A program made the position numbers and the translations under genes. Of a stretch of DNA of 52,339 bases, positions 1 to 52,339 are shown one piece after another. Positions within the stretch are counted from its first letter, which is position 1; each line of letters begins with the position of its first letter. Source of the stretch: a virus. The notes under the pieces are model-generated. The model did no database searches and was not told the DNA's origin. It saw only the letters and a list, made by a program, of their open reading frames with translations. Location of the stretch: IMG/VR virus record IMGVR_UViG_3300025652_000108, positions 1 through 52,339 of that record; one strand, 5' to 3'.

Positions 1-263
1 ACATTGACACTGGGCCTGAGCGCACATGGGGTACACCGTGGCCACGCAGCGTAACTGACTGGCCTGTCGAGCCGCCGCGTCAACCAGAGACGCTGGCTCA
101 GGACAAAGACGCCAAGGCAGCGGCTGGAGCAGGGGTAGCAGGCGCAGTAGCAGTAGCTGCTGACTACTTGCCCATTCTTGGCAGCTTGGGCGACACAGCG
201 CAGATTATCGCGGTCCTAGCTGCGGCTGCATTCATCGGCTACATTCTATGGAAACGGGCATGA
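1..263 (+). CDS. Endolysin-like protein, C-terminal part (cut by window edge)
   Basis: An open frame runs from the left edge (first whole codon at base 3) to a TGA at 261-263, giving the last 86 residues of a protein whose start lies outside the window. It has a Trp/Pro-rich stretch (ERTWGTPWPRS), a Pro/Gln linker, an Ala/Gly/Val-rich segment and a final hydrophobic helix ending in the basic tail WKRA. Phage muramidases and other endolysins often carry such hydrophobic C-terminal segments. The stop codon overlaps the start of an inner-membrane spanin, followed by a lipoprotein spanin, which is the usual lysis-cassette order. The catalytic domain is not visible, so the enzyme class is inferred from context only. 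Confidence 0.5.
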   Translation, partial: IDTGPERTWGTPWPRSVTDWPVEPPRQPETLAQDKDAKAAAGAGVAGAVAVAADYLPILGSLGDTAQIIAVLAAAAFIGYILWKRA

Positions 264-499
264 GAGCGTATCTATCTGGCTTGAGGGCCTACTTGTATGG
301 TATAGTGGCGGCATTGGCCGCCCTCGGTGCAGCCCTAATCTACGCCAAGGGTCGGAGGGACGCTGACAATGACAACCACATCGACGACTACAACGAGTAC
401 ATCGCGACGCGCAGGCGGATGGATGAGGCTGCTGGGCCTTCTGACGCTGATGTCCAGCGCTGGCTGCATGAGCGTGGTAAGTACAAGCGCGATTTGTGA
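260..499 (+). CDS. Inner-membrane spanin (Rz-like)
   Basis: This 79-residue protein has one N-terminal membrane segment (about residues 11-29, GIVAALAALGAALIYAKG) followed by a charged periplasmic region containing RRRMDEA and DADVQRWLHERGK. That is the layout of an i-spanin, which spans the periplasm with a lipoprotein partner to fuse the two membranes at lysis. I chose the ATG at 260 because it forms an ATGA overlap with the preceding stop; an in-frame ATG at 248 would add four residues and is also possible. The 3' third overlaps the lipoprotein spanin gene in another frame. Function is inferred from topology, motif resemblance and gene order. Confidence 0.6.
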   Translation: MRAYLSGLRAYLYGIVAALAALGAALIYAKGRRDADNDNHIDDYNEYIATRRRMDEAAGPSDADVQRWLHERGKYKRDL

Positions 500-626
500 T
501 GGGTCGTTTGACCTACGGACGGATCATGCGGCGGCTCTATCAACGGATGGCGGGCCGCTATCGCAAAAGACAGGGGCGGCGTTGATAAGCAAACTGGACG
601 CCGGCTGCGCCGACGTAAAGGGGTGA
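423..626 (+). CDS. Outer-membrane lipoprotein spanin (Rz1-like)
   Basis: The ATG at 423 begins MRLLGLLTLMSSAGC, a short signal peptide with a lipobox (LMSSAGC) giving an acylated Cys at residue 15. The mature part is about 53 residues and includes the conserved-looking stretch LSTDGGPLSQKTGAALIS and the end LDAGCADVKG. Two further cysteines are present. The first 77 bases are encoded inside the i-spanin gene in a different frame, the classic overlapping Rz/Rz1 arrangement. An earlier in-frame ATG (369) would put a long Thr/Ser-rich stretch before the signal peptide and is unlikely. It should sit in the outer membrane and pair with the protein at 260-499. Confidence 0.65.
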   Translation: MRLLGLLTLMSSAGCMSVVSTSAICDGSFDLRTDHAAALSTDGGPLSQKTGAALISKLDAGCADVKG

Positions 627-629
627 GGC

Positions 630-896
630 ATGGCCAAAACACGACACGGTATGCTCGACAAGAGCAAAATGAAGTGCAACTCCCCGCGGCGCGCGTCCGG
701 TGGCAGCAAGAAATCTGTGGTCAAGGCATGCAAGGACGGTAAAGAAAAGATCGTGCGGTTCGGCGACCCGAATATGTCGATCAAGAAGGACCAGAAGGGG
801 CGTAAGGCCAGTTATTGTGCGCGCTCCGGTGGAATCAAAGGGACGGGTGACAAGTTCAGCGCCAACTATTGGAGTCGGCGAGCATGGAATTGCTGA
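630..896 (+). CDS. Small basic conserved phage protein
   Basis: This 88-residue, Lys/Arg-rich protein contains the stretch VKACKDGKEKIVRFGDPNM followed by KK, GRKASYCAR and a Trp/Arg end (SANYWSRRAWNC). I recognise this pattern from small proteins of many aquatic podo- and siphophages, where they lie near lysis or tail genes, but I know of no established function. Four cysteines and the strong positive charge would suit nucleic-acid or virion binding; that is inference. It starts 3 bases after the o-spanin stop and is preceded by GGGGTGAGGC, a good ribosome binding site, so it is probably co-transcribed with the lysis genes. Confidence 0.7.
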   Translation: MAKTRHGMLDKSKMKCNSPRRASGGSKKSVVKACKDGKEKIVRFGDPNMSIKKDQKGRKASYCARSGGIKGTGDKFSANYWSRRAWNC

Positions 897-912
897 TCTG
901 TGAGATGACCCA

Positions 913-1188
913 ATGCTAGGATTCAACGCCCTCGGCGCTGCCCCGTTAGCCAGTCTTCCGGTCTCGGCGCTACCTGCTGCCCTCCGGTTCGCGTACGAAG
1001 ACACGAGCCTAAACCGCGCTGACCTTGGCCTTAGTAGCAACTCATTGCTGTTGGTCGGTGGCCCGAACGCGATTGAGCTGGAGGAGTGCCCGAACTGGAT
1101 TGAGCTCGAAGAGCACCCGAACGCGATTGAGCTGGAGGAGTGCCCGAACTGGGTCGAGGTGAACCGTACCAGAAACGACTACCAGTGA
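913..1188 (+). CDS. Small protein with C-terminal nine-residue repeats
   Basis: This is a 91-residue protein of unknown function. The N-terminus (MLGFNALGAAPLASLP) resembles the start of small tail-region proteins in related phages. From about residue 51 it consists of nine-residue repeats: PNAIELEEC, PNWIELEEH, PNAIELEEC and a diverged PNWVEVNRT. Each is encoded by a 27-bp unit (see the repeat entry). The repeats are acidic and begin with Pro-Asn, suggesting a stiff or fibrous tail; that is inference. It lies between the lysis genes and a BppU-like protein, so a minor virion or appendage role is plausible. Confidence 0.6.
   Translation: MLGFNALGAAPLASLPVSALPAALRFAYEDTSLNRADLGLSSNSLLLVGGPNAIELEECPNWIELEEHPNAIELEECPNWVEVNRTRNDYQ
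1062..1169 (+). repeat. Four 27-bp coding repeats (54-bp higher-order unit)
   Basis: Units start at 1062, 1089, 1116 and 1143. Units 1 and 3 are identical over 27 bp, and units 1+2 form a 54-bp block partly repeated by 3+4. The phase is exactly in frame with the gene, so copy number can change without a frameshift. Confidence 0.85.
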
Positions 1189-1200
1189 TCCGCTCATCTC

Positions 1201-1229
1201 TTGTTTTTTGGTGAGTTAAGATTTAAGAT
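1201..1229 (+). promoter_or_regulatory. Possible sigma70-type promoter before the BppU-like gene
   Basis: TTGTTT (1201-1206), a 17-base spacer and TAAGAT (1224-1229) lie in an AT-rich gap of 64 bases between two plus-strand genes. The match is modest. Confidence 0.35.
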
Positions 1230-1252
1230 ATATCAAACCCTAGAGGCCCGCA

Positions 1253-1573
1253 ATGTTTTATATCAAGCAGAATGACACAAGCCCGGCTCTTCGTGCGGTG
1301 CTAAAAGACGCCGACGGCGTGCCCGTAAACGTGACGGGTGCGAGTGTACTCTTTTACATGCGAACAGCTGGTGCGACTGAGACGATCGTCGAGGGCACGG
1401 CAGAAGTTGTCGACGGAACCACAGGTGTTGTGCAGTACAACTGGTCGACAGGTGATACTGCCACCGCGGGTAATTGTGAGGCGGAGTTCGAGGTCACCTA
1501 CGCCACGGGTAAGATCGAGACGTTCCCGAACAGCAAGTACATCAAGGTAAAAATCACACCGGAGCTGAGCTGA
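1253..1573 (+). CDS. BppU-like N-terminal (Ig-like) virion protein
   Basis: This 106-residue protein begins MFYIKQNDTSPALRAVLKDADG and continues with alternating beta strands (VNVTGASVLFYMR, GVVQYNWSTGDTATAG, CEAEFEVTYATGKIETFPN). That is the pattern of the N-terminal domain of phage baseplate upper proteins and similar short Ig-like domains found alone in many phages. In such phages the domain anchors or decorates tail appendages. Its length is one such domain with nothing added. The start at 1253 has GAGGCCCGCA upstream. It is followed one base later by the next tail gene, so the two are surely co-transcribed. Confidence 0.65.
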   Translation: MFYIKQNDTSPALRAVLKDADGVPVNVTGASVLFYMRTAGATETIVEGTAEVVDGTTGVVQYNWSTGDTATAGNCEAEFEVTYATGKIETFPNSKYIKVKITPELS

Positions 1574-1574
1574 C

Positions 1575-2609
1575 ATGGCCGCAGACCCTGAGCAGCTTAA
1601 TGACTCTGTTGCCTTCGGGCAATTCTCCGGTCTGCGGAACACGGTCTCACAAACACGTCTGTCGCCGAACGATCTGGCAGATGCCGTAAATATCGACATC
1701 GACGATGCGCAGCAGGCGCGCCGCCGTCGTGGGTACACCAAGGTTGCGAACGGGGTTTTCCACAGCGTCAAAACTGTCGCGGGGCGTACGTTTGCGGTGC
1801 AGGATTCTAACCTTGTAGAGATCGCTGCAGGCTACGCGATTACGGTGCTACGCACTGGTGTTGGCCCCCAGCCTCTGGATTACGTAGAGGTGAACGGCGT
1901 CGTTTATTTCTCGTCATCGACCGCATCAGGGAAAATTATGCCGGACGGTACGGTCGAGGACTGGGGTGCGTTGGCTGCGGAGAACGAGTGGTTCTCACCT
2001 GTCGTGAGCCCGACGGATACACTACCAGACCTAGACGGTAAGTTGCTGGGACCACCGCCGCTGGCGGATCATCTGACGCTGCACAACGGGCGCATCTATC
2101 TCGCGACCAAGAACATCATCTGGGCCACCGAGCTTTACCTGTATGACTACGTAGATAAAACGCGTAATTTTATGCAGTTTGAATCGGACGTGACTGGTCT
2201 TATCGCAGTCGATGACGGGATATATGTCGGTACGGCAGACGCGGTTTGGTTCCTGACCGGTGGTTTTGGCTCGATGAGGCGTATTGCGATGACGCCGCAG
2301 GGCATGGTTTCTCGCTCGGCTGTTGAAGTCCCGGCGGATGCCTTGGCCCTGCAGCAACCGACTGCAGGTCACGCAGTAATGTTCATGTCACGCTCCGGTG
2401 TCTGTGTTGGTTTGGCCGGCGGAATATGCTATAGCATGACCCAAGGAAAATTCTTACTACCTGAGGCCGTCGCCGGCGCAGCTATGCACCGGAGTGAAGA
2501 TGGTCTCAACCAGTACATCGGCGTTTTAGATAGCGCAGGTGGCCCTAAATCGGCCGCGAGGTTTGGGGATTATGTGGACGCGGAGATACGGCGCTTCGAA
2601 GGAGTGTAA
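1575..2609 (+). CDS. Virion structural protein, possible beta-propeller
   Basis: This 344-residue protein starts with a stretch I recognise from podophage structural proteins: FGQFSGLRNTVSQTRL, then LADAVNIDIDDAQQARRRRGYTKV. After that it alternates short beta strands with Gly/Asp turns (HNGRIYLATKNIIWATE, VDDGIYVGTADAVWFLTGG, MFMSRSGVCVGLAGG), consistent with a propeller-like fold. The family is usually annotated only as a phage structural protein. The position directly after the BppU-like gene and before other tail genes supports a tail or appendage role. No signal peptide or membrane segment is present. Its exact function is unknown. Confidence 0.6.
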   Translation: MAADPEQLNDSVAFGQFSGLRNTVSQTRLSPNDLADAVNIDIDDAQQARRRRGYTKVANGVFHSVKTVAGRTFAVQDSNLVEIAAGYAITVLRTGVGPQPLDYVEVNGVVYFSSSTASGKIMPDGTVEDWGALAAENEWFSPVVSPTDTLPDLDGKLLGPPPLADHLTLHNGRIYLATKNIIWATELYLYDYVDKTRNFMQFESDVTGLIAVDDGIYVGTADAVWFLTGGFGSMRRIAMTPQGMVSRSAVEVPADALALQQPTAGHAVMFMSRSGVCVGLAGGICYSMTQGKFLLPEAVAGAAMHRSEDGLNQYIGVLDSAGGPKSAARFGDYVDAEIRRFEGV

Positions 2610-2611
2610 CT

Positions 2612-3151
2612 ATGCAAGAGATTGCGCACAAAACCGAGGGCGGCCTTCTGGTGCCTACCTCCAACATCCTTGGTACTGGTGAGTACCACGGGCAAATCAT
2701 CCGCGATGGCCTAGTCATCGACGAGTGGACAGACAAGAACCTCGTAGTCAACGAGGGCCTGAACAGCATGCTGGACGTGATGTTCCACGGCTCCGCGCAG
2801 GTTACCACATGGTATGTGGGCCTGTTTGAGGGGAACTACACACCTGTTGCGACGGTGACTGCGGCGACTATCGCCTCGGCCGCAACTGAGTCGACGGCCT
2901 ACACTCAGGCCACGCGCCCCGAGTTTGTCGAAGCGGCTGCAGCATCGCAGAGCATCACGAACTCTGCCAGCCGTGCGACGTTCACGTTCAACGACACCAA
3001 GACGATCTACGGTGCGTTCCTTGTGTCGACAGCGACAAAAGGTGGTACGACAGGTACTCTGTTCTCTGCTGCTCGCTTCGCTTCGTCGAAAGCCGTGGTT
3101 TCCGGTGATGAGCTGCTGTTGACCTACACGTTCACCGCGGCCTCGGCCTAA
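2612..3151 (+). CDS. Putative tail protein of unknown function
   Basis: This 179-residue protein is rich in Thr, Ala and Ser. It contains GEYHGQIIRDGLVIDEWTDKN, a VNEGLNSMLDVMFHG segment and a C-terminal half of predicted beta strands ending SGDELLLTYTFTAASA. The NL(V)VNEGLN.MLDVMFHG pattern resembles small virion proteins of other phages that precede fibre-type genes. It starts two bases after the preceding stop, with GGAGTGTAACT upstream. A strong hairpin follows immediately, so it may end a transcription unit. I cannot assign a specific role beyond probable virion component. Confidence 0.55.
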   Translation: MQEIAHKTEGGLLVPTSNILGTGEYHGQIIRDGLVIDEWTDKNLVVNEGLNSMLDVMFHGSAQVTTWYVGLFEGNYTPVATVTAATIASAATESTAYTQATRPEFVEAAAASQSITNSASRATFTFNDTKTIYGAFLVSTATKGGTTGTLFSAARFASSKAVVSGDELLLTYTFTAASA

Positions 3152-3156
3152 ACAAC

Positions 3157-3180
3157 ACGGGTCACCTCTGGGTGACCCGT
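3157..3180 (+). terminator. Strong hairpin after the 2612 gene
   Basis: A perfect 10-bp stem (ACGGGTCACC / GGTGACCCGT) closes a TCTG tetraloop six bases after the stop codon. No T-run follows, so it may be a partial terminator or an mRNA 3'-end stabiliser. Confidence 0.55.
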
Positions 3181-3200
3181 AAGCACGCGGGGAGTTTGCT

Positions 3201-4535
3201 GTGGCGACACTTGAGGAGTCTTTGGTAGATGCGGTAAACGTCGCTCCTGCGATCCCTGCCGTGATGCAATTCAACCAGAGTTTGGTAGATGCGGTAAACG
3301 TCGCTCCTGCGATCCCTGCCGCGATGCAATTCAACCCGAGTATCGTGGGGGCGGTCTCGATCGACCCGGTGGTGATCGAGGGCTTCCTGTATGCGCGGGA
3401 CGCGGCCAGTATTCTGACGGTTGCAGACGGACTGAGTGTGCAAGCATTTTTTACGGCGTCCGTGCAGGAGCTGGCACTTGCATTCGAAGGCTATACCCCG
3501 AAGTTCCAGATTGGGCTGAGCGCAGCCGACGGGTTTACTGTCGACCACGCGGTCGTTGCGACGTATGCCGTTCGTCTATTTGAGAATGTGCGTGCGGGTG
3601 CGGCGCTCGCTGCCGCAGCTTCGTTTGGCTTGCTTCTTGCCGACGCGGTCCGCATCGCGGATCAACAGCGTACGGGTGTGAGCTTGACACTGGTAGAGCA
3701 GGTAACACTGAGCTCCGCGGTCGAGACTTTGTACGCGCTCTCACTCATCGAACAGCTGGGGTTATCCGACGCGGTGATCGGGAACGCGACCTACCAGCGG
3801 AGCGCAGTGGACGTAATCCGCATCGTGGATGCCTTCCGCCGTTTCGTCGGTGGCGAAGTAGCTGAACTGCTGGACCTGAGCGAAACCCTTGTCACCAAGG
3901 CGCTTCGCCCGGCACTCGCCGTAGATCAGGTGGACCTGTCGGACGCGCCGGCACCCAGTATAGTAGTGCGCGTGGACCTGTCCGATGGCGTGGACATTAC
4001 GTCGGCCGACGTTCTACGGATGATTTACAACGACGAGGTCGCAGAGGGTGTGGCTCTTACCGCTGCATTCTTGTCCGCGGGGGACTCGTTCACCACATGG
4101 GCGCTTAACACACGCACCGCGGCGATTACAGAGTATCAGAATTACGCGTTCAATAGCTTCGCGCAGCTGGGTGGGCGGTATATCGGTGCGTCAGACCAAG
4201 GTCTGTACGAACTTACAGGTGACGACGACGTCGGCGAGCAGATCATTGCCAGCCTCAAAACAGGTATCGCCCAGCTGGGTGGTTCACGTTACACGTCATT
4301 CCGCGCCGCTTACCTCGGTATCCGCGGTGCCGGCGAGTACGTTCTAAAGCTGGATACCGGCGACGGGAAATCTTATACGTACTCCGTGACGGCGAACGAT
4401 ATGGAGACTACCAAGATCAATCTGGGCAAGGGCCTTCGTGCACGTTATTTCTCGTTTGAGCTCATTAGCGCGGGTCAAGACTTTGATCTTGACAGCCTCG
4501 AGTTCGTGCCGATTGTAGCGCAGCGTCGTGTCTGA
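3201..4535 (+). CDS. Tail/appendage protein with N-terminal repeats
   Basis: This 444-residue protein starts at GTG 3201 with GCGGGGAG upstream. The N-terminal 280 residues are a loose series of segments with a [DG]AV or LSDAV core (SLVDAVNVAPAIPA, LGLSDAVIG, VDLSDAPAP, VDLSDGVDI), two of them a nearly exact 20-residue duplication. The C-terminal part (about residue 295 on: TWALNTRTAAITEYQNYAFN, IGASDQGLYELTGDDD, a RYFSFELIS strand) matches in style a domain I know from tail proteins of aquatic phages. The stop overlaps the next GTG by eight bases. It is probably a virion appendage; the exact role is unknown. Confidence 0.6.
   Translation: MATLEESLVDAVNVAPAIPAVMQFNQSLVDAVNVAPAIPAAMQFNPSIVGAVSIDPVVIEGFLYARDAASILTVADGLSVQAFFTASVQELALAFEGYTPKFQIGLSAADGFTVDHAVVATYAVRLFENVRAGAALAAAASFGLLLADAVRIADQQRTGVSLTLVEQVTLSSAVETLYALSLIEQLGLSDAVIGNATYQRSAVDVIRIVDAFRRFVGGEVAELLDLSETLVTKALRPALAVDQVDLSDAPAPSIVVRVDLSDGVDITSADVLRMIYNDEVAEGVALTAAFLSAGDSFTTWALNTRTAAITEYQNYAFNSFAQLGGRYIGASDQGLYELTGDDDVGEQIIASLKTGIAQLGGSRYTSFRAAYLGIRGAGEYVLKLDTGDGKSYTYSVTANDMETTKINLGKGLRARYFSFELISAGQDFDLDSLEFVPIVAQRRV
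3221..3340 (+). repeat. Tandem 60-bp duplication
   Basis: Bases 3221-3280 and 3281-3340 differ at only two positions, and a third, diverged unit follows. The duplication is in frame and gives two copies of a 20-residue segment at the start of the 3201 protein. Confidence 0.9.
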
Positions 4536-6402
4536 CCAGTATATCCGATACGCCCCGGCCGAACTAGGTGAGGACGAGTTCCTCGACCGGCAGATGCAGA
4601 TTATGCCGGTGCGTGTGCGCGGCGCGGCGAACGCTGATGTCGAGGCCGTGATCCTCGATGAAAACAAAGCGGCCATAGCGGCTTTTGCAGCCCGTACCCA
4701 GCAGCAGCACGACTTGACTGGTGGCCATCGCGCGTTTTTCCAGCAGAAGGGTGACCTGCGTTTTACATACACCAACTCGGGCAACCAACCGATCGTCTAC
4801 GTGGACGTTAAGGCGGCACCGCTGGCACTGCCGACGCCCCAGCCAGTGGGTGAGGTAAGTGTAGCTGAGCCGGAGGAGGTGACACCACCCCCACCAGTCG
4901 AGGCCGATGTGGTTACTCCTGCAGCTGTGCCGACTGTCGAGGAGCTGATTTACGAAATCTCGCCGGAGAAGATGCACCTTCCGGCGGAAGCGTATCGCGG
5001 GGCGTTTTTTGTGAGCGCGGATGAATACAGCCTCACCGAGCCCGGGTCTGTGCGGCTGCGAAACGGGCAGACTTTTGAGTTGCCGGTGGACCGTTCGCTC
5101 GCGATCGTGTTTAGCGCACCGATAGACCCCGTCCCTGACCCTATTCAGGAGCAGATCGGGTACCTGCGATTCCCGGCAGACATCATCTGGGCCTCCGAGC
5201 CTTCGGCGCGACCGGCACTCTACGCGGTGGTCACAGGGTATCTTAACAGGTCGGGGTTCGTACCTTACCCCTCGCCAATACCTATCTATGAGATAGCGGT
5301 TGAGGTGGTGGTGCCGTACCGGCTCAGTGTGTCAGTGCAGTCGCCGTATGATACCCTTGTTAGTGACAACCTCGACGCCGCGCTAGCAGAGGACGCGGTG
5401 CAGGGTGTAGATTACGACTCGCGAAGTGTTGATTTTTCCGCAAACGTAATCGCCACGGCCTTTGTAGCGGCCACGCTAGAGGAGAAGATGGCGTATTATT
5501 ACCCTGACCTCGTACCGGGAACGCTTCAATATGCACTCCAATCCTTGTCTGTCATAGACCTAGCCTACGGATACATAGATTACGGCACCAAGGCTTACCT
5601 TGATTATGCTGTGCGAGGCGAGGCCAGTACCGGGCGTAAGTTCTACGATGTACGCGCAAGTCTGTACGCTGGGGCGATATTTTCTGTCGTCGATAAGACG
5701 CTCACCGACGCATACGGCTACATAGGGCGCCGTACTAACTACGCGACCGCGATAACAGTAGTCGAGGACTCAGTGAGCGCGAGCAAAATCGCGCCGACCG
5801 GCTCGACCTTCAGCTCCAGCAGCTATGGATCGCCGGGGTGGTTGCCGGAGTACATGGAGGCCGCTGAGCTCGCAGCGTTCTATCAGACTCAAGCTATTCG
5901 CGACCAAGGGTCTGCGTTTTTTGTACCTTGGGCGTCGGACGTGGAGGTCCGCAACACTCGTACGACAGACACTCAGTCATCGTTGCGCCCGGCCGAGTAT
6001 GCGGAACTATACGCCGACGCTACCCCGTTTGCACAGAAGCCGGGCTCTGAGATATACGATCTTAGGCTGGCTGTGTCCGATCCGTATGACCCCCGCGAAT
6101 TTTATACAAAAGGTAGCCGCTATATCCCGGACGATGCCGCCATATATTACACGGATAGCATTTTCTACGGTGAGAACTATGATGTTACCCGTGGCGGCCC
6201 CTCCGTGGATGTGGTGAGCTTGATGGCTATACCGCTCAAATTGTCGGTGTTTTCATTCGCGTCTCAGGCCGACTCCGATGCGTCGGCGTATCCGGATTCC
6301 TCTGACACGCCCATCCAAGCGATCAGCGTGGACTACCCCAACGGGGGCATTTATGAGAATCGGCTGCGCTACAATCCGGATAAGGAGATCGCCAGTGGGT
6401 GA
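4528..6402 (+). CDS. Large virion-associated protein of unknown function
   Basis: This 624-residue protein starts at a GTG inside the last codons of the previous gene (8-base overlap). The first 100 residues look like a beta-rich domain, followed by a Pro/Glu/Val linker (EVTPPPPVEADVVTPAAVPT, about residues 117-136). The remainder is rich in Tyr, Ser, Asp and Ala with many short strands and no catalytic motif that I can see. Tyr is unusually frequent. Co-directional placement between two tail-region genes suggests a tail or host-contact protein. I do not recognise the family. Confidence 0.55.
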   Translation: MSDQYIRYAPAELGEDEFLDRQMQIMPVRVRGAANADVEAVILDENKAAIAAFAARTQQQHDLTGGHRAFFQQKGDLRFTYTNSGNQPIVYVDVKAAPLALPTPQPVGEVSVAEPEEVTPPPPVEADVVTPAAVPTVEELIYEISPEKMHLPAEAYRGAFFVSADEYSLTEPGSVRLRNGQTFELPVDRSLAIVFSAPIDPVPDPIQEQIGYLRFPADIIWASEPSARPALYAVVTGYLNRSGFVPYPSPIPIYEIAVEVVVPYRLSVSVQSPYDTLVSDNLDAALAEDAVQGVDYDSRSVDFSANVIATAFVAATLEEKMAYYYPDLVPGTLQYALQSLSVIDLAYGYIDYGTKAYLDYAVRGEASTGRKFYDVRASLYAGAIFSVVDKTLTDAYGYIGRRTNYATAITVVEDSVSASKIAPTGSTFSSSSYGSPGWLPEYMEAAELAAFYQTQAIRDQGSAFFVPWASDVEVRNTRTTDTQSSLRPAEYAELYADATPFAQKPGSEIYDLRLAVSDPYDPREFYTKGSRYIPDDAAIYYTDSIFYGENYDVTRGGPSVDVVSLMAIPLKLSVFSFASQADSDASAYPDSSDTPIQAISVDYPNGGIYENRLRYNPDKEIASG

Positions 6403-6416
6403 ACATAGTTGGCGCG

Positions 6417-6445
6417 TTGCCAGATGACACGTTATGCTGTATGAT
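6417..6445 (+). promoter_or_regulatory. Sigma70-type promoter before the 6472 gene
   Basis: TTGCCA (6417-6422), a 17-base spacer and TATGAT (6440-6445) lie in a 69-base gap. Transcription would start near 6452, about 20 bases before the ATG at 6472. Confidence 0.6.
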
Positions 6446-6471
6446 TTACCTAGCAAAGTTGAGGCTGATTG

Positions 6472-8508
6472 ATGTCTGTTATAAACACCCGGATTTTGAA
6501 ACCTGTGGGTGGCCCGCCGAGCCCCGCTGAGTTCTCCAGTAGCGCGTTTACGTTTCTAGGTCAGCTTGCGGATGCGGCCACTGATCTGGCGCCACCTGTT
6601 CGGCTAGATCAGCCTGTTTACGAGCCGGTGAGCCCTACGTTTACGCTGCCTCCCTCGCCTACTACCGAGGCCGTATCCTTTACGCTTCCGGCGGCCCCCG
6701 CGTCGTTCACAGGCTCACTGGACACAACTGGCTTCCTGCCGGCAGCGTTCGACAGCCAGCCGCCCGAGCTCTCATTCGGTGCGGCCCCAAACGAGAATTT
6801 CGGTGAGGTACCTGCAGCACCGGGGATCAACGTGGTCTTCGATGACCCTACGTTGGAGGTGAACCTACCAGCGGCCCCCGAGCTGCTCAGCTTGAATATC
6901 GAGCAGTTTGCCGGTGTATCGTTACCCGAGATTACATCGGACGTACCTGAATTCACCGTCGTAGCTCCGGCTGTGCGTGAGTATGTACCCGGTGCAAAGT
7001 ATGCCTCGACACTGCTCAGTACACTGCAGACCAAGCTGACGGACCGCATCCAGAACGGTGGTACTGGCCTGAACCCAGACGTAGAGGACGCCATCTGGGA
7101 TCGTGCACGCGAGCGGGAGTACAAGCAAGTCGCTGCCGCACTGGCGGACCTCGAGCGTATGGAGGAGATGGGGTTCAACATGCCGAGCGGTGTGTACATG
7201 GACTCACGCATCAAAATCCAGACAGAGCTGGCGAAGAACAACGCTGGGCATAGCCGCGAGGTAATGATTAAGCAGGCCGAGCTGGAGATGGAAGGCTTGA
7301 ACCGAGCCATCACAGACTCTGTGGCAGCTGAAAACATGGTGATCCAGTACGCCAATCAGGTGGAGCAACGGGCATTTGACTCGGCACGCTACGCCACAGA
7401 GGCGGAGATCACCCGTTACAACGCACAGGTACAGGCGTACGCGGCATATCTGGACGCGTACAAGACCAAGATCGCGATTTACGAGGCGCAGGTCCGTGGG
7501 GAGCTGAGCCGGGTTGAGGCGTATCGCGCCGAGGTGGCCGCAGAGCAAGCCAAGGCGCAGATTAACCAGTCACGTGTCGACCAATTCCGCACGCTCACTG
7601 ACGCAGCTCTGTCGGCCATCGAGGTGTATAAGGCGGAGATCGCCGGCATCCAGACAAAGGCGGACATCGAGCGCCTCAAGATTCAGATTTTCGGTGAGGA
7701 AATCCGTGCGTACGCGTCAAAAGTTAATGCGTACACAGCGAATGTGGAAGCCTACCGCGCGGCCATCGGCGCTGAGACGTCAAAGGTGGAAGCATACCGC
7801 TCGAGTGTGCAGGCTTACGGCGCACGTGTAGAGGCGGGCTCCAAGGCCGTTGACGCGAAGATCGCTGAGTACCGCACACGCCTGCAAGCAAAAGAGTTGG
7901 AGTGGCAGGGCTACAACACGACGGCACAAGTCGAAGGTGAGAAGGTACGCGCGATTTCTGCAAAGAACGACGCGATCGCTCGAATTTATCAGGCGGAAGC
8001 CGGCGCAGCGAATGGCTACAACGAGGTACTGGCGCGCCAGTGGTCATCAGCATCCCAGCTGGCCATCAACGCGGCGAATGTGAGCATCGAGCAGTTCAAG
8101 GCAGACTCCAGTTTGTACCTCTCGCAACGCGGGATGGTCATGGACGCAGCCAAGGTGGGGGCAACAGTCTCCTCCCAGATGGGTGCAGCGGCTATCTCCG
8201 CGAACAACTTCTCGACGTCGTTCTCTACGTCCAACTCGGCGTCCAACTCCGAGAGCAAGTCGGAAAGCGACTCTACGTCTCGGTCGACGTCTAGCAACGT
8301 AAACCGTAATAGCTCGACGTCGGATGTCACCTCGAACACGTTCGCGAACTCGGTATCGGATAACAGGTCAACGAGCGACAGCACGAGCCGATCAAATAGC
8401 GTTGCGGACAGCAAATCGTACAACACGAGCCGGTCGACAAATGTAAACGACAATACTAACAACGCGTTGCACGGCGACGAGCAGAGAATTTACATCACTA
8501 ACGTGTGA
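6472..8508 (+). CDS. Coiled-coil virion protein with Ser/Asn/Thr-rich tail
   Basis: This 678-residue protein starts at ATG 6472 with GAGG eight bases upstream; a TTG just before is in frame but badly placed. Residues 1-165 are Pro/Phe-rich with little predicted structure. Residues about 170-560 are a long, Ala/Glu/Tyr-rich helical region with repeated YRAEVA, YKAEIAG and AEVEAYRA-type heptads, which suggests a long coiled coil or helical bundle. Residues about 575-660 are almost entirely Ser, Asn, Thr, Asp and Arg, followed by a short end (DEQRIYITNV). It may be a fibrous tail or ejection component; no homologue is recognised. Its own promoter candidate lies upstream. Confidence 0.6.
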   Translation: MSVINTRILKPVGGPPSPAEFSSSAFTFLGQLADAATDLAPPVRLDQPVYEPVSPTFTLPPSPTTEAVSFTLPAAPASFTGSLDTTGFLPAAFDSQPPELSFGAAPNENFGEVPAAPGINVVFDDPTLEVNLPAAPELLSLNIEQFAGVSLPEITSDVPEFTVVAPAVREYVPGAKYASTLLSTLQTKLTDRIQNGGTGLNPDVEDAIWDRAREREYKQVAAALADLERMEEMGFNMPSGVYMDSRIKIQTELAKNNAGHSREVMIKQAELEMEGLNRAITDSVAAENMVIQYANQVEQRAFDSARYATEAEITRYNAQVQAYAAYLDAYKTKIAIYEAQVRGELSRVEAYRAEVAAEQAKAQINQSRVDQFRTLTDAALSAIEVYKAEIAGIQTKADIERLKIQIFGEEIRAYASKVNAYTANVEAYRAAIGAETSKVEAYRSSVQAYGARVEAGSKAVDAKIAEYRTRLQAKELEWQGYNTTAQVEGEKVRAISAKNDAIARIYQAEAGAANGYNEVLARQWSSASQLAINAANVSIEQFKADSSLYLSQRGMVMDAAKVGATVSSQMGAAAISANNFSTSFSTSNSASNSESKSESDSTSRSTSSNVNRNSSTSDVTSNTFANSVSDNRSTSDSTSRSNSVADSKSYNTSRSTNVNDNTNNALHGDEQRIYITNV

Positions 8509-8518
8509 GGGAAAAATT

Positions 8519-9268
8519 ATGGCAACTTTAGACGAAATAGTGCGCCCTTCCGGTGCTCCACCGGGTACAAGCCAAAAAGTTTTCGATCAGCAGCTGGGGC
8601 TGCTAGGTGCCGCGCCGGGCGTGGTCGCTGGTATGACACCAGATACTACCCCACCACCACTGGGTGCTCCATCTGTGGCGCCAATGGCTGCTCCGGCGAT
8701 GACGGGTATGCAGGCAGCAGATACTTTAGGTGCTGTGGACTTGCAGGGATTGCGTCAGGGTCTAGGCGCTTACATGGATCAGACGCTGAGTGGTATCAAC
8801 GACCCCGCTCTGCGGGCAAAATACCAAGGTATCCTGACCAACAGTTTCTCTAACCTGTATGGCCAAGGTGTGGATCAGGCACGTGTGCGTACCACTGCGT
8901 ATCAGGCACCATCACAAGAGCTGTTGACTCGAGCACAGGCGTCTACCACGGCTACGACAGGGGATATGGCTCGTTTCGCGGCACCGGCAAACGTGGCGGC
9001 CAACCTCGCATCTGCAGCAAATCTAAATGCAGGCACAGCTGAGCAGGGTATCACTAACGTGGGCAAAACCGTCGATTTACTCAGTCGGCCCGGGGATGAC
9101 TCACTCGTTTTCAATATGGCCACCGGTAGCACCGTGCCGGACTCCCTCACACAGCAACCCGGTGGCGATTACAACAGGGGTACACCTGTGCGTCGCAAAC
9201 CGAGCGGTATCACCCCACTGCTGCAGTTCAACAACCTGCCGCCTATGAGTGCTTATACGCGGTACTAA
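8519..9268 (+). CDS. Putative virion protein, unknown function
   Basis: This 249-residue protein is rich in Pro, Ala, Gly and Gln. The N-terminal 75 residues are Pro-rich and low in complexity. A helical middle (QGLRQGLGAYMDQTLSGIND, YQGILTNSFSNLYGQGVDQAR) and a C-terminal basic end (RRKPSGITPLLQFNNLPP) follow. It starts 10 bases after the previous stop with GAGGGAAAAATT upstream and is the last plus-strand gene before the convergent border, so it probably closes the late operon. I do not recognise a family; a small structural or ejection protein is the best guess. Confidence 0.5.
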   Translation: MATLDEIVRPSGAPPGTSQKVFDQQLGLLGAAPGVVAGMTPDTTPPPLGAPSVAPMAAPAMTGMQAADTLGAVDLQGLRQGLGAYMDQTLSGINDPALRAKYQGILTNSFSNLYGQGVDQARVRTTAYQAPSQELLTRAQASTTATTGDMARFAAPANVAANLASAANLNAGTAEQGITNVGKTVDLLSRPGDDSLVFNMATGSTVPDSLTQQPGGDYNRGTPVRRKPSGITPLLQFNNLPPMSAYTRY

Positions 9269-9277
9269 GCAGACAGC

Positions 9278-9310
9278 GGACCGGGCGGTCCTTTCCTCCC
9301 TAGCCCGGTC
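9278..9310. terminator. Hairpin at the convergent border of late and replication genes
   Basis: GACCGGGC (9279-9286) pairs with GCCCGGTC (9303-9310). An alternative short stem GGACC/GGTCC (9278-9291) is followed by TTTCCTCCC on the plus strand. It lies between convergent stops at 9268 and 9315, so a bidirectional terminator is likely. Confidence 0.6.
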
Positions 9311-9314
9311 TTGC

Positions 9315-12284
9315 TTAGTTGTGGGCGGCAGCGCTTTCTGAGGTCCTCCCAGTTACTACCTCAAGTTCTGTCGCCCCAGCGATCTCCGGGTGGCGCATGT
9401 TTACCGTGATGCACCACGACTGGACCTTCGCCAAAATTGTACCTTTACCCAGCACCTTCTTGATGCGTGGGTTTGCGACAACCCGATGCTCTTGGCCACG
9501 GGAGTCAAGCGATGGCCGGTTCAGCTCGTCCAGTACGCGGATCACGTTGGCCCCGATCTGCGCGCAGTAGTTTTTGAACGCGGAACGGTTTATGTGCATG
9601 ACGCCATCTGGCTTGTGGTAATGCGCCAGCATGTCCCCTCGGGGTTCACGGCTCAGGTATGGTACCTGCTTCCCGCTCTGCTGCATGTCCTCCGTCACAG
9701 CGATACGCGAGTTGTACCGCTCGATGAAGTCCGTGAGCACAGCAACAGGGTTCGCATACTCGTCACGCACCACACCGCGCATCAGCGGGATTTGCCTATC
9801 AAAAAACCACGCCTCCATGGTCGCTATGTTGAAATCCAGCAGGCCAAGCTCGTTCGCGAGCTCCGTGGCGACCAGTGTGGCCGCTGCCGTGGCCGACCAA
9901 AAGCGCTCGCCCGTCCGAATGTCGGCGCGCTCGTCGACGTATTTCATCTTATCGTGGATGCGGGCCTCGATGGCCGCACGGTTTTTTATGACGTGCTCAA
10001 TAAAAGCAGGTCCCACGTGCCCGTAGTTCTGCTTGAGTGCGCGGAGGTACTCATCCGCCTCGTACTTCTTGTGGATCGTGGTCTGAGGAAATGCGATCTC
10101 GAACACGCGCATAGACCCTGCGGTGCCGGCGGTGTTGTCCGTGGATAGGAGGCCGTGCAAGCTGCTGTTGGCCGTGGAGAGCATGATCGTGGACTTGTAG
10201 CCGTTGGACGTACCCTTGCGCTCCTGACGCTCTTTGCTGAGCCAGATACGCTGCGTGGGCTGGGTGATACCCATGACCATGTCTGCGGCGTGCGTAGGGT
10301 TCATGTGCGTGATCTCATCGACGCATAGAGGTAGGTTGGCCAATGTCGTCATACGCTGCTGCCGTGCGAGGGCGGTTGCGCCCTGATTGGTGCCGTTTAG
10401 CGTGAACTGCTCTGGGTTGCCCCACAGTGCAGCCGCTGTGTAAAGCGTTGTGGACTTGGACGCACCAGCGTCACCACTGGCGTTTACTACCACACCATGC
10501 TGCCCCGTAGCGTAGAACAATGGTGCCGCGAGGCTTGCCGCGACAAAGAACTGGTTCACAACGTAGCCGTCGTGACCGTAGAATTTTAGAAGCTGTGCCT
10601 GCTGACCAGCGTTACCCGCACGCCCCACGGTGTCTCCGGTGCCCCGCGCATTCCGCGATAGCGTGACAGGCTTTCTTGACCCGTCTGACTGGATGATGCC
10701 CTCCGGCAGAATGAACTGCTGGAAGTCTGCGGTCCAGCCGAGGTGGTCGCATTGCGCTTCCGCGTCGGCCAGCTTCTGGAGTTCTTTGATGTAAGCAACC
10801 ATGTAATCCTGTAGCCTCTTGACGTTGGCGGGGTGTGGATAGACCCCTGCGTTGGCGAGCACGCCGGTCAGTGTGCGCATGTCGTAGAGGGCTGAGCCGT
10901 CTACCGTGAATTCGGTGGCACCTACACGTGGTAGCACAGCGCACCAGACTTGCTGCTCCCGCTCCTCGGTGACATTTACGATCCGCGAGATGGGATACAA
11001 GTCGACCTCGAGCACGGTGTCCTGCGTTTCAACACCTTCCTCGTCGCGGCTAACCCTCACAACACCACCGGTTTTCAGACGCAGGTAGGGCTGCGGTGCA
11101 TCGGGTATCTTGCGCTCGATCATCTCATCACCGACAGCAACCGCAACCGTCGGTGCCTCGGCTTTATCGCGGTAGCGTGCAGCGACAACCGGGGACTTGA
11201 CCTTATCCTTGAACGCGCACCCAGCACACAGATCGCCGCCTTCGCTCACCTCAGCGAGCTTGGCACACGTCGTTGGCCCGAGGCTCTGGCTTTCCAGCTG
11301 GTGGAGTTTATCCTCGGTCTGGTCGTAATCGTAGCTGGGGTGGCCACTTGAAATCTTATGGGCCGCGGCACGGCCGTTCGCAGCAAACCGCACTAGGTTC
11401 AGCGAGTGGTACCACTCAGGCTCCGCGACATTCCCTTTCAAAGTAGCAAGGCGGCGGACCTGCGCACATGCCGAGATCATAGCCCTCATGGTGACCGGCG
11501 GACCAGTGAACTCGTTGACAAGGTTGTTCTCAAACCCGAATTCTTTACCGAGGTCGACCGGCGGACGCAGGCGCGTGGTCACAAGGCTGATCTCGTGGTC
11601 GTCTATGATCTGATCGAGCAACGCGCCGAACGCGGCAGGCTCTAGCGGTGCGGGCGACGACAGAACCTTTACCGGACGCGGTGTACTTGTCTTGTGGTTG
11701 AACGTGCCCGCCACACGCAAAACACTGGCCGTGTCCGTAGTACGTGCAGGGTCAAACCTTAGATCAAAATGTGACGCGATAGCCTTTAGTTTTGCGGCTT
11801 CGACCAGCCAGTCGCTGGTGTCGATGTCGTCGGTGAGGACCCAGTACACGTGGAGGCCGCCACCGGAGGACGTAATCAAGGGCTTTGGTAAGCCCGTGCT
11901 CTGGCAGAAGCTACGTAGCGACGTCACTGCCTCGTCACGGCTACCGTAGTGGCGCGGGTCGTCGGGCTTCACGTCGAGATCAAAGAAAAACGCTTTCGCA
12001 GCCAGCATGTTAGTTTGTACACGTACTTCATACTTCCCGAGCTCACCCGTGCGTGGGTTGGTCTTGTCGGGGTTCCAAACCTTTGGCTGCTTGAGAGAGT
12101 GGACACCGTAAAATACATCTTTGGTGTCGGCGATCTGGCTCACATACTCAGCGGCGTCCTCGATGCTATCAAAGACTTTTTGCGCGTACGTGGTAATTTT
12201 TGTGCCGGGAATTGTGAAGGGCGTGGCGATGACGTAGTGGCCGCGGGTCGGCCAGATGTGAGATAGGAAATCGGCTGATGTCAT
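9315..12284 (-). CDS. Primase (AEP type) fused to DUF927-like helicase
   Basis: This 989-residue replication protein starts at ATG 12284 (a GTG two codons earlier is possible). Residues 1-200 are an archaeo-eukaryotic-type primase/polymerase domain: FFFDLDVK (Asp102 and Asp104, metal binding), SSGGGLHVYW (140-148, catalytic His motif) and TASVLRVAGTFNHK (186-198). A zinc motif follows (TTCAKL then CAGC). The C-terminal half is a P-loop helicase of DUF927 type, with GDAGASKST near residue 605 and the Walker B LPLCVDEIT near 653. The P-loop has Ser where the usual Gly precedes Lys. It should prime and unwind DNA at the fork with the family A polymerase at 18.2 kb. Confidence 0.85.
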   Translation of the reverse strand: MTSADFLSHIWPTRGHYVIATPFTIPGTKITTYAQKVFDSIEDAAEYVSQIADTKDVFYGVHSLKQPKVWNPDKTNPRTGELGKYEVRVQTNMLAAKAFFFDLDVKPDDPRHYGSRDEAVTSLRSFCQSTGLPKPLITSSGGGLHVYWVLTDDIDTSDWLVEAAKLKAIASHFDLRFDPARTTDTASVLRVAGTFNHKTSTPRPVKVLSSPAPLEPAAFGALLDQIIDDHEISLVTTRLRPPVDLGKEFGFENNLVNEFTGPPVTMRAMISACAQVRRLATLKGNVAEPEWYHSLNLVRFAANGRAAAHKISSGHPSYDYDQTEDKLHQLESQSLGPTTCAKLAEVSEGGDLCAGCAFKDKVKSPVVAARYRDKAEAPTVAVAVGDEMIERKIPDAPQPYLRLKTGGVVRVSRDEEGVETQDTVLEVDLYPISRIVNVTEEREQQVWCAVLPRVGATEFTVDGSALYDMRTLTGVLANAGVYPHPANVKRLQDYMVAYIKELQKLADAEAQCDHLGWTADFQQFILPEGIIQSDGSRKPVTLSRNARGTGDTVGRAGNAGQQAQLLKFYGHDGYVVNQFFVAASLAAPLFYATGQHGVVVNASGDAGASKSTTLYTAAALWGNPEQFTLNGTNQGATALARQQRMTTLANLPLCVDEITHMNPTHAADMVMGITQPTQRIWLSKERQERKGTSNGYKSTIMLSTANSSLHGLLSTDNTAGTAGSMRVFEIAFPQTTIHKKYEADEYLRALKQNYGHVGPAFIEHVIKNRAAIEARIHDKMKYVDERADIRTGERFWSATAAATLVATELANELGLLDFNIATMEAWFFDRQIPLMRGVVRDEYANPVAVLTDFIERYNSRIAVTEDMQQSGKQVPYLSREPRGDMLAHYHKPDGVMHINRSAFKNYCAQIGANVIRVLDELNRPSLDSRGQEHRVVANPRIKKVLGKGTILAKVQSWCITVNMRHPEIAGATELEVVTGRTSESAAAHN

Positions 12285-12320
12285 GTGCACGCTCGCTTAT
12301 TTTATGCGGATGGATATGGT

Positions 12321-12348
12321 GGTGATGCCCCACTCATGGGACATCACC
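12321..12348 (-). promoter_or_regulatory. Hairpin between the SSB-like and primase genes
   Basis: On the minus strand GGTGATGtCCC pairs with GGGgCATCACC around a six-base loop, an 11-bp stem with one G-U pair. No T-run follows, so it may be an attenuator or processing site between the two genes. Confidence 0.4.
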
Positions 12349-12378
12349 GTAGCACAGGTCTAGGCATTTGTGGAGATG

Positions 12379-13323
12379 TTAGTCGTCGCTCCACTCGTCG
12401 AGCAGTGCCTCAACGTCGTCCGGTATTGCCGCAGCAGGTGCCGGCGTGGGTGCCGCAGCCTTGGGTGCCGCAGCCTTGGGTGCCGCAGCAGGTGCAGGTG
12501 CAGGTGCCGGAGCCGGAGCCGGAGCCGGAGCCGTAGACACGCCGTCAACGCCGTTCGGTGTGTATTCCCCGCCCAGTAGCGCCTTGACCTCGTCAGAGCC
12601 AACCGCAGGCTTAATGACTGCAACCTCGTCCGCACTGAGCCAGCGGTCTGGGGAGAAAAACAGCTTCGGGTACGCCACGTTGTTGTCGAACTTGATCTTG
12701 GTCACCACGAGTGCCGAGTGGCTCAGACCGTTGGACGCCAAATGGTCGCGGTAGTTGGAGAACGCCAACCAACCTTTTTTACCGTCTTCACCCTTCGCAC
12801 CGTCTGCGTCCCAGTCACTGGTGATCGCGATCTTGAGGCGCAGTGGTACGCTGTCCAACTTACCTGCAGGGACCACAGCCAGCATACGGTGCTGCGAGCA
12901 GGCAGCGATGGCCTTACCTTGCTCTGTGATCTTCGAGCCCTTGGCAGACATCGGGCACGCCTTGCAGCCACCGCACTGCGGCTCAGCGACACTGGCGTGA
13001 GGCTTCTGACCGTCGTCGGACCAGCACTTCGGTGCAGCGATCTTGTTCGGGTCATACGCACCCTCGTAGTACGTGCGTCCGCGTGTTTTTGCCGCGTCAA
13101 GAATTACCACACGCATCGTCGACAGCGGTTCCTCGTCTCCGTCTTCGTTTACACGCGTCAGACTGCGCCGTTCGCCGTCGATACGCACGGACCAGACTTT
13201 ACCCTCGTAGGTCAGTGAGTTTACACTGGACCGCTTCTCGAGGTTGTTTTCGCCAAATGCCTCCTGCAGGTGGGCTGGTACCTGTAGATTACCGGACTCA
13301 AAAATTGAAATCTCATTACTCAT
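12379..13323 (-). CDS. SSB-like zinc-binding replication protein
   Basis: This 314-residue protein starts at ATG 13323, preceded by AAGGAGACGACA; an upstream in-frame ATG is less likely. The core contains a Cys cluster (a lone Cys, then QCGGCKACPM and a later Cys) that could bind zinc or iron-sulfur, and a LSHSALVVTKIKFDNN strand segment. It continues with a 45-residue Ala/Pro linker made of AP and PKAAA repeats, and ends in the acidic tip DDVEALLDEWSDD. A flexible linker plus acidic tip is typical of single-stranded-DNA binding proteins such as T7 gp2.5 and SSB. It lies directly upstream of the primase-helicase. Function is inferred from architecture and context. Confidence 0.6.
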   Translation of the reverse strand: MSNEISIFESGNLQVPAHLQEAFGENNLEKRSSVNSLTYEGKVWSVRIDGERRSLTRVNEDGDEEPLSTMRVVILDAAKTRGRTYYEGAYDPNKIAAPKCWSDDGQKPHASVAEPQCGGCKACPMSAKGSKITEQGKAIAACSQHRMLAVVPAGKLDSVPLRLKIAITSDWDADGAKGEDGKKGWLAFSNYRDHLASNGLSHSALVVTKIKFDNNVAYPKLFFSPDRWLSADEVAVIKPAVGSDEVKALLGGEYTPNGVDGVSTAPAPAPAPAPAPAPAAAPKAAAPKAAAPTPAPAAAIPDDVEALLDEWSDD

Positions 13324-13339
13324 TGTCGTCTCCTTGGGG

Positions 13340-13723
13340 TTATGCGCGACGTACGCGAGCCACGTACTCACGGTGAACAGAGATGCCCGGTGGTACCTGA
13401 CCCTCGTTGGCGTCCATGTATTCTTTTACGAAACCTTTTTTGACGCGCCGCTCGAGCGCCTCGAAAGTATCGTTCTCTTTGATCCAGCGATACAACGCAT
13501 CCCAGTCGGACGCGCTCGGAAACATATTCTCTTGACGGTAGAACGTACCGGACGCCGTCCGGACACTCTCGGTGCCTGACTCCTGCATGAAGCGCAGCAT
13601 CTCGACCTCGAGCCGCTCCTGCTTTTCCTTGAGTGCACCGTCCGCCTCGTTGAACTCATCGGCGAGCGCCTTGCGTGCCGCGCGCAGCTTGACGTAGGCG
13701 TTAGTTAGCTTCTCCGCATCCAT
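13340..13723 (-). CDS. Conserved phage protein next to SSB
   Basis: This 127-residue protein has an N-terminal helix rich in Lys/Arg/Ala (NAYVKLRAARKALADEF), a coiled-coil-like ALKEKQERLEVEMLRFMQE, a SVRTASGTFYR turn and the ending FVKEYMDANEGQVPPGISVHREYVARVRRA. I recognise this pattern from small phage genes that repeatedly sit beside single-strand-binding protein genes in aquatic phages. No catalytic motif is visible. It is 16 bases upstream of the SSB-like start and 3 bases downstream of the helicase, so all three are in one operon. A role in replication or recombination is inferred from context only. Confidence 0.65.
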   Translation of the reverse strand: MDAEKLTNAYVKLRAARKALADEFNEADGALKEKQERLEVEMLRFMQESGTESVRTASGTFYRQENMFPSASDWDALYRWIKENDTFEALERRVKKGFVKEYMDANEGQVPPGISVHREYVARVRRA

Positions 13724-13726
13724 CTG

Positions 13727-15286
13727 TTATACCTCATTGCTTGTGATCGACTCGTATAAGTCTAAGATGTTATCCTGTGTATCCTTCTTCTTGTCAACCA
13801 TATTATATATCTTCCATTCGAGCTCGTGTGCGCCGATGCGTACGATCGTCATTTTGCGGGTCTGACCTGAGCGGTTGAAGCGCTCCGTCACCTGCTGGAA
13901 CTCGTCGTTGGAGTAGATCGGGGCATAGAAAATGAGTGTGTCGGCCTCAGTCAGGTTGAGGCCGTGGGCCATGACCTTCGGGTGGCAGAGCAACAAGTGC
14001 GGGTCCGCAGTCGTTTTGAAGTTACGGATGATCTCGTCGCGTCGCTTGGCGGGGACATCGCCATTGAGCACGCCCACGCTATAGTCTTTGGCTAGGTGCT
14101 TCTCCAGTGACTTGATGATGCCTTTGAAGGGTACCACAACCAACACCTTCGCAGAGGCCCCTTGGATACACTGTCGCAGCGCGTCCAACCGTGGGCCGTA
14201 CGGTAGCTCGAGGTAATTGCCGGTCTCTGTGTCCCGCACCGACCCGCAAAGTATCTGGCGGATTTTGTTGATCTTGTCGGCTGCGTTGGCCGCAGTGATC
14301 TTGGTGGATGCCGCCTCCGCTAACATATGACGGCGCATATTTTCCAGTGCCCGTTTCTGGTCTGGTGTCGGAGCCGCGGTCAGGTCGGTAACAGTGACGG
14401 GTGGCAGGTCGAGGCAATCTTTCTTCTTGAACCGCACCGCAGGCTGCAACGCCTTAAACGCCATCTCGTGGGCATCAGGCCGCGCTTCCCAGCGGTAAGG
14501 TCCGTACTGCACCATCGTCTGCCGTTTGAATTGGCCAAAAAACTGCGGGACTGTGGTCGGCTCCACCAATCGCGCCAGCGCCCATGCGTCGGTCGGTGCG
14601 TTTGGACACGGGGTTCCAGTGAGCAGCCAGCGCCGCCGCTTGCCGAGAATGCTGTGCAGCGCCTTGTACTTCTTCGTCTGCGCGTTGCGGAACATGCTGG
14701 CTTCGTCGACGACGATCACGTCAATGTCGGGATGGCTCCGGATGGCGTCGTTCACGTCGCTTATGACCACACCATCGTGGTTGAGGATATAAAAATCCAC
14801 GTCAGCTTTTAATGCGGCGAGTCGTTTCTCACGTGTACCATGGACGATGATGCACCGGCGGTGCATCAGAACGTCGAATATGTCGTTCGCCCAGACGCGG
14901 TCGAGCGTGGACAACGGTGACAAGATCAAGACCTTACGCACTGCACCGATTGACATGAGGTAGTCCGCGGCCCAGAGGGTCGCAGCTGATTTACCGACAC
15001 CCATCTCAGACAGGTTGAACGCGGCGTGCTGCATTGTCAGGAATTCAGCCATGTCGCGCTGGTGGTTGAACGGCTTGTACTTTCCCGGCCAGTCGTAGCG
15101 GCTGTGGATCGGTGCTGGTGCGTCGATGCCAAGGGATCGTAATGCACGCGTATTATTTTCGTCGTGCTTTACAGCGATGTTGTAAGTGCCGTGGGGTATC
15201 AGCTTCGCGTTGCTGACTGCGTGCTGTACTGCGGTCACGTCGTCTACCGCCAGCACCAGACTATTCGTCCGCGGGTGTACTATCAT
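13727..15286 (-). CDS. SNF2-family helicase
   Basis: This 519-residue protein has all main SF2/SNF2 motifs: Q-like HQRDMAEFL (75-83), Walker A MGVGKS (95-100), Ia ILSPLSTLDRVW (121-132), motif II VVDEAS (192-197), motif III LLTGTPCPN (221-229), and in the second RecA domain GLNLTEADTLIFYAP, then the arginine-finger motif RFNRSGQ (469-475). Its size is close to that of minimal phage SNF2 proteins with no extra nuclease domain. Such phage helicases are thought to act in recombination-dependent replication or repair. It lies in the replication operon between a nuclease group and the SSB gene. Confidence 0.85.
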   Translation of the reverse strand: MIVHPRTNSLVLAVDDVTAVQHAVSNAKLIPHGTYNIAVKHDENNTRALRSLGIDAPAPIHSRYDWPGKYKPFNHQRDMAEFLTMQHAAFNLSEMGVGKSAATLWAADYLMSIGAVRKVLILSPLSTLDRVWANDIFDVLMHRRCIIVHGTREKRLAALKADVDFYILNHDGVVISDVNDAIRSHPDIDVIVVDEASMFRNAQTKKYKALHSILGKRRRWLLTGTPCPNAPTDAWALARLVEPTTVPQFFGQFKRQTMVQYGPYRWEARPDAHEMAFKALQPAVRFKKKDCLDLPPVTVTDLTAAPTPDQKRALENMRRHMLAEAASTKITAANAADKINKIRQILCGSVRDTETGNYLELPYGPRLDALRQCIQGASAKVLVVVPFKGIIKSLEKHLAKDYSVGVLNGDVPAKRRDEIIRNFKTTADPHLLLCHPKVMAHGLNLTEADTLIFYAPIYSNDEFQQVTERFNRSGQTRKMTIVRIGAHELEWKIYNMVDKKKDTQDNILDLYESITSNEV

Positions 15287-15330
15287 TGTCTATCCGTTTT
15301 ACAGTTGCTCAAGGTGTTTTACAGTACGGC

Positions 15331-15525
15331 TCAGTGCACATAGGTACTAGGCGATACACCGTAGAGCATACGCTCAATCTCGGCATCGCGCAAGTATAAA
15401 TCCCTTACACAATGATTACATATGTAATTACCTGTTATACTTGAACCGATTAGCCGATTGAGGTCGTGCGGTGGTGTGCCGCAGAACTCGCAGACGGGCA
15501 AATCATCCTCCTCTTCGTCCGTCAT
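15331..15525 (-). CDS. Stand-alone ClpX-type C4 zinc finger protein
   Basis: This 64-residue protein has an acidic start (MTDEEEDD) followed by VCEFCG, a 20-residue spacing with LNRLIGSS, and NYICNHCV. The four cysteines and the spacer closely follow the N-terminal zinc-binding domain of ClpX (CxFCG...KLIAGP...YICDECV). No ATPase domain is attached. In ClpX this domain dimerises and binds substrates and adaptors, so a free copy might modulate host ClpXP or act as an adaptor; that is inference. The start overlaps the upstream nuclease stop by four bases (ATGA), which implies translational coupling. Confidence 0.65.
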   Translation of the reverse strand: MTDEEEDDLPVCEFCGTPPHDLNRLIGSSITGNYICNHCVRDLYLRDAEIERMLYGVSPSTYVH

Positions 15526-15914
15526 GGTAGCTCTTGAGTCATCACGCGCATACAGTCGATCAGCAACGCGCCAGCTTCATCCGGTGGTACCTGCTTCTTG
15601 CTCACGTAGTCCACCGACTGGTCAAACGCCTCGAGCCACTGACGTAAAACGTCAACACGTTCCTCGTTGACGACGAAACCAAAGCAGCCTTCGGTCTGAA
15701 TTGAAGTAAGGAACGCGATCTGGTTCGCGGTGGGTTTGTTCTTGTTGGCCTTGGTCTCCACACCCAGAAACACACCGGCCTTTACGGCGCAGAAATCAGA
15801 CACGCCGGACTTCCCGTAGCCGTTGGCAGCGGGCATCCACCAGAACCAATTGTGTTTGTTGAGTAGGTTCTTCACCTGACGCTTGACGTCTTTCTCTGTC
15901 GTAAACTTCGCCAT
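15522..15914 (-). CDS. VRR-NUC domain nuclease
   Basis: This 130-residue protein is essentially one VRR-NUC domain of the PD-(D/E)xK superfamily. It carries a basic N-terminal helix (KDVKRQVKNLLNKHNWFWW), the motif GKSGVSDFCAV with the metal-binding Asp, GVFLGVETKANKNKP with the Glu-x-Lys catalytic pair, and TANQIAFL. The single-domain form is common in phages, where it is expected to cut branched DNA such as Holliday junctions or flaps. It sits directly beside a Cas4/RecB-like nuclease, with a 1-base overlap of the start and the upstream stop, and upstream of the SNF2 helicase. Confidence 0.85.
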   Translation of the reverse strand: MAKFTTEKDVKRQVKNLLNKHNWFWWMPAANGYGKSGVSDFCAVKAGVFLGVETKANKNKPTANQIAFLTSIQTEGCFGFVVNEERVDVLRQWLEAFDQSVDYVSKKQVPPDEAGALLIDCMRVMTQELP

Positions 15915-16582
15915 TATTTCTTCCTCTTCGGCTTCCAGAATTCACAGCTGGTCACAGGGCACCAACCATTGCACAGCCCACTGGGGCGGGGCTGCCAGAT
16001 GTCCTGCTTAAACGCTTGGACGTACTGTTTTAGATCAGGTGCGAACTTACCCCACATGCGAGGTATCTGACTTCTGTCGTAAGTCTCCTCGGTCGTAGAC
16101 TTTGTTTTTGTCCAGTAGAATTGTGCCGTGACGTAATTTACCTGTGGGAACTCGATGAACGTGTGCAGTGCAAACAGCTGGAGCTGCTCGAACTTGCTGT
16201 GGGGCTTACCTGTCTTGTAGTCCACCAGCAGTGCGGAGTCGTCGTGCACCAGTGAGAAGTCGATGATCCCGCGCATCCAGACGGTCTTGTCAAAAAAGCT
16301 GCACGGCTGTCGCTGGGTGTTCAAGGCGATCCGACGCTCCGTGTACTTCTCGCCCTCGTAGTCGTCGAGCTCACGCATGAGTGGTTCGTGTTCCTCGAGA
16401 TAGTCCGGTAGCGGCGTGCCGTCCTTCTGCCGGAGCTCAAAGCATTTGTGAACTTTGTTGCCCCAGATCATGGCGTCTGATGGTTGCTCCTGCACCGTCT
16501 TGGCCACGCGCTTGGCGTGGAATGCCTTCGGGCAGTTCTTGAAGTCGTCGAGGGAGCTGTAGCTCCAAGCCATGGGTTTCAT
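15914..16582 (-). CDS. PD-(D/E)xK exonuclease, Cas4/RecB-like
   Basis: This 222-residue protein begins with the RecB-family signature WSYSSLDDFKNCPKAFHAKRV, then GNKVHKCFE (motif with the conserved His), WMRGIIDFSLV (metal-binding Asp), LLVDYKTGK (Asp-x-Lys) and EQLQLFALHTF (Gln/Tyr-type motif IV). One Cys near residue 17 and three near the C-terminus (CNGWCPVTSC) match the four-Cys arrangement of Cas4-like iron-sulfur nucleases. There is no CRISPR array or other cas gene in the window, so this is a phage recombination or DNA-end-processing exonuclease rather than an adaptation enzyme. Confidence 0.8.
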   Translation of the reverse strand: MKPMAWSYSSLDDFKNCPKAFHAKRVAKTVQEQPSDAMIWGNKVHKCFELRQKDGTPLPDYLEEHEPLMRELDDYEGEKYTERRIALNTQRQPCSFFDKTVWMRGIIDFSLVHDDSALLVDYKTGKPHSKFEQLQLFALHTFIEFPQVNYVTAQFYWTKTKSTTEETYDRSQIPRMWGKFAPDLKQYVQAFKQDIWQPRPSGLCNGWCPVTSCEFWKPKRKK

Positions 16583-16594
16583 GGTGTGTCCTTA

Positions 16595-17200
16595 TTATTT
16601 CACGAACGCGCCGATGCGCCCGTGGATGTCGGGATGGTGCCGGTAGGTGTAGCCGCGCGGAGGTGTGGTATCCTCACCTACCCACACGGGGATGAAGTGC
16701 TTGATGTCGTCATTGAAGTCAGGGTTCTCACGCAGGTGCACCTCAATGAGCTTATCGCCGATGAACTCGCAGTTCATTTTTGGGTGACGCGTCACGAAAT
16801 CCCAAAGGAACGACGGGAGCTTTATCTGGTGGTCCATTACGCGCCACTCGCGCCAGCGAGTGAAGGTATCTGGGTCCTTGATCCCTTCGGTGCAGCGCAC
16901 CTGTTGCCCGATATAGTAGTCCACGCTGTAGTGGGTGCCCTCGAAGAACTCACACCAGAAGTGCCCCACTGGTAGATCGTCGGTGCTTTTGTCCAGTGTC
17001 GCCTTGTGTGCCCCGAGGCCAAGGCCCAGCGCGTTCACGCAGGGCCTCACGATATAATCACCGGCCGTCGGTACATCCATCCCTACCGGCCCGCACGTGT
17101 AACGCATGTACCGGCTAAGAATGAGCTTATCCATAACCCACAGGTCTCCGGGCGACGCGGTCTGCCACACGCGCTCCTCCGCGCAACTGACGAGGCTCAC
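16595..17200 (-). CDS. Conserved phage protein, possibly ATP-grasp-like
   Basis: This 201-residue protein starts at GTG 17200, where AGAGG lies seven bases upstream; the in-frame TTG at 17206 has no room for a ribosome binding site. Notable segments are DLWVMDKLILSRYM, GPVGMDVPTAGDYIVRP, CVNALGLGLGAHK, FWCEFFEGTHYSVDYYIG and a C-terminal PRGYTYRHHPDIHGRIGAF. The order of a basic strand, a Gly-rich loop and an E-(F)-x-E-G-x-x-x-S-V-D strand is reminiscent of ATP-grasp enzymes, but I cannot confirm it by eye. It lies between a DnaQ-like exonuclease and the Cas4-like nuclease. Function is unknown. Confidence 0.5.
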   Translation of the reverse strand: MSLVSCAEERVWQTASPGDLWVMDKLILSRYMRYTCGPVGMDVPTAGDYIVRPCVNALGLGLGAHKATLDKSTDDLPVGHFWCEFFEGTHYSVDYYIGQQVRCTEGIKDPDTFTRWREWRVMDHQIKLPSFLWDFVTRHPKMNCEFIGDKLIEVHLRENPDFNDDIKHFIPVWVGEDTTPPRGYTYRHHPDIHGRIGAFVK

Positions 17201-17202
17201 GT

Positions 17203-17742
17203 TCAAACCTCTAAGTTGAGATGTGCGAGTATCTTCTGGAGGTGCATCGCCTGACTGATCGCATCATCCACCGCAGCGTGGTAAGTACCAACGCGTTCCA
17301 ACTTAATACTAGGGGCGAGGCTCTTGACGGTGCGGTAGCAGCGATCGTGCCAGAACGCCCACGGTGTTTCCATGTTGGCCTTCTCAAAATAGGCTTTCAG
17401 CAACTCGTTGTCGAACGCGGCGCTATTTCCCCACACAGGCAACGAGTCAAAGCCGAACCAAGTGCGGAAGTGGTCGAGCGCCGTCCCGACGTCTAACCAG
17501 TTGTCTTTGTTTTTTAACAGCTGTGCACGGGCCTCGGCTCGCTCTGGGTGGAGCCACCATCCGATGGTACTCGCGCTCATCTCGAACCCTGCTTTTTCTG
17601 AGTTCACGGGGTCGATAAAGATTTCGATCGAGTCCTCGATACCGGTCTTCGCGGGGTCGAATTTGACCGCACCGATGGACAAAATAATCGAGCCTTTGTC
17701 AGTCCCAAGGGTCTCTAGATCGAGCATTATGTGTGTGGGCAT
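17203..17742 (-). CDS. DnaQ-like 3'-5' exonuclease (DEDDh)
   Basis: This 179-residue protein carries the exonuclease motifs MLDLETLG (Exo I, Asp8 and Glu10), WGNSAAFDNELLK (Exo II with Asp), and YHAAVDDAISQA (Exo III, the His/Asp pair of the DEDDh subgroup). It resembles the RNase T / phage exodeoxyribonuclease VIII-type single-domain enzymes. The start at 17742 follows TAGGAGGAACAA, one of the best ribosome binding sites in the operon. Since the polymerase at 18.2 kb already has its own proofreading domain, this enzyme probably degrades host or recombination intermediates. Confidence 0.85.
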   Translation of the reverse strand: MPTHIMLDLETLGTDKGSIILSIGAVKFDPAKTGIEDSIEIFIDPVNSEKAGFEMSASTIGWWLHPERAEARAQLLKNKDNWLDVGTALDHFRTWFGFDSLPVWGNSAAFDNELLKAYFEKANMETPWAFWHDRCYRTVKSLAPSIKLERVGTYHAAVDDAISQAMHLQKILAHLNLEV

Positions 17743-17751
17743 TTGTTCCTC

Positions 17752-18027
17752 CTATACCATACTACCGTCAGGTTTGCGTTTATAGCTGCGGTTCTTCGAC
17801 GGCGAAGTCGCCTCAGCATTTTTGGTGGTGTTGCTGCCACCCTTTGACAGGGGCTTCTTGTGGTTCACATCTTGTCCGGGTTTTACCATGCCCATCTTGA
17901 GCATCTCGCGCCGCAACCGCATCCGCTTGGCACCTCCGGAATTGCTACCTGTACCTTGCTCACCCCGATCTTTAGACGTGGCGTACTCCTGCGCGTAGTC
18001 GCGCTCATAGTTCTTGCTACTTGGCAT
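17752..18027 (-). CDS. Small HNH-like protein
   Basis: This 91-residue basic protein starts at ATG 18027 (AAGGAGACTCAGG upstream) and overlaps the previous gene by 11 bases. The N-terminal half is hydrophilic (NYERDYAQEYATSKDRGEQG), followed by a basic helix RMRLRREMLKMG and then VNHKKPLSKGGSNTTKNAEA and NRSYKRKPDG. The H-x-x-PLSKGG-(S/T)N-x(5)-N pattern is the second half of many HNH endonucleases and of small phage proteins that keep only this part. The first HNH Cys/His elements are not obvious, so catalytic activity is uncertain. Confidence 0.55.
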   Translation of the reverse strand: MPSSKNYERDYAQEYATSKDRGEQGTGSNSGGAKRMRLRREMLKMGMVKPGQDVNHKKPLSKGGSNTTKNAEATSPSKNRSYKRKPDGSMV

Positions 18028-18199
18028 CCTGAGTCTCCTTGCGTAACACGTAGCCCATGCGCTTAAATGTATCCGCGTCAAATTTCTCGCTGAACTCAGC
18101 ATTGGGCCCTTGAAGCCTAATCATACCAGTTTTCTTGTCGTACCGCACCACCTCGTAGGAACGGCCAGTCCGTTTGTTATGCAGTATCAGCTTATCCAA
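18017..18199 (-). CDS. Small hypothetical protein (TTG start)
   Basis: This 60-residue, basic protein starts at TTG 18199, inside the last codons of the polymerase gene (8-base overlap), with AGAGGA about nine bases upstream. It reads as a compact beta-rich unit (LILHNKRTGRSYEVVRYDKKTGMIRLQG) followed by a helix (DADTFKRMGYVLRK). A short SH3/KOW-like barrel is conceivable but not demonstrable by eye. It is followed by the HNH-like gene with an 11-base overlap, so it is translated as part of the replication operon. Confidence 0.5.
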   Translation of the reverse strand: MDKLILHNKRTGRSYEVVRYDKKTGMIRLQGPNAEFSEKFDADTFKRMGYVLRKETQDAK

Positions 18200-20093
18200 A
18201 GTCGTATTCCTCTAAGTCGCCCCAGTTTGATCCGTGCTTGCAGTCCCACGGGAGCGGGATAGGCGGGGTAAACCCCCACACCTTTTTGTACGGCATGTTG
18301 TCGAGCAGGGCTCTGATCTCGTGGGCGGCCTTCTCTACCTTGTCCGTGGGTATGAACATGTAGATGCCGTCGTGCAGGTCCCAACCGAACCGGCCACCGA
18401 CGCTCGGTAGATAATCCCGCAGCAATGACATGGCCAAATACTTCTGGTCAGCCCCCGTACCTTGAATGCGGTAGTTGATCGCGGTCGAGCCCATCGACCA
18501 ACCGTAGTCACCATCCCACTCGCCCACTACTTTGACTCGCCGACCAGCAAATGTCTCGACGTACCCGCTCTGGCGCGTCATGGAGATTTGACGACCCCAA
18601 TACTGACCCACCTGCGGGTAACTCGCACGGTATGTGGCGTGAATATGCACCGCGTCAGGCAGGCTCATGTCCATCCCGTACTGTACTCGAGAAACGACGC
18701 GTAATTTTTTAGCCGATGTGCGGTACTGGAGGCTCAGGTTCGCCACTTTGCCTAGCTGGCGCTTGTTCTTTGCGTCCTTGTCACCTGCGCGCACTGCGGC
18801 CACAACCTCGCGATAATCTTTGGATGCGATCCGCGCCCCCATGAAGCCATGGGGGTCCTCGCCCGGCTGGCATAGGCTGAGCATCGTCTCGTCGTTAGAT
18901 GCGATGGCCATCCAGCGAAACTCTTGCCCCGCGGCGTCGAACTCCATCAGTGTGTACCCCTCTGGGGCACGGATAACCGACCGGAACTCAGCAGCCCGCT
19001 TCATCTGGTGCAGCGCAAACCCTGTCTGGCGGGCATCCTTGTTCCGCCCTTGCTTGGACGCATAGGTCAGACGGCCACTGTAGGTACCGAACACGATGGC
19101 GCTCGGGTGCGTGTTCCCGTCGCCATTGTACTCAGCCGATATAAGTGGGGCGGAGGCGAACTTCGTTTTGTTGTTGAGTGCCTCGCGGTACGACCGCAGC
19201 TTAGCCACACGGTTGTCGATGAACGACAGCTCGTGCAGCACCTCTTTGTCAGTGGATCGCGACCGATTACCGGTTTTCTTTGACACGTTTTCTTTTTGTA
19301 CTGGTAGGCCCCACTCGTCGAAGATCAGCTTGGACAGCTGGATCGGTGAGCGGATTACCTTCTCGGTGACCCCGTGAGGCTCCAGCTCCTCCAGCAAGGC
19401 GTCAGCGGCCATGTCTAGATTTTCGGCCAGCTGTGTCGTATGCCCCACGTCCACAGGCATACCGTCGAGGTTTGCTTTCGCGATCATGGGTAGGCAGCGC
19501 GCCTCGATCAGGGCTGCATTCAGCTGACGTGGGTCGTTCCGCTCCAAGCGCTCATAGAGCGCCTTGGTGATTGCGGCGGTGAACAGAACATCACGCTCGT
19601 TGTACTTATGTAGCCGTGCGAGGTCGTCGGGGTCCGTGCTGTGGAAGTCCACACCTTCCTCGTATCCCGCGTACTTGGGCAGGAATACGGCGACAGCATT
19701 CTTGAGGCTGTACGATCTCTTCTTGAACCGGTCAGTGATGTGGTACTCTGGCTCAATGTCAAGATGGCGCCACAAGAGCAGCCCGTCTAACCACGAACAC
19801 TGCATCACCAAGTCCTCCAGCCCGTAAGCGATCAGCCACGAGATGTCGAACGCCGTGTTCCAGCCAATGATGGTGCGCTTCTCAGCAATGGCAAACTCGA
19901 GCATCTCACGCATCGTGTCGACCGTAGGGCTCAAGCCGCCGTGCAGGCGTGTCTTACCATCTACAGACGCAGACCAGACAAAACTGGTGGCCCACGCCGA
20001 ACCTTGTGCCAGCCGCCATGGTTGCAACGCGTACTCAGGTAGCTCACCTGATGTTTCAAAGTCGAACGCAAGGTATTCGTTATCATTCCACAT
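18192..20093 (-). CDS. DNA polymerase, family A, with 3'-5' exonuclease
   Basis: This 633-residue polymerase starts at ATG 20093, with GGAGG upstream. The exonuclease motifs are LAFDFETSG (Asp11, Glu13), GWNTAFDISWL, and YNERDVLFTAAI. The polymerase motifs are A: EFDAAGQEFR (386-393), B: RxxxKVANLSLQYR (445-458) and C: LHDG (574-576). Motif B aligns exactly with E. coli R754-x3-K758-x3-F762-x3-Y766-G767, and the residue at the 762 position is Leu453. Motif C has Gly576 where nearly all family A enzymes have Glu (HDE). There is no 5'-nuclease domain. It is the presumed replicative polymerase. Confidence 0.9.
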   Translation of the reverse strand: MWNDNEYLAFDFETSGELPEYALQPWRLAQGSAWATSFVWSASVDGKTRLHGGLSPTVDTMREMLEFAIAEKRTIIGWNTAFDISWLIAYGLEDLVMQCSWLDGLLLWRHLDIEPEYHITDRFKKRSYSLKNAVAVFLPKYAGYEEGVDFHSTDPDDLARLHKYNERDVLFTAAITKALYERLERNDPRQLNAALIEARCLPMIAKANLDGMPVDVGHTTQLAENLDMAADALLEELEPHGVTEKVIRSPIQLSKLIFDEWGLPVQKENVSKKTGNRSRSTDKEVLHELSFIDNRVAKLRSYREALNNKTKFASAPLISAEYNGDGNTHPSAIVFGTYSGRLTYASKQGRNKDARQTGFALHQMKRAAEFRSVIRAPEGYTLMEFDAAGQEFRWMAIASNDETMLSLCQPGEDPHGFMGARIASKDYREVVAAVRAGDKDAKNKRQLGKVANLSLQYRTSAKKLRVVSRVQYGMDMSLPDAVHIHATYRASYPQVGQYWGRQISMTRQSGYVETFAGRRVKVVGEWDGDYGWSMGSTAINYRIQGTGADQKYLAMSLLRDYLPSVGGRFGWDLHDGIYMFIPTDKVEKAAHEIRALLDNMPYKKVWGFTPPIPLPWDCKHGSNWGDLEEYDFG

Positions 20094-20155
20094 GGGTGAA
20101 AACCTCCGGTCAGCGCCGAGACGCTGTTATTTCGTGTTATAATTTTTTGGTGGTG

Positions 20156-20311
20156 CTAGTCGGCTTTGCCTTTGGCCTTGGTCAGCTTCTTCTTAGACTT
20201 AGGCCAGCCGAGGCGCATCTGGGCATACGCGCTGTCAGAGACAGTGCTCTTGGATTTCGGGCGACTCTTACCCTCTGCCTTACGCTTGTTGATGTTCCGA
20301 ACCAACGACAT
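20156..20311 (-). CDS. Small Lys-rich protein upstream of the polymerase
   Basis: A 51-residue reading frame runs from ATG 20311 to a TAG at 20156-20158, three bases after the stop of the gene before it. The protein is very basic (MSLVRNINKRKAEGKSRPKS..., ending KSKKKLTKAKGKAD). A central YAQMRLGWPKS contains the only aromatic residues. Close packing with its neighbours, a sensible start (GTAAGAA just upstream) and the composition support a real gene. It is probably a small nucleic-acid-binding protein; I know of no defined family. Confidence 0.6.
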   Translation of the reverse strand: MSLVRNINKRKAEGKSRPKSKSTVSDSAYAQMRLGWPKSKKKLTKAKGKAD

Positions 20312-20314
20312 TTC

Positions 20315-20608
20315 TTACGCCTCCCGCCAAACACCTACGCCGAGAGTCGCGCCCTCGTCATCTTCCGTGCAAAGTTGCCACTCACCGTCCGCGTCCCGCG
20401 CCATATGCACTAGACGTGTGGCGAACTTACGCTCGAGCTTACGGCCAACTGCGGATGCGTGCGTGGTCATGTTGTTCTTGTCACGGCCGGGGATGAAGAA
20501 CATCTCACCGATGTCCATGGACTCGAACGGGTACTTCCTCCGACGGCCACGGTGCTTGCGGTTCGCCGCCGCTGACGGCAGCGGTACGTTTTTTATAACA
20601 GTATGCAT
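20315..20608 (-). CDS. Conserved phage protein with KYPF...FFIPG motif
   Basis: This 97-residue protein begins MHTVIKNVPLPSAAANRK and contains RRRKYPFESMDIGEMFFIPG and a basic helix SAVGRKLERKFATRL, ending in strands with VGVWREA. I recognise this combination (a short VPLP element, KYPF..M..G..FF(V/I)P and a terminal VWR) from small proteins of many phages and phage-derived regions, possibly the DUF7303 family. Function is not established; an RHH/Arc-like or IDEAL-type DNA-binding role has been suggested by fold resemblance only. TGGAGAAACAC precedes the ATG. Confidence 0.65.
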   Translation of the reverse strand: MHTVIKNVPLPSAAANRKHRGRRRKYPFESMDIGEMFFIPGRDKNNMTTHASAVGRKLERKFATRLVHMARDADGEWQLCTEDDEGATLGVGVWREA

Positions 20609-20621
20609 GTGTTTCTCCAGT

Positions 20622-20640
20622 GTTATGTAGGCAACATAAC
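20622..20640. other. Short inverted repeat before the 20608 gene
   Basis: GTTATGT (20622-20628) and ACATAAC (20634-20640) form a 7-bp dyad in the 34-base gap between the dCMP deaminase stop and the next start. It may be a small operator or mRNA hairpin. Confidence 0.35.
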
Positions 20641-20642
20641 CT

Positions 20643-21119
20643 CTAATATCTAAGGTGTAAAGTCTGCTGTCCGTTAACCTCGACCAAGTTTACGTCTGCC
20701 TCCCGTAGCTGGGCCAGTGCGAAAGCGTAGTCGGCCGCCCAGCGTGACAAGAATTCCTTGGTCGGCTTCGGCCAAACCACGTGCTTGATGCCTGCTTGTA
20801 TTACCTGTGCCGCGCACTGAGAGCAGCACGCATGGGTCACCACCAATGTGCACCCGCCCAGTGGGGTGGTGGCAAATAGTATCGCGTTTTTCTCAGCGTG
20901 CAGCGTGAGCTTTAGCTTGGTGTCTCGGTCCGCCAGTCGCTCAGGGGTGTCATTGATGCCGCGCGCAAAGCCGTTGTATCCCGCCGAGACGATCCGTCTG
21001 TTCTCGTCAAAGATAACTGCGCCAACCTTTGTACTCGGGTCTTTGCTTAGTAACGCGACATGTTTTGCCATACCGATAGCCCAGTCGCGGAGGTGTTCGG
21101 TGTTCAGTGGGTTACTCAT
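20643..21119 (-). CDS. dCMP/deoxycytidylate deaminase
   Basis: This 158-residue protein starts at ATG 21119 in an ATGA overlap with the upstream stop; a longer in-frame extension encodes a Cys-rich stretch unlike the family and is rejected. It has the zinc-binding and catalytic motifs of the cytidine/dCMP deaminase superfamily: LHAEKNAI (HAE, catalytic Glu) and THACCSQCAA (the CxxC pair, with Cys-Cys-Ser-Gln-Cys in place of the common PCxxC). DPSTKVGAVIFD and GYNGFARGI are typical dCMP deaminase segments. It makes dUMP for dTTP synthesis, feeding phage DNA replication. No thymidylate synthase is seen in this window. Confidence 0.85.
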   Translation of the reverse strand: MSNPLNTEHLRDWAIGMAKHVALLSKDPSTKVGAVIFDENRRIVSAGYNGFARGINDTPERLADRDTKLKLTLHAEKNAILFATTPLGGCTLVVTHACCSQCAAQVIQAGIKHVVWPKPTKEFLSRWAADYAFALAQLREADVNLVEVNGQQTLHLRY

Positions 21120-21475
21120 AGCCCCATCTCCTCTGCATACGCATCTCGCACAAAAGTGGTTAGAAGCTCTGCCAGCGACATGTCGCGTGGCAGTTGATCC
21201 AGCAGCCACAACAATTCGTCTTCGCTCAAGCCGCTAAGAACCTTCTTGATGCTGCCACGGTCAGACTCATTTTCCTTCAAGAACAACGTCACTTGGTCGT
21301 GGCGATTCATTGTAGGCTTTGGCGGCAACAGGCCCAGTTCGCGGGCTTTGGTTATACGAGTGCCGACCCAATTTCTGTTTCTATCAAGTGCCTCCCCGAT
21401 CTGAATGTTGCTCATGCCCTGCGCTCGCAACTTTGCGACCGCCGCTGCACCTTCTGTCTTGCTCATGTACTTCAT
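21116..21475 (-). CDS. Helix-turn-helix protein
   Basis: This 119-residue protein has a clear N-terminal helix-turn-helix: AAAVAKLRAQGMSNIQIGEALDRNRNWVGTRITKAREL (about residues 9-46), like those of Trp-repressor- and sigma-region-4-like regulators. The C-terminal half is helical and acidic (IKKVLSGLSEDELLWLLDQLP, LAELLTTFVRDAYAEE), possibly for dimerisation. It is the only obvious sequence-specific DNA-binding protein in the minus-strand arm and so one candidate regulator for the phage operators. ATGA overlaps link it to the genes on both sides. Confidence 0.65.
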   Translation of the reverse strand: MKYMSKTEGAAAVAKLRAQGMSNIQIGEALDRNRNWVGTRITKARELGLLPPKPTMNRHDQVTLFLKENESDRGSIKKVLSGLSEDELLWLLDQLPRDMSLAELLTTFVRDAYAEEMGL

Positions 21476-21693
21476 TCCCCCAACCCCTCCGTTACACGCG
21501 CCACCGGGCGCATGGATGTGAAGCTATCGAGGCAATAGCCGTCGGCCTCTGCGCCATCGACTGCTGCCATCGTCAGCATGATGTCAATGTGATTGGCGCA
21601 TGTTAGCTGCGTTGTGGTGACTTCGTAGTATCCGGTGGGCATCGTGGCCCCCGATACCGTGATGATTGTCAGGACTGTTGATAGTATCGTCAT
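21472..21693 (-). CDS. Small exported protein
   Basis: This 73-residue protein has a short hydrophobic N-terminus (MTILSTVLTIITVSGATMPTG) that looks like a signal peptide or membrane anchor, followed by GYYEVTTTQLTCANHIDIML, a second Cys in DGYCLDS and a basic/acidic end. The two cysteines could form a disulfide outside the cytoplasm. The YYEVTTxQLTCANHIDIMLTMAA stretch is familiar from small genes of aquatic phages, but no function is known to me. ATGA overlap with the next gene downstream and one-base overlap upstream. Confidence 0.6.
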   Translation of the reverse strand: MTILSTVLTIITVSGATMPTGYYEVTTTQLTCANHIDIMLTMAAVDGAEADGYCLDSFTSMRPVARVTEGLGE

Positions 21694-21887
21694 TATTTGT
21701 CTCCTTGTAAAAGTTTCAGTTCAGCAGCCTCAGCAGCATCACAAGCAGCAGCGTAAGTAGCATCAGCATCAGCATAAACAGCAGCATACGCAGCAGCATA
21801 CGCAGCCTCAGCCGCACCACAAGCAGCAGCATGAGCAGCAGCATAAGCAGCGTCAGCAGCCTTTAGTTCTTCAAGTTTACTTGTCAT
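21693..21887 (-). CDS. Alanine-rich repeat protein 1
   Basis: This 64-residue protein is almost half Ala, with Tyr, Asp and Glu at regular positions (MTSKLEELKAADAAYAAAHA, then AAYAAAYAAVYADAD). The pattern of roughly five-residue AxYAA units suggests a helical or quasi-repeat structure. It shares its start (SKLEELKAA) and composition with the gene immediately upstream and is clearly a paralogue. Comparable Ala-rich proteins occur in many phage and bacterial genomes without known function. The start has AAGGATGAAATCAA upstream. Confidence 0.6.
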   Translation of the reverse strand: MTSKLEELKAADAAYAAAHAAACGAAEAAYAAAYAAVYADADATYAAACDAAEAAELKLLQGDK

Positions 21888-21893
21888 TTGATT

Positions 21894-22085
21894 TCATCCT
21901 TGTAAACGTATCAGTTCAGCCTCATACGCATCAGCAGCAGCATCATAAGCATCCCAAGCAGCACTAGCAGCATTAGCAGCAGCATCATCACGAGCTTCAA
22001 AAGCATCAGCATAAGCATAAGCCTCGTAAGCATCGTAAGCAGCCTCACGGGCAGCTTTGAGTTCTTCAAGTTTACTTGCGTTCAT
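21894..22085 (-). CDS. Alanine-rich repeat protein 2
   Basis: This 63-residue protein is a paralogue of the one just downstream: it begins MNASKLEELKAAREAAYDAY and continues with Ala/Tyr/Asp/Glu-rich short units (YEAYAYADAFEARDDAAANA) to a similar end (EAELIRLQG vs AELKLLQGDK). The shared first and last ten residues with a variable middle indicate a tandem duplication followed by expansion or contraction of the Ala-rich part. It is encoded by GCN-rich codons that appear as AGC/GCA runs on the plus strand. Function unknown. Confidence 0.6.
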   Translation of the reverse strand: MNASKLEELKAAREAAYDAYEAYAYADAFEARDDAAANAASAAWDAYDAAADAYEAELIRLQG

Positions 22086-22088
22086 CGG

Positions 22089-22331
22089 TTATTCTCCCTT
22101 TCCGTGATCCAGCAGGAACCTGATCGGTGCGTTTTTGATTTCGACTGTTTCGGCTTTGCTTGCTTCGTATAGTTCTTGCAGGCGTTGCACCTGACGCTGG
22201 GCAATCTCGGCCAATGCCTTGATCTCCTCTGCGTCCTGCCTTGCTGTGCTGTGTCGCTTAGCATCGAGCCGCATGATCTCTGCCTTGCGCTCGATACGAT
22301 TGAGTGCTGCGGTGAGCGTTGCTCCCTTCAT
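22089..22331 (-). CDS. Small coiled-coil protein
   Basis: This 80-residue, Arg/Glu/Ala-rich protein is probably one long helix (LNRIERKAEIMRLDAKRHS, then AEEIKALAEIAQRQVQRLQELYEA) ending in a short strand NAPIRFLLDHG. The stop lies three bases before the first Ala-rich gene and its ATG overlaps the stop of the diphosphohydrolase gene (ATGA). I recognise no family. Composition and reading-frame packing make it a real gene. Confidence 0.55.
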   Translation of the reverse strand: MKGATLTAALNRIERKAEIMRLDAKRHSTARQDAEEIKALAEIAQRQVQRLQELYEASKAETVEIKNAPIRFLLDHGKGE

Positions 22332-22657
22332 TCTCCTTGCTCCTCTTTGCTTTGTGTTGGCTTATCGTTGATACCAATGTCTCGCGCCTCAAACGCCACG
22401 AGGAACGCTATGCAAGCCGCGGCGTGCCATGTGTGCGGTAGGCCTGACTCTGGGTCAAACTCCTCACCCGACCACCAAGCCGCCATGTGGCGACGCAGCG
22501 CTGCGTAGGGGCGGCCCCACGCCATGCCGAGCTCCCAGTTACGGTCTCCGTACTTCTCCGCGCCGAACGTCAGGACTGTCGCGATCGCCTCCTCAACCTC
22601 TGGCGGGGTTAAATCGTAACGCGGTTTACCTGAGTCAAACTTTATGCCTTCTGTCAT
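22328..22657 (-). CDS. dATP/dGTP diphosphohydrolase-like (DUF5664/MazZ-type)
   Basis: This 109-residue protein matches the DUF5664 family: KFDSGKPRYDLTPPEVEEAIATVLTFGAEKYGDRNWELGMAW, then ALRRHMAAWWSGEEFDPESGLPH and HAAACIAFLVAFEA. The Glu residues (EE, E in AEKYGDRNWE) and the D/H pair in DPESGLPHTWHAA are the expected metal- and substrate-binding positions of these all-alpha pyrophosphatases, which hydrolyse dATP/dGTP in some phages. In 2-aminoadenine phages the enzyme works with PurZ; no purZ-like gene is visible here, so a general nucleotide-pool role is more likely. Confidence 0.75.
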   Translation of the reverse strand: MTEGIKFDSGKPRYDLTPPEVEEAIATVLTFGAEKYGDRNWELGMAWGRPYAALRRHMAAWWSGEEFDPESGLPHTWHAAACIAFLVAFEARDIGINDKPTQSKEEQGE

Positions 22658-22665
22658 GTTGTCTC

Positions 22666-22854
22666 CTAAAACGGGGGCTCGACCCCAAGATCGGACGGCT
22701 TCCAGCTCTTAAAAAATTCTGGGTGCAGACCTAAAGTTTCTATGAATAGCTCGATTGATGTGCTACCCTTTGCGCGAGAGCCTCCCTTGTGCTCCCGCTT
22801 TACCGCCTGACTTGAGGGTTGCTTCGGCAACCCTCTTTTTTTATTTCGGTACAT
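22666..22854 (-). CDS. Small hypothetical protein with an internal hairpin
   Basis: This 62-residue protein starts at ATG 22854, whose A is the last base of the upstream stop (TAATG coupling). The N-terminus is basic (MYRNKKRGLPKQPSSQAVKR) and the C-terminus reads TSIELFIETLGLHPEFFKSWKPSDLG, probably one helix and an extended tail. Codons 7-16 coincide with a perfect hairpin and a T-run that form an intrinsic terminator on the opposite strand (see 22814-22842). That dual use is unusual. The upper part could also be non-coding if translation begins further downstream. No family recognised. Confidence 0.5.
   Translation of the reverse strand: MYRNKKRGLPKQPSSQAVKREHKGGSRAKGSTSIELFIETLGLHPEFFKSWKPSDLGVEPPF
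22814..22842 (+). terminator. Plus-strand intrinsic terminator inside a minus-strand gene
   Basis: A perfect 9-bp stem (GAGGGTTGC and its complement) with a TTCG tetraloop is followed by seven T residues on the plus strand. It is a textbook rho-independent terminator pointing rightwards, yet every gene for 9 kb on either side is on the minus strand. It implies an antisense or small plus-strand RNA ending here, or protection from read-through. Confidence 0.75.
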
Positions 22855-23363
22855 TATTCCGGTTCCCACTCCGCTACGTCGGCAAGATCAGGGCTGCATG
22901 TGTACCACACCTTAGAGCGCCCTCGGTTGTGCGCACGCTCCATTGTGAACCGCGCGCATTTCCCTGCCCTAAAAAAGTCGTCCGTCTGGGTGATGAACGC
23001 GTGTAAGAGCTCGGTGTGCTCCTTTAGTGAAGCCCCACCGGTGTACTCGTGAAAGAGTTCGCCGGCCGTCCACACACCATTGTTTGATAACGTGCGCTCG
23101 ATGAAGGCACGCACCGCGACATGGCTCGGGTCTTCGATCCGCTTTAGTCCGGTCACCATATACGGTGTATGGTCGCGACGGTTCTCGAGTGGATTTTCCG
23201 TGACTGTTGCTTGAAAGATGTCGCCGACGGTGCCGTGCGCGGCAAGCATGACGCGTGGCGGTATGAAGCACGACTCACCTGTACCCTCGACGATACCGAA
23301 ACCGGTTCCCGTTGTCTCGAGTTGGCTGCTGATGCTGATAGTGACTGTGTTTTGTTCTAACAT
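22854..23363 (-). CDS. Protein with OB/cold-shock-like N-terminus
   Basis: This 169-residue protein starts at ATG 23363, with AGAGAGGTCATC upstream. The first 65 residues read as a five-strand domain with GTGFGIVEGTGESCFIPPRV, GTVGDIFQATVTEN and PYMVTGLKR, resembling in pattern a cold-shock/OB domain (G-x-G-F-G-x-I...(V/I)F(V/I)P). The C-terminal half is helical and looks like a winged helix (VAVRAFIERTLSNNGVWTAGELFHEY, LLHAFITQTDDFF, KVWYTC). That combination suggests nucleic-acid binding. The match is by eye only, and no family is recognised. Confidence 0.55.
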   Translation of the reverse strand: MLEQNTVTISISSQLETTGTGFGIVEGTGESCFIPPRVMLAAHGTVGDIFQATVTENPLENRRDHTPYMVTGLKRIEDPSHVAVRAFIERTLSNNGVWTAGELFHEYTGGASLKEHTELLHAFITQTDDFFRAGKCARFTMERAHNRGRSKVWYTCSPDLADVAEWEPE

Positions 23364-23427
23364 GATGACCTCTCTGGTGGCGCAATATAGTAGTGACACG
23401 TTGTAGATGGTTCAGCTGGGCTGCGTC

Positions 23428-23724
23428 TCATAGGATGTGTTCTCCGTTGCCCCAACATGCCGCGGTTCCTTTCTCAAATGACTTGATCTCCATATCGTCA
23501 GAGAACCCGCAGTCTTGACAAGTAAAGGTGATGACAACAGCGTGACCACCATTCCCCGATGGGTTGCGTGCGAACAGGTCGGGCTGGGCGTTTACCAATA
23601 CGCTGCCGGTCCGCAGCTCGATGACGGCGACACGAATGTCGCCGCCCTCATCTCTCGAGTAAGTCTTTACTCGTTCTTTTTTAAGGCGCGGCTCGCCGCA
23701 CTCCGCGCAGTAAATCTTGGTCAT
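23428..23724 (-). CDS. Zinc-ribbon protein
   Basis: This 98-residue protein has two Cys pairs, YCAECG near the N-terminus (residues 6-9) and TCQDCGFSDD near residue 70, separated by a strand-rich segment (IRVAVIELRTGSVLVNAQ). The spacing is that of a zinc ribbon with a large insertion. A zinc-bound fold with DNA- or protein-binding function is likely, but no specific family is recognised. It lies alone between the OB-like gene and the DUF3150-like gene, with GGAGATCAACTG upstream of the ATG. Confidence 0.6.
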   Translation of the reverse strand: MTKIYCAECGEPRLKKERVKTYSRDEGGDIRVAVIELRTGSVLVNAQPDLFARNPSGNGGHAVVITFTCQDCGFSDDMEIKSFEKGTAACWGNGEHIL

Positions 23725-23736
23725 CAGTTGATCTCC

Positions 23737-24594
23737 TTATCCGAAGGCGGCCATGAAGCCGTCCATTGTGTCCATGATCCGCTTGGCCTCGCCTGATACC
23801 TCCCGGCGCAGGTCCTCGTCGTCACGCAGCTCGACGGGGTCGAGGTCTGCTAGGTGGTGCATGATGTCAATCCGAATGGACTCGAGGTCTGGATCGTCCA
23901 GCACATTGAGCGCGGGCAGGACCTCAACGATCTCACGCAGGTTGTCGATGGTTGCCCGCTTGAACTTGCTATCCTCGTCGGCCATGCGCGCGTGGAAGTG
24001 TGTCAGCGTCTTGGACAGTCGATCCCAGACCTCACGCATCGCACCATGGATGCGGTCGTTGACTTTGCGCTCGATGCTCTGACGCACGTGGTCGACGTAC
24101 TTTTTGTCCATGTCGACACGGAAGTCGCCAGCGTCACCGACAGGCTCGAAGTCGAGGCGGACACGATACATGCCGCGCAGCTCCGACTGGGCTGGGTAGT
24201 CATCTGGGTTGAACACTTCACCCATGCGGAACTCCGCACGGTCACGCTCGACAGGGTAGTCGACGGTGATGAACTTCTCGATCGCCGCCTCGGCCTTCGT
24301 GACCAGTGCCTCGTGCTCCTCGATGAACGTGGCGAACAGCTTGCGAGTGAGCAGACGGCCACCGGTGTCATGCCAAGGCAGTGTGTTCTTGTGGAAGTGC
24401 TTGCGGATCGTGGTGAGCGATGAGTTTACATCACGCAAAACTTTGCTGGGCATGAGGCGCTTGTTGACGTTGGTCGCATCCTCGTCAGCGTGGTGCGTGA
24501 GTGCAACAGAGCGGCCAAGCTCAGCGTCACGTGCAAAGCCGTACCAGCGGCCGATGGACAGATCAACGATCATACATTCTTTAGTGATAGACAT
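23737..24594 (-). CDS. DUF3150-like partner of MoxR/VWA proteins
   Basis: This 285-residue protein starts at ATG 24594 (AGGAGACTACCT upstream). It begins MSITKECMIVDLSIGRWYGF, followed by a helical, charged body with NVNKRLMPSKVLRDVNSSLTTIRKHFHKNTLPW, FATFIEEHEALVTKAEAAIEKF and a C-terminal helix ending IMDTMDGFMAAFG. In content, size and gene neighbourhood it matches the DUF3150 family, which occurs next to a MoxR-type AAA+ ATPase and a VWA-like metallopeptidase in phages and plasmids. Here the three lie together, separated only by a small gene. A perfect 16-bp palindrome lies 19 bases before the start. Confidence 0.65.
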   Translation of the reverse strand: MSITKECMIVDLSIGRWYGFARDAELGRSVALTHHADEDATNVNKRLMPSKVLRDVNSSLTTIRKHFHKNTLPWHDTGGRLLTRKLFATFIEEHEALVTKAEAAIEKFITVDYPVERDRAEFRMGEVFNPDDYPAQSELRGMYRVRLDFEPVGDAGDFRVDMDKKYVDHVRQSIERKVNDRIHGAMREVWDRLSKTLTHFHARMADEDSKFKRATIDNLREIVEVLPALNVLDDPDLESIRIDIMHHLADLDPVELRDDEDLRREVSGEAKRIMDTMDGFMAAFG

Positions 24595-24613
24595 AGGTAG
24601 TCTCCTGATGTTT

Positions 24614-24629
24614 TGTGACACGTGTCACA
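24614..24629. promoter_or_regulatory. 16-bp palindrome TGTGACACGTGTCACA, copy 1
   Basis: Perfect dyad 19 bases before the DUF3150-like start. The TGA stop of the upstream 24918 gene (24625-24627) lies inside it. The sequence fits the CRP consensus TGTGA-N6-TCACA. Confidence 0.9.
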
Positions 24630-24918
24630 GATTGTAAATCATGTGAGTCGCAGCGATGGCTGCATCCTCGGTGGGGTAAACTCTGGACTCACCCACGAGC
24701 AGGTCAGTGCCGTCGGTAGTCAGCAGCTCGAACATGTCGATGGACAGATACTCGTTACTGTAGGTGTTGCGCACGATGGCGTATCGGCACTGGTTGGGGC
24801 GGCGCTGAAAGATGTCGGTGAGAGAGCTCGCACCCTCGTCACCGCAGAAGTAAAAGCCGCCGTTGGCGCACACGAACGCACGCAGCACGAACGTGTTATG
24901 GTCGACGTCAGTAGTCAT
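24625..24918 (-). CDS. Hypothetical protein in the MoxR/VWA cluster
   Basis: This 97-residue protein has alternating strands and helices (NTFVLRAFVCANGGFYFCGDEGASS, CRYAIVRNTYSNEYLSIDMFELL, DAAIAATHMIYNL) and three Cys residues without a zinc-finger spacing. Its ATG overlaps the VWA-protein stop (ATGA), so it is translated with that gene, and its own stop lies inside palindrome copy 1. It is unrelated to any family I recognise. Its position inside the MoxR/VWA/DUF3150 group suggests a linked role, which is inference. Confidence 0.6.
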   Translation of the reverse strand: MTTDVDHNTFVLRAFVCANGGFYFCGDEGASSLTDIFQRRPNQCRYAIVRNTYSNEYLSIDMFELLTTDGTDLLVGESRVYPTEDAAIAATHMIYNL

Positions 24919-26033
24919 ACACGCACCACCTGACCGATGGGTACGTCAATGTCCGTGGTGCAGCACACGATCAACGGATACGCTGGCTCAACAGGCCATG
25001 GTGTGTAGCCGTCAGTGACCATGACCGCCACGACTGGTTCGTACTGCTCGACGTGAGCGATGGGCACACGCATGTCAGTGCCGCCGTAACCCACAGGCTT
25101 GAGGGCGATGGGCTCACCTACCTCGAACACCTGCTCGCCTTTGACCTCGGTGTCTGCCCAGACCACGCGGATACGCTCGGGCTGCATGATGTCGGCGATG
25201 GCGCTAACTTCTGACGCGATACGATTTATGTCGTGCTCGGTGATAGAGCCCGAGGTGTCGCCGATAACCACGATCTCGCCCATACGCTGGTTGTGGCGCG
25301 TGGGTAGGTAGACAGAGCCGAACCGACGGTTGCGACGTGACCATGTCTCGTCGTCGTTGGTGTTACGCGTCATGTAGTCACGCAGTAGCTCGTGCCATGG
25401 TGCAGCTGGGTCGAGTATCTCGGACACTGCACGCTCGAGAGAGCCGGACAGCTTGCCAGCCATACGCGCCATGTTGGCGGCTTGGGCTACCTGCTGGTCG
25501 ATCTGCTGGCTACGCGCAGCTTGCTCGCTGGGTGACATGTCAGCTGGGTCCATGAGGTCGGACGCGAGGCCGCCGCCAATCTGGTCGTCGTCACCGGGTT
25601 GACCTTGGCCCTGACCGCTGCCGTCTTTGTCCTTGTCCTTGTCCTTGTCTTGGATCAGCTCGTCATAGACGATCTCGGCACCTCGGTTGGAGTAGTTCTT
25701 GTCGAGCAGCCCACCCGTAGGCATCGTTAAGCCTTGCTCGACAAGGATCGCATTGATCTGGTAGTCAGTGGCATAGTTCCACACGAGCCGGTCGCGAGAC
25801 TGCGCACGCAGGCCATGCTTGAATGCGATGTGCAGGACCTCGTGGGCAAGCACAAAGATTACCTCGTCATCAGTTAGCTTGGCGAAGAAGTCAGGGTTGT
25901 AGAAGATGCTGCGCATGTCGGTCGCAGCGGTGGGTACACTGCTCGTCTCGACCAGAGGGCTGGTCATAAGCAGCGTCCCGAAGAACGGCTGCTTGAGTAG
26001 AACACGTGAGCGGAGTTTAGATAGACGATCCAT
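24915..26033 (-). CDS. VWA-like metallopeptidase (DUF2201 type)
   Basis: This 372-residue protein starts at ATG 26033 (AATGAGGTAACT upstream); the longer frame runs through the palindrome and is an artefact. The N-terminal domain has the zinc-protease motif LAHEVLHIAF (His64, Glu65, His68). An acidic/Gly linker (KDKDKDKDGSGQGQGQ) follows near residue 130. The C-terminal von Willebrand A-like domain has a MIDAS motif GDTSGSI (Asp259, Ser261, Ser263). This is the DUF2201 architecture, and its partner is typically a MoxR-type AAA+ ATPase, here the next gene upstream. Such pairs remodel protein complexes, but the phage target is not known. Confidence 0.8.
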   Translation of the reverse strand: MDRLSKLRSRVLLKQPFFGTLLMTSPLVETSSVPTAATDMRSIFYNPDFFAKLTDDEVIFVLAHEVLHIAFKHGLRAQSRDRLVWNYATDYQINAILVEQGLTMPTGGLLDKNYSNRGAEIVYDELIQDKDKDKDKDGSGQGQGQPGDDDQIGGGLASDLMDPADMSPSEQAARSQQIDQQVAQAANMARMAGKLSGSLERAVSEILDPAAPWHELLRDYMTRNTNDDETWSRRNRRFGSVYLPTRHNQRMGEIVVIGDTSGSITEHDINRIASEVSAIADIMQPERIRVVWADTEVKGEQVFEVGEPIALKPVGYGGTDMRVPIAHVEQYEPVVAVMVTDGYTPWPVEPAYPLIVCCTTDIDVPIGQVVRV

Positions 26034-26051
26034 AGTTACCTCATTCGGTTT

Positions 26052-26067
26052 TGTGACACGTGTCACA
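26052..26067. promoter_or_regulatory. 16-bp palindrome TGTGACACGTGTCACA, copy 2
   Basis: Lies between the AAA+ stop (26070-26072) and the VWA start (26033), 18 bases before the ATG, in the same orientation of flanking A/T bases as the other copies. Confidence 0.9.
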
Positions 26068-26069
26068 GA

Positions 26070-27095
26070 TTACTGGAACACGGCGCGATACTGCGTCGAG
26101 AAGCTCATAAACTGGTCAGTCGTAAACAATGCCTCGTCACGTTTTACGGCAAGCTGCCATGCCATGACGACATACTCGGGTGACAGGCGCTGCAAGAAGG
26201 TGAACAGCTGTGGCGCGTTGTCGACCGTCAGCGCACCGGACACGCTGATAGCGACAGCGTATGTCATGGATAGATCGTCGGGCAGGTCGACACCCTTGGG
26301 GTCAGCGATGATGTCCTTGATCGGGATCATAGACTGCCACACGTCAGCGAAGCCGGCGAACTCGGCAGCCGGACCCTCGCCGATGGCACCGACGATGGCG
26401 GTATGCTTGACAGCGGCAGGCATACCGGAGGCGTAGTAGCGCAAGGCTTTGACCCATGAGCGTGGTGTCGCGAAGGCCTTGTCTGGCTTGGTCGGGTCGA
26501 ACGTGGACAGCAGCGGCTTGCGGAACTGTAGGAAGGCCACACCGATGGCGGGTAGGCCAGCGCGCTGGGCATACTCGCAGAAGCTATCGACGTCGACACC
26601 GATCTCGGCGTGCGTGAAGCGGTTGGCAAGTGGTGTGGGCATACGGTTGGTGACGCCACGGTCAGACTCGCGGTTACCTGCGGCGATGACGACGACGTTA
26701 GACATGAGCTGGTGCTCGCCGACAGCACGATCGTTGATAAGCTGGTAGGCGACAGCTGCAACAGCGGGTGCAGCTGAGTTGATCTCGTCAAGGAACAGGA
26801 AGATCGGCTTGTCTGGGTCGTCGCTGAATGCTGGGTTGCCCTCGAACGGTAGCGTGCTCGGCGCCTGCCAGACAGTGAGGCCGTTGGCATGTGGCACAGG
26901 GATACCGCGCAGGTCTACGCTGTCATACTGGCTAAGGCGAATGTCGACCAGTGCGCCGTCGTAGTCGCTGCACACTTGGGCAATGCACTCGGACTTGCCT
27001 ACGCCGGGCTGACCCCAGAACATGATAGGCTCACGCATCTCGACAGCGACGTGCTTGATAAGTGACTTGGCTTCATTGATGTTGATGACTTGCAT
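26070..27095 (-). CDS. MoxR-type AAA+ ATPase
   Basis: This 341-residue protein starts at ATG 27095 (CGGAGACTACA upstream). It has Walker A FWGQPGVGKSE (about residues 27-36), a Walker B FLFLDEINSA (near 100), sensor 1 VVVIAAGNRES, and the arginine-finger region MPTPLANRFTH. The MPTPLANRF and VDIRLSQYDSVDLRGIP segments are typical of the MoxR/CoxD branch. Such ATPases act with VWA-domain partners; the VWA/metallopeptidase gene follows 36 bases downstream, and a DUF3150-like gene after that. Palindrome copy 3 lies 25 bases before the start. Confidence 0.85.
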   Translation of the reverse strand: MQVININEAKSLIKHVAVEMREPIMFWGQPGVGKSECIAQVCSDYDGALVDIRLSQYDSVDLRGIPVPHANGLTVWQAPSTLPFEGNPAFSDDPDKPIFLFLDEINSAAPAVAAVAYQLINDRAVGEHQLMSNVVVIAAGNRESDRGVTNRMPTPLANRFTHAEIGVDVDSFCEYAQRAGLPAIGVAFLQFRKPLLSTFDPTKPDKAFATPRSWVKALRYYASGMPAAVKHTAIVGAIGEGPAAEFAGFADVWQSMIPIKDIIADPKGVDLPDDLSMTYAVAISVSGALTVDNAPQLFTFLQRLSPEYVVMAWQLAVKRDEALFTTDQFMSFSTQYRAVFQ

Positions 27096-27120
27096 TGTAG
27101 TCTCCGTATGTTTGTGAGTT

Positions 27121-27136
27121 TGTGACACGTGTCACA
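27121..27136. promoter_or_regulatory. 16-bp palindrome TGTGACACGTGTCACA, copy 3
   Basis: Lies 25 bases before the MoxR-like ATG (27095), in the 125-base gap to the next gene. It is a perfect dyad flanked by AA on the side facing the gene. Confidence 0.9.
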
Positions 27137-27220
27137 AATTGGATTGTTGTCGTTACTATTGATGTAACATATACACTATAACATAACTGCTAGGGTACGT
27201 CAAGCATAATGTTTTACGCG

Positions 27221-28018
27221 TTACCAAGTAAGATAAGGTAGCCGTTCCTCCGTTCGCTGGTTGATGGTTTTGAAGGCTATGAGACGCCACCGGTCTTGTG
27301 GTGTCAGGTCGTTGAACGATTGCTTGAGATACGTGCCCAGCTCTTTCGGTTGCGTCGACCAGTGTGTGTAACGCACCCCCGACCCACCGCAGATGTTATC
27401 CAGTGCGGTTCGTTGGTCTGCGGTAAGCCAATAATCTTTGTGCTCGGGCACGTAGAGTTCTTTCATACGCGCCCACGCTTTGGACGCCGCTCGCAGCTGG
27501 CGCAGGTGTGCTCGTTCCTCGGTGGTATATTTGGTCGGTGATGTGTGACGGATGGTATTGCCCCGCGGCTTGGCTTTAGGACCGGTATAGTAGACACCAC
27601 CCCTCCGACGGATATGCGCCGGTACGCTAGGGCTATGCAGCGTCGACGACGTGAGCATGAAACCCACGACCATGCGGTGGTCGAGGTCGAACCAGATTTC
27701 TTGGCTCTGGGACGCACCTCGAATCGTAAGGTTCAAGCCTGACTGCGTGATCTCTTCGCCCTGTGGTGTGCGCAGAGGTGCGCCGTCGATCAGGTCGGAC
27801 AGGATGTCGAGGCGGGCCGTCGATACTACCCCTGCACGGAGCCCTGCTTTCTCACCCATGTCGGGTCGCGTCAGGCGACCAGAGCCGGCGGTGGCGGAAC
27901 ACTCCCCTGTCTCGAATGTTACGACACGATCGTTCAACTCCGACACATGGAACAGACCGAACCGGTCCCAGTTTAAATTCCGGTGAGCACGCAGCTCAGG
28001 GACAGACATGATTTTCAT
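27221..28018 (-). CDS. Unrecognised early-block protein
   Basis: This 265-residue protein starts at ATG 28018, preceded by GAAGGAGATACC. It opens MKIMSVPELRAHRNLNWDRFGLFHVSELND and has a strand-rich first half (VVTFETGECSATAGSG, LNLTIRGASQSQEIWFDLDHRMVVGFML). A basic middle (RRRGGVYYTGPKAKPRGNTIRHTSP) and a helical C-terminus with Trp/Arg residues follow. I see no catalytic motif or zinc cluster. It has its own palindrome 21 bases upstream. Position in the block of single genes with individual operators suggests an early host-takeover role, which is inference. Confidence 0.55.
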   Translation of the reverse strand: MKIMSVPELRAHRNLNWDRFGLFHVSELNDRVVTFETGECSATAGSGRLTRPDMGEKAGLRAGVVSTARLDILSDLIDGAPLRTPQGEEITQSGLNLTIRGASQSQEIWFDLDHRMVVGFMLTSSTLHSPSVPAHIRRRGGVYYTGPKAKPRGNTIRHTSPTKYTTEERAHLRQLRAASKAWARMKELYVPEHKDYWLTADQRTALDNICGGSGVRYTHWSTQPKELGTYLKQSFNDLTPQDRWRLIAFKTINQRTEERLPYLTW

Positions 28019-28039
28019 TGGTATCTCCTTCGATTATTT

Positions 28040-28055
28040 TGTGACACGTGTCACA
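28040..28055. promoter_or_regulatory. 16-bp palindrome TGTGACACGTGTCACA, copy 4
   Basis: Lies 21 bases before the ATG at 28018, too close to leave room for a full promoter between it and the ribosome binding site. This argues against a simple upstream-activator role here. Confidence 0.9.
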
Positions 28056-28068
28056 GATTGAGGGTGCA

Positions 28069-28968
28069 TCAGAAAAAGTCGTGGCTTGCGACCTCGAGGT
28101 TCTCACTCTTTTGCATACGTGACATGTGGTTGTAGTCGGTGGCGTAGGCGACCTCGTCGAACCGTATGGCGTCTACCTCGTGCTTGATAATGCCCATGAG
28201 TCTCGCCCGGTTCACCTTCGCTGACAGGTCGTGCCGAGCCAGTCGCAGCGCGACCTCTGGCCAGCCTGTTCTGGGGCCACGGAGTAACTTGAGCAGCTCA
28301 GAGCCTTGGAGGCTGTGGTCGATACCCATCGCGTGTGCCAATGCTAGGTAGGTGGAGTAGTCAAGCCCGCGATCCCAGTGCCGTTGGTTTTTGGAAAGGT
28401 CCTTGAGCTCTATGTACGACACAAAGAAATCCATGAACTCACTGAGGTTGTGCTCTTTATAGCCCTCCGACGCGATCTTCCTATCCGTACGGTAGTGGCG
28501 CCACGGGACGACGGCAGGCGAGTTCTCGTCGATCGACCAGTAGAAATCCACAGGGTCCATAGTCAGCATGACATAAGACCCGCTCAGCTTATAGAGCCGC
28601 GCCTTCTCAACCGTAGCCGTAATAAGCCGAAGCACCGAGCAGTGCGCTGACACATCGACCGCAGCAGGCGTTAACGCGTTGATAAACGTAACAGTCGAAA
28701 CGGACGGATACATGCTGAGCACGACGCGCGGCACGCCATCGGCGTCGACAGGGTAGTAGCGCACGCAGTCGGTCTGGTGCAGCTGGAACACGACACTACC
28801 ATCGGCCTCGATACGCACGGTCTTAGGGTTGTTACCAGACCGACGACCCAGTGGGCGAGGTGCATCGCTGGCATAGCCACGCAGAGGTGTGATCCCGTCA
28901 TAGATGTCACGCGCAGAGCGGTGGCTGTAGACGCTTGGAAGGTCAGCAGAGTTAATTGAAAAGGCCAT
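28069..28968 (-). CDS. Unrecognised early-block protein
   Basis: This 299-residue protein starts at ATG 28968 (ACGGAGACTTCA upstream); the longer frame through the palindrome is an artefact that creates a false CDTCHK motif. It has a beta-rich first half (KTVRIEADGSVVFQLHQTDCVRYYPVDADG, TVTFINALTPAAVDVSAHCS, YVMLTMDPVDFYW) and a helical second half (LALAHAMGIDHSLQGSELLKLL, VALRLARHDLSAKVNRARLMG). The V-x-FQLHQTDCVRYYPDG-like start and VNALT-type strand recall hypothetical proteins of other phages. Function unknown. Confidence 0.55.
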   Translation of the reverse strand: MAFSINSADLPSVYSHRSARDIYDGITPLRGYASDAPRPLGRRSGNNPKTVRIEADGSVVFQLHQTDCVRYYPVDADGVPRVVLSMYPSVSTVTFINALTPAAVDVSAHCSVLRLITATVEKARLYKLSGSYVMLTMDPVDFYWSIDENSPAVVPWRHYRTDRKIASEGYKEHNLSEFMDFFVSYIELKDLSKNQRHWDRGLDYSTYLALAHAMGIDHSLQGSELLKLLRGPRTGWPEVALRLARHDLSAKVNRARLMGIIKHEVDAIRFDEVAYATDYNHMSRMQKSENLEVASHDFF

Positions 28969-29009
28969 TGAAGTCTCCGTAGGTTTTGATTGAGATTGAG
29001 TGAGTGTTT

Positions 29010-29025
29010 TGTGACACGTGTCACA
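29010..29025. promoter_or_regulatory. 16-bp palindrome TGTGACACGTGTCACA, copy 5
   Basis: Lies 41 bases before the ATG at 28968. The TGA stop of the upstream gene (29021-29023) lies inside the palindrome. Confidence 0.9.
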
Positions 29026-29446
29026 GATTACTGGGGCGACGATCGGTGCGCTCATACACCACGGTCACATCGAAGCTGTCATACTGGTGGCGATACACCT
29101 TGAGCACAGCGCGGTAGCCGCTGTTCATATCCACACGCTGGATGCAGCTATCCAGTGAACGCTGAACAGCCTCGTCGCAAAACGAAATCGGATGGACAAC
29201 ATTGGTACCCACGTCACGCAGAATGATGAACATCACGTCATCCACGTCCAAGCGGGCCATCGCACCCGCGTCCCACAGTAGGTCGCTGTAGTACATATAC
29301 TTGTGGTCGAAGAATGGGATCGCCACCTTGGCCAGCTTGTCAAAGGCATTGCGGAACGCGTCATTACGCACGTCACTGGCCTCATAGGTCGGGTGCTTGG
29401 GCTGCCACTCGTGGTCGATCTGGTTCTGTGTTGTCGTGCTAAGCAT
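29021..29446 (-). CDS. Unrecognised early-block protein
   Basis: This 141-residue protein starts at ATG 29446, with ATGGAGACGACC upstream. It has an N-terminal helix region (EASDVRNDAFRNAFDKLAKVAIPFFDHKYMYYSDLLWDA), a strand-rich middle (VDDVMFIILRDVGTNVVHPISFCDEAV) and a C-terminal VLKVYRHQYDSFDVTVVYER hairpin. No motif is recognised. The stop codon is shared with palindrome copy 5. Its palindrome (copy 6) is 35 bases upstream, the same layout as its neighbours. Confidence 0.55.
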   Translation of the reverse strand: MLSTTTQNQIDHEWQPKHPTYEASDVRNDAFRNAFDKLAKVAIPFFDHKYMYYSDLLWDAGAMARLDVDDVMFIILRDVGTNVVHPISFCDEAVQRSLDSCIQRVDMNSGYRAVLKVYRHQYDSFDVTVVYERTDRRPSNL

Positions 29447-29481
29447 GGTCGTCTCCATGTACTGGTTGGTGTTGGTTATTC

Positions 29482-29497
29482 TGTGACACGTGTCACA
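29482..29497. promoter_or_regulatory. 16-bp palindrome TGTGACACGTGTCACA, copy 6
   Basis: Lies between the stop at 29500 and the ATG at 29446, 35 bases before the start codon. Confidence 0.9.
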
Positions 29498-29499
29498 AA

Positions 29500-29694
29500 T
29501 CAGGCTGTCTCCGGGGCCACGTCGATCGTCCACAGGTCATCTTCCCATGCGAGGCATTCACGACTGTGAAAGTATGTGTCCGGTGGGCACAAATCAGGGC
29601 GCACCATGCGCAGATCACCACGCCAAGATGCGAGTGGAAAAACAGGATGCGTAGGTGCGTCCAACGTCAGGCGGTTAAGAATACTATCAAACAT
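29500..29694 (-). CDS. Small early-block protein
   Basis: This 64-residue protein starts at ATG 29694 (AAAGGACATGCT upstream). It is rich in Pro, Asp, Leu and Trp (MFDSILNRLTLDAPTHPVFP, LASWRGDLRMVRPDLCPPDTYFHSRECLAWEDDLW) with two Cys, and has no recognised family. It is the last coding gene before the 1-kb non-coding region. Palindrome copy 7 lies 36 bases upstream, with a possible promoter beyond it at 29787-29815. Confidence 0.5.
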   Translation of the reverse strand: MFDSILNRLTLDAPTHPVFPLASWRGDLRMVRPDLCPPDTYFHSRECLAWEDDLWTIDVAPETA

Positions 29695-29730
29695 AGCATG
29701 TCCTTTCATGCGAGTTACAAGGGTGTGGTC

Positions 29731-29746
29731 TGTGACACGTGTCACA
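29731..29746. promoter_or_regulatory. 16-bp palindrome TGTGACACGTGTCACA, copy 7
   Basis: Lies 36 bases before the ATG at 29694 and about 41 bases downstream of the predicted start site of the promoter at 29787-29815, that is in the transcribed leader. Confidence 0.9.
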
Positions 29747-29786
29747 AAACCGTAGGTTAGTCGGTCAAGTTATCGACCTTACTAAT

Positions 29787-29815
29787 ACAGTATCATACTT
29801 AAAACCTTACGTCAA
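29787..29815 (-). promoter_or_regulatory. Possible promoter for the 29694 gene
   Basis: On the minus strand TTGACG (29815-29810), a 17-base spacer and TACTGT (29792-29787). The -35 is good and the -10 is weak. Confidence 0.35.
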
Positions 29816-29894
29816 TAGTAAAGTTTTACACGAAAAAACTAAGAATAAGGAAATACGCGTGTCAGAATACACACACATCAGGCTGCGTGGCACG

Positions 29895-29925
29895 TAAGCC
29901 ATTGAAAACATTGCCACTAGTCCAA
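29895..29925 (+). repeat. 31-bp origin-region repeat, copy R1
   Basis: Reads TAAGCCATTGAAAACATTG followed by CCACTAGTCCAA. It differs from R2 at only a few positions. Confidence 0.85.
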
Positions 29926-29958
29926 CTTTTTGGGGGAGTAGTCCAGATGGGGTTTGGC

Positions 29959-29989
29959 TAAGTCCTTGAAAACATTGGCACTAGTCCAA
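29959..29989 (+). repeat. 31-bp origin-region repeat, copy R2
   Basis: Reads TAAGTCCTTGAAAACATTG followed by GCACTAGTCCAA; 64 bases after R1. Confidence 0.85.
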
Positions 29990-30023
29990 GCTACGATATG
30001 TAGGGTTATAAAAAGGGGGTCTG

Positions 30024-30054
30024 CAAGCCATTGAAAACATTGCCACTAGTCCAA
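30024..30054 (+). repeat. 31-bp origin-region repeat, copy R3
   Basis: Matches R1 over CCATTGAAAACATTGCC and ACTAGTCCAA; 65 bases after R2. A second TAGTCCA follows at exactly 9-bp spacing (30056-30062). Confidence 0.85.
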
Positions 30055-30173
30055 ATAGTCCACTTTTTTGGGATTTTGGGAGCAGAGAGAGACCATATTT
30101 AGGGGAGGGTTAATTTATACGCAAAAAAGAATAGTCCAGAGAAGCTGTCTGGTTATATATATCTTCAAATGAG

Positions 30174-30200
30174 TGGACTAGTTGGACTATTTGGACTAGA
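30174..30200. repeat. Three tandem 9-bp iteron-like units (TGGACTANN)
   Basis: TGGACTA begins at 30174, 30183 and 30192, so three 9-bp units lie head to tail: TGGACTAGT, TGGACTATT and TGGACTAGA. Confidence 0.85.
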
Positions 30201-30265
30201 GCCTTTAATATCAATGGGTTACGACCCCCCCAAATAGTCCACTCTACTTATAGGTGTGGTGTTGT

Positions 30266-30296
30266 TTGGACTAGTGCTAATGATTTCAATGACTTA
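30266..30296 (-). repeat. 31-bp origin-region repeat, inverted copy I1
   Basis: The reverse complement (TAAGTCATTGAAATCATTA then GCACTAGTCCAA) matches R1-R3. Confidence 0.85.
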
Positions 30297-30307
30297 GGTT
30301 TTTGAAT

Positions 30308-30338
30308 TTGGACTAGTGCTAATGTTTTCAATGACTTA
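30308..30338 (-). repeat. 31-bp origin-region repeat, inverted copy I2
   Basis: Inverted copy 42 bases after I1 and differing from it at one position; the two copies face R1-R3 across the AT-rich centre. Confidence 0.85.
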
Positions 30339-30387
30339 GCGGCGATGCCTCTCAAACCACTGGTTTATAAGGGTTTTTTAGTTATTT

Positions 30388-30403
30388 TGTGACACGTGTC
30401 ACA
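30388..30403. promoter_or_regulatory. 16-bp palindrome TGTGACACGTGTCACA, copy 8
   Basis: Lies in the non-coding region at the right edge of the origin-like repeats; no start codon follows on either strand within 100 bases. Confidence 0.9.
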
Positions 30404-30437
30404 GAAACTGCGTACGCGGTTGTATTGCAGATAGGTA

Positions 30438-30482
30438 TTGACATTGTGGCATTCGGTTGGTAAGACACTGTCGTGTCTTACC
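30438..30482 (+). promoter_or_regulatory. 43-bp promoter-like element with inverted repeat, copy 1
   Basis: TTGACA (30438-30443), a 17-base spacer and TAAGAC (30461-30466). The -10 region begins a perfect 10-bp inverted repeat, GGTAAGACAC / GTGTCTTACC (30459-30482), with loop TGTC. 41 of 43 bases (30438-30480) match copy 2. Confidence 0.6.
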
Positions 30483-30524
30483 AGAATCAGTACGAAATAA
30501 CACGTTACGGTTCGATAGACCAAA

Positions 30525-30547
30525 CCATCCATCAAACTACTATATCG
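30525..30547. repeat. Repeat with core CATCAAACTACTATAT, copy A
   Basis: Core plus the preceding CCATC is shared with copies at 31395 and 31472. On the minus strand it reads ATATAGTAGTTTGATGG, in which TATAGT resembles a -10 box. Confidence 0.75.
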
Positions 30548-30580
30548 CAAAACATCTGAGAAAAGATGTCGCGTTGTGTC

Positions 30581-30625
30581 TTGACATTGTGGCATCCGGT
30601 TGATAAGACACTGTCGTGTCTTATC
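30581..30625 (+). promoter_or_regulatory. 43-bp promoter-like element with inverted repeat, copy 2
   Basis: TTGACA (30581-30586), 17-base spacer, TAAGAC (30604-30609). The inverted repeat is GATAAGACAC / GTGTCTTATC, again 10 perfect base pairs. Relative to copy 1 the second pair changed from G-C to A-T on both arms. Confidence 0.6.
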
Positions 30626-30668
30626 GAAAACTTACGGTTTAAGACCTTGCACCCCTTACCACGTATTC

Positions 30669-30684
30669 TGTGACACGTGTCACA
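30669..30684. promoter_or_regulatory. 16-bp palindrome TGTGACACGTGTCACA, copy 9
   Basis: Directly follows the T-run of the terminator at 30684-30714 on the minus strand. Confidence 0.9.
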
Positions 30685-30714
30685 AAAAAGCCCCGCAGCT
30701 TTCGCTCCGGGGCT
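30684..30714 (-). terminator. Intrinsic terminator of the 31228 gene
   Basis: On the minus strand a GC-rich stem (AGCCCCG/CGGGGCT plus a short inner stem) is followed by TTTTTT. It lies 26 bases beyond the stop at 30740. Confidence 0.8.
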
Positions 30715-30739
30715 CATGTCGTTTAGATGTGAAGGCGGT

Positions 30740-31228
30740 TTACTTTTTGCTGGCGAAGGCCTTGATCTCGCGCATCAGTACCGCTGGCATTACCTTGGCG
30801 TTTTTGTTCGCGTAGGCCAGTAGGAAAGCCGCAGCTTCAGCTGGCGTCACAGCTGGCGGTATCATCGTGGCTGTGGGTTTGGGTGTAGCGGGTGCCGTGG
30901 GTACAGTAGGCGTGCGAGCCCCGCCACGCGCATCGTTGGCCTTTACACCCGCATCGTCGCGTGCCCGCTGACGGATTTTTCTTGCGAGTGCCAGCGCGGC
31001 CTTTTGTGCGTCGGTGCGTTTAGCCCCGCGCTTCATGGCCTTGGTCACGGCCGCGTCGGACCGCATGTTGCAGCGCTTCTTAAAAAATACGCGGTCGAAT
31101 TCTGCTTCTTGCGCAGGCGTCAGCTTGCCGCCGTTGCCCTTGATGAAGTTGGCCAGATCAAGCCGCGATGTGGTGATCTTGTTTTCGGAGTCGGCGAAGT
31201 TGAAAGCGATTTTTGCGATGGTTGTCAT
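30740..31228 (-). CDS. Basic linker protein, paralogue 1
   Basis: This 162-residue protein has an N-terminal helical domain (MTTIAKIAFNFADSENKIT, AEFDRVFFKKRCNMRSDAAVTKAM), a basic segment KRTDAQKAALALARKIRQRARDDAGVKANDARGGA, a Pro/Thr/Ala linker and a C-terminal PTATMIPPAVTPAEAAAFLLAYANKNAK. The last three parts are shared with the next upstream gene, so they are paralogues. The C-terminal segment could be a small protein-binding domain. It is a separate transcription unit with a promoter candidate, palindrome copy 10 and a terminator. No function is known to me. Confidence 0.6.
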   Translation of the reverse strand: MTTIAKIAFNFADSENKITTSRLDLANFIKGNGGKLTPAQEAEFDRVFFKKRCNMRSDAAVTKAMKRGAKRTDAQKAALALARKIRQRARDDAGVKANDARGGARTPTVPTAPATPKPTATMIPPAVTPAEAAAFLLAYANKNAKVMPAVLMREIKAFASKK

Positions 31229-31281
31229 TTTGTCATTCCTTTGACTTGAGTTTTGTTATGTAGATCATTTGCTACAAGACC

Positions 31282-31328
31282 TTTATCGCATGTTCTCAAA
31301 CATAGGTCAATAAAAAAGAACACGTCAA
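31282..31328 (-). promoter_or_regulatory. Promoter candidates for the 31228 gene
   Basis: Two overlapping minus-strand options: TTGACG-N18-TATGTT (31328 to 31299) and TTGACC-N17-GATAAA (31310 to 31282). Palindrome copy 10 centres about 58-75 bases upstream of the predicted start sites, a range where CRP-type activators can act. Confidence 0.5.
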
Positions 31329-31341
31329 AAGTTATTTGTTT

Positions 31342-31357
31342 TGTGACACGTGTCACA
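31342..31357. promoter_or_regulatory. 16-bp palindrome TGTGACACGTGTCACA, copy 10
   Basis: The dyad extends symmetrically here by three more T/A pairs on each side. It lies upstream of the promoter candidates of the 31228 gene. Confidence 0.9.
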
Positions 31358-31394
31358 AAATGGGCAGGTCAAACCATGCGCGGGTCGGACCGGG

Positions 31395-31419
31395 ACCATC
31401 CATCAAACTACTATATTGA
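31395..31419. repeat. Repeat with core CATCAAACTACTATAT, copy B
   Basis: Continues as TGA after the core; 77 bases from copy C. See copy A. Confidence 0.8.
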
Positions 31420-31471
31420 TAGGGCAAGGACGCTCAGCGAATACGATCGGCTGGTGCGAGGCGAGCATGAT

Positions 31472-31495
31472 CCATCCATCAAACTACTATATTGA
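31472..31495. repeat. Repeat with core CATCAAACTACTATAT, copy C
   Basis: Identical to copy B over 24 bases. The gap 31,229-31,534 holds only this pair, palindrome copy 10 and promoter candidates; I see no gene in it. Confidence 0.8.
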
Positions 31496-31534
31496 CGGTG
31501 CGGGATCGGATCGGAAGATATGACACGCGCAAAG

Positions 31535-31561
31535 AAAAACCCCGCGCCTTGCGGCACGGGG
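31535..31561 (-). terminator. Intrinsic terminator after the 32199 gene and the 31639 micro-gene
   Basis: On the minus strand CCCCGTGCC and GGCGCGGGG form a 9-bp stem (one G-U pair) with a GCAA tetraloop, followed by TTTTTC. It lies seven bases beyond the stop at 31568. Confidence 0.85.
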
Positions 31562-31567
31562 TGAGGT

Positions 31568-31639
31568 TCACGGTGTGAACAAGAGGATTGAGTAGAGGAT
31601 GACGACCAGCGCCGCCATCCCTATTATATCGCGGATCAT
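31568..31639 (-). CDS. 23-residue single-pass membrane peptide
   Basis: A short frame from ATG 31639 to TGA 31570-31568 begins MIRDIIGMAALVVILYS and ends LLFTP, which is a charged start and a continuous hydrophobic helix. Its ATG overlaps the stop of the upstream gene (ATGA) and AAGGA lies about 13 bases before it. An intrinsic terminator follows directly. The layout (coupled start, membrane peptide, terminator) makes a real small membrane protein plausible, but its length makes chance possible. Confidence 0.5.
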   Translation of the reverse strand: MIRDIIGMAALVVILYSILLFTP

Positions 31640-32199
31640 GTTTTGTTATGATCCTTGGCGAAAGCGATGATCGCTTGCTGCAGTGCCTTGCCGCTGCCTT
31701 TGGTGAATAGCTTGGCATTCTTGTTACCAGCAGCCAAGAGAAAGGCGGCCATTTCAATGTTTGATAAGAAGGCAGGGATCATTGTGGCTGCTGGCTTTGG
31801 TGCTGCCTTGGCTGCTGCTATTGCCTTGGCCGCTGGCGCTGGCGCCTTGCTTGCCTTGCCACGGTTGTCGCTGGCTTCTACGCCTGCCGCCTTGCGGATA
31901 CGCTGCAGAACCTTGCGTGCTGCAGTATAGGCTGCCTCTTGCTTTTCAGTGCGGCGTGCCTTGGCTGCTGCTTTGGATGTAAAGCCTTTCTTGGCTACGA
32001 TTGTGCGGGCTGCCTCGGCCGTTGTGAGGCGTAGGTAACCCATCATGTATCCGCTAACCACGGCGTTTTTCAGTGCAGGCGTTTCATCGCCAGCCGCCTT
32101 GTAAGCTGCGATCGCATCGAGCCGTGCCTTGTCTGCGTTGCCGTCTGCGCGGCCCCAAGCTGCAGTTGCGTTGATGAGTGTTGCGAATGTCTTAGTCAT
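31636..32199 (-). CDS. Basic linker protein, paralogue 2
   Basis: This 187-residue protein has an N-terminal helical domain (MTKTFATLINATAAWGRADG, LKNAVVSGYMMGYLRLTTAEAARTIVAKKGF), a Lys/Arg/Ala segment ARRTEKQEAAYTAARKVLQRIRKAAGVEASDNRGKA, an Ala/Pro/Lys linker, and PAATMIPAFLSNIEMAAFLLAAGNKNAK. The second to fourth parts align with the 31228 gene (AGVxAxDxRG.A, ATMIP, AAFLLAxxNKNAK). Like that gene it forms its own unit, with a promoter candidate and palindrome copy 11 upstream. Function unknown; early DNA- or RNA-binding protein is a guess from the charge. Confidence 0.6.
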   Translation of the reverse strand: MTKTFATLINATAAWGRADGNADKARLDAIAAYKAAGDETPALKNAVVSGYMMGYLRLTTAEAARTIVAKKGFTSKAAAKARRTEKQEAAYTAARKVLQRIRKAAGVEASDNRGKASKAPAPAAKAIAAAKAAPKPAATMIPAFLSNIEMAAFLLAAGNKNAKLFTKGSGKALQQAIIAFAKDHNKT

Positions 32200-32211
32200 T
32201 GTCCGAATCCT

Positions 32212-32251
32212 TTATCGGTTAGGGTTAGACGACAGCGACCGCTGCCGATAA
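32212..32251 (-). promoter_or_regulatory. Structured leader before the 32199 gene
   Basis: On the minus strand TTATCGG (32251-32245) can pair with CCGATAA (32218-32212), enclosing a smaller GC-rich hairpin (GGCAGCG/CGCTGTC). The lower stem abuts the AAGGA ribosome binding site. Confidence 0.35.
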
Positions 32252-32290
32252 CCAAGAGGTAAAGTATGACGCGTTATAGTTCAAGCGGTT

Positions 32291-32319
32291 ATTTTATGAA
32301 TTGTTATATTATTTTCCAA
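32291..32319 (-). promoter_or_regulatory. Promoter candidate for the 32199 gene
   Basis: On the minus strand TTGGAA (32319-32314), 17-base spacer, TAAAAT (32296-32291). Palindrome copy 11 is centred about 70 bases upstream of the predicted start site. Confidence 0.5.
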
Positions 32320-32346
32320 GCCATTGTTTTTATTGCATTTCTTTTT

Positions 32347-32362
32347 TGTGACACGTGTCACA
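32347..32362. promoter_or_regulatory. 16-bp palindrome TGTGACACGTGTCACA, copy 11
   Basis: Rightmost copy, in the divergent region between the 32199 gene and the terminase genes. Confidence 0.9.
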
Positions 32363-32389
32363 AAGCCGGACGGCCCTGCCCCTATGCAA

Positions 32390-32459
32390 TGCCCTGCCCC
32401 CGCCCCCGCCCCCGCCCTATGCCATGCCCTGCCCCCGCCCCCGCCCCCGTAGGGCAGGG
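32390..32459. repeat. C-rich repeat with quadruplex potential
   Basis: A 25-bp unit beginning TGCCCTGCCCCCGCCC occurs at 32390-32414 and again, identical, at 32425-32449. The minus strand has at least six runs of five G. CCCTGCCC (32427-32434) can also pair with GGGCAGGG (32452-32459). The rest of 32,200-32,723 holds promoters, palindrome copy 11 and an AT-rich stretch; I see no gene in it beyond a doubtful 25-codon frame at 32597. Confidence 0.8.
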
Positions 32460-32670
32460 TATATATGCCCCCACCCGCGGGGATTCTCTGCAGATGGCGA
32501 GGGGGGTGAGGGGGAAAAAGAATTCTTTTGATATATATATACCGTACCTCACACATTTTTTGCAAAATTTTAGGCTTTTTTATAAGGTGTTAAAATATGA
32601 GTCGTCACACTACACCAACGAAGTCGCTGGTAATTTTTATTCTTCGGCTGCTACAACCAAAGTCTGATTC

Positions 32671-32700
32671 TTGACGAATAGTGTTTTTACCCCTTATACT
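32671..32700 (+). promoter_or_regulatory. Sigma70-type promoter before the terminase genes
   Basis: TTGACG (32671-32676), an 18-base spacer and TATACT (32695-32700), 23 bases before the ATG at 32724. It is a good match and starts the rightward late arm. Confidence 0.65.
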
Positions 32701-32723
32701 GTGACAGATAGCGAGGACGCACC

Positions 32724-33335
32724 ATGGCCCCCAAAAAAGCCGACATAATCGACATGTTACCTGATGACGTCACTGCTCTGCTGAGTGAGCTGGCGTTTAA
32801 CGACGCGATGGAGATCGAGGCAAAGCCTGAGGCACAGATTGAGGAGCCAGAGGAGATTCTGGTTCTGGACGCGGAGGTCGTGCCTGACGCGGAGCCGGTT
32901 GCTGTGGAAGAGATGCGTGTGGTGTCTTTAGCGCCTGCGCAGCCTTCGGACCCGTCGGAGCTGGGTGGTTATCCACCTACTTTGCCGATTGAGGTCGCGT
33001 TGCGGACGGCCCCGCCGGATGACATCCGTGTGGCGTACGGATTCAGCATGGAGCAGTGGATTGCTTTGCAGTCGATGCCGAGGTTCCAGAGTGATCTTAC
33101 GGCTGCCGAAAAGATGCTGTCTGAGGAGGGCATGTCCTTCAAAGCGAAAGCGCGTCTGCAGTCGGAGGCTTTGTTGCAGACCAGCTGGCAGATGATTCAC
33201 GACACCACTGGCGATGTGCCGCCGAATGTGAAAGCTGATCTTTTGAAGTTCACGGTGCGCGCGGCTGGGCTTGAGTCCAACCCGAAAGATCAGGCGGCGG
33301 CGTTCACGCCATTGCAGATCAACATCAATATGTAA
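32724..33335 (+). CDS. Putative small terminase subunit
   Basis: This 203-residue protein starts at 32724 (GAGGACGCACC upstream). The N-terminal 90 residues are acidic and Pro/Glu-rich. The C-terminal half reads LPIEVALRTAPPDDIRVAYGFSMEQWIALQSMPRFQSDLTAAEKMLSEEGMSF, a helical DNA-binding-like segment I recognise from small terminase proteins of aquatic podophages, and ends DVPPNVKADLLKFTVRAAGLE. It is immediately upstream of the large terminase gene, the standard order. Small subunits recognise packaging sites and stimulate the large subunit. Assignment rests on position and pattern rather than a firm motif. Confidence 0.65.
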   Translation: MAPKKADIIDMLPDDVTALLSELAFNDAMEIEAKPEAQIEEPEEILVLDAEVVPDAEPVAVEEMRVVSLAPAQPSDPSELGGYPPTLPIEVALRTAPPDDIRVAYGFSMEQWIALQSMPRFQSDLTAAEKMLSEEGMSFKAKARLQSEALLQTSWQMIHDTTGDVPPNVKADLLKFTVRAAGLESNPKDQAAAFTPLQININM

Positions 33336-33347
33336 TAGGTAGGGCGT

Positions 33348-34781
33348 ATGGCGAAACCGAGTAACGCGATCGACTATGCGCCGCCGCCCACGCTTGCGGC
33401 GTATATGCGTGACTACTTGCCGAGCGAGTTGTTCTACGACTGGGTCGTCGGGCCGGTTGGTTCAGGTAAGACGACGGCGATTTTCTTCAAGTTGGTCTAC
33501 ATGGCCAAGCTGCAGGAGCCCGGGCCGGACGGCATACGGCGCACACGAGCCGTGATTGTGCGGAACACGCTGCCTCAGCTGCGCGATACTACGCTTACAT
33601 CGTGGAATTATTGGTTCAAGGATGGTCAAGCGGGCAAATGGTACGCCACACAGAACAAGTTTTTGCTGAAATTCGACGATGTCGAGTGCGAAGTGCTGTT
33701 CCGACCACTGGATACGCCTGACGACGTGGCCCGCGTGCTATCTTTAGAGATTACGTTCGCACTTTTGGACGAATTTGTGCAGATTCCACGCGAGATTGTC
33801 GACGCGTTGTCCGCGCGACTCGGCCGATACCCCTCCGCGATCGACGGCGGGGCGACGAATTGGGGTATGTGGGGCTCCTCGAACCCCGACACCGAGGATA
33901 ATTGGTGGTTTGACTACCTCCATACGACCCTACCTGAGAACGCGACGTATTTTTTGCAGCCATCAGGCCTTTCGGAGGGTGCAGAGAACGTCAAGAACCT
34001 GCCCGGTCAGCGCGATTACTACGTCAACCAAGCCAAAGGGAAGTCCGAAGGCTGGATCAAGCAGTTTATTGACGCAGAATGGGGCTATTCGGCGGCTGGT
34101 AAGCCCGTTGTGCCGACCTACAACAAGGACTTGCACATCGCGCGGCAGCCATTGCGCTACGACAGCACGTTACCGCTAGTGGCCGGGTTTGACCCGGGCA
34201 TTGGAGGCTCGGCGATGATCTTCGGACAGGAAGACCCGCACGGTAGACTGCGTGTGCTCGGTGAATTGGTCCAAGACGGGTACGGCGCGGAGCGGTTTAT
34301 CAACGAGATACTGCGGCCATACCTGCGACGGCGCTTCCCAGAGGCGAAATTGATCGTGGCACCGGACCCTGCCGCCGCCAGTCGAGCGCAGAGTGACGAG
34401 AATTCGGTGGTGCAGGTCTTTCGGCGTTACTTTGACGTTAAGATCGAGACGAATAACCGCTTGCCGCTTCGTTTGGACGCCATCGAGCACTACTCGTCAC
34501 GTCTGACGGACGTCGGGCCAGCCCTGCTGGTCGATCCTGCTCAGTGCCCTGTACTGGTACGTGCGCTCGGTGGGGGTTGGCGGTATGCTATGGACGCTAA
34601 GCGTGGTATCATACGTGGTGCGGAGCCCGAGAAAAACGCATATAGTCACCCCGGTGACGCGTTCGGGTACCTGTGCCGGTTCTACCACAGGCAGGCGCAG
34701 CGCGGTGGCGACTACGGTATAGGCGGCGCCAAGAAATTTACACCCCCACGTAGCTTCGGTGCTGCGTATCACTTTAGGTAG
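33348..34781 (+). CDS. Large terminase subunit (TerL)
   Basis: This 477-residue protein has the packaging ATPase motifs: Walker A GPVGSGKT (35-42), a Q/adenine-like element, Walker B FALLDEFVQ (Asp141, Glu142), and a coupling motif around WGSSNPDTEDNWW. The C-terminal RNase H-like nuclease begins GFDPGIGGSAMIFGQ (metal-binding Asp near 284), then LIVAPDPAAASR and a final Asp in HPGDAFGYLCRFY. It lies between the small subunit and the portal protein with 8-12-base gaps. It translocates DNA into the prohead and cuts the concatemer. The ends generated cannot be judged here. Confidence 0.9.
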   Translation: MAKPSNAIDYAPPPTLAAYMRDYLPSELFYDWVVGPVGSGKTTAIFFKLVYMAKLQEPGPDGIRRTRAVIVRNTLPQLRDTTLTSWNYWFKDGQAGKWYATQNKFLLKFDDVECEVLFRPLDTPDDVARVLSLEITFALLDEFVQIPREIVDALSARLGRYPSAIDGGATNWGMWGSSNPDTEDNWWFDYLHTTLPENATYFLQPSGLSEGAENVKNLPGQRDYYVNQAKGKSEGWIKQFIDAEWGYSAAGKPVVPTYNKDLHIARQPLRYDSTLPLVAGFDPGIGGSAMIFGQEDPHGRLRVLGELVQDGYGAERFINEILRPYLRRRFPEAKLIVAPDPAAASRAQSDENSVVQVFRRYFDVKIETNNRLPLRLDAIEHYSSRLTDVGPALLVDPAQCPVLVRALGGGWRYAMDAKRGIIRGAEPEKNAYSHPGDAFGYLCRFYHRQAQRGGDYGIGGAKKFTPPRSFGAAYHFR

Positions 34782-34789
34782 GGTCCGAG

Positions 34790-36943
34790 ATGGAAGAAGA
34801 AATTAAGCTGCCGACTGTAAGGGTCGAGGACGCCACTGACTCACCGGTGACGCAGATCAAGCCCGAGGAGCTGAGGACGCTAGGCCAGCGTTTGAGCAAG
34901 ACGTTCACGCAGTATTCGGCGGATCGCAAGCTCATGGAAGAGAAGTGGATGCGGAACTTGCGGCAGTATCTGGGGATTTATGATCCTGAGATCGAGCGCG
35001 CGCTGGCGGCCAACCGGTCGAAGGCTTACCCGCGCATCACGCGTGTCAAGTGTATTTCGGTGGTCAGCCGTGTGATGAACCTGATGTTCCCCGGTAACGA
35101 GCAGAACTGGGAGCTAAAAGCGTCTCCTAGCCCTGATATGAACCCGATGGACGTGCAGCAGGCGGTGATGGCCGAGATGCAGAAGATGCAAGAGGTTGGT
35201 ATGCAGCCTCAAGTCACGGACGAGATCGTGCGGGCTGCGGTTCAAGAGCTGGCGGCCGCGCGTGCGAAGGACTTGTCAAGGCTTATTGATGACCAGCTGC
35301 AGGAGCTTGGAGGCGATCAGTCAGCTGACTACGTGTCGTTGAACCGCAAAGTGGTGCAGAGCGGGGTCCTGTACGGCCTTGGCATCCTCCGCGGGCCGTT
35401 TGTGCGCGAGCAGGAGCGCACTACTTGGGTCATGGACGAGACGACGGGGCAGCCGGCACCCATGGTGACGATGGACTACAAGCCTCAGTTTGAGTTTTTG
35501 CCTGTCTGGGATTACTACCCTGACATGAGTGCGAAGAATTTGCACGACGGCGATGGCTATTTTGTCCGCCTTGTCATGTCGAAACAGCAGCTGCGTAAGC
35601 TGGCAAGCCGGTCTGACTTCTTCGAGAAGGTCATCAAGCAGTATATCGGTAACAAGCCGCGCGGCAATTACAAAGCCAAGACGTTTGAGACCGAGCTGCG
35701 TACGATGGGTACCAAGGCCAACGTCAACGATGAGACCGCGACCGAGGACGGTAAGTACGAGATTCTGGTGTGGCACGGCCCAGTCAGCGCTAACCGCCTC
35801 ATGGAGGCCGGTGTTGACGTCGCCGATAGCAAGAGAGCGGACGATGTTGACTCTGAGATTTGGCTGCTAGGGGATCACGTCATCAAGGCGGAGATGAACC
35901 CGTGGAAGAAGCTGGGCGTCGATGTGCGCACAGTGCATACGTTCCTGTTTGACGAAGATGATACCAGCCCTGTCGGCAACGGCTTGCCGAACATCATGCG
36001 CGATAGCCAGATGTCGATCTCGGCGGCGACACGTATGCTCTTGGACAATGCCAGCGTGGTCTGCGGCCCGAACCTCGAGGTCAACACAGACCTTGTGCGG
36101 GCCGATCAGGACATTCAGAGTGTGCAACCGTACAAGATTTGGTACCGCGAAGGCGTAGGGGCCGAGGCTGCGCAGCCCGCCGTGCGCAATATCGCGATAG
36201 ACGCACACATGCAGGAGCTCTTGTCGACGATTACGCTGTTTAATCAGTTTGCCGACACGGAGACATTCGTGGGCGCGGCCACCGGTGGCGACATGGAGCG
36301 TGGGTACTCCGAGCCGATGCGGACCGCTGCGGGCGCGTCGATGCTGCGCGGAGATGCGGCACTGCCGTTCAAGGACATCATCCGGAACTTTGACCAGTTT
36401 ACGCGGTCTCTGATTACGGCGTTGGTCATGTTCAACCGGAAATTTAACCCTGACAAGACACCTGAGGGCGATTACAACGTGATTGCTCGCGGTGCGACGA
36501 GCCTGATCGCTAAGGAGATCAGAGGCATACAGGTCGATCAGCTGGCTGCTACCCTAACGCCGGAAGAGCGCATGCACGTAGACCCGCGCAAGCTCGTAGA
36601 AGCACGCCTCGGGGTACGGGACATGAACAACTTGTTGCTGACCGAGGAAGAGGTAAAGCGCCGTCAGGCAGCTGCGCAGCAAGAGCAGCAGCAGAAGCTC
36701 GACCTTGAGCGCGAGACCGCACGGGCGGAAATCCGCAAAACACTCTCTGACGCGATGAAGAACATCGCACAGGGGCAGAAAAATCTGGCAAATGCTGATG
36801 CGACCACGTTGAAGGCCGCCATGCAGATCGTCGAAACAGGACTGGAGCAACTAGATGCCGTCGCCGAGCCAGACATGGGACAACAACAAAGTCCGCAAGC
36901 GGCAGCAGGAATTGCTGCATTCCCTACAAGCCAGATCGGATAG
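34790..36943 (+). CDS. Portal protein
   Basis: This 717-residue protein is typical in size and layout for the portal proteins found with N4-gp56-type capsid proteins: N-terminal helical region with KLMEEKWMRNLRQYLGIYDPE and SRVMNLMFPGNEQNWELKASP, a clip-like middle with WDYYPDMSAKNLHDGDGYFVR, a stem region, and a C-terminal Gln/Ala-rich coiled coil (RRQAAAQQEQQQKLDLERET). It follows TerL and precedes the scaffold and capsid genes. It forms the 12-subunit ring through which DNA enters and leaves. Its 3' end overlaps the next gene by 89 bases. Confidence 0.85.
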   Translation: MEEEIKLPTVRVEDATDSPVTQIKPEELRTLGQRLSKTFTQYSADRKLMEEKWMRNLRQYLGIYDPEIERALAANRSKAYPRITRVKCISVVSRVMNLMFPGNEQNWELKASPSPDMNPMDVQQAVMAEMQKMQEVGMQPQVTDEIVRAAVQELAAARAKDLSRLIDDQLQELGGDQSADYVSLNRKVVQSGVLYGLGILRGPFVREQERTTWVMDETTGQPAPMVTMDYKPQFEFLPVWDYYPDMSAKNLHDGDGYFVRLVMSKQQLRKLASRSDFFEKVIKQYIGNKPRGNYKAKTFETELRTMGTKANVNDETATEDGKYEILVWHGPVSANRLMEAGVDVADSKRADDVDSEIWLLGDHVIKAEMNPWKKLGVDVRTVHTFLFDEDDTSPVGNGLPNIMRDSQMSISAATRMLLDNASVVCGPNLEVNTDLVRADQDIQSVQPYKIWYREGVGAEAAQPAVRNIAIDAHMQELLSTITLFNQFADTETFVGAATGGDMERGYSEPMRTAAGASMLRGDAALPFKDIIRNFDQFTRSLITALVMFNRKFNPDKTPEGDYNVIARGATSLIAKEIRGIQVDQLAATLTPEERMHVDPRKLVEARLGVRDMNNLLLTEEEVKRRQAAAQQEQQQKLDLERETARAEIRKTLSDAMKNIAQGQKNLANADATTLKAAMQIVETGLEQLDAVAEPDMGQQQSPQAAAGIAAFPTSQIG

Positions 36944-37115
36944 CGCGGAGCTAGCACAAGTCACTGAGCTAGTGGGCTTGCTATTAGAAGAGTCTAAGCG
37001 TAACCTTGTAAAATGTGATACGTCAGACTTTATGTTGATACAGGGTGAAGCCCGTGCAATGGATAAGTTGCTTCGGCGATTTGCGCGGCCCCTGACTACC
37101 TATTCGGAGGATTAA
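36855..37115 (+). CDS. Small conserved head-region protein overlapping portal
   Basis: This 86-residue protein starts at ATG 36855 inside the portal gene and extends 172 bases beyond it. The sequence MPSPSQTWDNNKVRKRQQELLHSL followed by ELAQVTELVGLLLEESKRNLVKC and FMLIQGEARAMDKLLRRF matches a small protein I know from the same position (between portal and scaffold) in related phages, with the W-D-(N/D)-xx-V-RKRQ start, which supports the far-upstream start. It is mostly helical. The role is unknown; assembly or scaffold help is a reasonable guess. Confidence 0.65.
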   Translation: MPSPSQTWDNNKVRKRQQELLHSLQARSDSAELAQVTELVGLLLEESKRNLVKCDTSDFMLIQGEARAMDKLLRRFARPLTTYSED

Positions 37116-37117
37116 AA

Positions 37118-38056
37118 ATGGACGGCCAAAACGTAGACACCAGTGAGTCAAACTTTGACGACGCGTTTGCGGAGCTTTCGGCGCTGCTGGAGGACGAAAC
37201 GGATGACGACGCCATCCCTGCACCAAATGCAGAGGCGGAAGAAGTCACTGAGGAAACACCGGACGAGGCACCAGAAGATGTAGACGCGTCTGAGGGTGAG
37301 CTTGCGGAAGAAGCGGAGGGCGAGGCAAAGCCTGAAGAAGAGTCTGCGCCTGTACCGGAGCCGGAGGCAGAGACAAAGGCAGAGGCAGAGGATGCCCCGG
37401 CCGCTGTGAAGCCGCCTGAGTCGCAGGAGGACATGCTGAAGCGCTTGGCTGACATGTTGGCCGAGACGAAGCAGAGCGCACCCCCAGCGCAGGCCCCTGC
37501 GGCTTCCGCAGAAGAAGAGCAGATTTACTCGGCCGAGGAATCTAAGTTTCTCGCCTCATACGAGGAAGAGTGGGGCGACGTATCCAAGGCTGAGGCGCTC
37601 AAACGCCGCGCGGAGTACCGGCATCTCGTCGATTACGTCTTCAACGAGGTGTCACAGCAGTTGGCTCCCATAGCCCAAAACTTGCATGTCGTGTCGGAGC
37701 GGGCGCATCTGCAGGATTTGCAGAGCACCGTGGGCGATTACGACGTTGTGCGCGATCAGGTTGTGGATTGGGTTGGACAACAACCAACGTATTTGCAGGA
37801 TGCATATAAACGTGTTATTACTAACGGAACGGTTGATGAGGTCGCTGACCTGATTGAGCGTTATAAGCGTGAGTCGGGTGTAAGGGCTGCCCAGCCTGAG
37901 CCGATGGCTCGCAAAAAGGAAACTGAGCTGCCTGCGACCACCAAAAAAGCGGCTGCATCGCTTGCCCCAGTCAGTTCCAAGAGATCGGTTGTGCCGCAGG
38001 GTGAGGACCCTACAGACTTTGAGTCCGCGTTTGCGGCTTTTGCCGGTAAACTTTGA
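37118..38056 (+). CDS. Scaffolding-type head protein
   Basis: This 312-residue protein has a very acidic N-terminal third (DDAFAELSALLEDETDDD, then many Glu/Ala/Pro residues), a helical middle (FLASYEEEWGDVSKAEALKRRAEYRHLVDYVFNEV), and a basic C-terminus ending ESAFAAFAGKL. Placement between portal and major capsid protein and the acidic/helical/basic composition are typical of podophage scaffolding proteins, which bind capsid protein through a basic C-terminal part and are lost on maturation. No protease gene is seen next to it. It starts three bases after the previous stop (CGGAGGATTAAAA upstream). Confidence 0.7.
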   Translation: MDGQNVDTSESNFDDAFAELSALLEDETDDDAIPAPNAEAEEVTEETPDEAPEDVDASEGELAEEAEGEAKPEEESAPVPEPEAETKAEAEDAPAAVKPPESQEDMLKRLADMLAETKQSAPPAQAPAASAEEEQIYSAEESKFLASYEEEWGDVSKAEALKRRAEYRHLVDYVFNEVSQQLAPIAQNLHVVSERAHLQDLQSTVGDYDVVRDQVVDWVGQQPTYLQDAYKRVITNGTVDEVADLIERYKRESGVRAAQPEPMARKKETELPATTKKAAASLAPVSSKRSVVPQGEDPTDFESAFAAFAGKL

Positions 38057-38076
38057 GCTATAGGAGCTAGATAGCT

Positions 38077-39117
38077 ATGACTACTACGACATACGGAGAC
38101 ATCTCCCCAGCCGTCGCCGCGTACTCTGTTGTACGCATGCTGAAGCGGGCCACCCCCTACCTTCAGCTGGAGAAGTTCGGCCAGACTTATGTTCTGCCAA
38201 CAAACTCGACACAGACAGCCAAGTTCCGCCGTTACTTTATGACTGGCGCAACCGGTTCTGCAGGTACAGGTACAGGTGATTTCAACATCCCCTTGGCCAC
38301 AACAGCGCTTACCGAGGGTGTCACACCTACCGGTTCGACTCTGTCCAACGCTGACTACACTGTGACACTGGGACAGTACGGTGATTACATCGAGATCACT
38401 GACGTCATCATGGACACACACACCGATAACGTCCTGCAGCAGGCCACCGACATCCTTGGTGAGCAGGCGGCTGTGACTGTCGAGACACTGCGTTTCAACG
38501 TGCTGAAGGCCGGTACCAACGTGTACTACGGTGACAATGCGGCGAACCGTGCAGCTATTGACACTGCGATCACATTGGCTGACCAGCGTCGCGTAACAAC
38601 TGGCCTTAACCGCCAGAATGCGAAGAAGATTTCGCAGGTTGTTGCATCGACGCCTGATTTCAACACCAAGTCCGTTGAAGCAGCGTACATGGCTGTTTGC
38701 CACCCAGACCTCGAGACTGACATTCGTACGATGGCTGGCTTCAAGTCAGTTGCTGACTACGGTCCGCACACCACACCGTTCGAAGGTGAGATCGGCTCTG
38801 TTGAGCAGGTTCGCTACATGTGCAGCACAGTCATTTCGGCTTTCGCCGATGCGGGCGGTACGGCAGCAACCAACGGTTTGCGCAGCACCACCGGCACTAG
38901 CGCCGACGTCTACCCTGTGCTTTTCTTCGGCCGCGACGCCTTCGGCATCGTACCCCTGAAGGGCAAGTCAGCGATGACACCGATGGTTGTGAACCCGAAG
39001 CCTGCTGCATCTGACCCACTCGGTCAGCGCGGTACAGTTGGCTGGAAGCTGTACACATCCACCGTGATCTTGCAGGAAGCCTTCATGGCCCGCCTCGAGG
39101 TAGGTTCGACTGCTTAA
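38077..39117 (+). CDS. Major capsid protein, N4-gp56 family
   Basis: This 346-residue protein has the features of N4-gp56-type capsid proteins: YLQLEKFGQTYVLPTNSTQTAKFRRYF, then LTEGVTPTGSTLSNADYTVTLGQYGDYIEITDVIMDTHTDNVLQQATDILGEQAA, and AVCHPDLETDIRTMAGFKSVADYG. These proteins adopt the HK97 fold and form the icosahedral shell. The gene has a strong ribosome binding site (TAGGAGCTAGATAGCT) and is followed by a perfect tetraloop terminator, consistent with high expression. It is the most confident assignment in the head module. Confidence 0.95.
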   Translation: MTTTTYGDISPAVAAYSVVRMLKRATPYLQLEKFGQTYVLPTNSTQTAKFRRYFMTGATGSAGTGTGDFNIPLATTALTEGVTPTGSTLSNADYTVTLGQYGDYIEITDVIMDTHTDNVLQQATDILGEQAAVTVETLRFNVLKAGTNVYYGDNAANRAAIDTAITLADQRRVTTGLNRQNAKKISQVVASTPDFNTKSVEAAYMAVCHPDLETDIRTMAGFKSVADYGPHTTPFEGEIGSVEQVRYMCSTVISAFADAGGTAATNGLRSTTGTSADVYPVLFFGRDAFGIVPLKGKSAMTPMVVNPKPAASDPLGQRGTVGWKLYTSTVILQEAFMARLEVGSTA

Positions 39118-39136
39118 TCACTGATAAGTGATTGAC

Positions 39137-39160
39137 TGAGAGGGGCTTCGGCCCCTCTCA
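39137..39160 (+). terminator. Terminator after the major capsid gene
   Basis: A perfect 10-bp GC-rich stem (TGAGAGGGGC and its complement) closes a TTCG tetraloop, 20 bases after the capsid stop. There is no long T-run, so partial read-through into the next genes is likely. Confidence 0.7.
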
Positions 39161-39181
39161 ACCTGAATATAGGAGCGCGGT

Positions 39182-39424
39182 ATGTCGCAGACGGTAGTTA
39201 AGATTGAGCGGGCCATGAACGGCTTTGAGGTCGAGATGTGCGACCCTGCGATTAAGGCCACGAACAACATGGACGGGCCATATCGCGACCCGTATGTGTC
39301 CTACGTTTTCAAGACCAGCGCCGAGGTGCTGGCTTTCTTGGAAGAGAACCTCGACAAAGCGGTTCCGATGGACGAGTACGAAACCACGTTTAACGAAGCT
39401 GCAACGGAGGAAACCGATGGCTGA
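39182..39424 (+). CDS. Small conserved head-region protein
   Basis: This 80-residue protein (MSQTVVKIERAMNGFEVEMCDPAIKATNNM, then PYRDPYVSYVFKTSAEVLAFLEENLDKAVPMDEYETTF) matches a small acidic protein often placed after N4-gp56-type capsid genes in aquatic podophages. It has a strand-helix start and an amphipathic helix (EVLAFLEENL). The last eight bases overlap the next gene. Function is unknown; a role in head decoration or assembly is inferred from position only. Confidence 0.65.
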   Translation: MSQTVVKIERAMNGFEVEMCDPAIKATNNMDGPYRDPYVSYVFKTSAEVLAFLEENLDKAVPMDEYETTFNEAATEETDG

Positions 39425-39758
39425 GAACGAAGAACTGGGTGTGGCAGATGCTGCAGAAGCGGAACTGGTCGAGGCACCGAAGCCCCGCCGCGCCGCGAAA
39501 AAACCAAAAGCGAAGACTGTACGGTCTGACTACGTAGATATTATGCTCGAGGAAAACGAGGAAATTCCACCAACTGGTCTCTTTATCGGGATTAACGGTC
39601 GGTCTTATCTTCTGCAGCCGGGCTCAAAGGTAGCCGTACCGCAGGGAATCATTGACGTGCTGGATAATGCCATCATGTCTTCCCCGAAAATTGACCCGTC
39701 CACCAAGCGTGTGGTAGGGTACAAGGAGCGTCTGCGGTATCCGTACCGGCGCATGTAA
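39417..39758 (+). CDS. Small virion-region protein with GLFIGINGRSY motif
   Basis: This 113-residue protein starts at ATG 39417 (GGAGGAAACCG upstream) and overlaps the previous gene by 8 bases; a longer frame from 39225 reads through the previous gene and is a shadow. It has an acidic/basic N-terminus (EELGVADAAEAELVEAPKPRRAAKKPKAK) and a compact beta domain: IPPTGLFIGINGRSYLLQPGSKVAVPQGIIDVLDNAI, YKERLRYPYRRM. The pattern IPPTG(L/Q)FIGxNGxxYxLxPG is common beside N4-gp56-type capsid genes. It is possibly a head decoration or completion protein. Confidence 0.65.
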   Translation: MAENEELGVADAAEAELVEAPKPRRAAKKPKAKTVRSDYVDIMLEENEEIPPTGLFIGINGRSYLLQPGSKVAVPQGIIDVLDNAIMSSPKIDPSTKRVVGYKERLRYPYRRM

Positions 39759-39773
39759 CACGAGGTACGTGAG

Positions 39774-40538
39774 ATGCAACTGAGTGAGCTGCTTTCGGAG
39801 CTGCGGGAAAACATCCTACATGATCGCAGCAACAGGACAGCTGGCGACTCAGACCTCATGTGGTCGGATACGACCTTAATTCGCTACATTAACGAGGCTC
39901 AGCGACGTCTTGCACGTCAGGGCCTCGTTATCCGCGACGGCACGACACCGGAGGTTACGCGCGTAACCCTACGTGAAGGCCAAGAGATGTACCCTCTACA
40001 TGGTTCTATCATGGCGGTTATTTCCGCAAAACTTGACGGCGATAATGCCGATCTTACGCGCTCAGGTCACACAGGGTTTGACGCCTATCGCTCACCGAGC
40101 GACGGGTATTTTGCCACAGTACCACTTAGTGACAAATCCGGTAAGCCACTGGCGTATAGCACCGATGAGTACCTCAGCGAGTCGTTCGAGGACTCGACAA
40201 TGAGTGCTGCGACGATGCGCGTGTACCCAAAGCCGTCGGCAGAGTACGCAGGGCAGGTTATCAATCTGCGGGTCGTACGCTTGCCGATCAATAAGCTCTC
40301 GCTAAACCAGTGCGAGATACCGGAGGTCCCTGAGGATCACCACCTAGAGATGCTGGACTGGGCTGCGTACCTAGCGCTGCGTATCGTCGACGCGGATGCG
40401 GGCGACCCTATGCGCGCAAACGAATTCCGGGCTTCGTTTGAAGCCCACGCCATAGCGGCACGAAAATTAGCCATGCGTAAGATGTTTGCCCCGCAAAAGT
40501 GGGGCTTTGGTCGCAACGGCTTTAGCTGGGAGATGTAA
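39774..40538 (+). CDS. Head-tail adaptor-like protein
   Basis: This 254-residue protein begins MQLSELLSELRENILHDRSN and contains LMWSDTTLIRYINEAQRRLARQGLVIRDGTTPEVTRVTLREGQEMYPLHGSIMAVISAKLDGD, a pattern I recognise from adaptor-type proteins downstream of capsid genes (an N-terminal helical, gp6-like part with a beta barrel). It ends in a helical EMLDWAAYLALRIVDADAG and KLAMRKMFAPQKW. Position after capsid genes and before the large ejection protein suggests it connects the portal to the tail. The function is inferred. Confidence 0.7.
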   Translation: MQLSELLSELRENILHDRSNRTAGDSDLMWSDTTLIRYINEAQRRLARQGLVIRDGTTPEVTRVTLREGQEMYPLHGSIMAVISAKLDGDNADLTRSGHTGFDAYRSPSDGYFATVPLSDKSGKPLAYSTDEYLSESFEDSTMSAATMRVYPKPSAEYAGQVINLRVVRLPINKLSLNQCEIPEVPEDHHLEMLDWAAYLALRIVDADAGDPMRANEFRASFEAHAIAARKLAMRKMFAPQKWGFGRNGFSWEM

Positions 40539-40539
40539 G

Positions 40540-41331
40540 ATGGCTGAATTAGACCGTATAAGTGAAGCCCAAGAGGCCGGTGAGCGATTCCGCAATCAGA
40601 TTAGACTACCTTTCGCACCGGGTACGCCTGAGGGGATCGTACTAGATCGTGCGGCGGGTGCTACATCCGCGCTGGGCCGCGGTGCCTACGGACTGGTTGC
40701 CGATCTTGCGGGTGGCACCGCGGCCGCACTTGGGCTGCCCAGTTTAGCTGCAGACCTCGAGCAAAAATCTGACAGAAATTATAACATAGCACTGGATCAG
40801 TTTCAGGGTGGGTACTCCGCGGGCGCAAACCGGCCAGCAGCAGAATTCGATGTAGAGCCGGCGGACTTTTTCCCGGGAGCGACAGCGACCGCGCCACGGG
40901 AGAGCCCGCGGCCGCAAGCTCGGCCGGCGATTACACCTGACATGGTACGTGAGATGCTGGGCTCTACTCCGCTGAGCATGGGCCAACCCGTCACGCAGGC
41001 GGCACGTCCGCAGGCGGCACGTCCGCAGTCGGTGATTACGAGCGGTGCGCTACGGCGTGGCGGTCCCGGTGTACAGCAGGCGTTGGCTGGATCACAGGCT
41101 CAAGAACTGGAGCGGTTGCGTCAAACGGCACCGGGCTCACCACCATCGGGCACTGACATGCTCGCTCAGTTGCGGGCACAGGCGGCACAAGAGATTTTGT
41201 CGACTCAGCTCGCGGCCGCTAAGGAAAAGGGTACACTCACAGATGAGCTGCTAACTGATCTGTATCGCGGGTACCTTGCGGACATCGGCAGCGAAGACTT
41301 TTTCCTCCGGTCCATGATGGATAACAAATAA
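40540..41331 (+). CDS. Putative virion/ejection protein
   Basis: This 263-residue protein starts at ATG 40540, one base after the previous stop (GGGAGATGTAAG upstream). It has a short, helical start (ISEAQEAGERFRNQIRLPFAPG), an amphipathic membrane-like segment (GRGAYGLVADLAGGTAAALGLPSLAADL), a Pro/Ala/Gln-rich middle with a duplicated AARPQ element, and a helical C-terminus (AQEILSTQLAAAKEKGTLTDEL). It lies immediately upstream of the giant ejection-type protein, as small internal virion proteins do. Function inferred. Confidence 0.55.
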   Translation: MAELDRISEAQEAGERFRNQIRLPFAPGTPEGIVLDRAAGATSALGRGAYGLVADLAGGTAAALGLPSLAADLEQKSDRNYNIALDQFQGGYSAGANRPAAEFDVEPADFFPGATATAPRESPRPQARPAITPDMVREMLGSTPLSMGQPVTQAARPQAARPQSVITSGALRRGGPGVQQALAGSQAQELERLRQTAPGSPPSGTDMLAQLRAQAAQEILSTQLAAAKEKGTLTDELLTDLYRGYLADIGSEDFFLRSMMDNK

Positions 41332-41342
41332 AGGCGGCGTTA

Positions 41343-44300
41343 ATGGCTGACCCCCTCGATTTTTTGCGTAGTGATAATGCGCCACGGTTTGAGCCTTACC
41401 GTGGTCCGCTTGCTGCCCCGTCGTCTGTGCGAGCCTCGGACGATCGTCCGGGTGTCGTTGGAGGGGGTCTTCGCGCGGGCTTTAATGAGCTGCAGGGTCT
41501 AGGGGGTGCTGCGGTTTCTGCCGTAGGTAAGTTGACCGGAGCTCAAGGGCTTGAGCAGTGGGGTGCCACTACCGCGGCCAAGAATTTCGGTGAGGCGCAG
41601 CAATTTGGTCGTCCGGACCTCGAGGTTGCCCCTTGGCGCGAGGGCGGTGCGTCTGTTCTTCCGTGGCTCGGTTATCAGATTTCAAAACAGGTGCCCACTC
41701 TTGTCGGTACTCTCGCTGCGACCGCAGCGACGGGGGGTGTCGGGGCTTTAGCCGCCCCTGCGGCCGCAGGTGCGGGCCGTGCGGCAGCCGCTCAAGCCCT
41801 TAGAGCCGGGGCGACTCGCTCAGCGGCGCAGTCTGCTGCGCGACGGGCTGTTGTTGGGTCGGCAGTGCGGCGTACGTCGGGTGGTCTCGCTTTCGGGTCA
41901 GGTATCGGGCTCGGCTCGATGTATAACGAGGCGCTTGAGCGAGGTGATCCGACCCGTGCGGATGCCTTAAAGGCCGTAGCCTTGGCTCCCCTGTACGGTG
42001 CGACAGAACTGGTGCCTGATTTGCTACTGGGTAAAGTTCTGGCTCAAGGCGCAAAGACAGTCGGTCGTTCGGCAACGCGCGCGGGTATCACGGCGGCGGC
42101 GCAGCGTGTCGCGACAGGGACAGCACTCGGTGCAGCAACTGAAGCCCCCACAGAGGCGCTCCAGACTGTACTCGAAAATTCGTTCCGGCCAGACTTATCG
42201 CAGGAAGAAAAATCTCGCCGTATCGTTGATGCTGCGCTGACTGGTGCGGCCGTGGGTGGTTCTCTGCGCGGTGCGGCAAGTATTCGCCCCCTCAGGGAGA
42301 AGAGCCCACAGGACATCACCGACGATGAAATCTCGCAGTCGGTCGACGGCAGCTTGCAGCCTGCGGCTCAGACCGCACCCGCCGAAGTTACCGGTGAGCA
42401 GCTGGTGGAGCAGGCGCTGGCCCGTGAGGCGCAACCCGACGTCCAGCCGGTGGTTGGCCCGCAACAGGCCGAGCAGCCGGAGATGTTTTCGCGTCCAGAA
42501 ATGCCGGAAGCCCCACGGCCGTTTGCAGACTACACGCCGGAGCAACTGGAGTTTACCGCCCAAGCTACACTGGAGCGGCAAGGGCAGCCTGACGTCCCGC
42601 AGCAAGAGCGAGAGCAAGCGCAGCAAATATTGGGTCTGATACGCGACGAGGTGGCGTTGCGGCAGGAGGAGCAGGCTGCGCAGACCCCTGAGGTGCCGGT
42701 TACTGAGGTGGGCGAAGGCCCGACGTTGTTTGAGCCGGAGCAGGTACCGCAAGGCACACCTGCGCAGATCGCGGAGCAGCGCGCAGTTCAAGAAGCCCAG
42801 ATTGCTGAGGAGCAGGCTGCGCGTGAGGCCCCGGAGATCGCGGCGCGTGAAGAGGCGCGCTTGATCGAGGATGCTGCGCTTGGGATTGCGAACCGTGGTA
42901 CGGTAAATCAGCGTCAGACAGGGTTGGCCGTCAACGATCAGGGGCAGGCTACCGTCTCGCCACGTGCGGACACCCGGATTACGAAAGCGGCGGCTGAGCG
43001 AGATCGCGTGCGGCGACAGTACCGCGACCTAGAAACCCTAAACCCGCAGCAGCAGGCGCGTCTCGAGCGCGTGGAGTCAAGTGTCCGTGACCTAAATGCT
43101 GAGAGAACAGTGCTGCAAGCGCGGGCGGATCAGGTCAATAACTTGCTTGGGCAGGGTGAGGAGACGATAAATGCCATTCAAGAGCAGCGCGCAGCGCAAG
43201 TGGATGTACGCCAACCTGCCGAAGTTAGCGCAGAAATTCCAAGCGAAGACGCCGGCCGGCGCCAAGTTACCCCCGAAGAAATCCTCGACCAAGCGGAAAT
43301 CCCGCGCGTAGTTTACCGTGGGGGCGGGCAGGCGACGTTTTCGGATCAGCCACCGGCCGATACAGAGATTAGCGTGCGTGGTGGTGAGGCAGGCACTAGC
43401 ATACCGTATGGCGACCTGACAAACCTGAGCGCAGTCACTAAAGCCGTTAGGGCTGTAGGATTGGGGCCGGCCGAGGCGCGCGCAAACGCCCAAGCCATCG
43501 TCAACGCGGTAAAAGAAAACGGTGTTGAAGCGATTTCCGATTTTAATACGCCAGCGCTAAACATGCGAATCAGCGATCCAAATTTTCGCGCGGAAGCGGT
43601 TCCGTCGATCGAGCAAGTCGTCAAAGTTGACCGGAGTTTTCTGACACCAGACCGGCAGGATGTGCGGCAGCCTAGTGTGCAGCAGGATTTGGCCAACGAG
43701 GGCTTTCGTTTCGCGCAAGTGACGACTCCGCAGGGCGACCGCTTCGTTGAACTACCACAGCCTACGGGCGCGTTTCGCATCACCGGTGAGCAGCCAGCGC
43801 CAACACCAGAGCGGACGCAGCAAGCGCAAGCACGGCTGGCGCAAACACCGTTGGATCGGCCACAATACACTATTCCGCCCGCGTCGAAAGTTACGCCGGC
43901 GGAGGTCAAGCAACCTGTGCCGTTTAACCAGCCCGGTCCGGGTGTGACGGACATCCCGGCGGCCCCAAGTTTTAAGGCTGACGGCACCCAGAAGACGATG
44001 GCCGACGTTCGCGCGGAGGCTGCGGAAAACCCGTCGTCGGTTTACAACGCCATGGAGACGGACCCGGGCACGAAGGTTGACGTACCGAATTCACCCCAGA
44101 AAGACGCAGACGCTTTGAAAACGGTGGGCGAGAAGATCGAGGAGGGCGTTCGCCGTTTGGGCCGGACGTCGTTAGAGCGGCTGCACCCTACGCTACAGGA
44201 TTTCGTACTTTACGCGCAGGACAAGAGGTCAATTATCCGTCAAGCCAAAGGGTTGTTCCCCTCCGGCGGCCTTGAACAACTGCAAGAAGCGGGGGATGTA

Positions 44301-47300
44301 CGGGCCAACTTGGAAAATCACATCGCACGTGTATTTAACGCGACTGTCGAAGCATATAAGGCCCTCAAACCAGAGACTCAGGACCTGATCGGCAAGACGA
44401 TGCAGTATAACATCGCCGACATCAATTACCAGTTGTCATGGGACCAGCATACATGGCTGCAGGACGACCCGAATGCGGCCGATCTGCGTAAGGTCGTCAA
44501 CGAGGCAAACGCTGATTATCGGCGGCTAAAGCAGAAAGAGGGTGGGCGCGGCGCAAGGGTGTTGAATTCGTTCGCAGATGCCAACCGAACGATTGCACTT
44601 GGGTATCAGGCATCTGCGCTACATCAGATGATCCTGCGCGATGCGGCTGTCGGAGATGTGGCAGCTGCGAAACGGCGCATTGGTGAAGACCCAATATTTG
44701 AGCTCGTATCGCGCAAACGCCTAGCTGACCCACGTAAGATGGTTCCGTATTTAGAAAAGCGTCGAGATGAGCTCCTACAAAAAGCTGAGCAGGTATCAGC
44801 GCGTCGACGTGCGGATTCCGCAACGAACAACACACCGCTGACGTCCGTTACGAGCGAGCTAGAGCAGTTTATTCAGGAGCTCAAACCGCGGCTCGCCACA
44901 GAGGGGAATGTGCAGTATTTCCACGCGGGTCGCGTCGGAGATCACCGCCTCGGCTTCCGCATTCGCACGACCGAAACGGCGGACGGTCGGAGGGTTATTG
45001 ACCCGGTGGCGCGGGACGCAGTCGCGAAGGCGTACGCAGACGCCGACATTACCGCACCGGTGTTCGGGGGTCCAGCGGAGCCGAGTGTCGGTGCAAGCCC
45101 AACGACGAATAACACGTTTATGAAGTTTGAGACTCAGCGGGAGCAAGTCAAAGCGGAGCAGGTTGCGCGCCGTCTAATGGCTGACGGTGTACTAGAGTCG
45201 GACAGCGAGATCGCGGTCGGCTTCGACATGGATGGGGCGTTTAGTCCAGAGGAAGCCAGCCGGTGGTCTGCGGGTCTGACGGATTATATCAAGGCGAATA
45301 TGCTGCCCACAGCTGAGGAGGCGTCGACCATGTCCGCGACGCAGCTGGAGGCGGTTCGACGCGACGTGAATCTACACACCGGCCAAGTTCACCGTTATTT
45401 CTTGAACTCTCTACCTGTGTCTGCAGCTGTCAAACTTGAGCAGCGTCGCCGGGCAGTTGATGGTTATCAGCGCGATATGTTTCGCTCGTATGCTCATCGT
45501 GCGTTGGCTGGCGCACGAGGCATGGCCTCTTCGGGTACGGCGTACCAGCGCATGGAGGCCAATAACGCTATGGCGGCCGATATTCGTGACCTTGGCACGA
45601 TCTCTACGGCGGCAGGCGATGTGGCGAGTCCTCGTGCGAACGCGGCGCAAAAAGTTAAAAACGAGTTTGTTAAGCGGGAGGCTCAGCGCGCGGCTCGCGA
45701 AGAGATGCCGCTACTCGGTAAAGTTCGTGCCGTAAACCATGTGTTTTACCTCGGCCTGTCACCAGCGTACATGCTTTTGACGACGCTACAGGTACCGATT
45801 GTGGCGCTCCCGAAAATTGGTGCGGTGTATGGGTACGCCAAAACTGTAAACCAGCTGTCTACCGCTGTCCCTCTCGCGGGGCGCGTAGTGCGGGCCATGG
45901 TTAAGAACACAAACTTCGGTGAGGCGGGGTTTGCCACGCTTAACGAGCAATCCTTGCGCAACGAGGGTGTGACGGACCCAGCGGACATCCAGATGATTAT
46001 GGACCTGATGGACACTATGGCCATCGACATCGGCGCTCAGATTCGAGAGCTGGGCTCCGTAGCTTCCAACCAGCTGGAGAACGGCTTCGATAAAACGCTG
46101 CGTGTGGCCGGGGCCGCCGGCTTCTATAGCGAGGTGGCCGCACGTCTCACAACGGGTGTCGCGACTCACCGAATGGCACGAGAGCGCGGTATGACCGGTC
46201 AAGCGCTGATTCGTGAGGTGCGCGATAAGATTCACACCACGATGTTCGACTTCACACAGGAGAACGTAGGTCGCGCGACGGGGACAGAGGGCATCTTGGG
46301 GCGGGCTACTCCGCTGGCCGCGGCGTTCCAGCAATATAACTACCAGCTGCTATCCATGCTCTATACTGAGACGACCAACGCACTTCGTCTTAGCGATGCT
46401 ACTCCGGCCGAGGTGACGCAGGCTCGTAAGTTCTTGGCATGGCATGCAGGTATGGTGACGGCGCTCGCCGGAAGCATGGGCCTACCGTTTGCTGCGGTAA
46501 TTTCGCGGATCGCCGAGGAGGGTATGAACGCCCTGCGAGGGGATGAGGAGGAACCCATCAACATGGACCTGCTGTACCGCAACATGCTGGCGGATACGTT
46601 TGGCGCAGATGTAGGTGAGGTGCTGGCTCGTGGTCTGCCACGGGCGTTCGGCTTTGACCTGTCTACGCGGGTTGGGGAACAGCACGTCCTACCATTCAGC
46701 AAGTTCATTGAGGACCGCCGCGCGATTAAGGACGCGTTCCCCGACATGGCAGCACGGGCGTTCGGCGCTCCGGTTGGTATTCTGGTGGGTGGTGGCACGG
46801 CCGCAGAACGGATGGCGGATGGTGACTTACTAGGAGCCATGAAAGAGTCGTTGCCCATTGCCCTGCGTAACGTCGTGAAGGCGCTAGATATGGCAGATGG
46901 CGACTACACAAACACCAGTGGGCGTACGCTGCCGATCTCGCCTACAGGGCTCGACATCATGTACCAAGGTCTAGGTCTGTCACCGCAGCAGCGATCGGAG
47001 TATAACGAGTTTAACAACTACGAGCGCATTTTGACCGGTAAGGCGCAGCAGCGTAAACAGCTGATTACACGCCAGATCACGGCCGCGGTCCGAACAGGTG
47101 ATCGTGAGCTGCTGGGCGAGTGGCTCGACCGAGCCGGCGACTGGGATCAAAACAACCCGGGCAACCGGATTATGCCTACTCTGACTCGGACGGTAAAATC
47201 GCGTCTGCGGGGTGAGGCGGAGGCCGACGTCTTGAACGTGCCGTTGAACGCACGGACCAGCGATCCCGCGCTATTCGAGCGCCTTCGCGGCGCAAACTTC

Positions 47301-47303
47301 TAG
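41343..47303 (+). CDS. Giant internal virion (ejection) protein
   Basis: At 1,986 residues this is the largest gene. The first 320 residues have long Ala/Gly-rich hydrophobic stretches (TLAATAATGGVGALAAPAAAG and others) that could insert in membranes. A Gln/Glu/Pro-rich middle (about 330-640) includes coiled-coil segments, and a central Pro-rich part follows. The C-terminal third has MLLTTLQVPIVALPKIGAVYGYAKTVN, a NFGEAGFATLNEQSLRNEGVTD segment and TPLAAAFQQYNYQLLSMLYTETTNALR, which resembles the PLxRFG-type region of large podophage virion proteins. I see no lytic transglycosylase or RNA polymerase motif. It is probably carried in the head and ejected with the DNA. Confidence 0.7.
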   Translation: MADPLDFLRSDNAPRFEPYRGPLAAPSSVRASDDRPGVVGGGLRAGFNELQGLGGAAVSAVGKLTGAQGLEQWGATTAAKNFGEAQQFGRPDLEVAPWREGGASVLPWLGYQISKQVPTLVGTLAATAATGGVGALAAPAAAGAGRAAAAQALRAGATRSAAQSAARRAVVGSAVRRTSGGLAFGSGIGLGSMYNEALERGDPTRADALKAVALAPLYGATELVPDLLLGKVLAQGAKTVGRSATRAGITAAAQRVATGTALGAATEAPTEALQTVLENSFRPDLSQEEKSRRIVDAALTGAAVGGSLRGAASIRPLREKSPQDITDDEISQSVDGSLQPAAQTAPAEVTGEQLVEQALAREAQPDVQPVVGPQQAEQPEMFSRPEMPEAPRPFADYTPEQLEFTAQATLERQGQPDVPQQEREQAQQILGLIRDEVALRQEEQAAQTPEVPVTEVGEGPTLFEPEQVPQGTPAQIAEQRAVQEAQIAEEQAAREAPEIAAREEARLIEDAALGIANRGTVNQRQTGLAVNDQGQATVSPRADTRITKAAAERDRVRRQYRDLETLNPQQQARLERVESSVRDLNAERTVLQARADQVNNLLGQGEETINAIQEQRAAQVDVRQPAEVSAEIPSEDAGRRQVTPEEILDQAEIPRVVYRGGGQATFSDQPPADTEISVRGGEAGTSIPYGDLTNLSAVTKAVRAVGLGPAEARANAQAIVNAVKENGVEAISDFNTPALNMRISDPNFRAEAVPSIEQVVKVDRSFLTPDRQDVRQPSVQQDLANEGFRFAQVTTPQGDRFVELPQPTGAFRITGEQPAPTPERTQQAQARLAQTPLDRPQYTIPPASKVTPAEVKQPVPFNQPGPGVTDIPAAPSFKADGTQKTMADVRAEAAENPSSVYNAMETDPGTKVDVPNSPQKDADALKTVGEKIEEGVRRLGRTSLERLHPTLQDFVLYAQDKRSIIRQAKGLFPSGGLEQLQEAGDVRANLENHIARVFNATVEAYKALKPETQDLIGKTMQYNIADINYQLSWDQHTWLQDDPNAADLRKVVNEANADYRRLKQKEGGRGARVLNSFADANRTIALGYQASALHQMILRDAAVGDVAAAKRRIGEDPIFELVSRKRLADPRKMVPYLEKRRDELLQKAEQVSARRRADSATNNTPLTSVTSELEQFIQELKPRLATEGNVQYFHAGRVGDHRLGFRIRTTETADGRRVIDPVARDAVAKAYADADITAPVFGGPAEPSVGASPTTNNTFMKFETQREQVKAEQVARRLMADGVLESDSEIAVGFDMDGAFSPEEASRWSAGLTDYIKANMLPTAEEASTMSATQLEAVRRDVNLHTGQVHRYFLNSLPVSAAVKLEQRRRAVDGYQRDMFRSYAHRALAGARGMASSGTAYQRMEANNAMAADIRDLGTISTAAGDVASPRANAAQKVKNEFVKREAQRAAREEMPLLGKVRAVNHVFYLGLSPAYMLLTTLQVPIVALPKIGAVYGYAKTVNQLSTAVPLAGRVVRAMVKNTNFGEAGFATLNEQSLRNEGVTDPADIQMIMDLMDTMAIDIGAQIRELGSVASNQLENGFDKTLRVAGAAGFYSEVAARLTTGVATHRMARERGMTGQALIREVRDKIHTTMFDFTQENVGRATGTEGILGRATPLAAAFQQYNYQLLSMLYTETTNALRLSDATPAEVTQARKFLAWHAGMVTALAGSMGLPFAAVISRIAEEGMNALRGDEEEPINMDLLYRNMLADTFGADVGEVLARGLPRAFGFDLSTRVGEQHVLPFSKFIEDRRAIKDAFPDMAARAFGAPVGILVGGGTAAERMADGDLLGAMKESLPIALRNVVKALDMADGDYTNTSGRTLPISPTGLDIMYQGLGLSPQQRSEYNEFNNYERILTGKAQQRKQLITRQITAAVRTGDRELLGEWLDRAGDWDQNNPGNRIMPTLTRTVKSRLRGEAEADVLNVPLNARTSDPALFERLRGANF

Positions 47304-47317
47304 AGGGGCTAACGATT

Positions 47318-48370
47318 ATGGTAAGATTCGTAGATCGCGCGCAAGTGACTACCACGTCGGCCGGAACGGGGGACATCATCCTCGGCTCAGCGCGGCCGGG
47401 GTATCAGTCGTTCGTGGCAGCAGGTGTGCAGGACGGAGACACTGTACGGTACGTAATCGAGGACGGTGAGCAGTGGGAGATTGGTCTCGGTGTTTATACT
47501 GTCGCCGACAACCGCTTGGCCCGAAGTGCGACGGAGAGCAGCAACGCGGGTGAGCTTGTAGTTTTGAGTGGTCAGCCTGCGGTCGTGTATGTAACAGCGG
47601 CGGCGGTAGACATCGCGCAGCTGAACGCGCCGGCCCAGTTTACGTCTGTGCAGCTGACGGGGGGTACCGGAGATCAAGGCACCATCACGTGGAACGCGGA
47701 CCTTGAGACACTCGACGTTATTCAAAACGGCGCCATATTACCGCTAGGGCAAGAGACCCAGATTCATGTGCGCAACAATACAGGTGCACCTATCCCGAAA
47801 GGTGCGGCAGTCCGCGCAACAGGCGCGCTTGGGAACTCAGGCCGCATCACGGTCGACCTCATGGTCGCCGACGGTTCTGTGCCGGCCCGCTTTTTCCTCG
47901 GGATTTCGGACGAAGAGATCGCCGCGGACACTGACGGTAAGGTCGTCACGTTCGGTAAGATCAAAGGCGTCAACACTTCCGTTTACGCGGATGGAACGGT
48001 TCTTTGGCTGGACCCCGCAGCACTCGGTGGGTTTACCGAGGTTGAACCGAGCGCACCCAACCTGAAGATTGCCGCAGCGTTCGTCGTCTCAGGGAAAAAC
48101 AACGGCGTACTCATGGTGCGAGTCGACCACGGTAGTCGGTTGTTCGACGCCCACGACGTGGAAATTTCTACCCCTGCGGATGGAGATGTACTCTCGTGGG
48201 ATGAATCAAACACTCGTTGGACCAATTACACCCTCAGCACGCGCAACCTAACAGATATTGACGTATCGGGGCAGACAAACGGTAGTGTGTTGGTGTATAA
48301 CGGTACCACGTCAAAATTTGAGGCCACGGTTAGCCTCGCGGACCAGATCATCGTAGGAGGCTTTTACTGA
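47318..48370 (+). CDS. Tail-fibre type protein
   Basis: This 350-residue protein begins with a beta-rich domain (MVRFVDRAQVTTTSAGTGDIILGSARPGYQSFVAAGVQDGDTV) typical of phage fibre attachment domains, continues with TWNADLETLDVIQNGAILPLGQETQIHVRNNTG and IPKGAAVRATGA segments, and ends with several Asp/Asn/Gly-rich strands. Such proteins form tail spikes or fibres that contact the host surface. Its stop overlaps the next ATG (TGATG). GAGGGGCTAACGATT precedes the start. Confidence 0.7.
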   Translation: MVRFVDRAQVTTTSAGTGDIILGSARPGYQSFVAAGVQDGDTVRYVIEDGEQWEIGLGVYTVADNRLARSATESSNAGELVVLSGQPAVVYVTAAAVDIAQLNAPAQFTSVQLTGGTGDQGTITWNADLETLDVIQNGAILPLGQETQIHVRNNTGAPIPKGAAVRATGALGNSGRITVDLMVADGSVPARFFLGISDEEIAADTDGKVVTFGKIKGVNTSVYADGTVLWLDPAALGGFTEVEPSAPNLKIAAAFVVSGKNNGVLMVRVDHGSRLFDAHDVEISTPADGDVLSWDESNTRWTNYTLSTRNLTDIDVSGQTNGSVLVYNGTTSKFEATVSLADQIIVGGFY

Positions 48371-49260
48371 TGGCTACACGTATCATTCTGCTGAAAAGCA
48401 GTACAGCCGGGGCAGCACCACTGGCCGGGAATCTCGAGCAGGGTGAGGTCGCACTAAATCTCGCGGATCGCAAGCTCTACACGAAAGACAACAGCAACAA
48501 TGTTGTGCCGATCGGTGCAGCGTTCGTCGGCCCGACTGCTCCAAGTGCGCCAGCGGAAGGCGATTTGTGGTATGATGCGACGAATGATTTGCTCAAGTCC
48601 TACAACGGCACGACGTGGTCACCCACAGGTTACACGACGCTCGCCGAATTCGGTATCACCGCGACCGCGGCGGAGCTGAATTTTGTCGACGGTGTAACAA
48701 GTGGTATTCAAGCCCAGTTAGACGGTAAGGCTGCCAGTGTTCACACACACGTGATCGCGGACGTCACAGATTTCACAGACAACTCTACGAACTGGGACAC
48801 AGCATTCAGCTGGGGCGACCACGCGCTTGCGGGGTATCTCACCGAGGCAGGGGTAGAGGCGGATACGCTTGAAACTGTCACTGCGCGTGGGGCGACCACT
48901 CCGACAGCGGTGAGCTTTACCAGTGCCGCATCTTCGACAACCACGACCACAGGTGCGGTTGTAATCACCGGCGGTCTGGGGGTCGGTGAAAACCTGAACG
49001 TCGGTGGCAACGCCATTATCACCGGTGATCTTACCGTTAACGGCACGACAACCTCGGTAAATTCTAACGAGGTAAACATTGGCGACGCCATCATCCTTTT
49101 GAATGCGGATGAGGCAGGTACACCGTCCCAGAGCGCGGGTATCGAGATTGAGCGTGGGACCTCCGCGAACGTATCGTTCCTGTGGGACGAGTCTGCCGGC
49201 CAGTGGTCACTGGGGGGTGAGACACTAGGTGACGTTACGATCGACGGTGGGACCTACTGA
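48370..49260 (+). CDS. Tail-fibre protein with virion-attachment domain
   Basis: This 296-residue protein starts with the pattern IILLKSSTAGAAPLAGNLEQGEVALNLADRKLYTKDNSNNVV, which is like the N-terminal attachment domain of phage fibres and of the Mtd-type tropism determinants. It continues with a TDNSTNWDTAFSWGDHALAGYL element shared with the fibre at 49.7 kb, then long beta-helix-like strands (AVVITGGLGVGENLNVGGNAIITGDLTVNGTT). Host-recognition function is inferred from architecture. A terminator-like hairpin and a promoter candidate follow. Confidence 0.7.
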   Translation: MATRIILLKSSTAGAAPLAGNLEQGEVALNLADRKLYTKDNSNNVVPIGAAFVGPTAPSAPAEGDLWYDATNDLLKSYNGTTWSPTGYTTLAEFGITATAAELNFVDGVTSGIQAQLDGKAASVHTHVIADVTDFTDNSTNWDTAFSWGDHALAGYLTEAGVEADTLETVTARGATTPTAVSFTSAASSTTTTTGAVVITGGLGVGENLNVGGNAIITGDLTVNGTTTSVNSNEVNIGDAIILLNADEAGTPSQSAGIEIERGTSANVSFLWDESAGQWSLGGETLGDVTIDGGTY

Positions 49261-49263
49261 TAA

Positions 49264-49292
49264 TTGACCTGTTTGAGGGTGTGTGCAATAAT
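49264..49292 (+). promoter_or_regulatory. Promoter before the 49337 fibre genes
   Basis: TTGACC (49264-49269), 17-base spacer and AATAAT (49287-49292), four bases after the previous stop. Transcription would start close to 49299, inside the hairpin below. Confidence 0.6.
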
Positions 49293-49296
49293 GTAG

Positions 49297-49316
49297 GGGC
49301 CGCTCCATAGCGGCCC
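49297..49316 (+). terminator. Hairpin between two fibre genes
   Basis: Perfect 8-bp stem GGGCCGCT / AGCGGCCC with a CCAT loop, followed by TTCGT. It overlaps the predicted start site of the promoter at 49264, so it may end the upstream transcript while the promoter restarts it. Confidence 0.55.
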
Positions 49317-49336
49317 TTCGTATGTGAGGACGCCCG

Positions 49337-49738
49337 ATGGCTGCAAAGATTATTCTAAAGAAGTCGGCGTTAGCGTCGGCGGTGCCTTCGGCGGCCACGC
49401 TTGAGCCCGGCGAACTCGCGATTAACTTGGCGGATCGCACGCTGTACAGCAAAGATACCGGCGGTACGGTCTTCTCGTTGGTCGCTGGCGGTTCATACAG
49501 TAACGCTGAAGTTGATGCGCACCTGAACACAGCCGCCGCGACCGAGGGTCAGGTTCTGTCGTGGGATGGCGCAGATTACGCGTGGGTGGCTGCCGCGGTA
49601 GGGACAGCGGTTGCCCGAACTGTAGACGGCGGCGCTTCTTCGACCGTGTTTCTATCGTCGCAAACCATAGACGGTGGGTTAGCGGCGTCCACATATACAT
49701 CAGATCAAACAATTAACGGAGGCGGGGCGGATGGCTGA
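49337..49738 (+). CDS. Short fibre-attachment protein
   Basis: This 133-residue protein repeats the start of its upstream neighbour (MAAKIILKKSALASAVPSAATLEPGELAINLADRTLYSKD), so it is a paralogous attachment domain with little else. The rest is a Gly/Ser/Thr-rich strand repeat (DGGASSTVFLSSQTIDGG, YTSDQTINGGGADG). The stop overlaps the next ATG by eight bases. It may serve as an adaptor between the virion and a longer fibre, or be a short fibre in its own right. It has its own promoter candidate upstream. Confidence 0.65.
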   Translation: MAAKIILKKSALASAVPSAATLEPGELAINLADRTLYSKDTGGTVFSLVAGGSYSNAEVDAHLNTAAATEGQVLSWDGADYAWVAAAVGTAVARTVDGGASSTVFLSSQTIDGGLAASTYTSDQTINGGGADG

Positions 49739-52091
49739 TCGCATACAACTACGTCGTGACGTTGCGGCAAACTGGACCAGTGTGAACCCCACGCTTGCAC
49801 AAGGCGAGTTCGGCTATGAAACGGATACGAGCAAGCTAAAGTTCGGTGATGGTGTGACCGCGTGGGCCAGTTTGGCGTACTTTAGCCTGAACATCGACGA
49901 GATTGCAGGCTTCACCGACAACTCCACGGACTGGGACACGGCGTTCGGCTGGGGTGACCACGCACTGGCCGGGTACGCGGCAAGCGTACACACCCACGTC
50001 ATCGCGGACATCACGGACTTCACCGATAACTCCACGGACTGGGACACGGCGTTCGGCTGGGGTGACCACGCGCTGGCTGGCTACGCGACGACGGTTGATG
50101 TGGCCGCTGCCAATTACGCGACTGAAACGTACGTCGACACGGCGGTAGCTACTCTTGTCGACACCGCGCCAGCTGCTCTGGATACGCTGAACGAGCTGGC
50201 CGCTGCTCTGGGCGACGATCCAAATTTCGCTACGACGGTCACGAACAACATTGCCACAAAAGTGTCGAAAGCCGGCGATACAATGACCGGTGATTTGACG
50301 GTGCCTAACGTCGTCACAGCTGGACTGGTTGACGGTCGAGATGTGTCAGTGGACGGTGCGAAGTTAGATGGTATCGAGGTAGGCGCGGACGTCACGGACG
50401 CAGCAAATGTCGAGCCGTTGGTAGATACCCACTTGAACGTCGGCACGGCCACTACGGGTCAAGTGTTATCGTGGGACGGTGCGGACTATGACTGGGTGGT
50501 AGCAGGTGGCTCCGCGGATGGTGCCGTCGGCACAATTACGGCTGGCGACGTGGACCTGTCCACAGGTACCGTATTTGCTGATGCGCCCTCAGCGAATGTG
50601 ACGTACACGTTCAGCAACCCGCCAGCAGCAGGCATAGGGTATAGCTTTACGCTCCGTGTTTTGGGTGGGGAGGACGCCTCTACATACGACATTGCTAACG
50701 CTGTAAACGATGGCGTCACTTTCAATACATACGCTCAGGATAGGTCCACTCAAGGGTTCGTATTCAGCCCCGACGGCAAGAAAATCTACGTTATCGGCCT
50801 TGTTACCAATACGGTGTTCCAATACTCACTGAGCAGCCCGTTTGACCTAAGCACTGCTTCTTATGATGGTGTCAGTTTTGTTGTCTCTGGTCAGGACACA
50901 TCATGTCGTAGTCTAGCCTTCAGCGGTGATGGTACAAAAATGTATGTGCTTGGTGTCGATTCAGACGCAGTACATCAATACACATTGTCTACAGGGTTTG
51001 ACCTCAGTACGGCGACCTATGACAGTGTTAGTTTCAGTGTCAGTGCACAAGCGACCGGTGCCCAGACTGTGACTATTAGTCCCGACGGCACTAAGATGCA
51101 CATTGTTGGCCCCATCTCAGACTCCGTGCATCAGTACACGTTGTCCACAGGGTTTGACCTTAGCACGGCGGCATATGACACTAGCTTTAGCGTCGCAGCG
51201 CAAGAGTCGACAGCGTATGGTCTTGGTTTTAGCGCTGACGGAACGAGCATGTTTATCGTTGGCCGAGACGATGGCGACCGCATTTGGCAATATACGCTGA
51301 CAACTGCCTTCGACATCAGCACTGCGTCTTATGCGAACATCGCGTTTTATATGTACCCCCCGGTTATTAGGGGCGTGGCTGTACAATTTAGCGCGGACGG
51401 CAAGAAGATGTTCGTGTTCGATATTTGGAATAATGACATTTACCAGTTTACAGTGAGTGTAAGCAATATAGTGTTCACCTTCGACTACCCTGCATCGGTA
51501 GACTGGTTTGGGTACGAAGCACCGGCGGACCCGACCCCGGGTGTGACAGATATTCTGGAGTTTTTTACGGACGATGGGGGTGCGACATACTACGGGTCAC
51601 TCATTTACTCCACTGACTCGTCTAAAACCGTCGTGCGGTCGTCTAATCTGGCGACGGTGGCCACTTCGGGCAGCTACAACGATCTGGCCAACCTGCCTAC
51701 ACTCGCGACGGTGGCCACTTCGGGCAGCTACAACGATCTGGCCAACCTGCCTACAATCGCGGGAGACAACCCAACCTTCGTGTCCCTCTCGGTTACGGGC
51801 TCGATTACCGAAAATGTGCATACCCTTACCGGTACCGCTGTGGCGTTAGACCCATCGAACGGCACAATTCAAGCACACACCCTGACCGACGCAACTACAT
51901 ACACGGACAGCTTGGCGTCGGGTCAGAGCATTACGTTGGTCATCCCCGGTACCGCGAACACCGTGACATGGCCCACTGACAAGTGGCTGGGTGGTGTTGC
52001 GCCGACACTGGATGCAACGAACGATAACATCGTATCGCTCTTTAAGATCGGGACCACGCTGTACGGCAGCAGCCTCGGGGTGTTTAGCTGA
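49731..52091 (+). CDS. Tail fibre with beta-propeller region
   Basis: This 786-residue protein has an N-terminal attachment motif (MADRIQLRRDVAANWTSVNPTLAQGEFGYETDTSKLKFGDG), then two copies of TDNSTDWDTAFGWGDHALAG, an Ala/Val-rich region and, at about residues 340-580, five propeller-blade-like repeats centred on F(S/I)xDG(T/K)KM(Y/F)V(L/I)G and FDLSTA(S/T)YD. A C-terminal fibre-like part contains a duplicated ATVATSGSYNDLANLPT element and ends in beta strands (VTWPTDKWLGGVAPTLDA). Propeller domains in fibres usually bind sugars or proteins on the host. Receptor-binding is inferred from architecture and repetition. Confidence 0.7.
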   Translation: MADRIQLRRDVAANWTSVNPTLAQGEFGYETDTSKLKFGDGVTAWASLAYFSLNIDEIAGFTDNSTDWDTAFGWGDHALAGYAASVHTHVIADITDFTDNSTDWDTAFGWGDHALAGYATTVDVAAANYATETYVDTAVATLVDTAPAALDTLNELAAALGDDPNFATTVTNNIATKVSKAGDTMTGDLTVPNVVTAGLVDGRDVSVDGAKLDGIEVGADVTDAANVEPLVDTHLNVGTATTGQVLSWDGADYDWVVAGGSADGAVGTITAGDVDLSTGTVFADAPSANVTYTFSNPPAAGIGYSFTLRVLGGEDASTYDIANAVNDGVTFNTYAQDRSTQGFVFSPDGKKIYVIGLVTNTVFQYSLSSPFDLSTASYDGVSFVVSGQDTSCRSLAFSGDGTKMYVLGVDSDAVHQYTLSTGFDLSTATYDSVSFSVSAQATGAQTVTISPDGTKMHIVGPISDSVHQYTLSTGFDLSTAAYDTSFSVAAQESTAYGLGFSADGTSMFIVGRDDGDRIWQYTLTTAFDISTASYANIAFYMYPPVIRGVAVQFSADGKKMFVFDIWNNDIYQFTVSVSNIVFTFDYPASVDWFGYEAPADPTPGVTDILEFFTDDGGATYYGSLIYSTDSSKTVVRSSNLATVATSGSYNDLANLPTLATVATSGSYNDLANLPTIAGDNPTFVSLSVTGSITENVHTLTGTAVALDPSNGTIQAHTLTDATTYTDSLASGQSITLVIPGTANTVTWPTDKWLGGVAPTLDATNDNIVSLFKIGTTLYGSSLGVFS
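49911..50087 (+). repeat. Two 69-bp repeats, 108 bp apart, in the fibre gene
   Basis: 49911-49979 and 50019-50087 encode nearly the same 23-residue element (TDNSTDWDTAFGWGDHALAG). A diverged copy is in the upstream fibre gene at about 48771-48839. Confidence 0.85.
51651..51758 (+). repeat. Tandem 54-bp duplication in the fibre gene
   Basis: 51651-51704 and 51705-51758 differ at one base and give two copies of an 18-residue element (ATVATSGSYNDLANLPTL/I). The period is in frame. Confidence 0.9.
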
Positions 52092-52315
52092 TGCCGCTGT
52101 TGCGCAATGTAGGGCAGATGGCGGCAGCGTATAACGTCGCGTCTAACGCCGCTTCAAGCCCGGGCACCGAACCTTACGCGCTCTCGGCGGAGGATTTCCT
52201 ATTTGATGCAACTGTGATAAGTTCGATGTATCAAGACCCGTTTCAGGAGACAGTTGTTTCTGTCAGCTCTGACCTTGTGAGTTATATGAAAGATCAGGCG
52301 ATTAGCACTGGCTAA
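52091..52315 (+). CDS. Small protein after the fibre gene
   Basis: This 74-residue protein starts in a TGATG overlap with the fibre gene stop. It reads MPLLRNVGQMAAAYNVASNA, then an acidic segment ALSAEDFLFDATVISSMYQD and a C-terminal helix SSDLVSYMKDQAIST. It is probably helical, with no signal peptide and no recognised motif. A fibre chaperone or small adaptor is possible from position, but nothing in the sequence proves it. Confidence 0.5.
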   Translation: MPLLRNVGQMAAAYNVASNAASSPGTEPYALSAEDFLFDATVISSMYQDPFQETVVSVSSDLVSYMKDQAISTG

Positions 52316-52327
52316 GGAGAAAGAACT

Positions 52328-52339
52328 ATGACCGTATAT
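52328..52339 (+). CDS. Start of a further plus-strand gene (cut by window edge)
   Basis: AAGGAGAAAGAACT precedes an ATG at 52328 that begins MTVY before the window ends. The strong ribosome binding site makes a real gene start likely. Joining the window ends would give only about 21 codons, so the true continuation lies outside. Confidence 0.45.

Follow-up and report, generated by a model that had tools for sequence, protein, structure and literature searches.

Layout of the non-coding repeat region

The window, that is the whole stretch of DNA that was analysed, is the IMG/VR record IMGVR_UViG_3300025652_000108 of 52,339 bases, and its genes are arranged in two arms. The minus-strand arm, from about 9.3 to 32.2 kb, contains the replication genes: it encodes a DUF927 protein of 991 aa (9315-12290), an SNF2-type helicase (13727-15286), a PD-(D/E)XK nuclease, a family A DNA polymerase (18192-20093), a MoxR-like ATPase and a DUF2201 protein. 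The plus-strand arm starts at 32.7 kb and contains the structural genes (terminase, portal, capsid). The repeats studied here (29895-30338) are situated in a non-coding gap (29746-30739) that has 42% GC versus 57% for the phage. Some 2 kb to the right of the repeats, at about 32.2 kb, the two arms part. Judged by the terminase, the nearest isolates are Pseudomonas phage Rollin (47%) and then the Rhizobium phages RHph_TM (34%). At the DNA level no relatives of the repeat region were found among annotated phages, a literature search for the exact strings returned chance matches only, and no tRNAs and only sub-threshold matches to Rfam RNAs were detected. The three-iteron pattern gave 44 matches in bacterial genomes, nearly all of which were unrelated 9-bp minisatellites or coding repeats, and the pattern matches L064-L067 were discarded as chance.

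Three direct copies of a 31-bp repeat start at 29895, 29959 and 30024 (29896, 29960 and 30025 without the leading base) and are mutually 90-100% identical. Two further copies, at 30266 and 30308, lie in the inverted orientation, with a complementarity of about 85-94% to the direct ones. The iteron TAGTCCA, or its complement TGGACTA, is present 12 times between 29918 and 30315 and 6 times elsewhere, which brings the window to 18 versus 3.9 expected. After 1000 dinucleotide shuffles of the region the densest 405 bp contained at most 2 copies, versus the 12 observed. The steps between 30047 and 30056 and between 30174, 30183 and 30192 are exactly 9 bp. The repeat coordinates, the twelve iterons in roughly 400 bp and these steps had been reported correctly in the preliminary description, in which half of the pattern, namely the IHF-like boxes and a sixth module, had been overlooked.

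The outer part of every 31-bp repeat (YAANNNNTTGAWW, reading TTTCAANNNNTTR on the opposite strand) corresponds with at most one mismatch to the IHF consensus, which is WATCAAnnnnTTR or TAAnnnnTTGATW (PMC10380432). The boxes were searched as WWTCAANNNNTTR, a pattern derived from this published consensus. Seven matches were present in the 52-kb window, six of them in the repeat region, inside a stretch of 450 bp: on the minus strand at 29895, 29959 and 30024 and on the plus strand at 30209, 30284 and 30326. In the shuffled region a mean of 0.065 and a maximum of 2 matches were obtained, versus these 6. One is a strict consensus site (WATCAANNNNTTR) and the other five have one mismatch, a T that replaces A at one consensus position, which was counted against the origin reading presented below. 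The five repeat copies are not mutually independent; the sixth box (30209) belongs to a degenerate module with little other resemblance to them.

A spacing of 23 bp between box and TAGTCCA recurs in every one of the six modules, including the degenerate one, and the modules are arranged three and three, divergently, around a centre. On the left, in plus orientation, module 1 (29895-29925) consists of the box TTTCAATGGCTTA on the minus strand (29895-29907) and the iteron at 29918-29924, module 2 (29959-29989) of the box TTTCAAGGACTTA and the iteron at 29982-29988, and module 3 (30024-30062) of the box TTTCAATGGCTTG and the two iterons 30047-30053 and 30056-30062. On the right, in minus orientation, module 4 (30174-30221) combines the iterons at 30174, 30183 and 30192 with the strict box TATCAATGGGTTA (30209-30221); its part 30192-30221 is the degenerate, previously overlooked module that completes the 3+3 layout. 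Modules 5 (30266-30296) and 6 (30308-30338) both carry the box TTTCAATGACTTA, at 30284-30296 and 30326-30338, with iterons at 30267-30273 and 30309-30315 respectively. Single plus-strand iterons without a box are located at 29939-29945 and 30235-30241, and another lies in the centre at 30132-30138.

The putative unwinding centre between the opposed sets (30063-30173) has an AT content of 64% over 30064-30173 compared with a genome value of about 43%. In terms of low duplex stability, the weakest 50 bp of the centre (30152) rank among the top 0.23% of the window, with a z of 3.5. The earlier characterization of the centre as AT-rich holds in comparison with the genome, but the positions 29779 and 32290 and other intergenic spots are weaker still, and the term is therefore relative. 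The lowest-GC point as an origin locator fails in the window itself, where it is found at 32288. Consequently, box pairs were counted without regard to AT content. The GC skew shows no sign change at 30 kb, which was counted against the origin reading, but it is uninformative; the cumulative skew has a local minimum at about 23 kb, and gene orientation confounds the skew.

Other repeats are found around the region. The perfect 16-bp palindrome TGTGACACGTGTCACA is present in 11 exact copies in the window (24614, 26052, 27121, 28040, 29010, 29482, 29731, 30388, 30669, 31342 and 32347), most of them a few to 41 bp before the ATG of leftward genes. Its sequence conforms to the CRP pattern TGTGAN6TCACA, and it resembles an operator present in repeated copies. 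Relatives have their own repeated perfect or near-perfect intergenic palindromes (L284 780-7506, L280 1014-3365, L262 at about 203 and 1050, L223 at about 4340 and 7228), these being TCTGGGTAGCTACCCAGA in seven copies, GTGTGTGCATGCACACAC in three and, by eye, TTTGAGACGSCGTCTCAAA and TTTGTTAGATSATCTAACAAA. This suggests that the phages have a regulator with an operator subject to turnover. Beside the candidate origin a 46-bp direct repeat (TTGACATTGTGGCAT...TAAGACACTGTCGTGTCTTA; 30435-30480 and 30578-30623) contains an inverted repeat as well as a TTGACA that resembles a -35 element. In Rollin (OR577172; L068 1-500) unannotated DNA contains four palindromes of the AAAAGGTAGCAAGTTACTACCTTTT type along with further inverted repeats, and may be an origin or control region.

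The primase-helicase of the replication arm

The 991-aa protein combines an N-terminal, PrimPol-like AEP primase with a DUF927 helicase (Pfam E 1.1e-18). The AEP primase motifs DLDV, SSGGGxHVYW and LRVxGTFNxK are present and are conserved in ten homologues. The protein also carries a GxxGxSKST P-loop, and a C-terminal winged-helix-like region is predicted at residues 848-965 approximately. A profile of the protein and its homologues matched PDB 8tch, the SaPIbov1 initiator (E 2.8e-22), and PDB 5dgk, SCCmec Cch (E 4e-19). An AlphaFold model was obtained with a mean pLDDT of 76 and a pTM of 0.44, which makes it reliable at the domain level only. With this model, Foldseek returned the SaPIbov1 initiator first and Cch second, followed by AEP primases that included RepB' and the PrimPol of cyanophage S-2L. 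Cch, which has a DUF927 domain, has been described as a relative of SaPIbov1 Rep, and SaPI Rep as recognising the origin iterons via its C-terminal domain (PMC7581432). The 991-aa protein is the proposed, and likely, initiator of 29895-30338.

The resemblance to SaPIbov1 Rep and SCCmec Cch concerns the DUF927-type helicase, by profile as well as fold (PDB 8tch, 5dgk; PMC7581432). Clustered short iterons in non-coding DNA are likewise shared with the SaPI origin, and the two opposed sets fit the two-hexamer loading proposed for SaPI Rep (PMC7581432). In contrast to Rep and Cch, the phage protein has an AEP primase fused to its helicase, and the genome is that of a phage, not an island. Unlike the SaPI origin, every one of the six modules includes an IHF-like box whose distance from the iteron is constant. 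Besides, the SaPI origin lies directly downstream of rep, whereas here the gene (9315-12290) and the repeats (29895-30338) are 18 kb apart, which was counted against the origin reading.

An AEP-superfamily primase and a helicase are also united in one replication protein in the polymerase of phage NrS-1 and in ORF904 of plasmid pRN1 (PMC8718748, PMC4234260). Here, however, the helicase class is DUF927, SaPI/Cch-like, and the NrS-1 priming motif TTTGGTTA does not occur in the candidate origin (one copy in the window, at 21347). With iteron plasmids such as pSC101 and RK2 (PMC4980987 and general knowledge) the region has in common iterons, a weak AT-rich segment and IHF involvement, in the form of IHF-like boxes. 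It differs from them in that its iteron sets are opposed instead of tandem, that no DnaA box (TTATNCACA) was found in the window (the sole match to the looser TTWTNCACA is at 1756) and that no plasmid-type Rep initiator was present among the proteins scanned. As in the lambda ori, with its O protein iterons, the iterons adjoin an AT-rich segment, but they are located outside the initiator gene, no O-like protein was seen among the proteins scanned, and the initiator candidate is itself a helicase-primase.

Conservation in related phages and TAGTCCA clusters elsewhere

A pattern scan yielded the 59.6-kb contig IMGVR_UViG_3300006802_000106 (L015, hereafter G001) and a contig of the same kind (L018). 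G001 is syntenic with the window in reverse, and its proteins are 28-72% identical (PrimPol-DUF927 49%, SNF2 58%, PolA 54%, TerL 59%). Its sole TAGTCCA cluster lies at 23.77-23.92 kb, between the arms, a place that corresponds to that of the cluster in the window. The box-to-iteron spacing is 23, 23 and 24, and an AT run separates the opposed modules. A terminase search produced 77 loci, two of which are contigs of the phage of the window itself; among these relatives, G001 and its sister contig alone have TAGTCCA clusters.

In other relatives the layout was accompanied by a different iteron. L297 has retained boxes and layout with the iteron GTGTCCA, and in L256 and L263 the iterons GTCCACG and GGCCACG are positioned outside the box, at -30/-18 bp on both sides. 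Over the terminase region the DNA of L256 and L263 is about 91% identical, and yet their iterons differ. This implies that the iteron changed fast, with several sites changing jointly. Eight related phages (of which L256 and L263 are closely related) have divergent box pairs at a distance of 80-400 bp, as compared with at most one phage for each of 300 column-permuted motifs. Convergent pairs were seen in two phages. The divergent pairs in the relatives surround AT cores with the iterons GTGTCCA, GTCCACG or GGCCACG.

The box pair is not a universal rule, since it was not detected by the motif search in L260, L280, L262 and Rollin, which do possess the DUF927 protein (in Rollin the PrimPol-DUF927 is 31% identical to that of the window). 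Nor was it found in many terminase relatives, where different repeats are present, and this was counted against the origin reading. Such repeats near the arm junction are TTCTTTCC in L248 and TTTCGCA in L242. They flank AT cores (L248 6640-6960, L242 3610-3900); a DUF927 homologue was not found in either record, that of L242 being a fragment, and these cores are likely origins of a different initiator. In the isolated Rhizobium phage RHph_TM27A (60.9 kb) the box motif occurs only twice, 318 bp apart, in a single AT-rich gap where the arms meet, which was counted in favour of the origin reading. The orientation of the two is convergent, not divergent, which was counted against it and implies that the orientation varies even if the pairing is constant. 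This phage encodes a remote homologue of the 991-aa protein (23.5% identity over 89%), EVB29_077 (MN988461 42248-45331), whose label 'putative integrase' is probably a misannotation. Positional conservation, which had been suggested earlier as a check, was thus encountered in part. The same iteron, spacing and place recur in the syntenic G001, but TAGTCCA is confined to this one kind (two contigs); the layout recurs with changed iterons, but several relatives, some of them closer by terminase, have other repeats.

Outside this phage group, non-coding TAGTCCA clusters in unrelated contigs adjoin genes for DUF927 (Actinobacillus), VapE, D5_N/NrS-1-type, DUF3987-like and AAA_25 proteins, and in one more case a gene that is TrfA-like by eye only. 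Their position beside initiator-type genes agrees with an iteron role. As TAGTCCA was the search key, these clusters do not show common descent, and shared ancestry is not claimed for L010, L017, L103, L123, L185, L217 and L219. A universal TAGTCCA iteron of DUF927 helicases was ruled out by 20 other bacterial DUF927 loci without a cluster, which were also counted against the origin reading. DUF927 loci were present in 19 of 229 genomes, the cluster in Actinobacillus only. The integrative elements of this organism (L027 6580-6870, L029 4230-4520) have 13-14 TAGTCCA copies and a AAGTATTTGATTTT box, immediately 3' of the DUF927 gene, or of what by eye is a remnant of it; in L027 the iterons thereby have a SaPI-like placement.

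A candidate origin and its alternatives

The preliminary description had proposed an initiator-bound origin, and iterons with a weak-helix centre in non-coding DNA close to the arm junction do fit one. Support comes from the primase-helicase, which in structure matches the SaPIbov1 replication initiator best, from the recurrence of the region in a syntenic relative and from that of the layout with changed iterons in others. We consider it probable that this podovirus-like phage has its replication origin at 29895-30338, where replication would start by means of the primase-helicase, the iterons and IHF-type boxes. It is very likely an origin of a known general kind, that of the SaPI/Cch-type initiators, the unusual element being the composite of iteron and IHF-like module. 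The primase-helicase would bind the TAGTCCA iterons, its C-terminal domain being the probable site of contact, and IHF or a related host bending protein may occupy the box 23 bp from the iteron in each of the six modules, as the match to the consensus suggests. Bending by the opposed 3+3 modules could then wrap the two arms, so that the weak centre (about 30064-30173) is strained and melts. Two helicase rings, loaded head to head, would prime bidirectional replication, after which the phage DNA polymerase A would take over extension. Whether this amounts to a distinct origin architecture we judge to be an even question. In such an architecture iterons would stand at a lineage-fixed helical distance from constant bending-protein sites, in opposed sets round a melting centre. 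They would turn over in concert in each genome, as in the series TAGTCCA, GTGTCCA, GTCCACG and GGCCACG across these phages, presumably together with the C-terminal domain of the PrimPol-DUF927 protein.

The region could also be an origin whose 'IHF' box serves the initiator, or a different phage protein, as a second recognition element. One protein with two DNA-binding surfaces would equally explain the constant box-iteron distance, and five of the six boxes deviate from the strict consensus. However, the box is unchanged in phages whose iterons differ and occupy its other side, its four middle bases vary freely, as they do in the IHF consensus, and in a different organism (Actinobacillus L027) a similar box adjoins a DUF927 locus. 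This explanation is regarded as unlikely. A smaller chance is given to transcription control, with TAGTCCA as the operators of a phage repressor or activator of the leftward early genes. The region is indeed upstream of the leftward replication operon, operator-like palindromes and the 46-bp repeat adjoin it, and IHF serves promoters too. On the other hand, promoter-like matches in the region are weak, and it holds 12 of the 18 TAGTCCA copies of the genome, whereas a separate palindrome (11 copies) is already distributed like an operator. In addition, the non-coding TAGTCCA clusters elsewhere adjoin replication initiator or helicase genes.

The variety of primase-helicase families next to such clusters in unrelated contigs might suggest that TAGTCCA is one ancient iteron common to them. 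But these loci were selected by the word itself, among millions of contigs any 7-mer will serve some unrelated origins as iteron, and the 19 genomes with DUF927 loci lack a cluster save Actinobacillus, which makes common ancestry very improbable. P1 parS-type sites combine clustered short repeats with IHF sites, and the terminase genes are about 3 kb away, but a partition (parS-like) or packaging recognition region is the least credible explanation, since no ParA/ParB-like gene was seen among the proteins scanned (a subset of the ORFs), packaging ends could not be assigned and opposed iterons round a weak centre are atypical of either.

The origins of phages far from the model phages are mostly unmapped. 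The origin reading preferred here provides a family-wide, testable model for podovirus-like phages with primase-helicase fusions, and connects these to the initiator helicases of SaPI and SCCmec. The related origins, in which the iterons have changed and the layout is kept, form a natural series in which the co-evolution of initiator and iteron, as well as the part played by a host bending protein, can be tested directly. If the composite architecture is true, they would constitute a natural series of changes in initiator-iteron specificity. The search for box pairs is, moreover, a simple locator of candidate origins in uncultured relatives.
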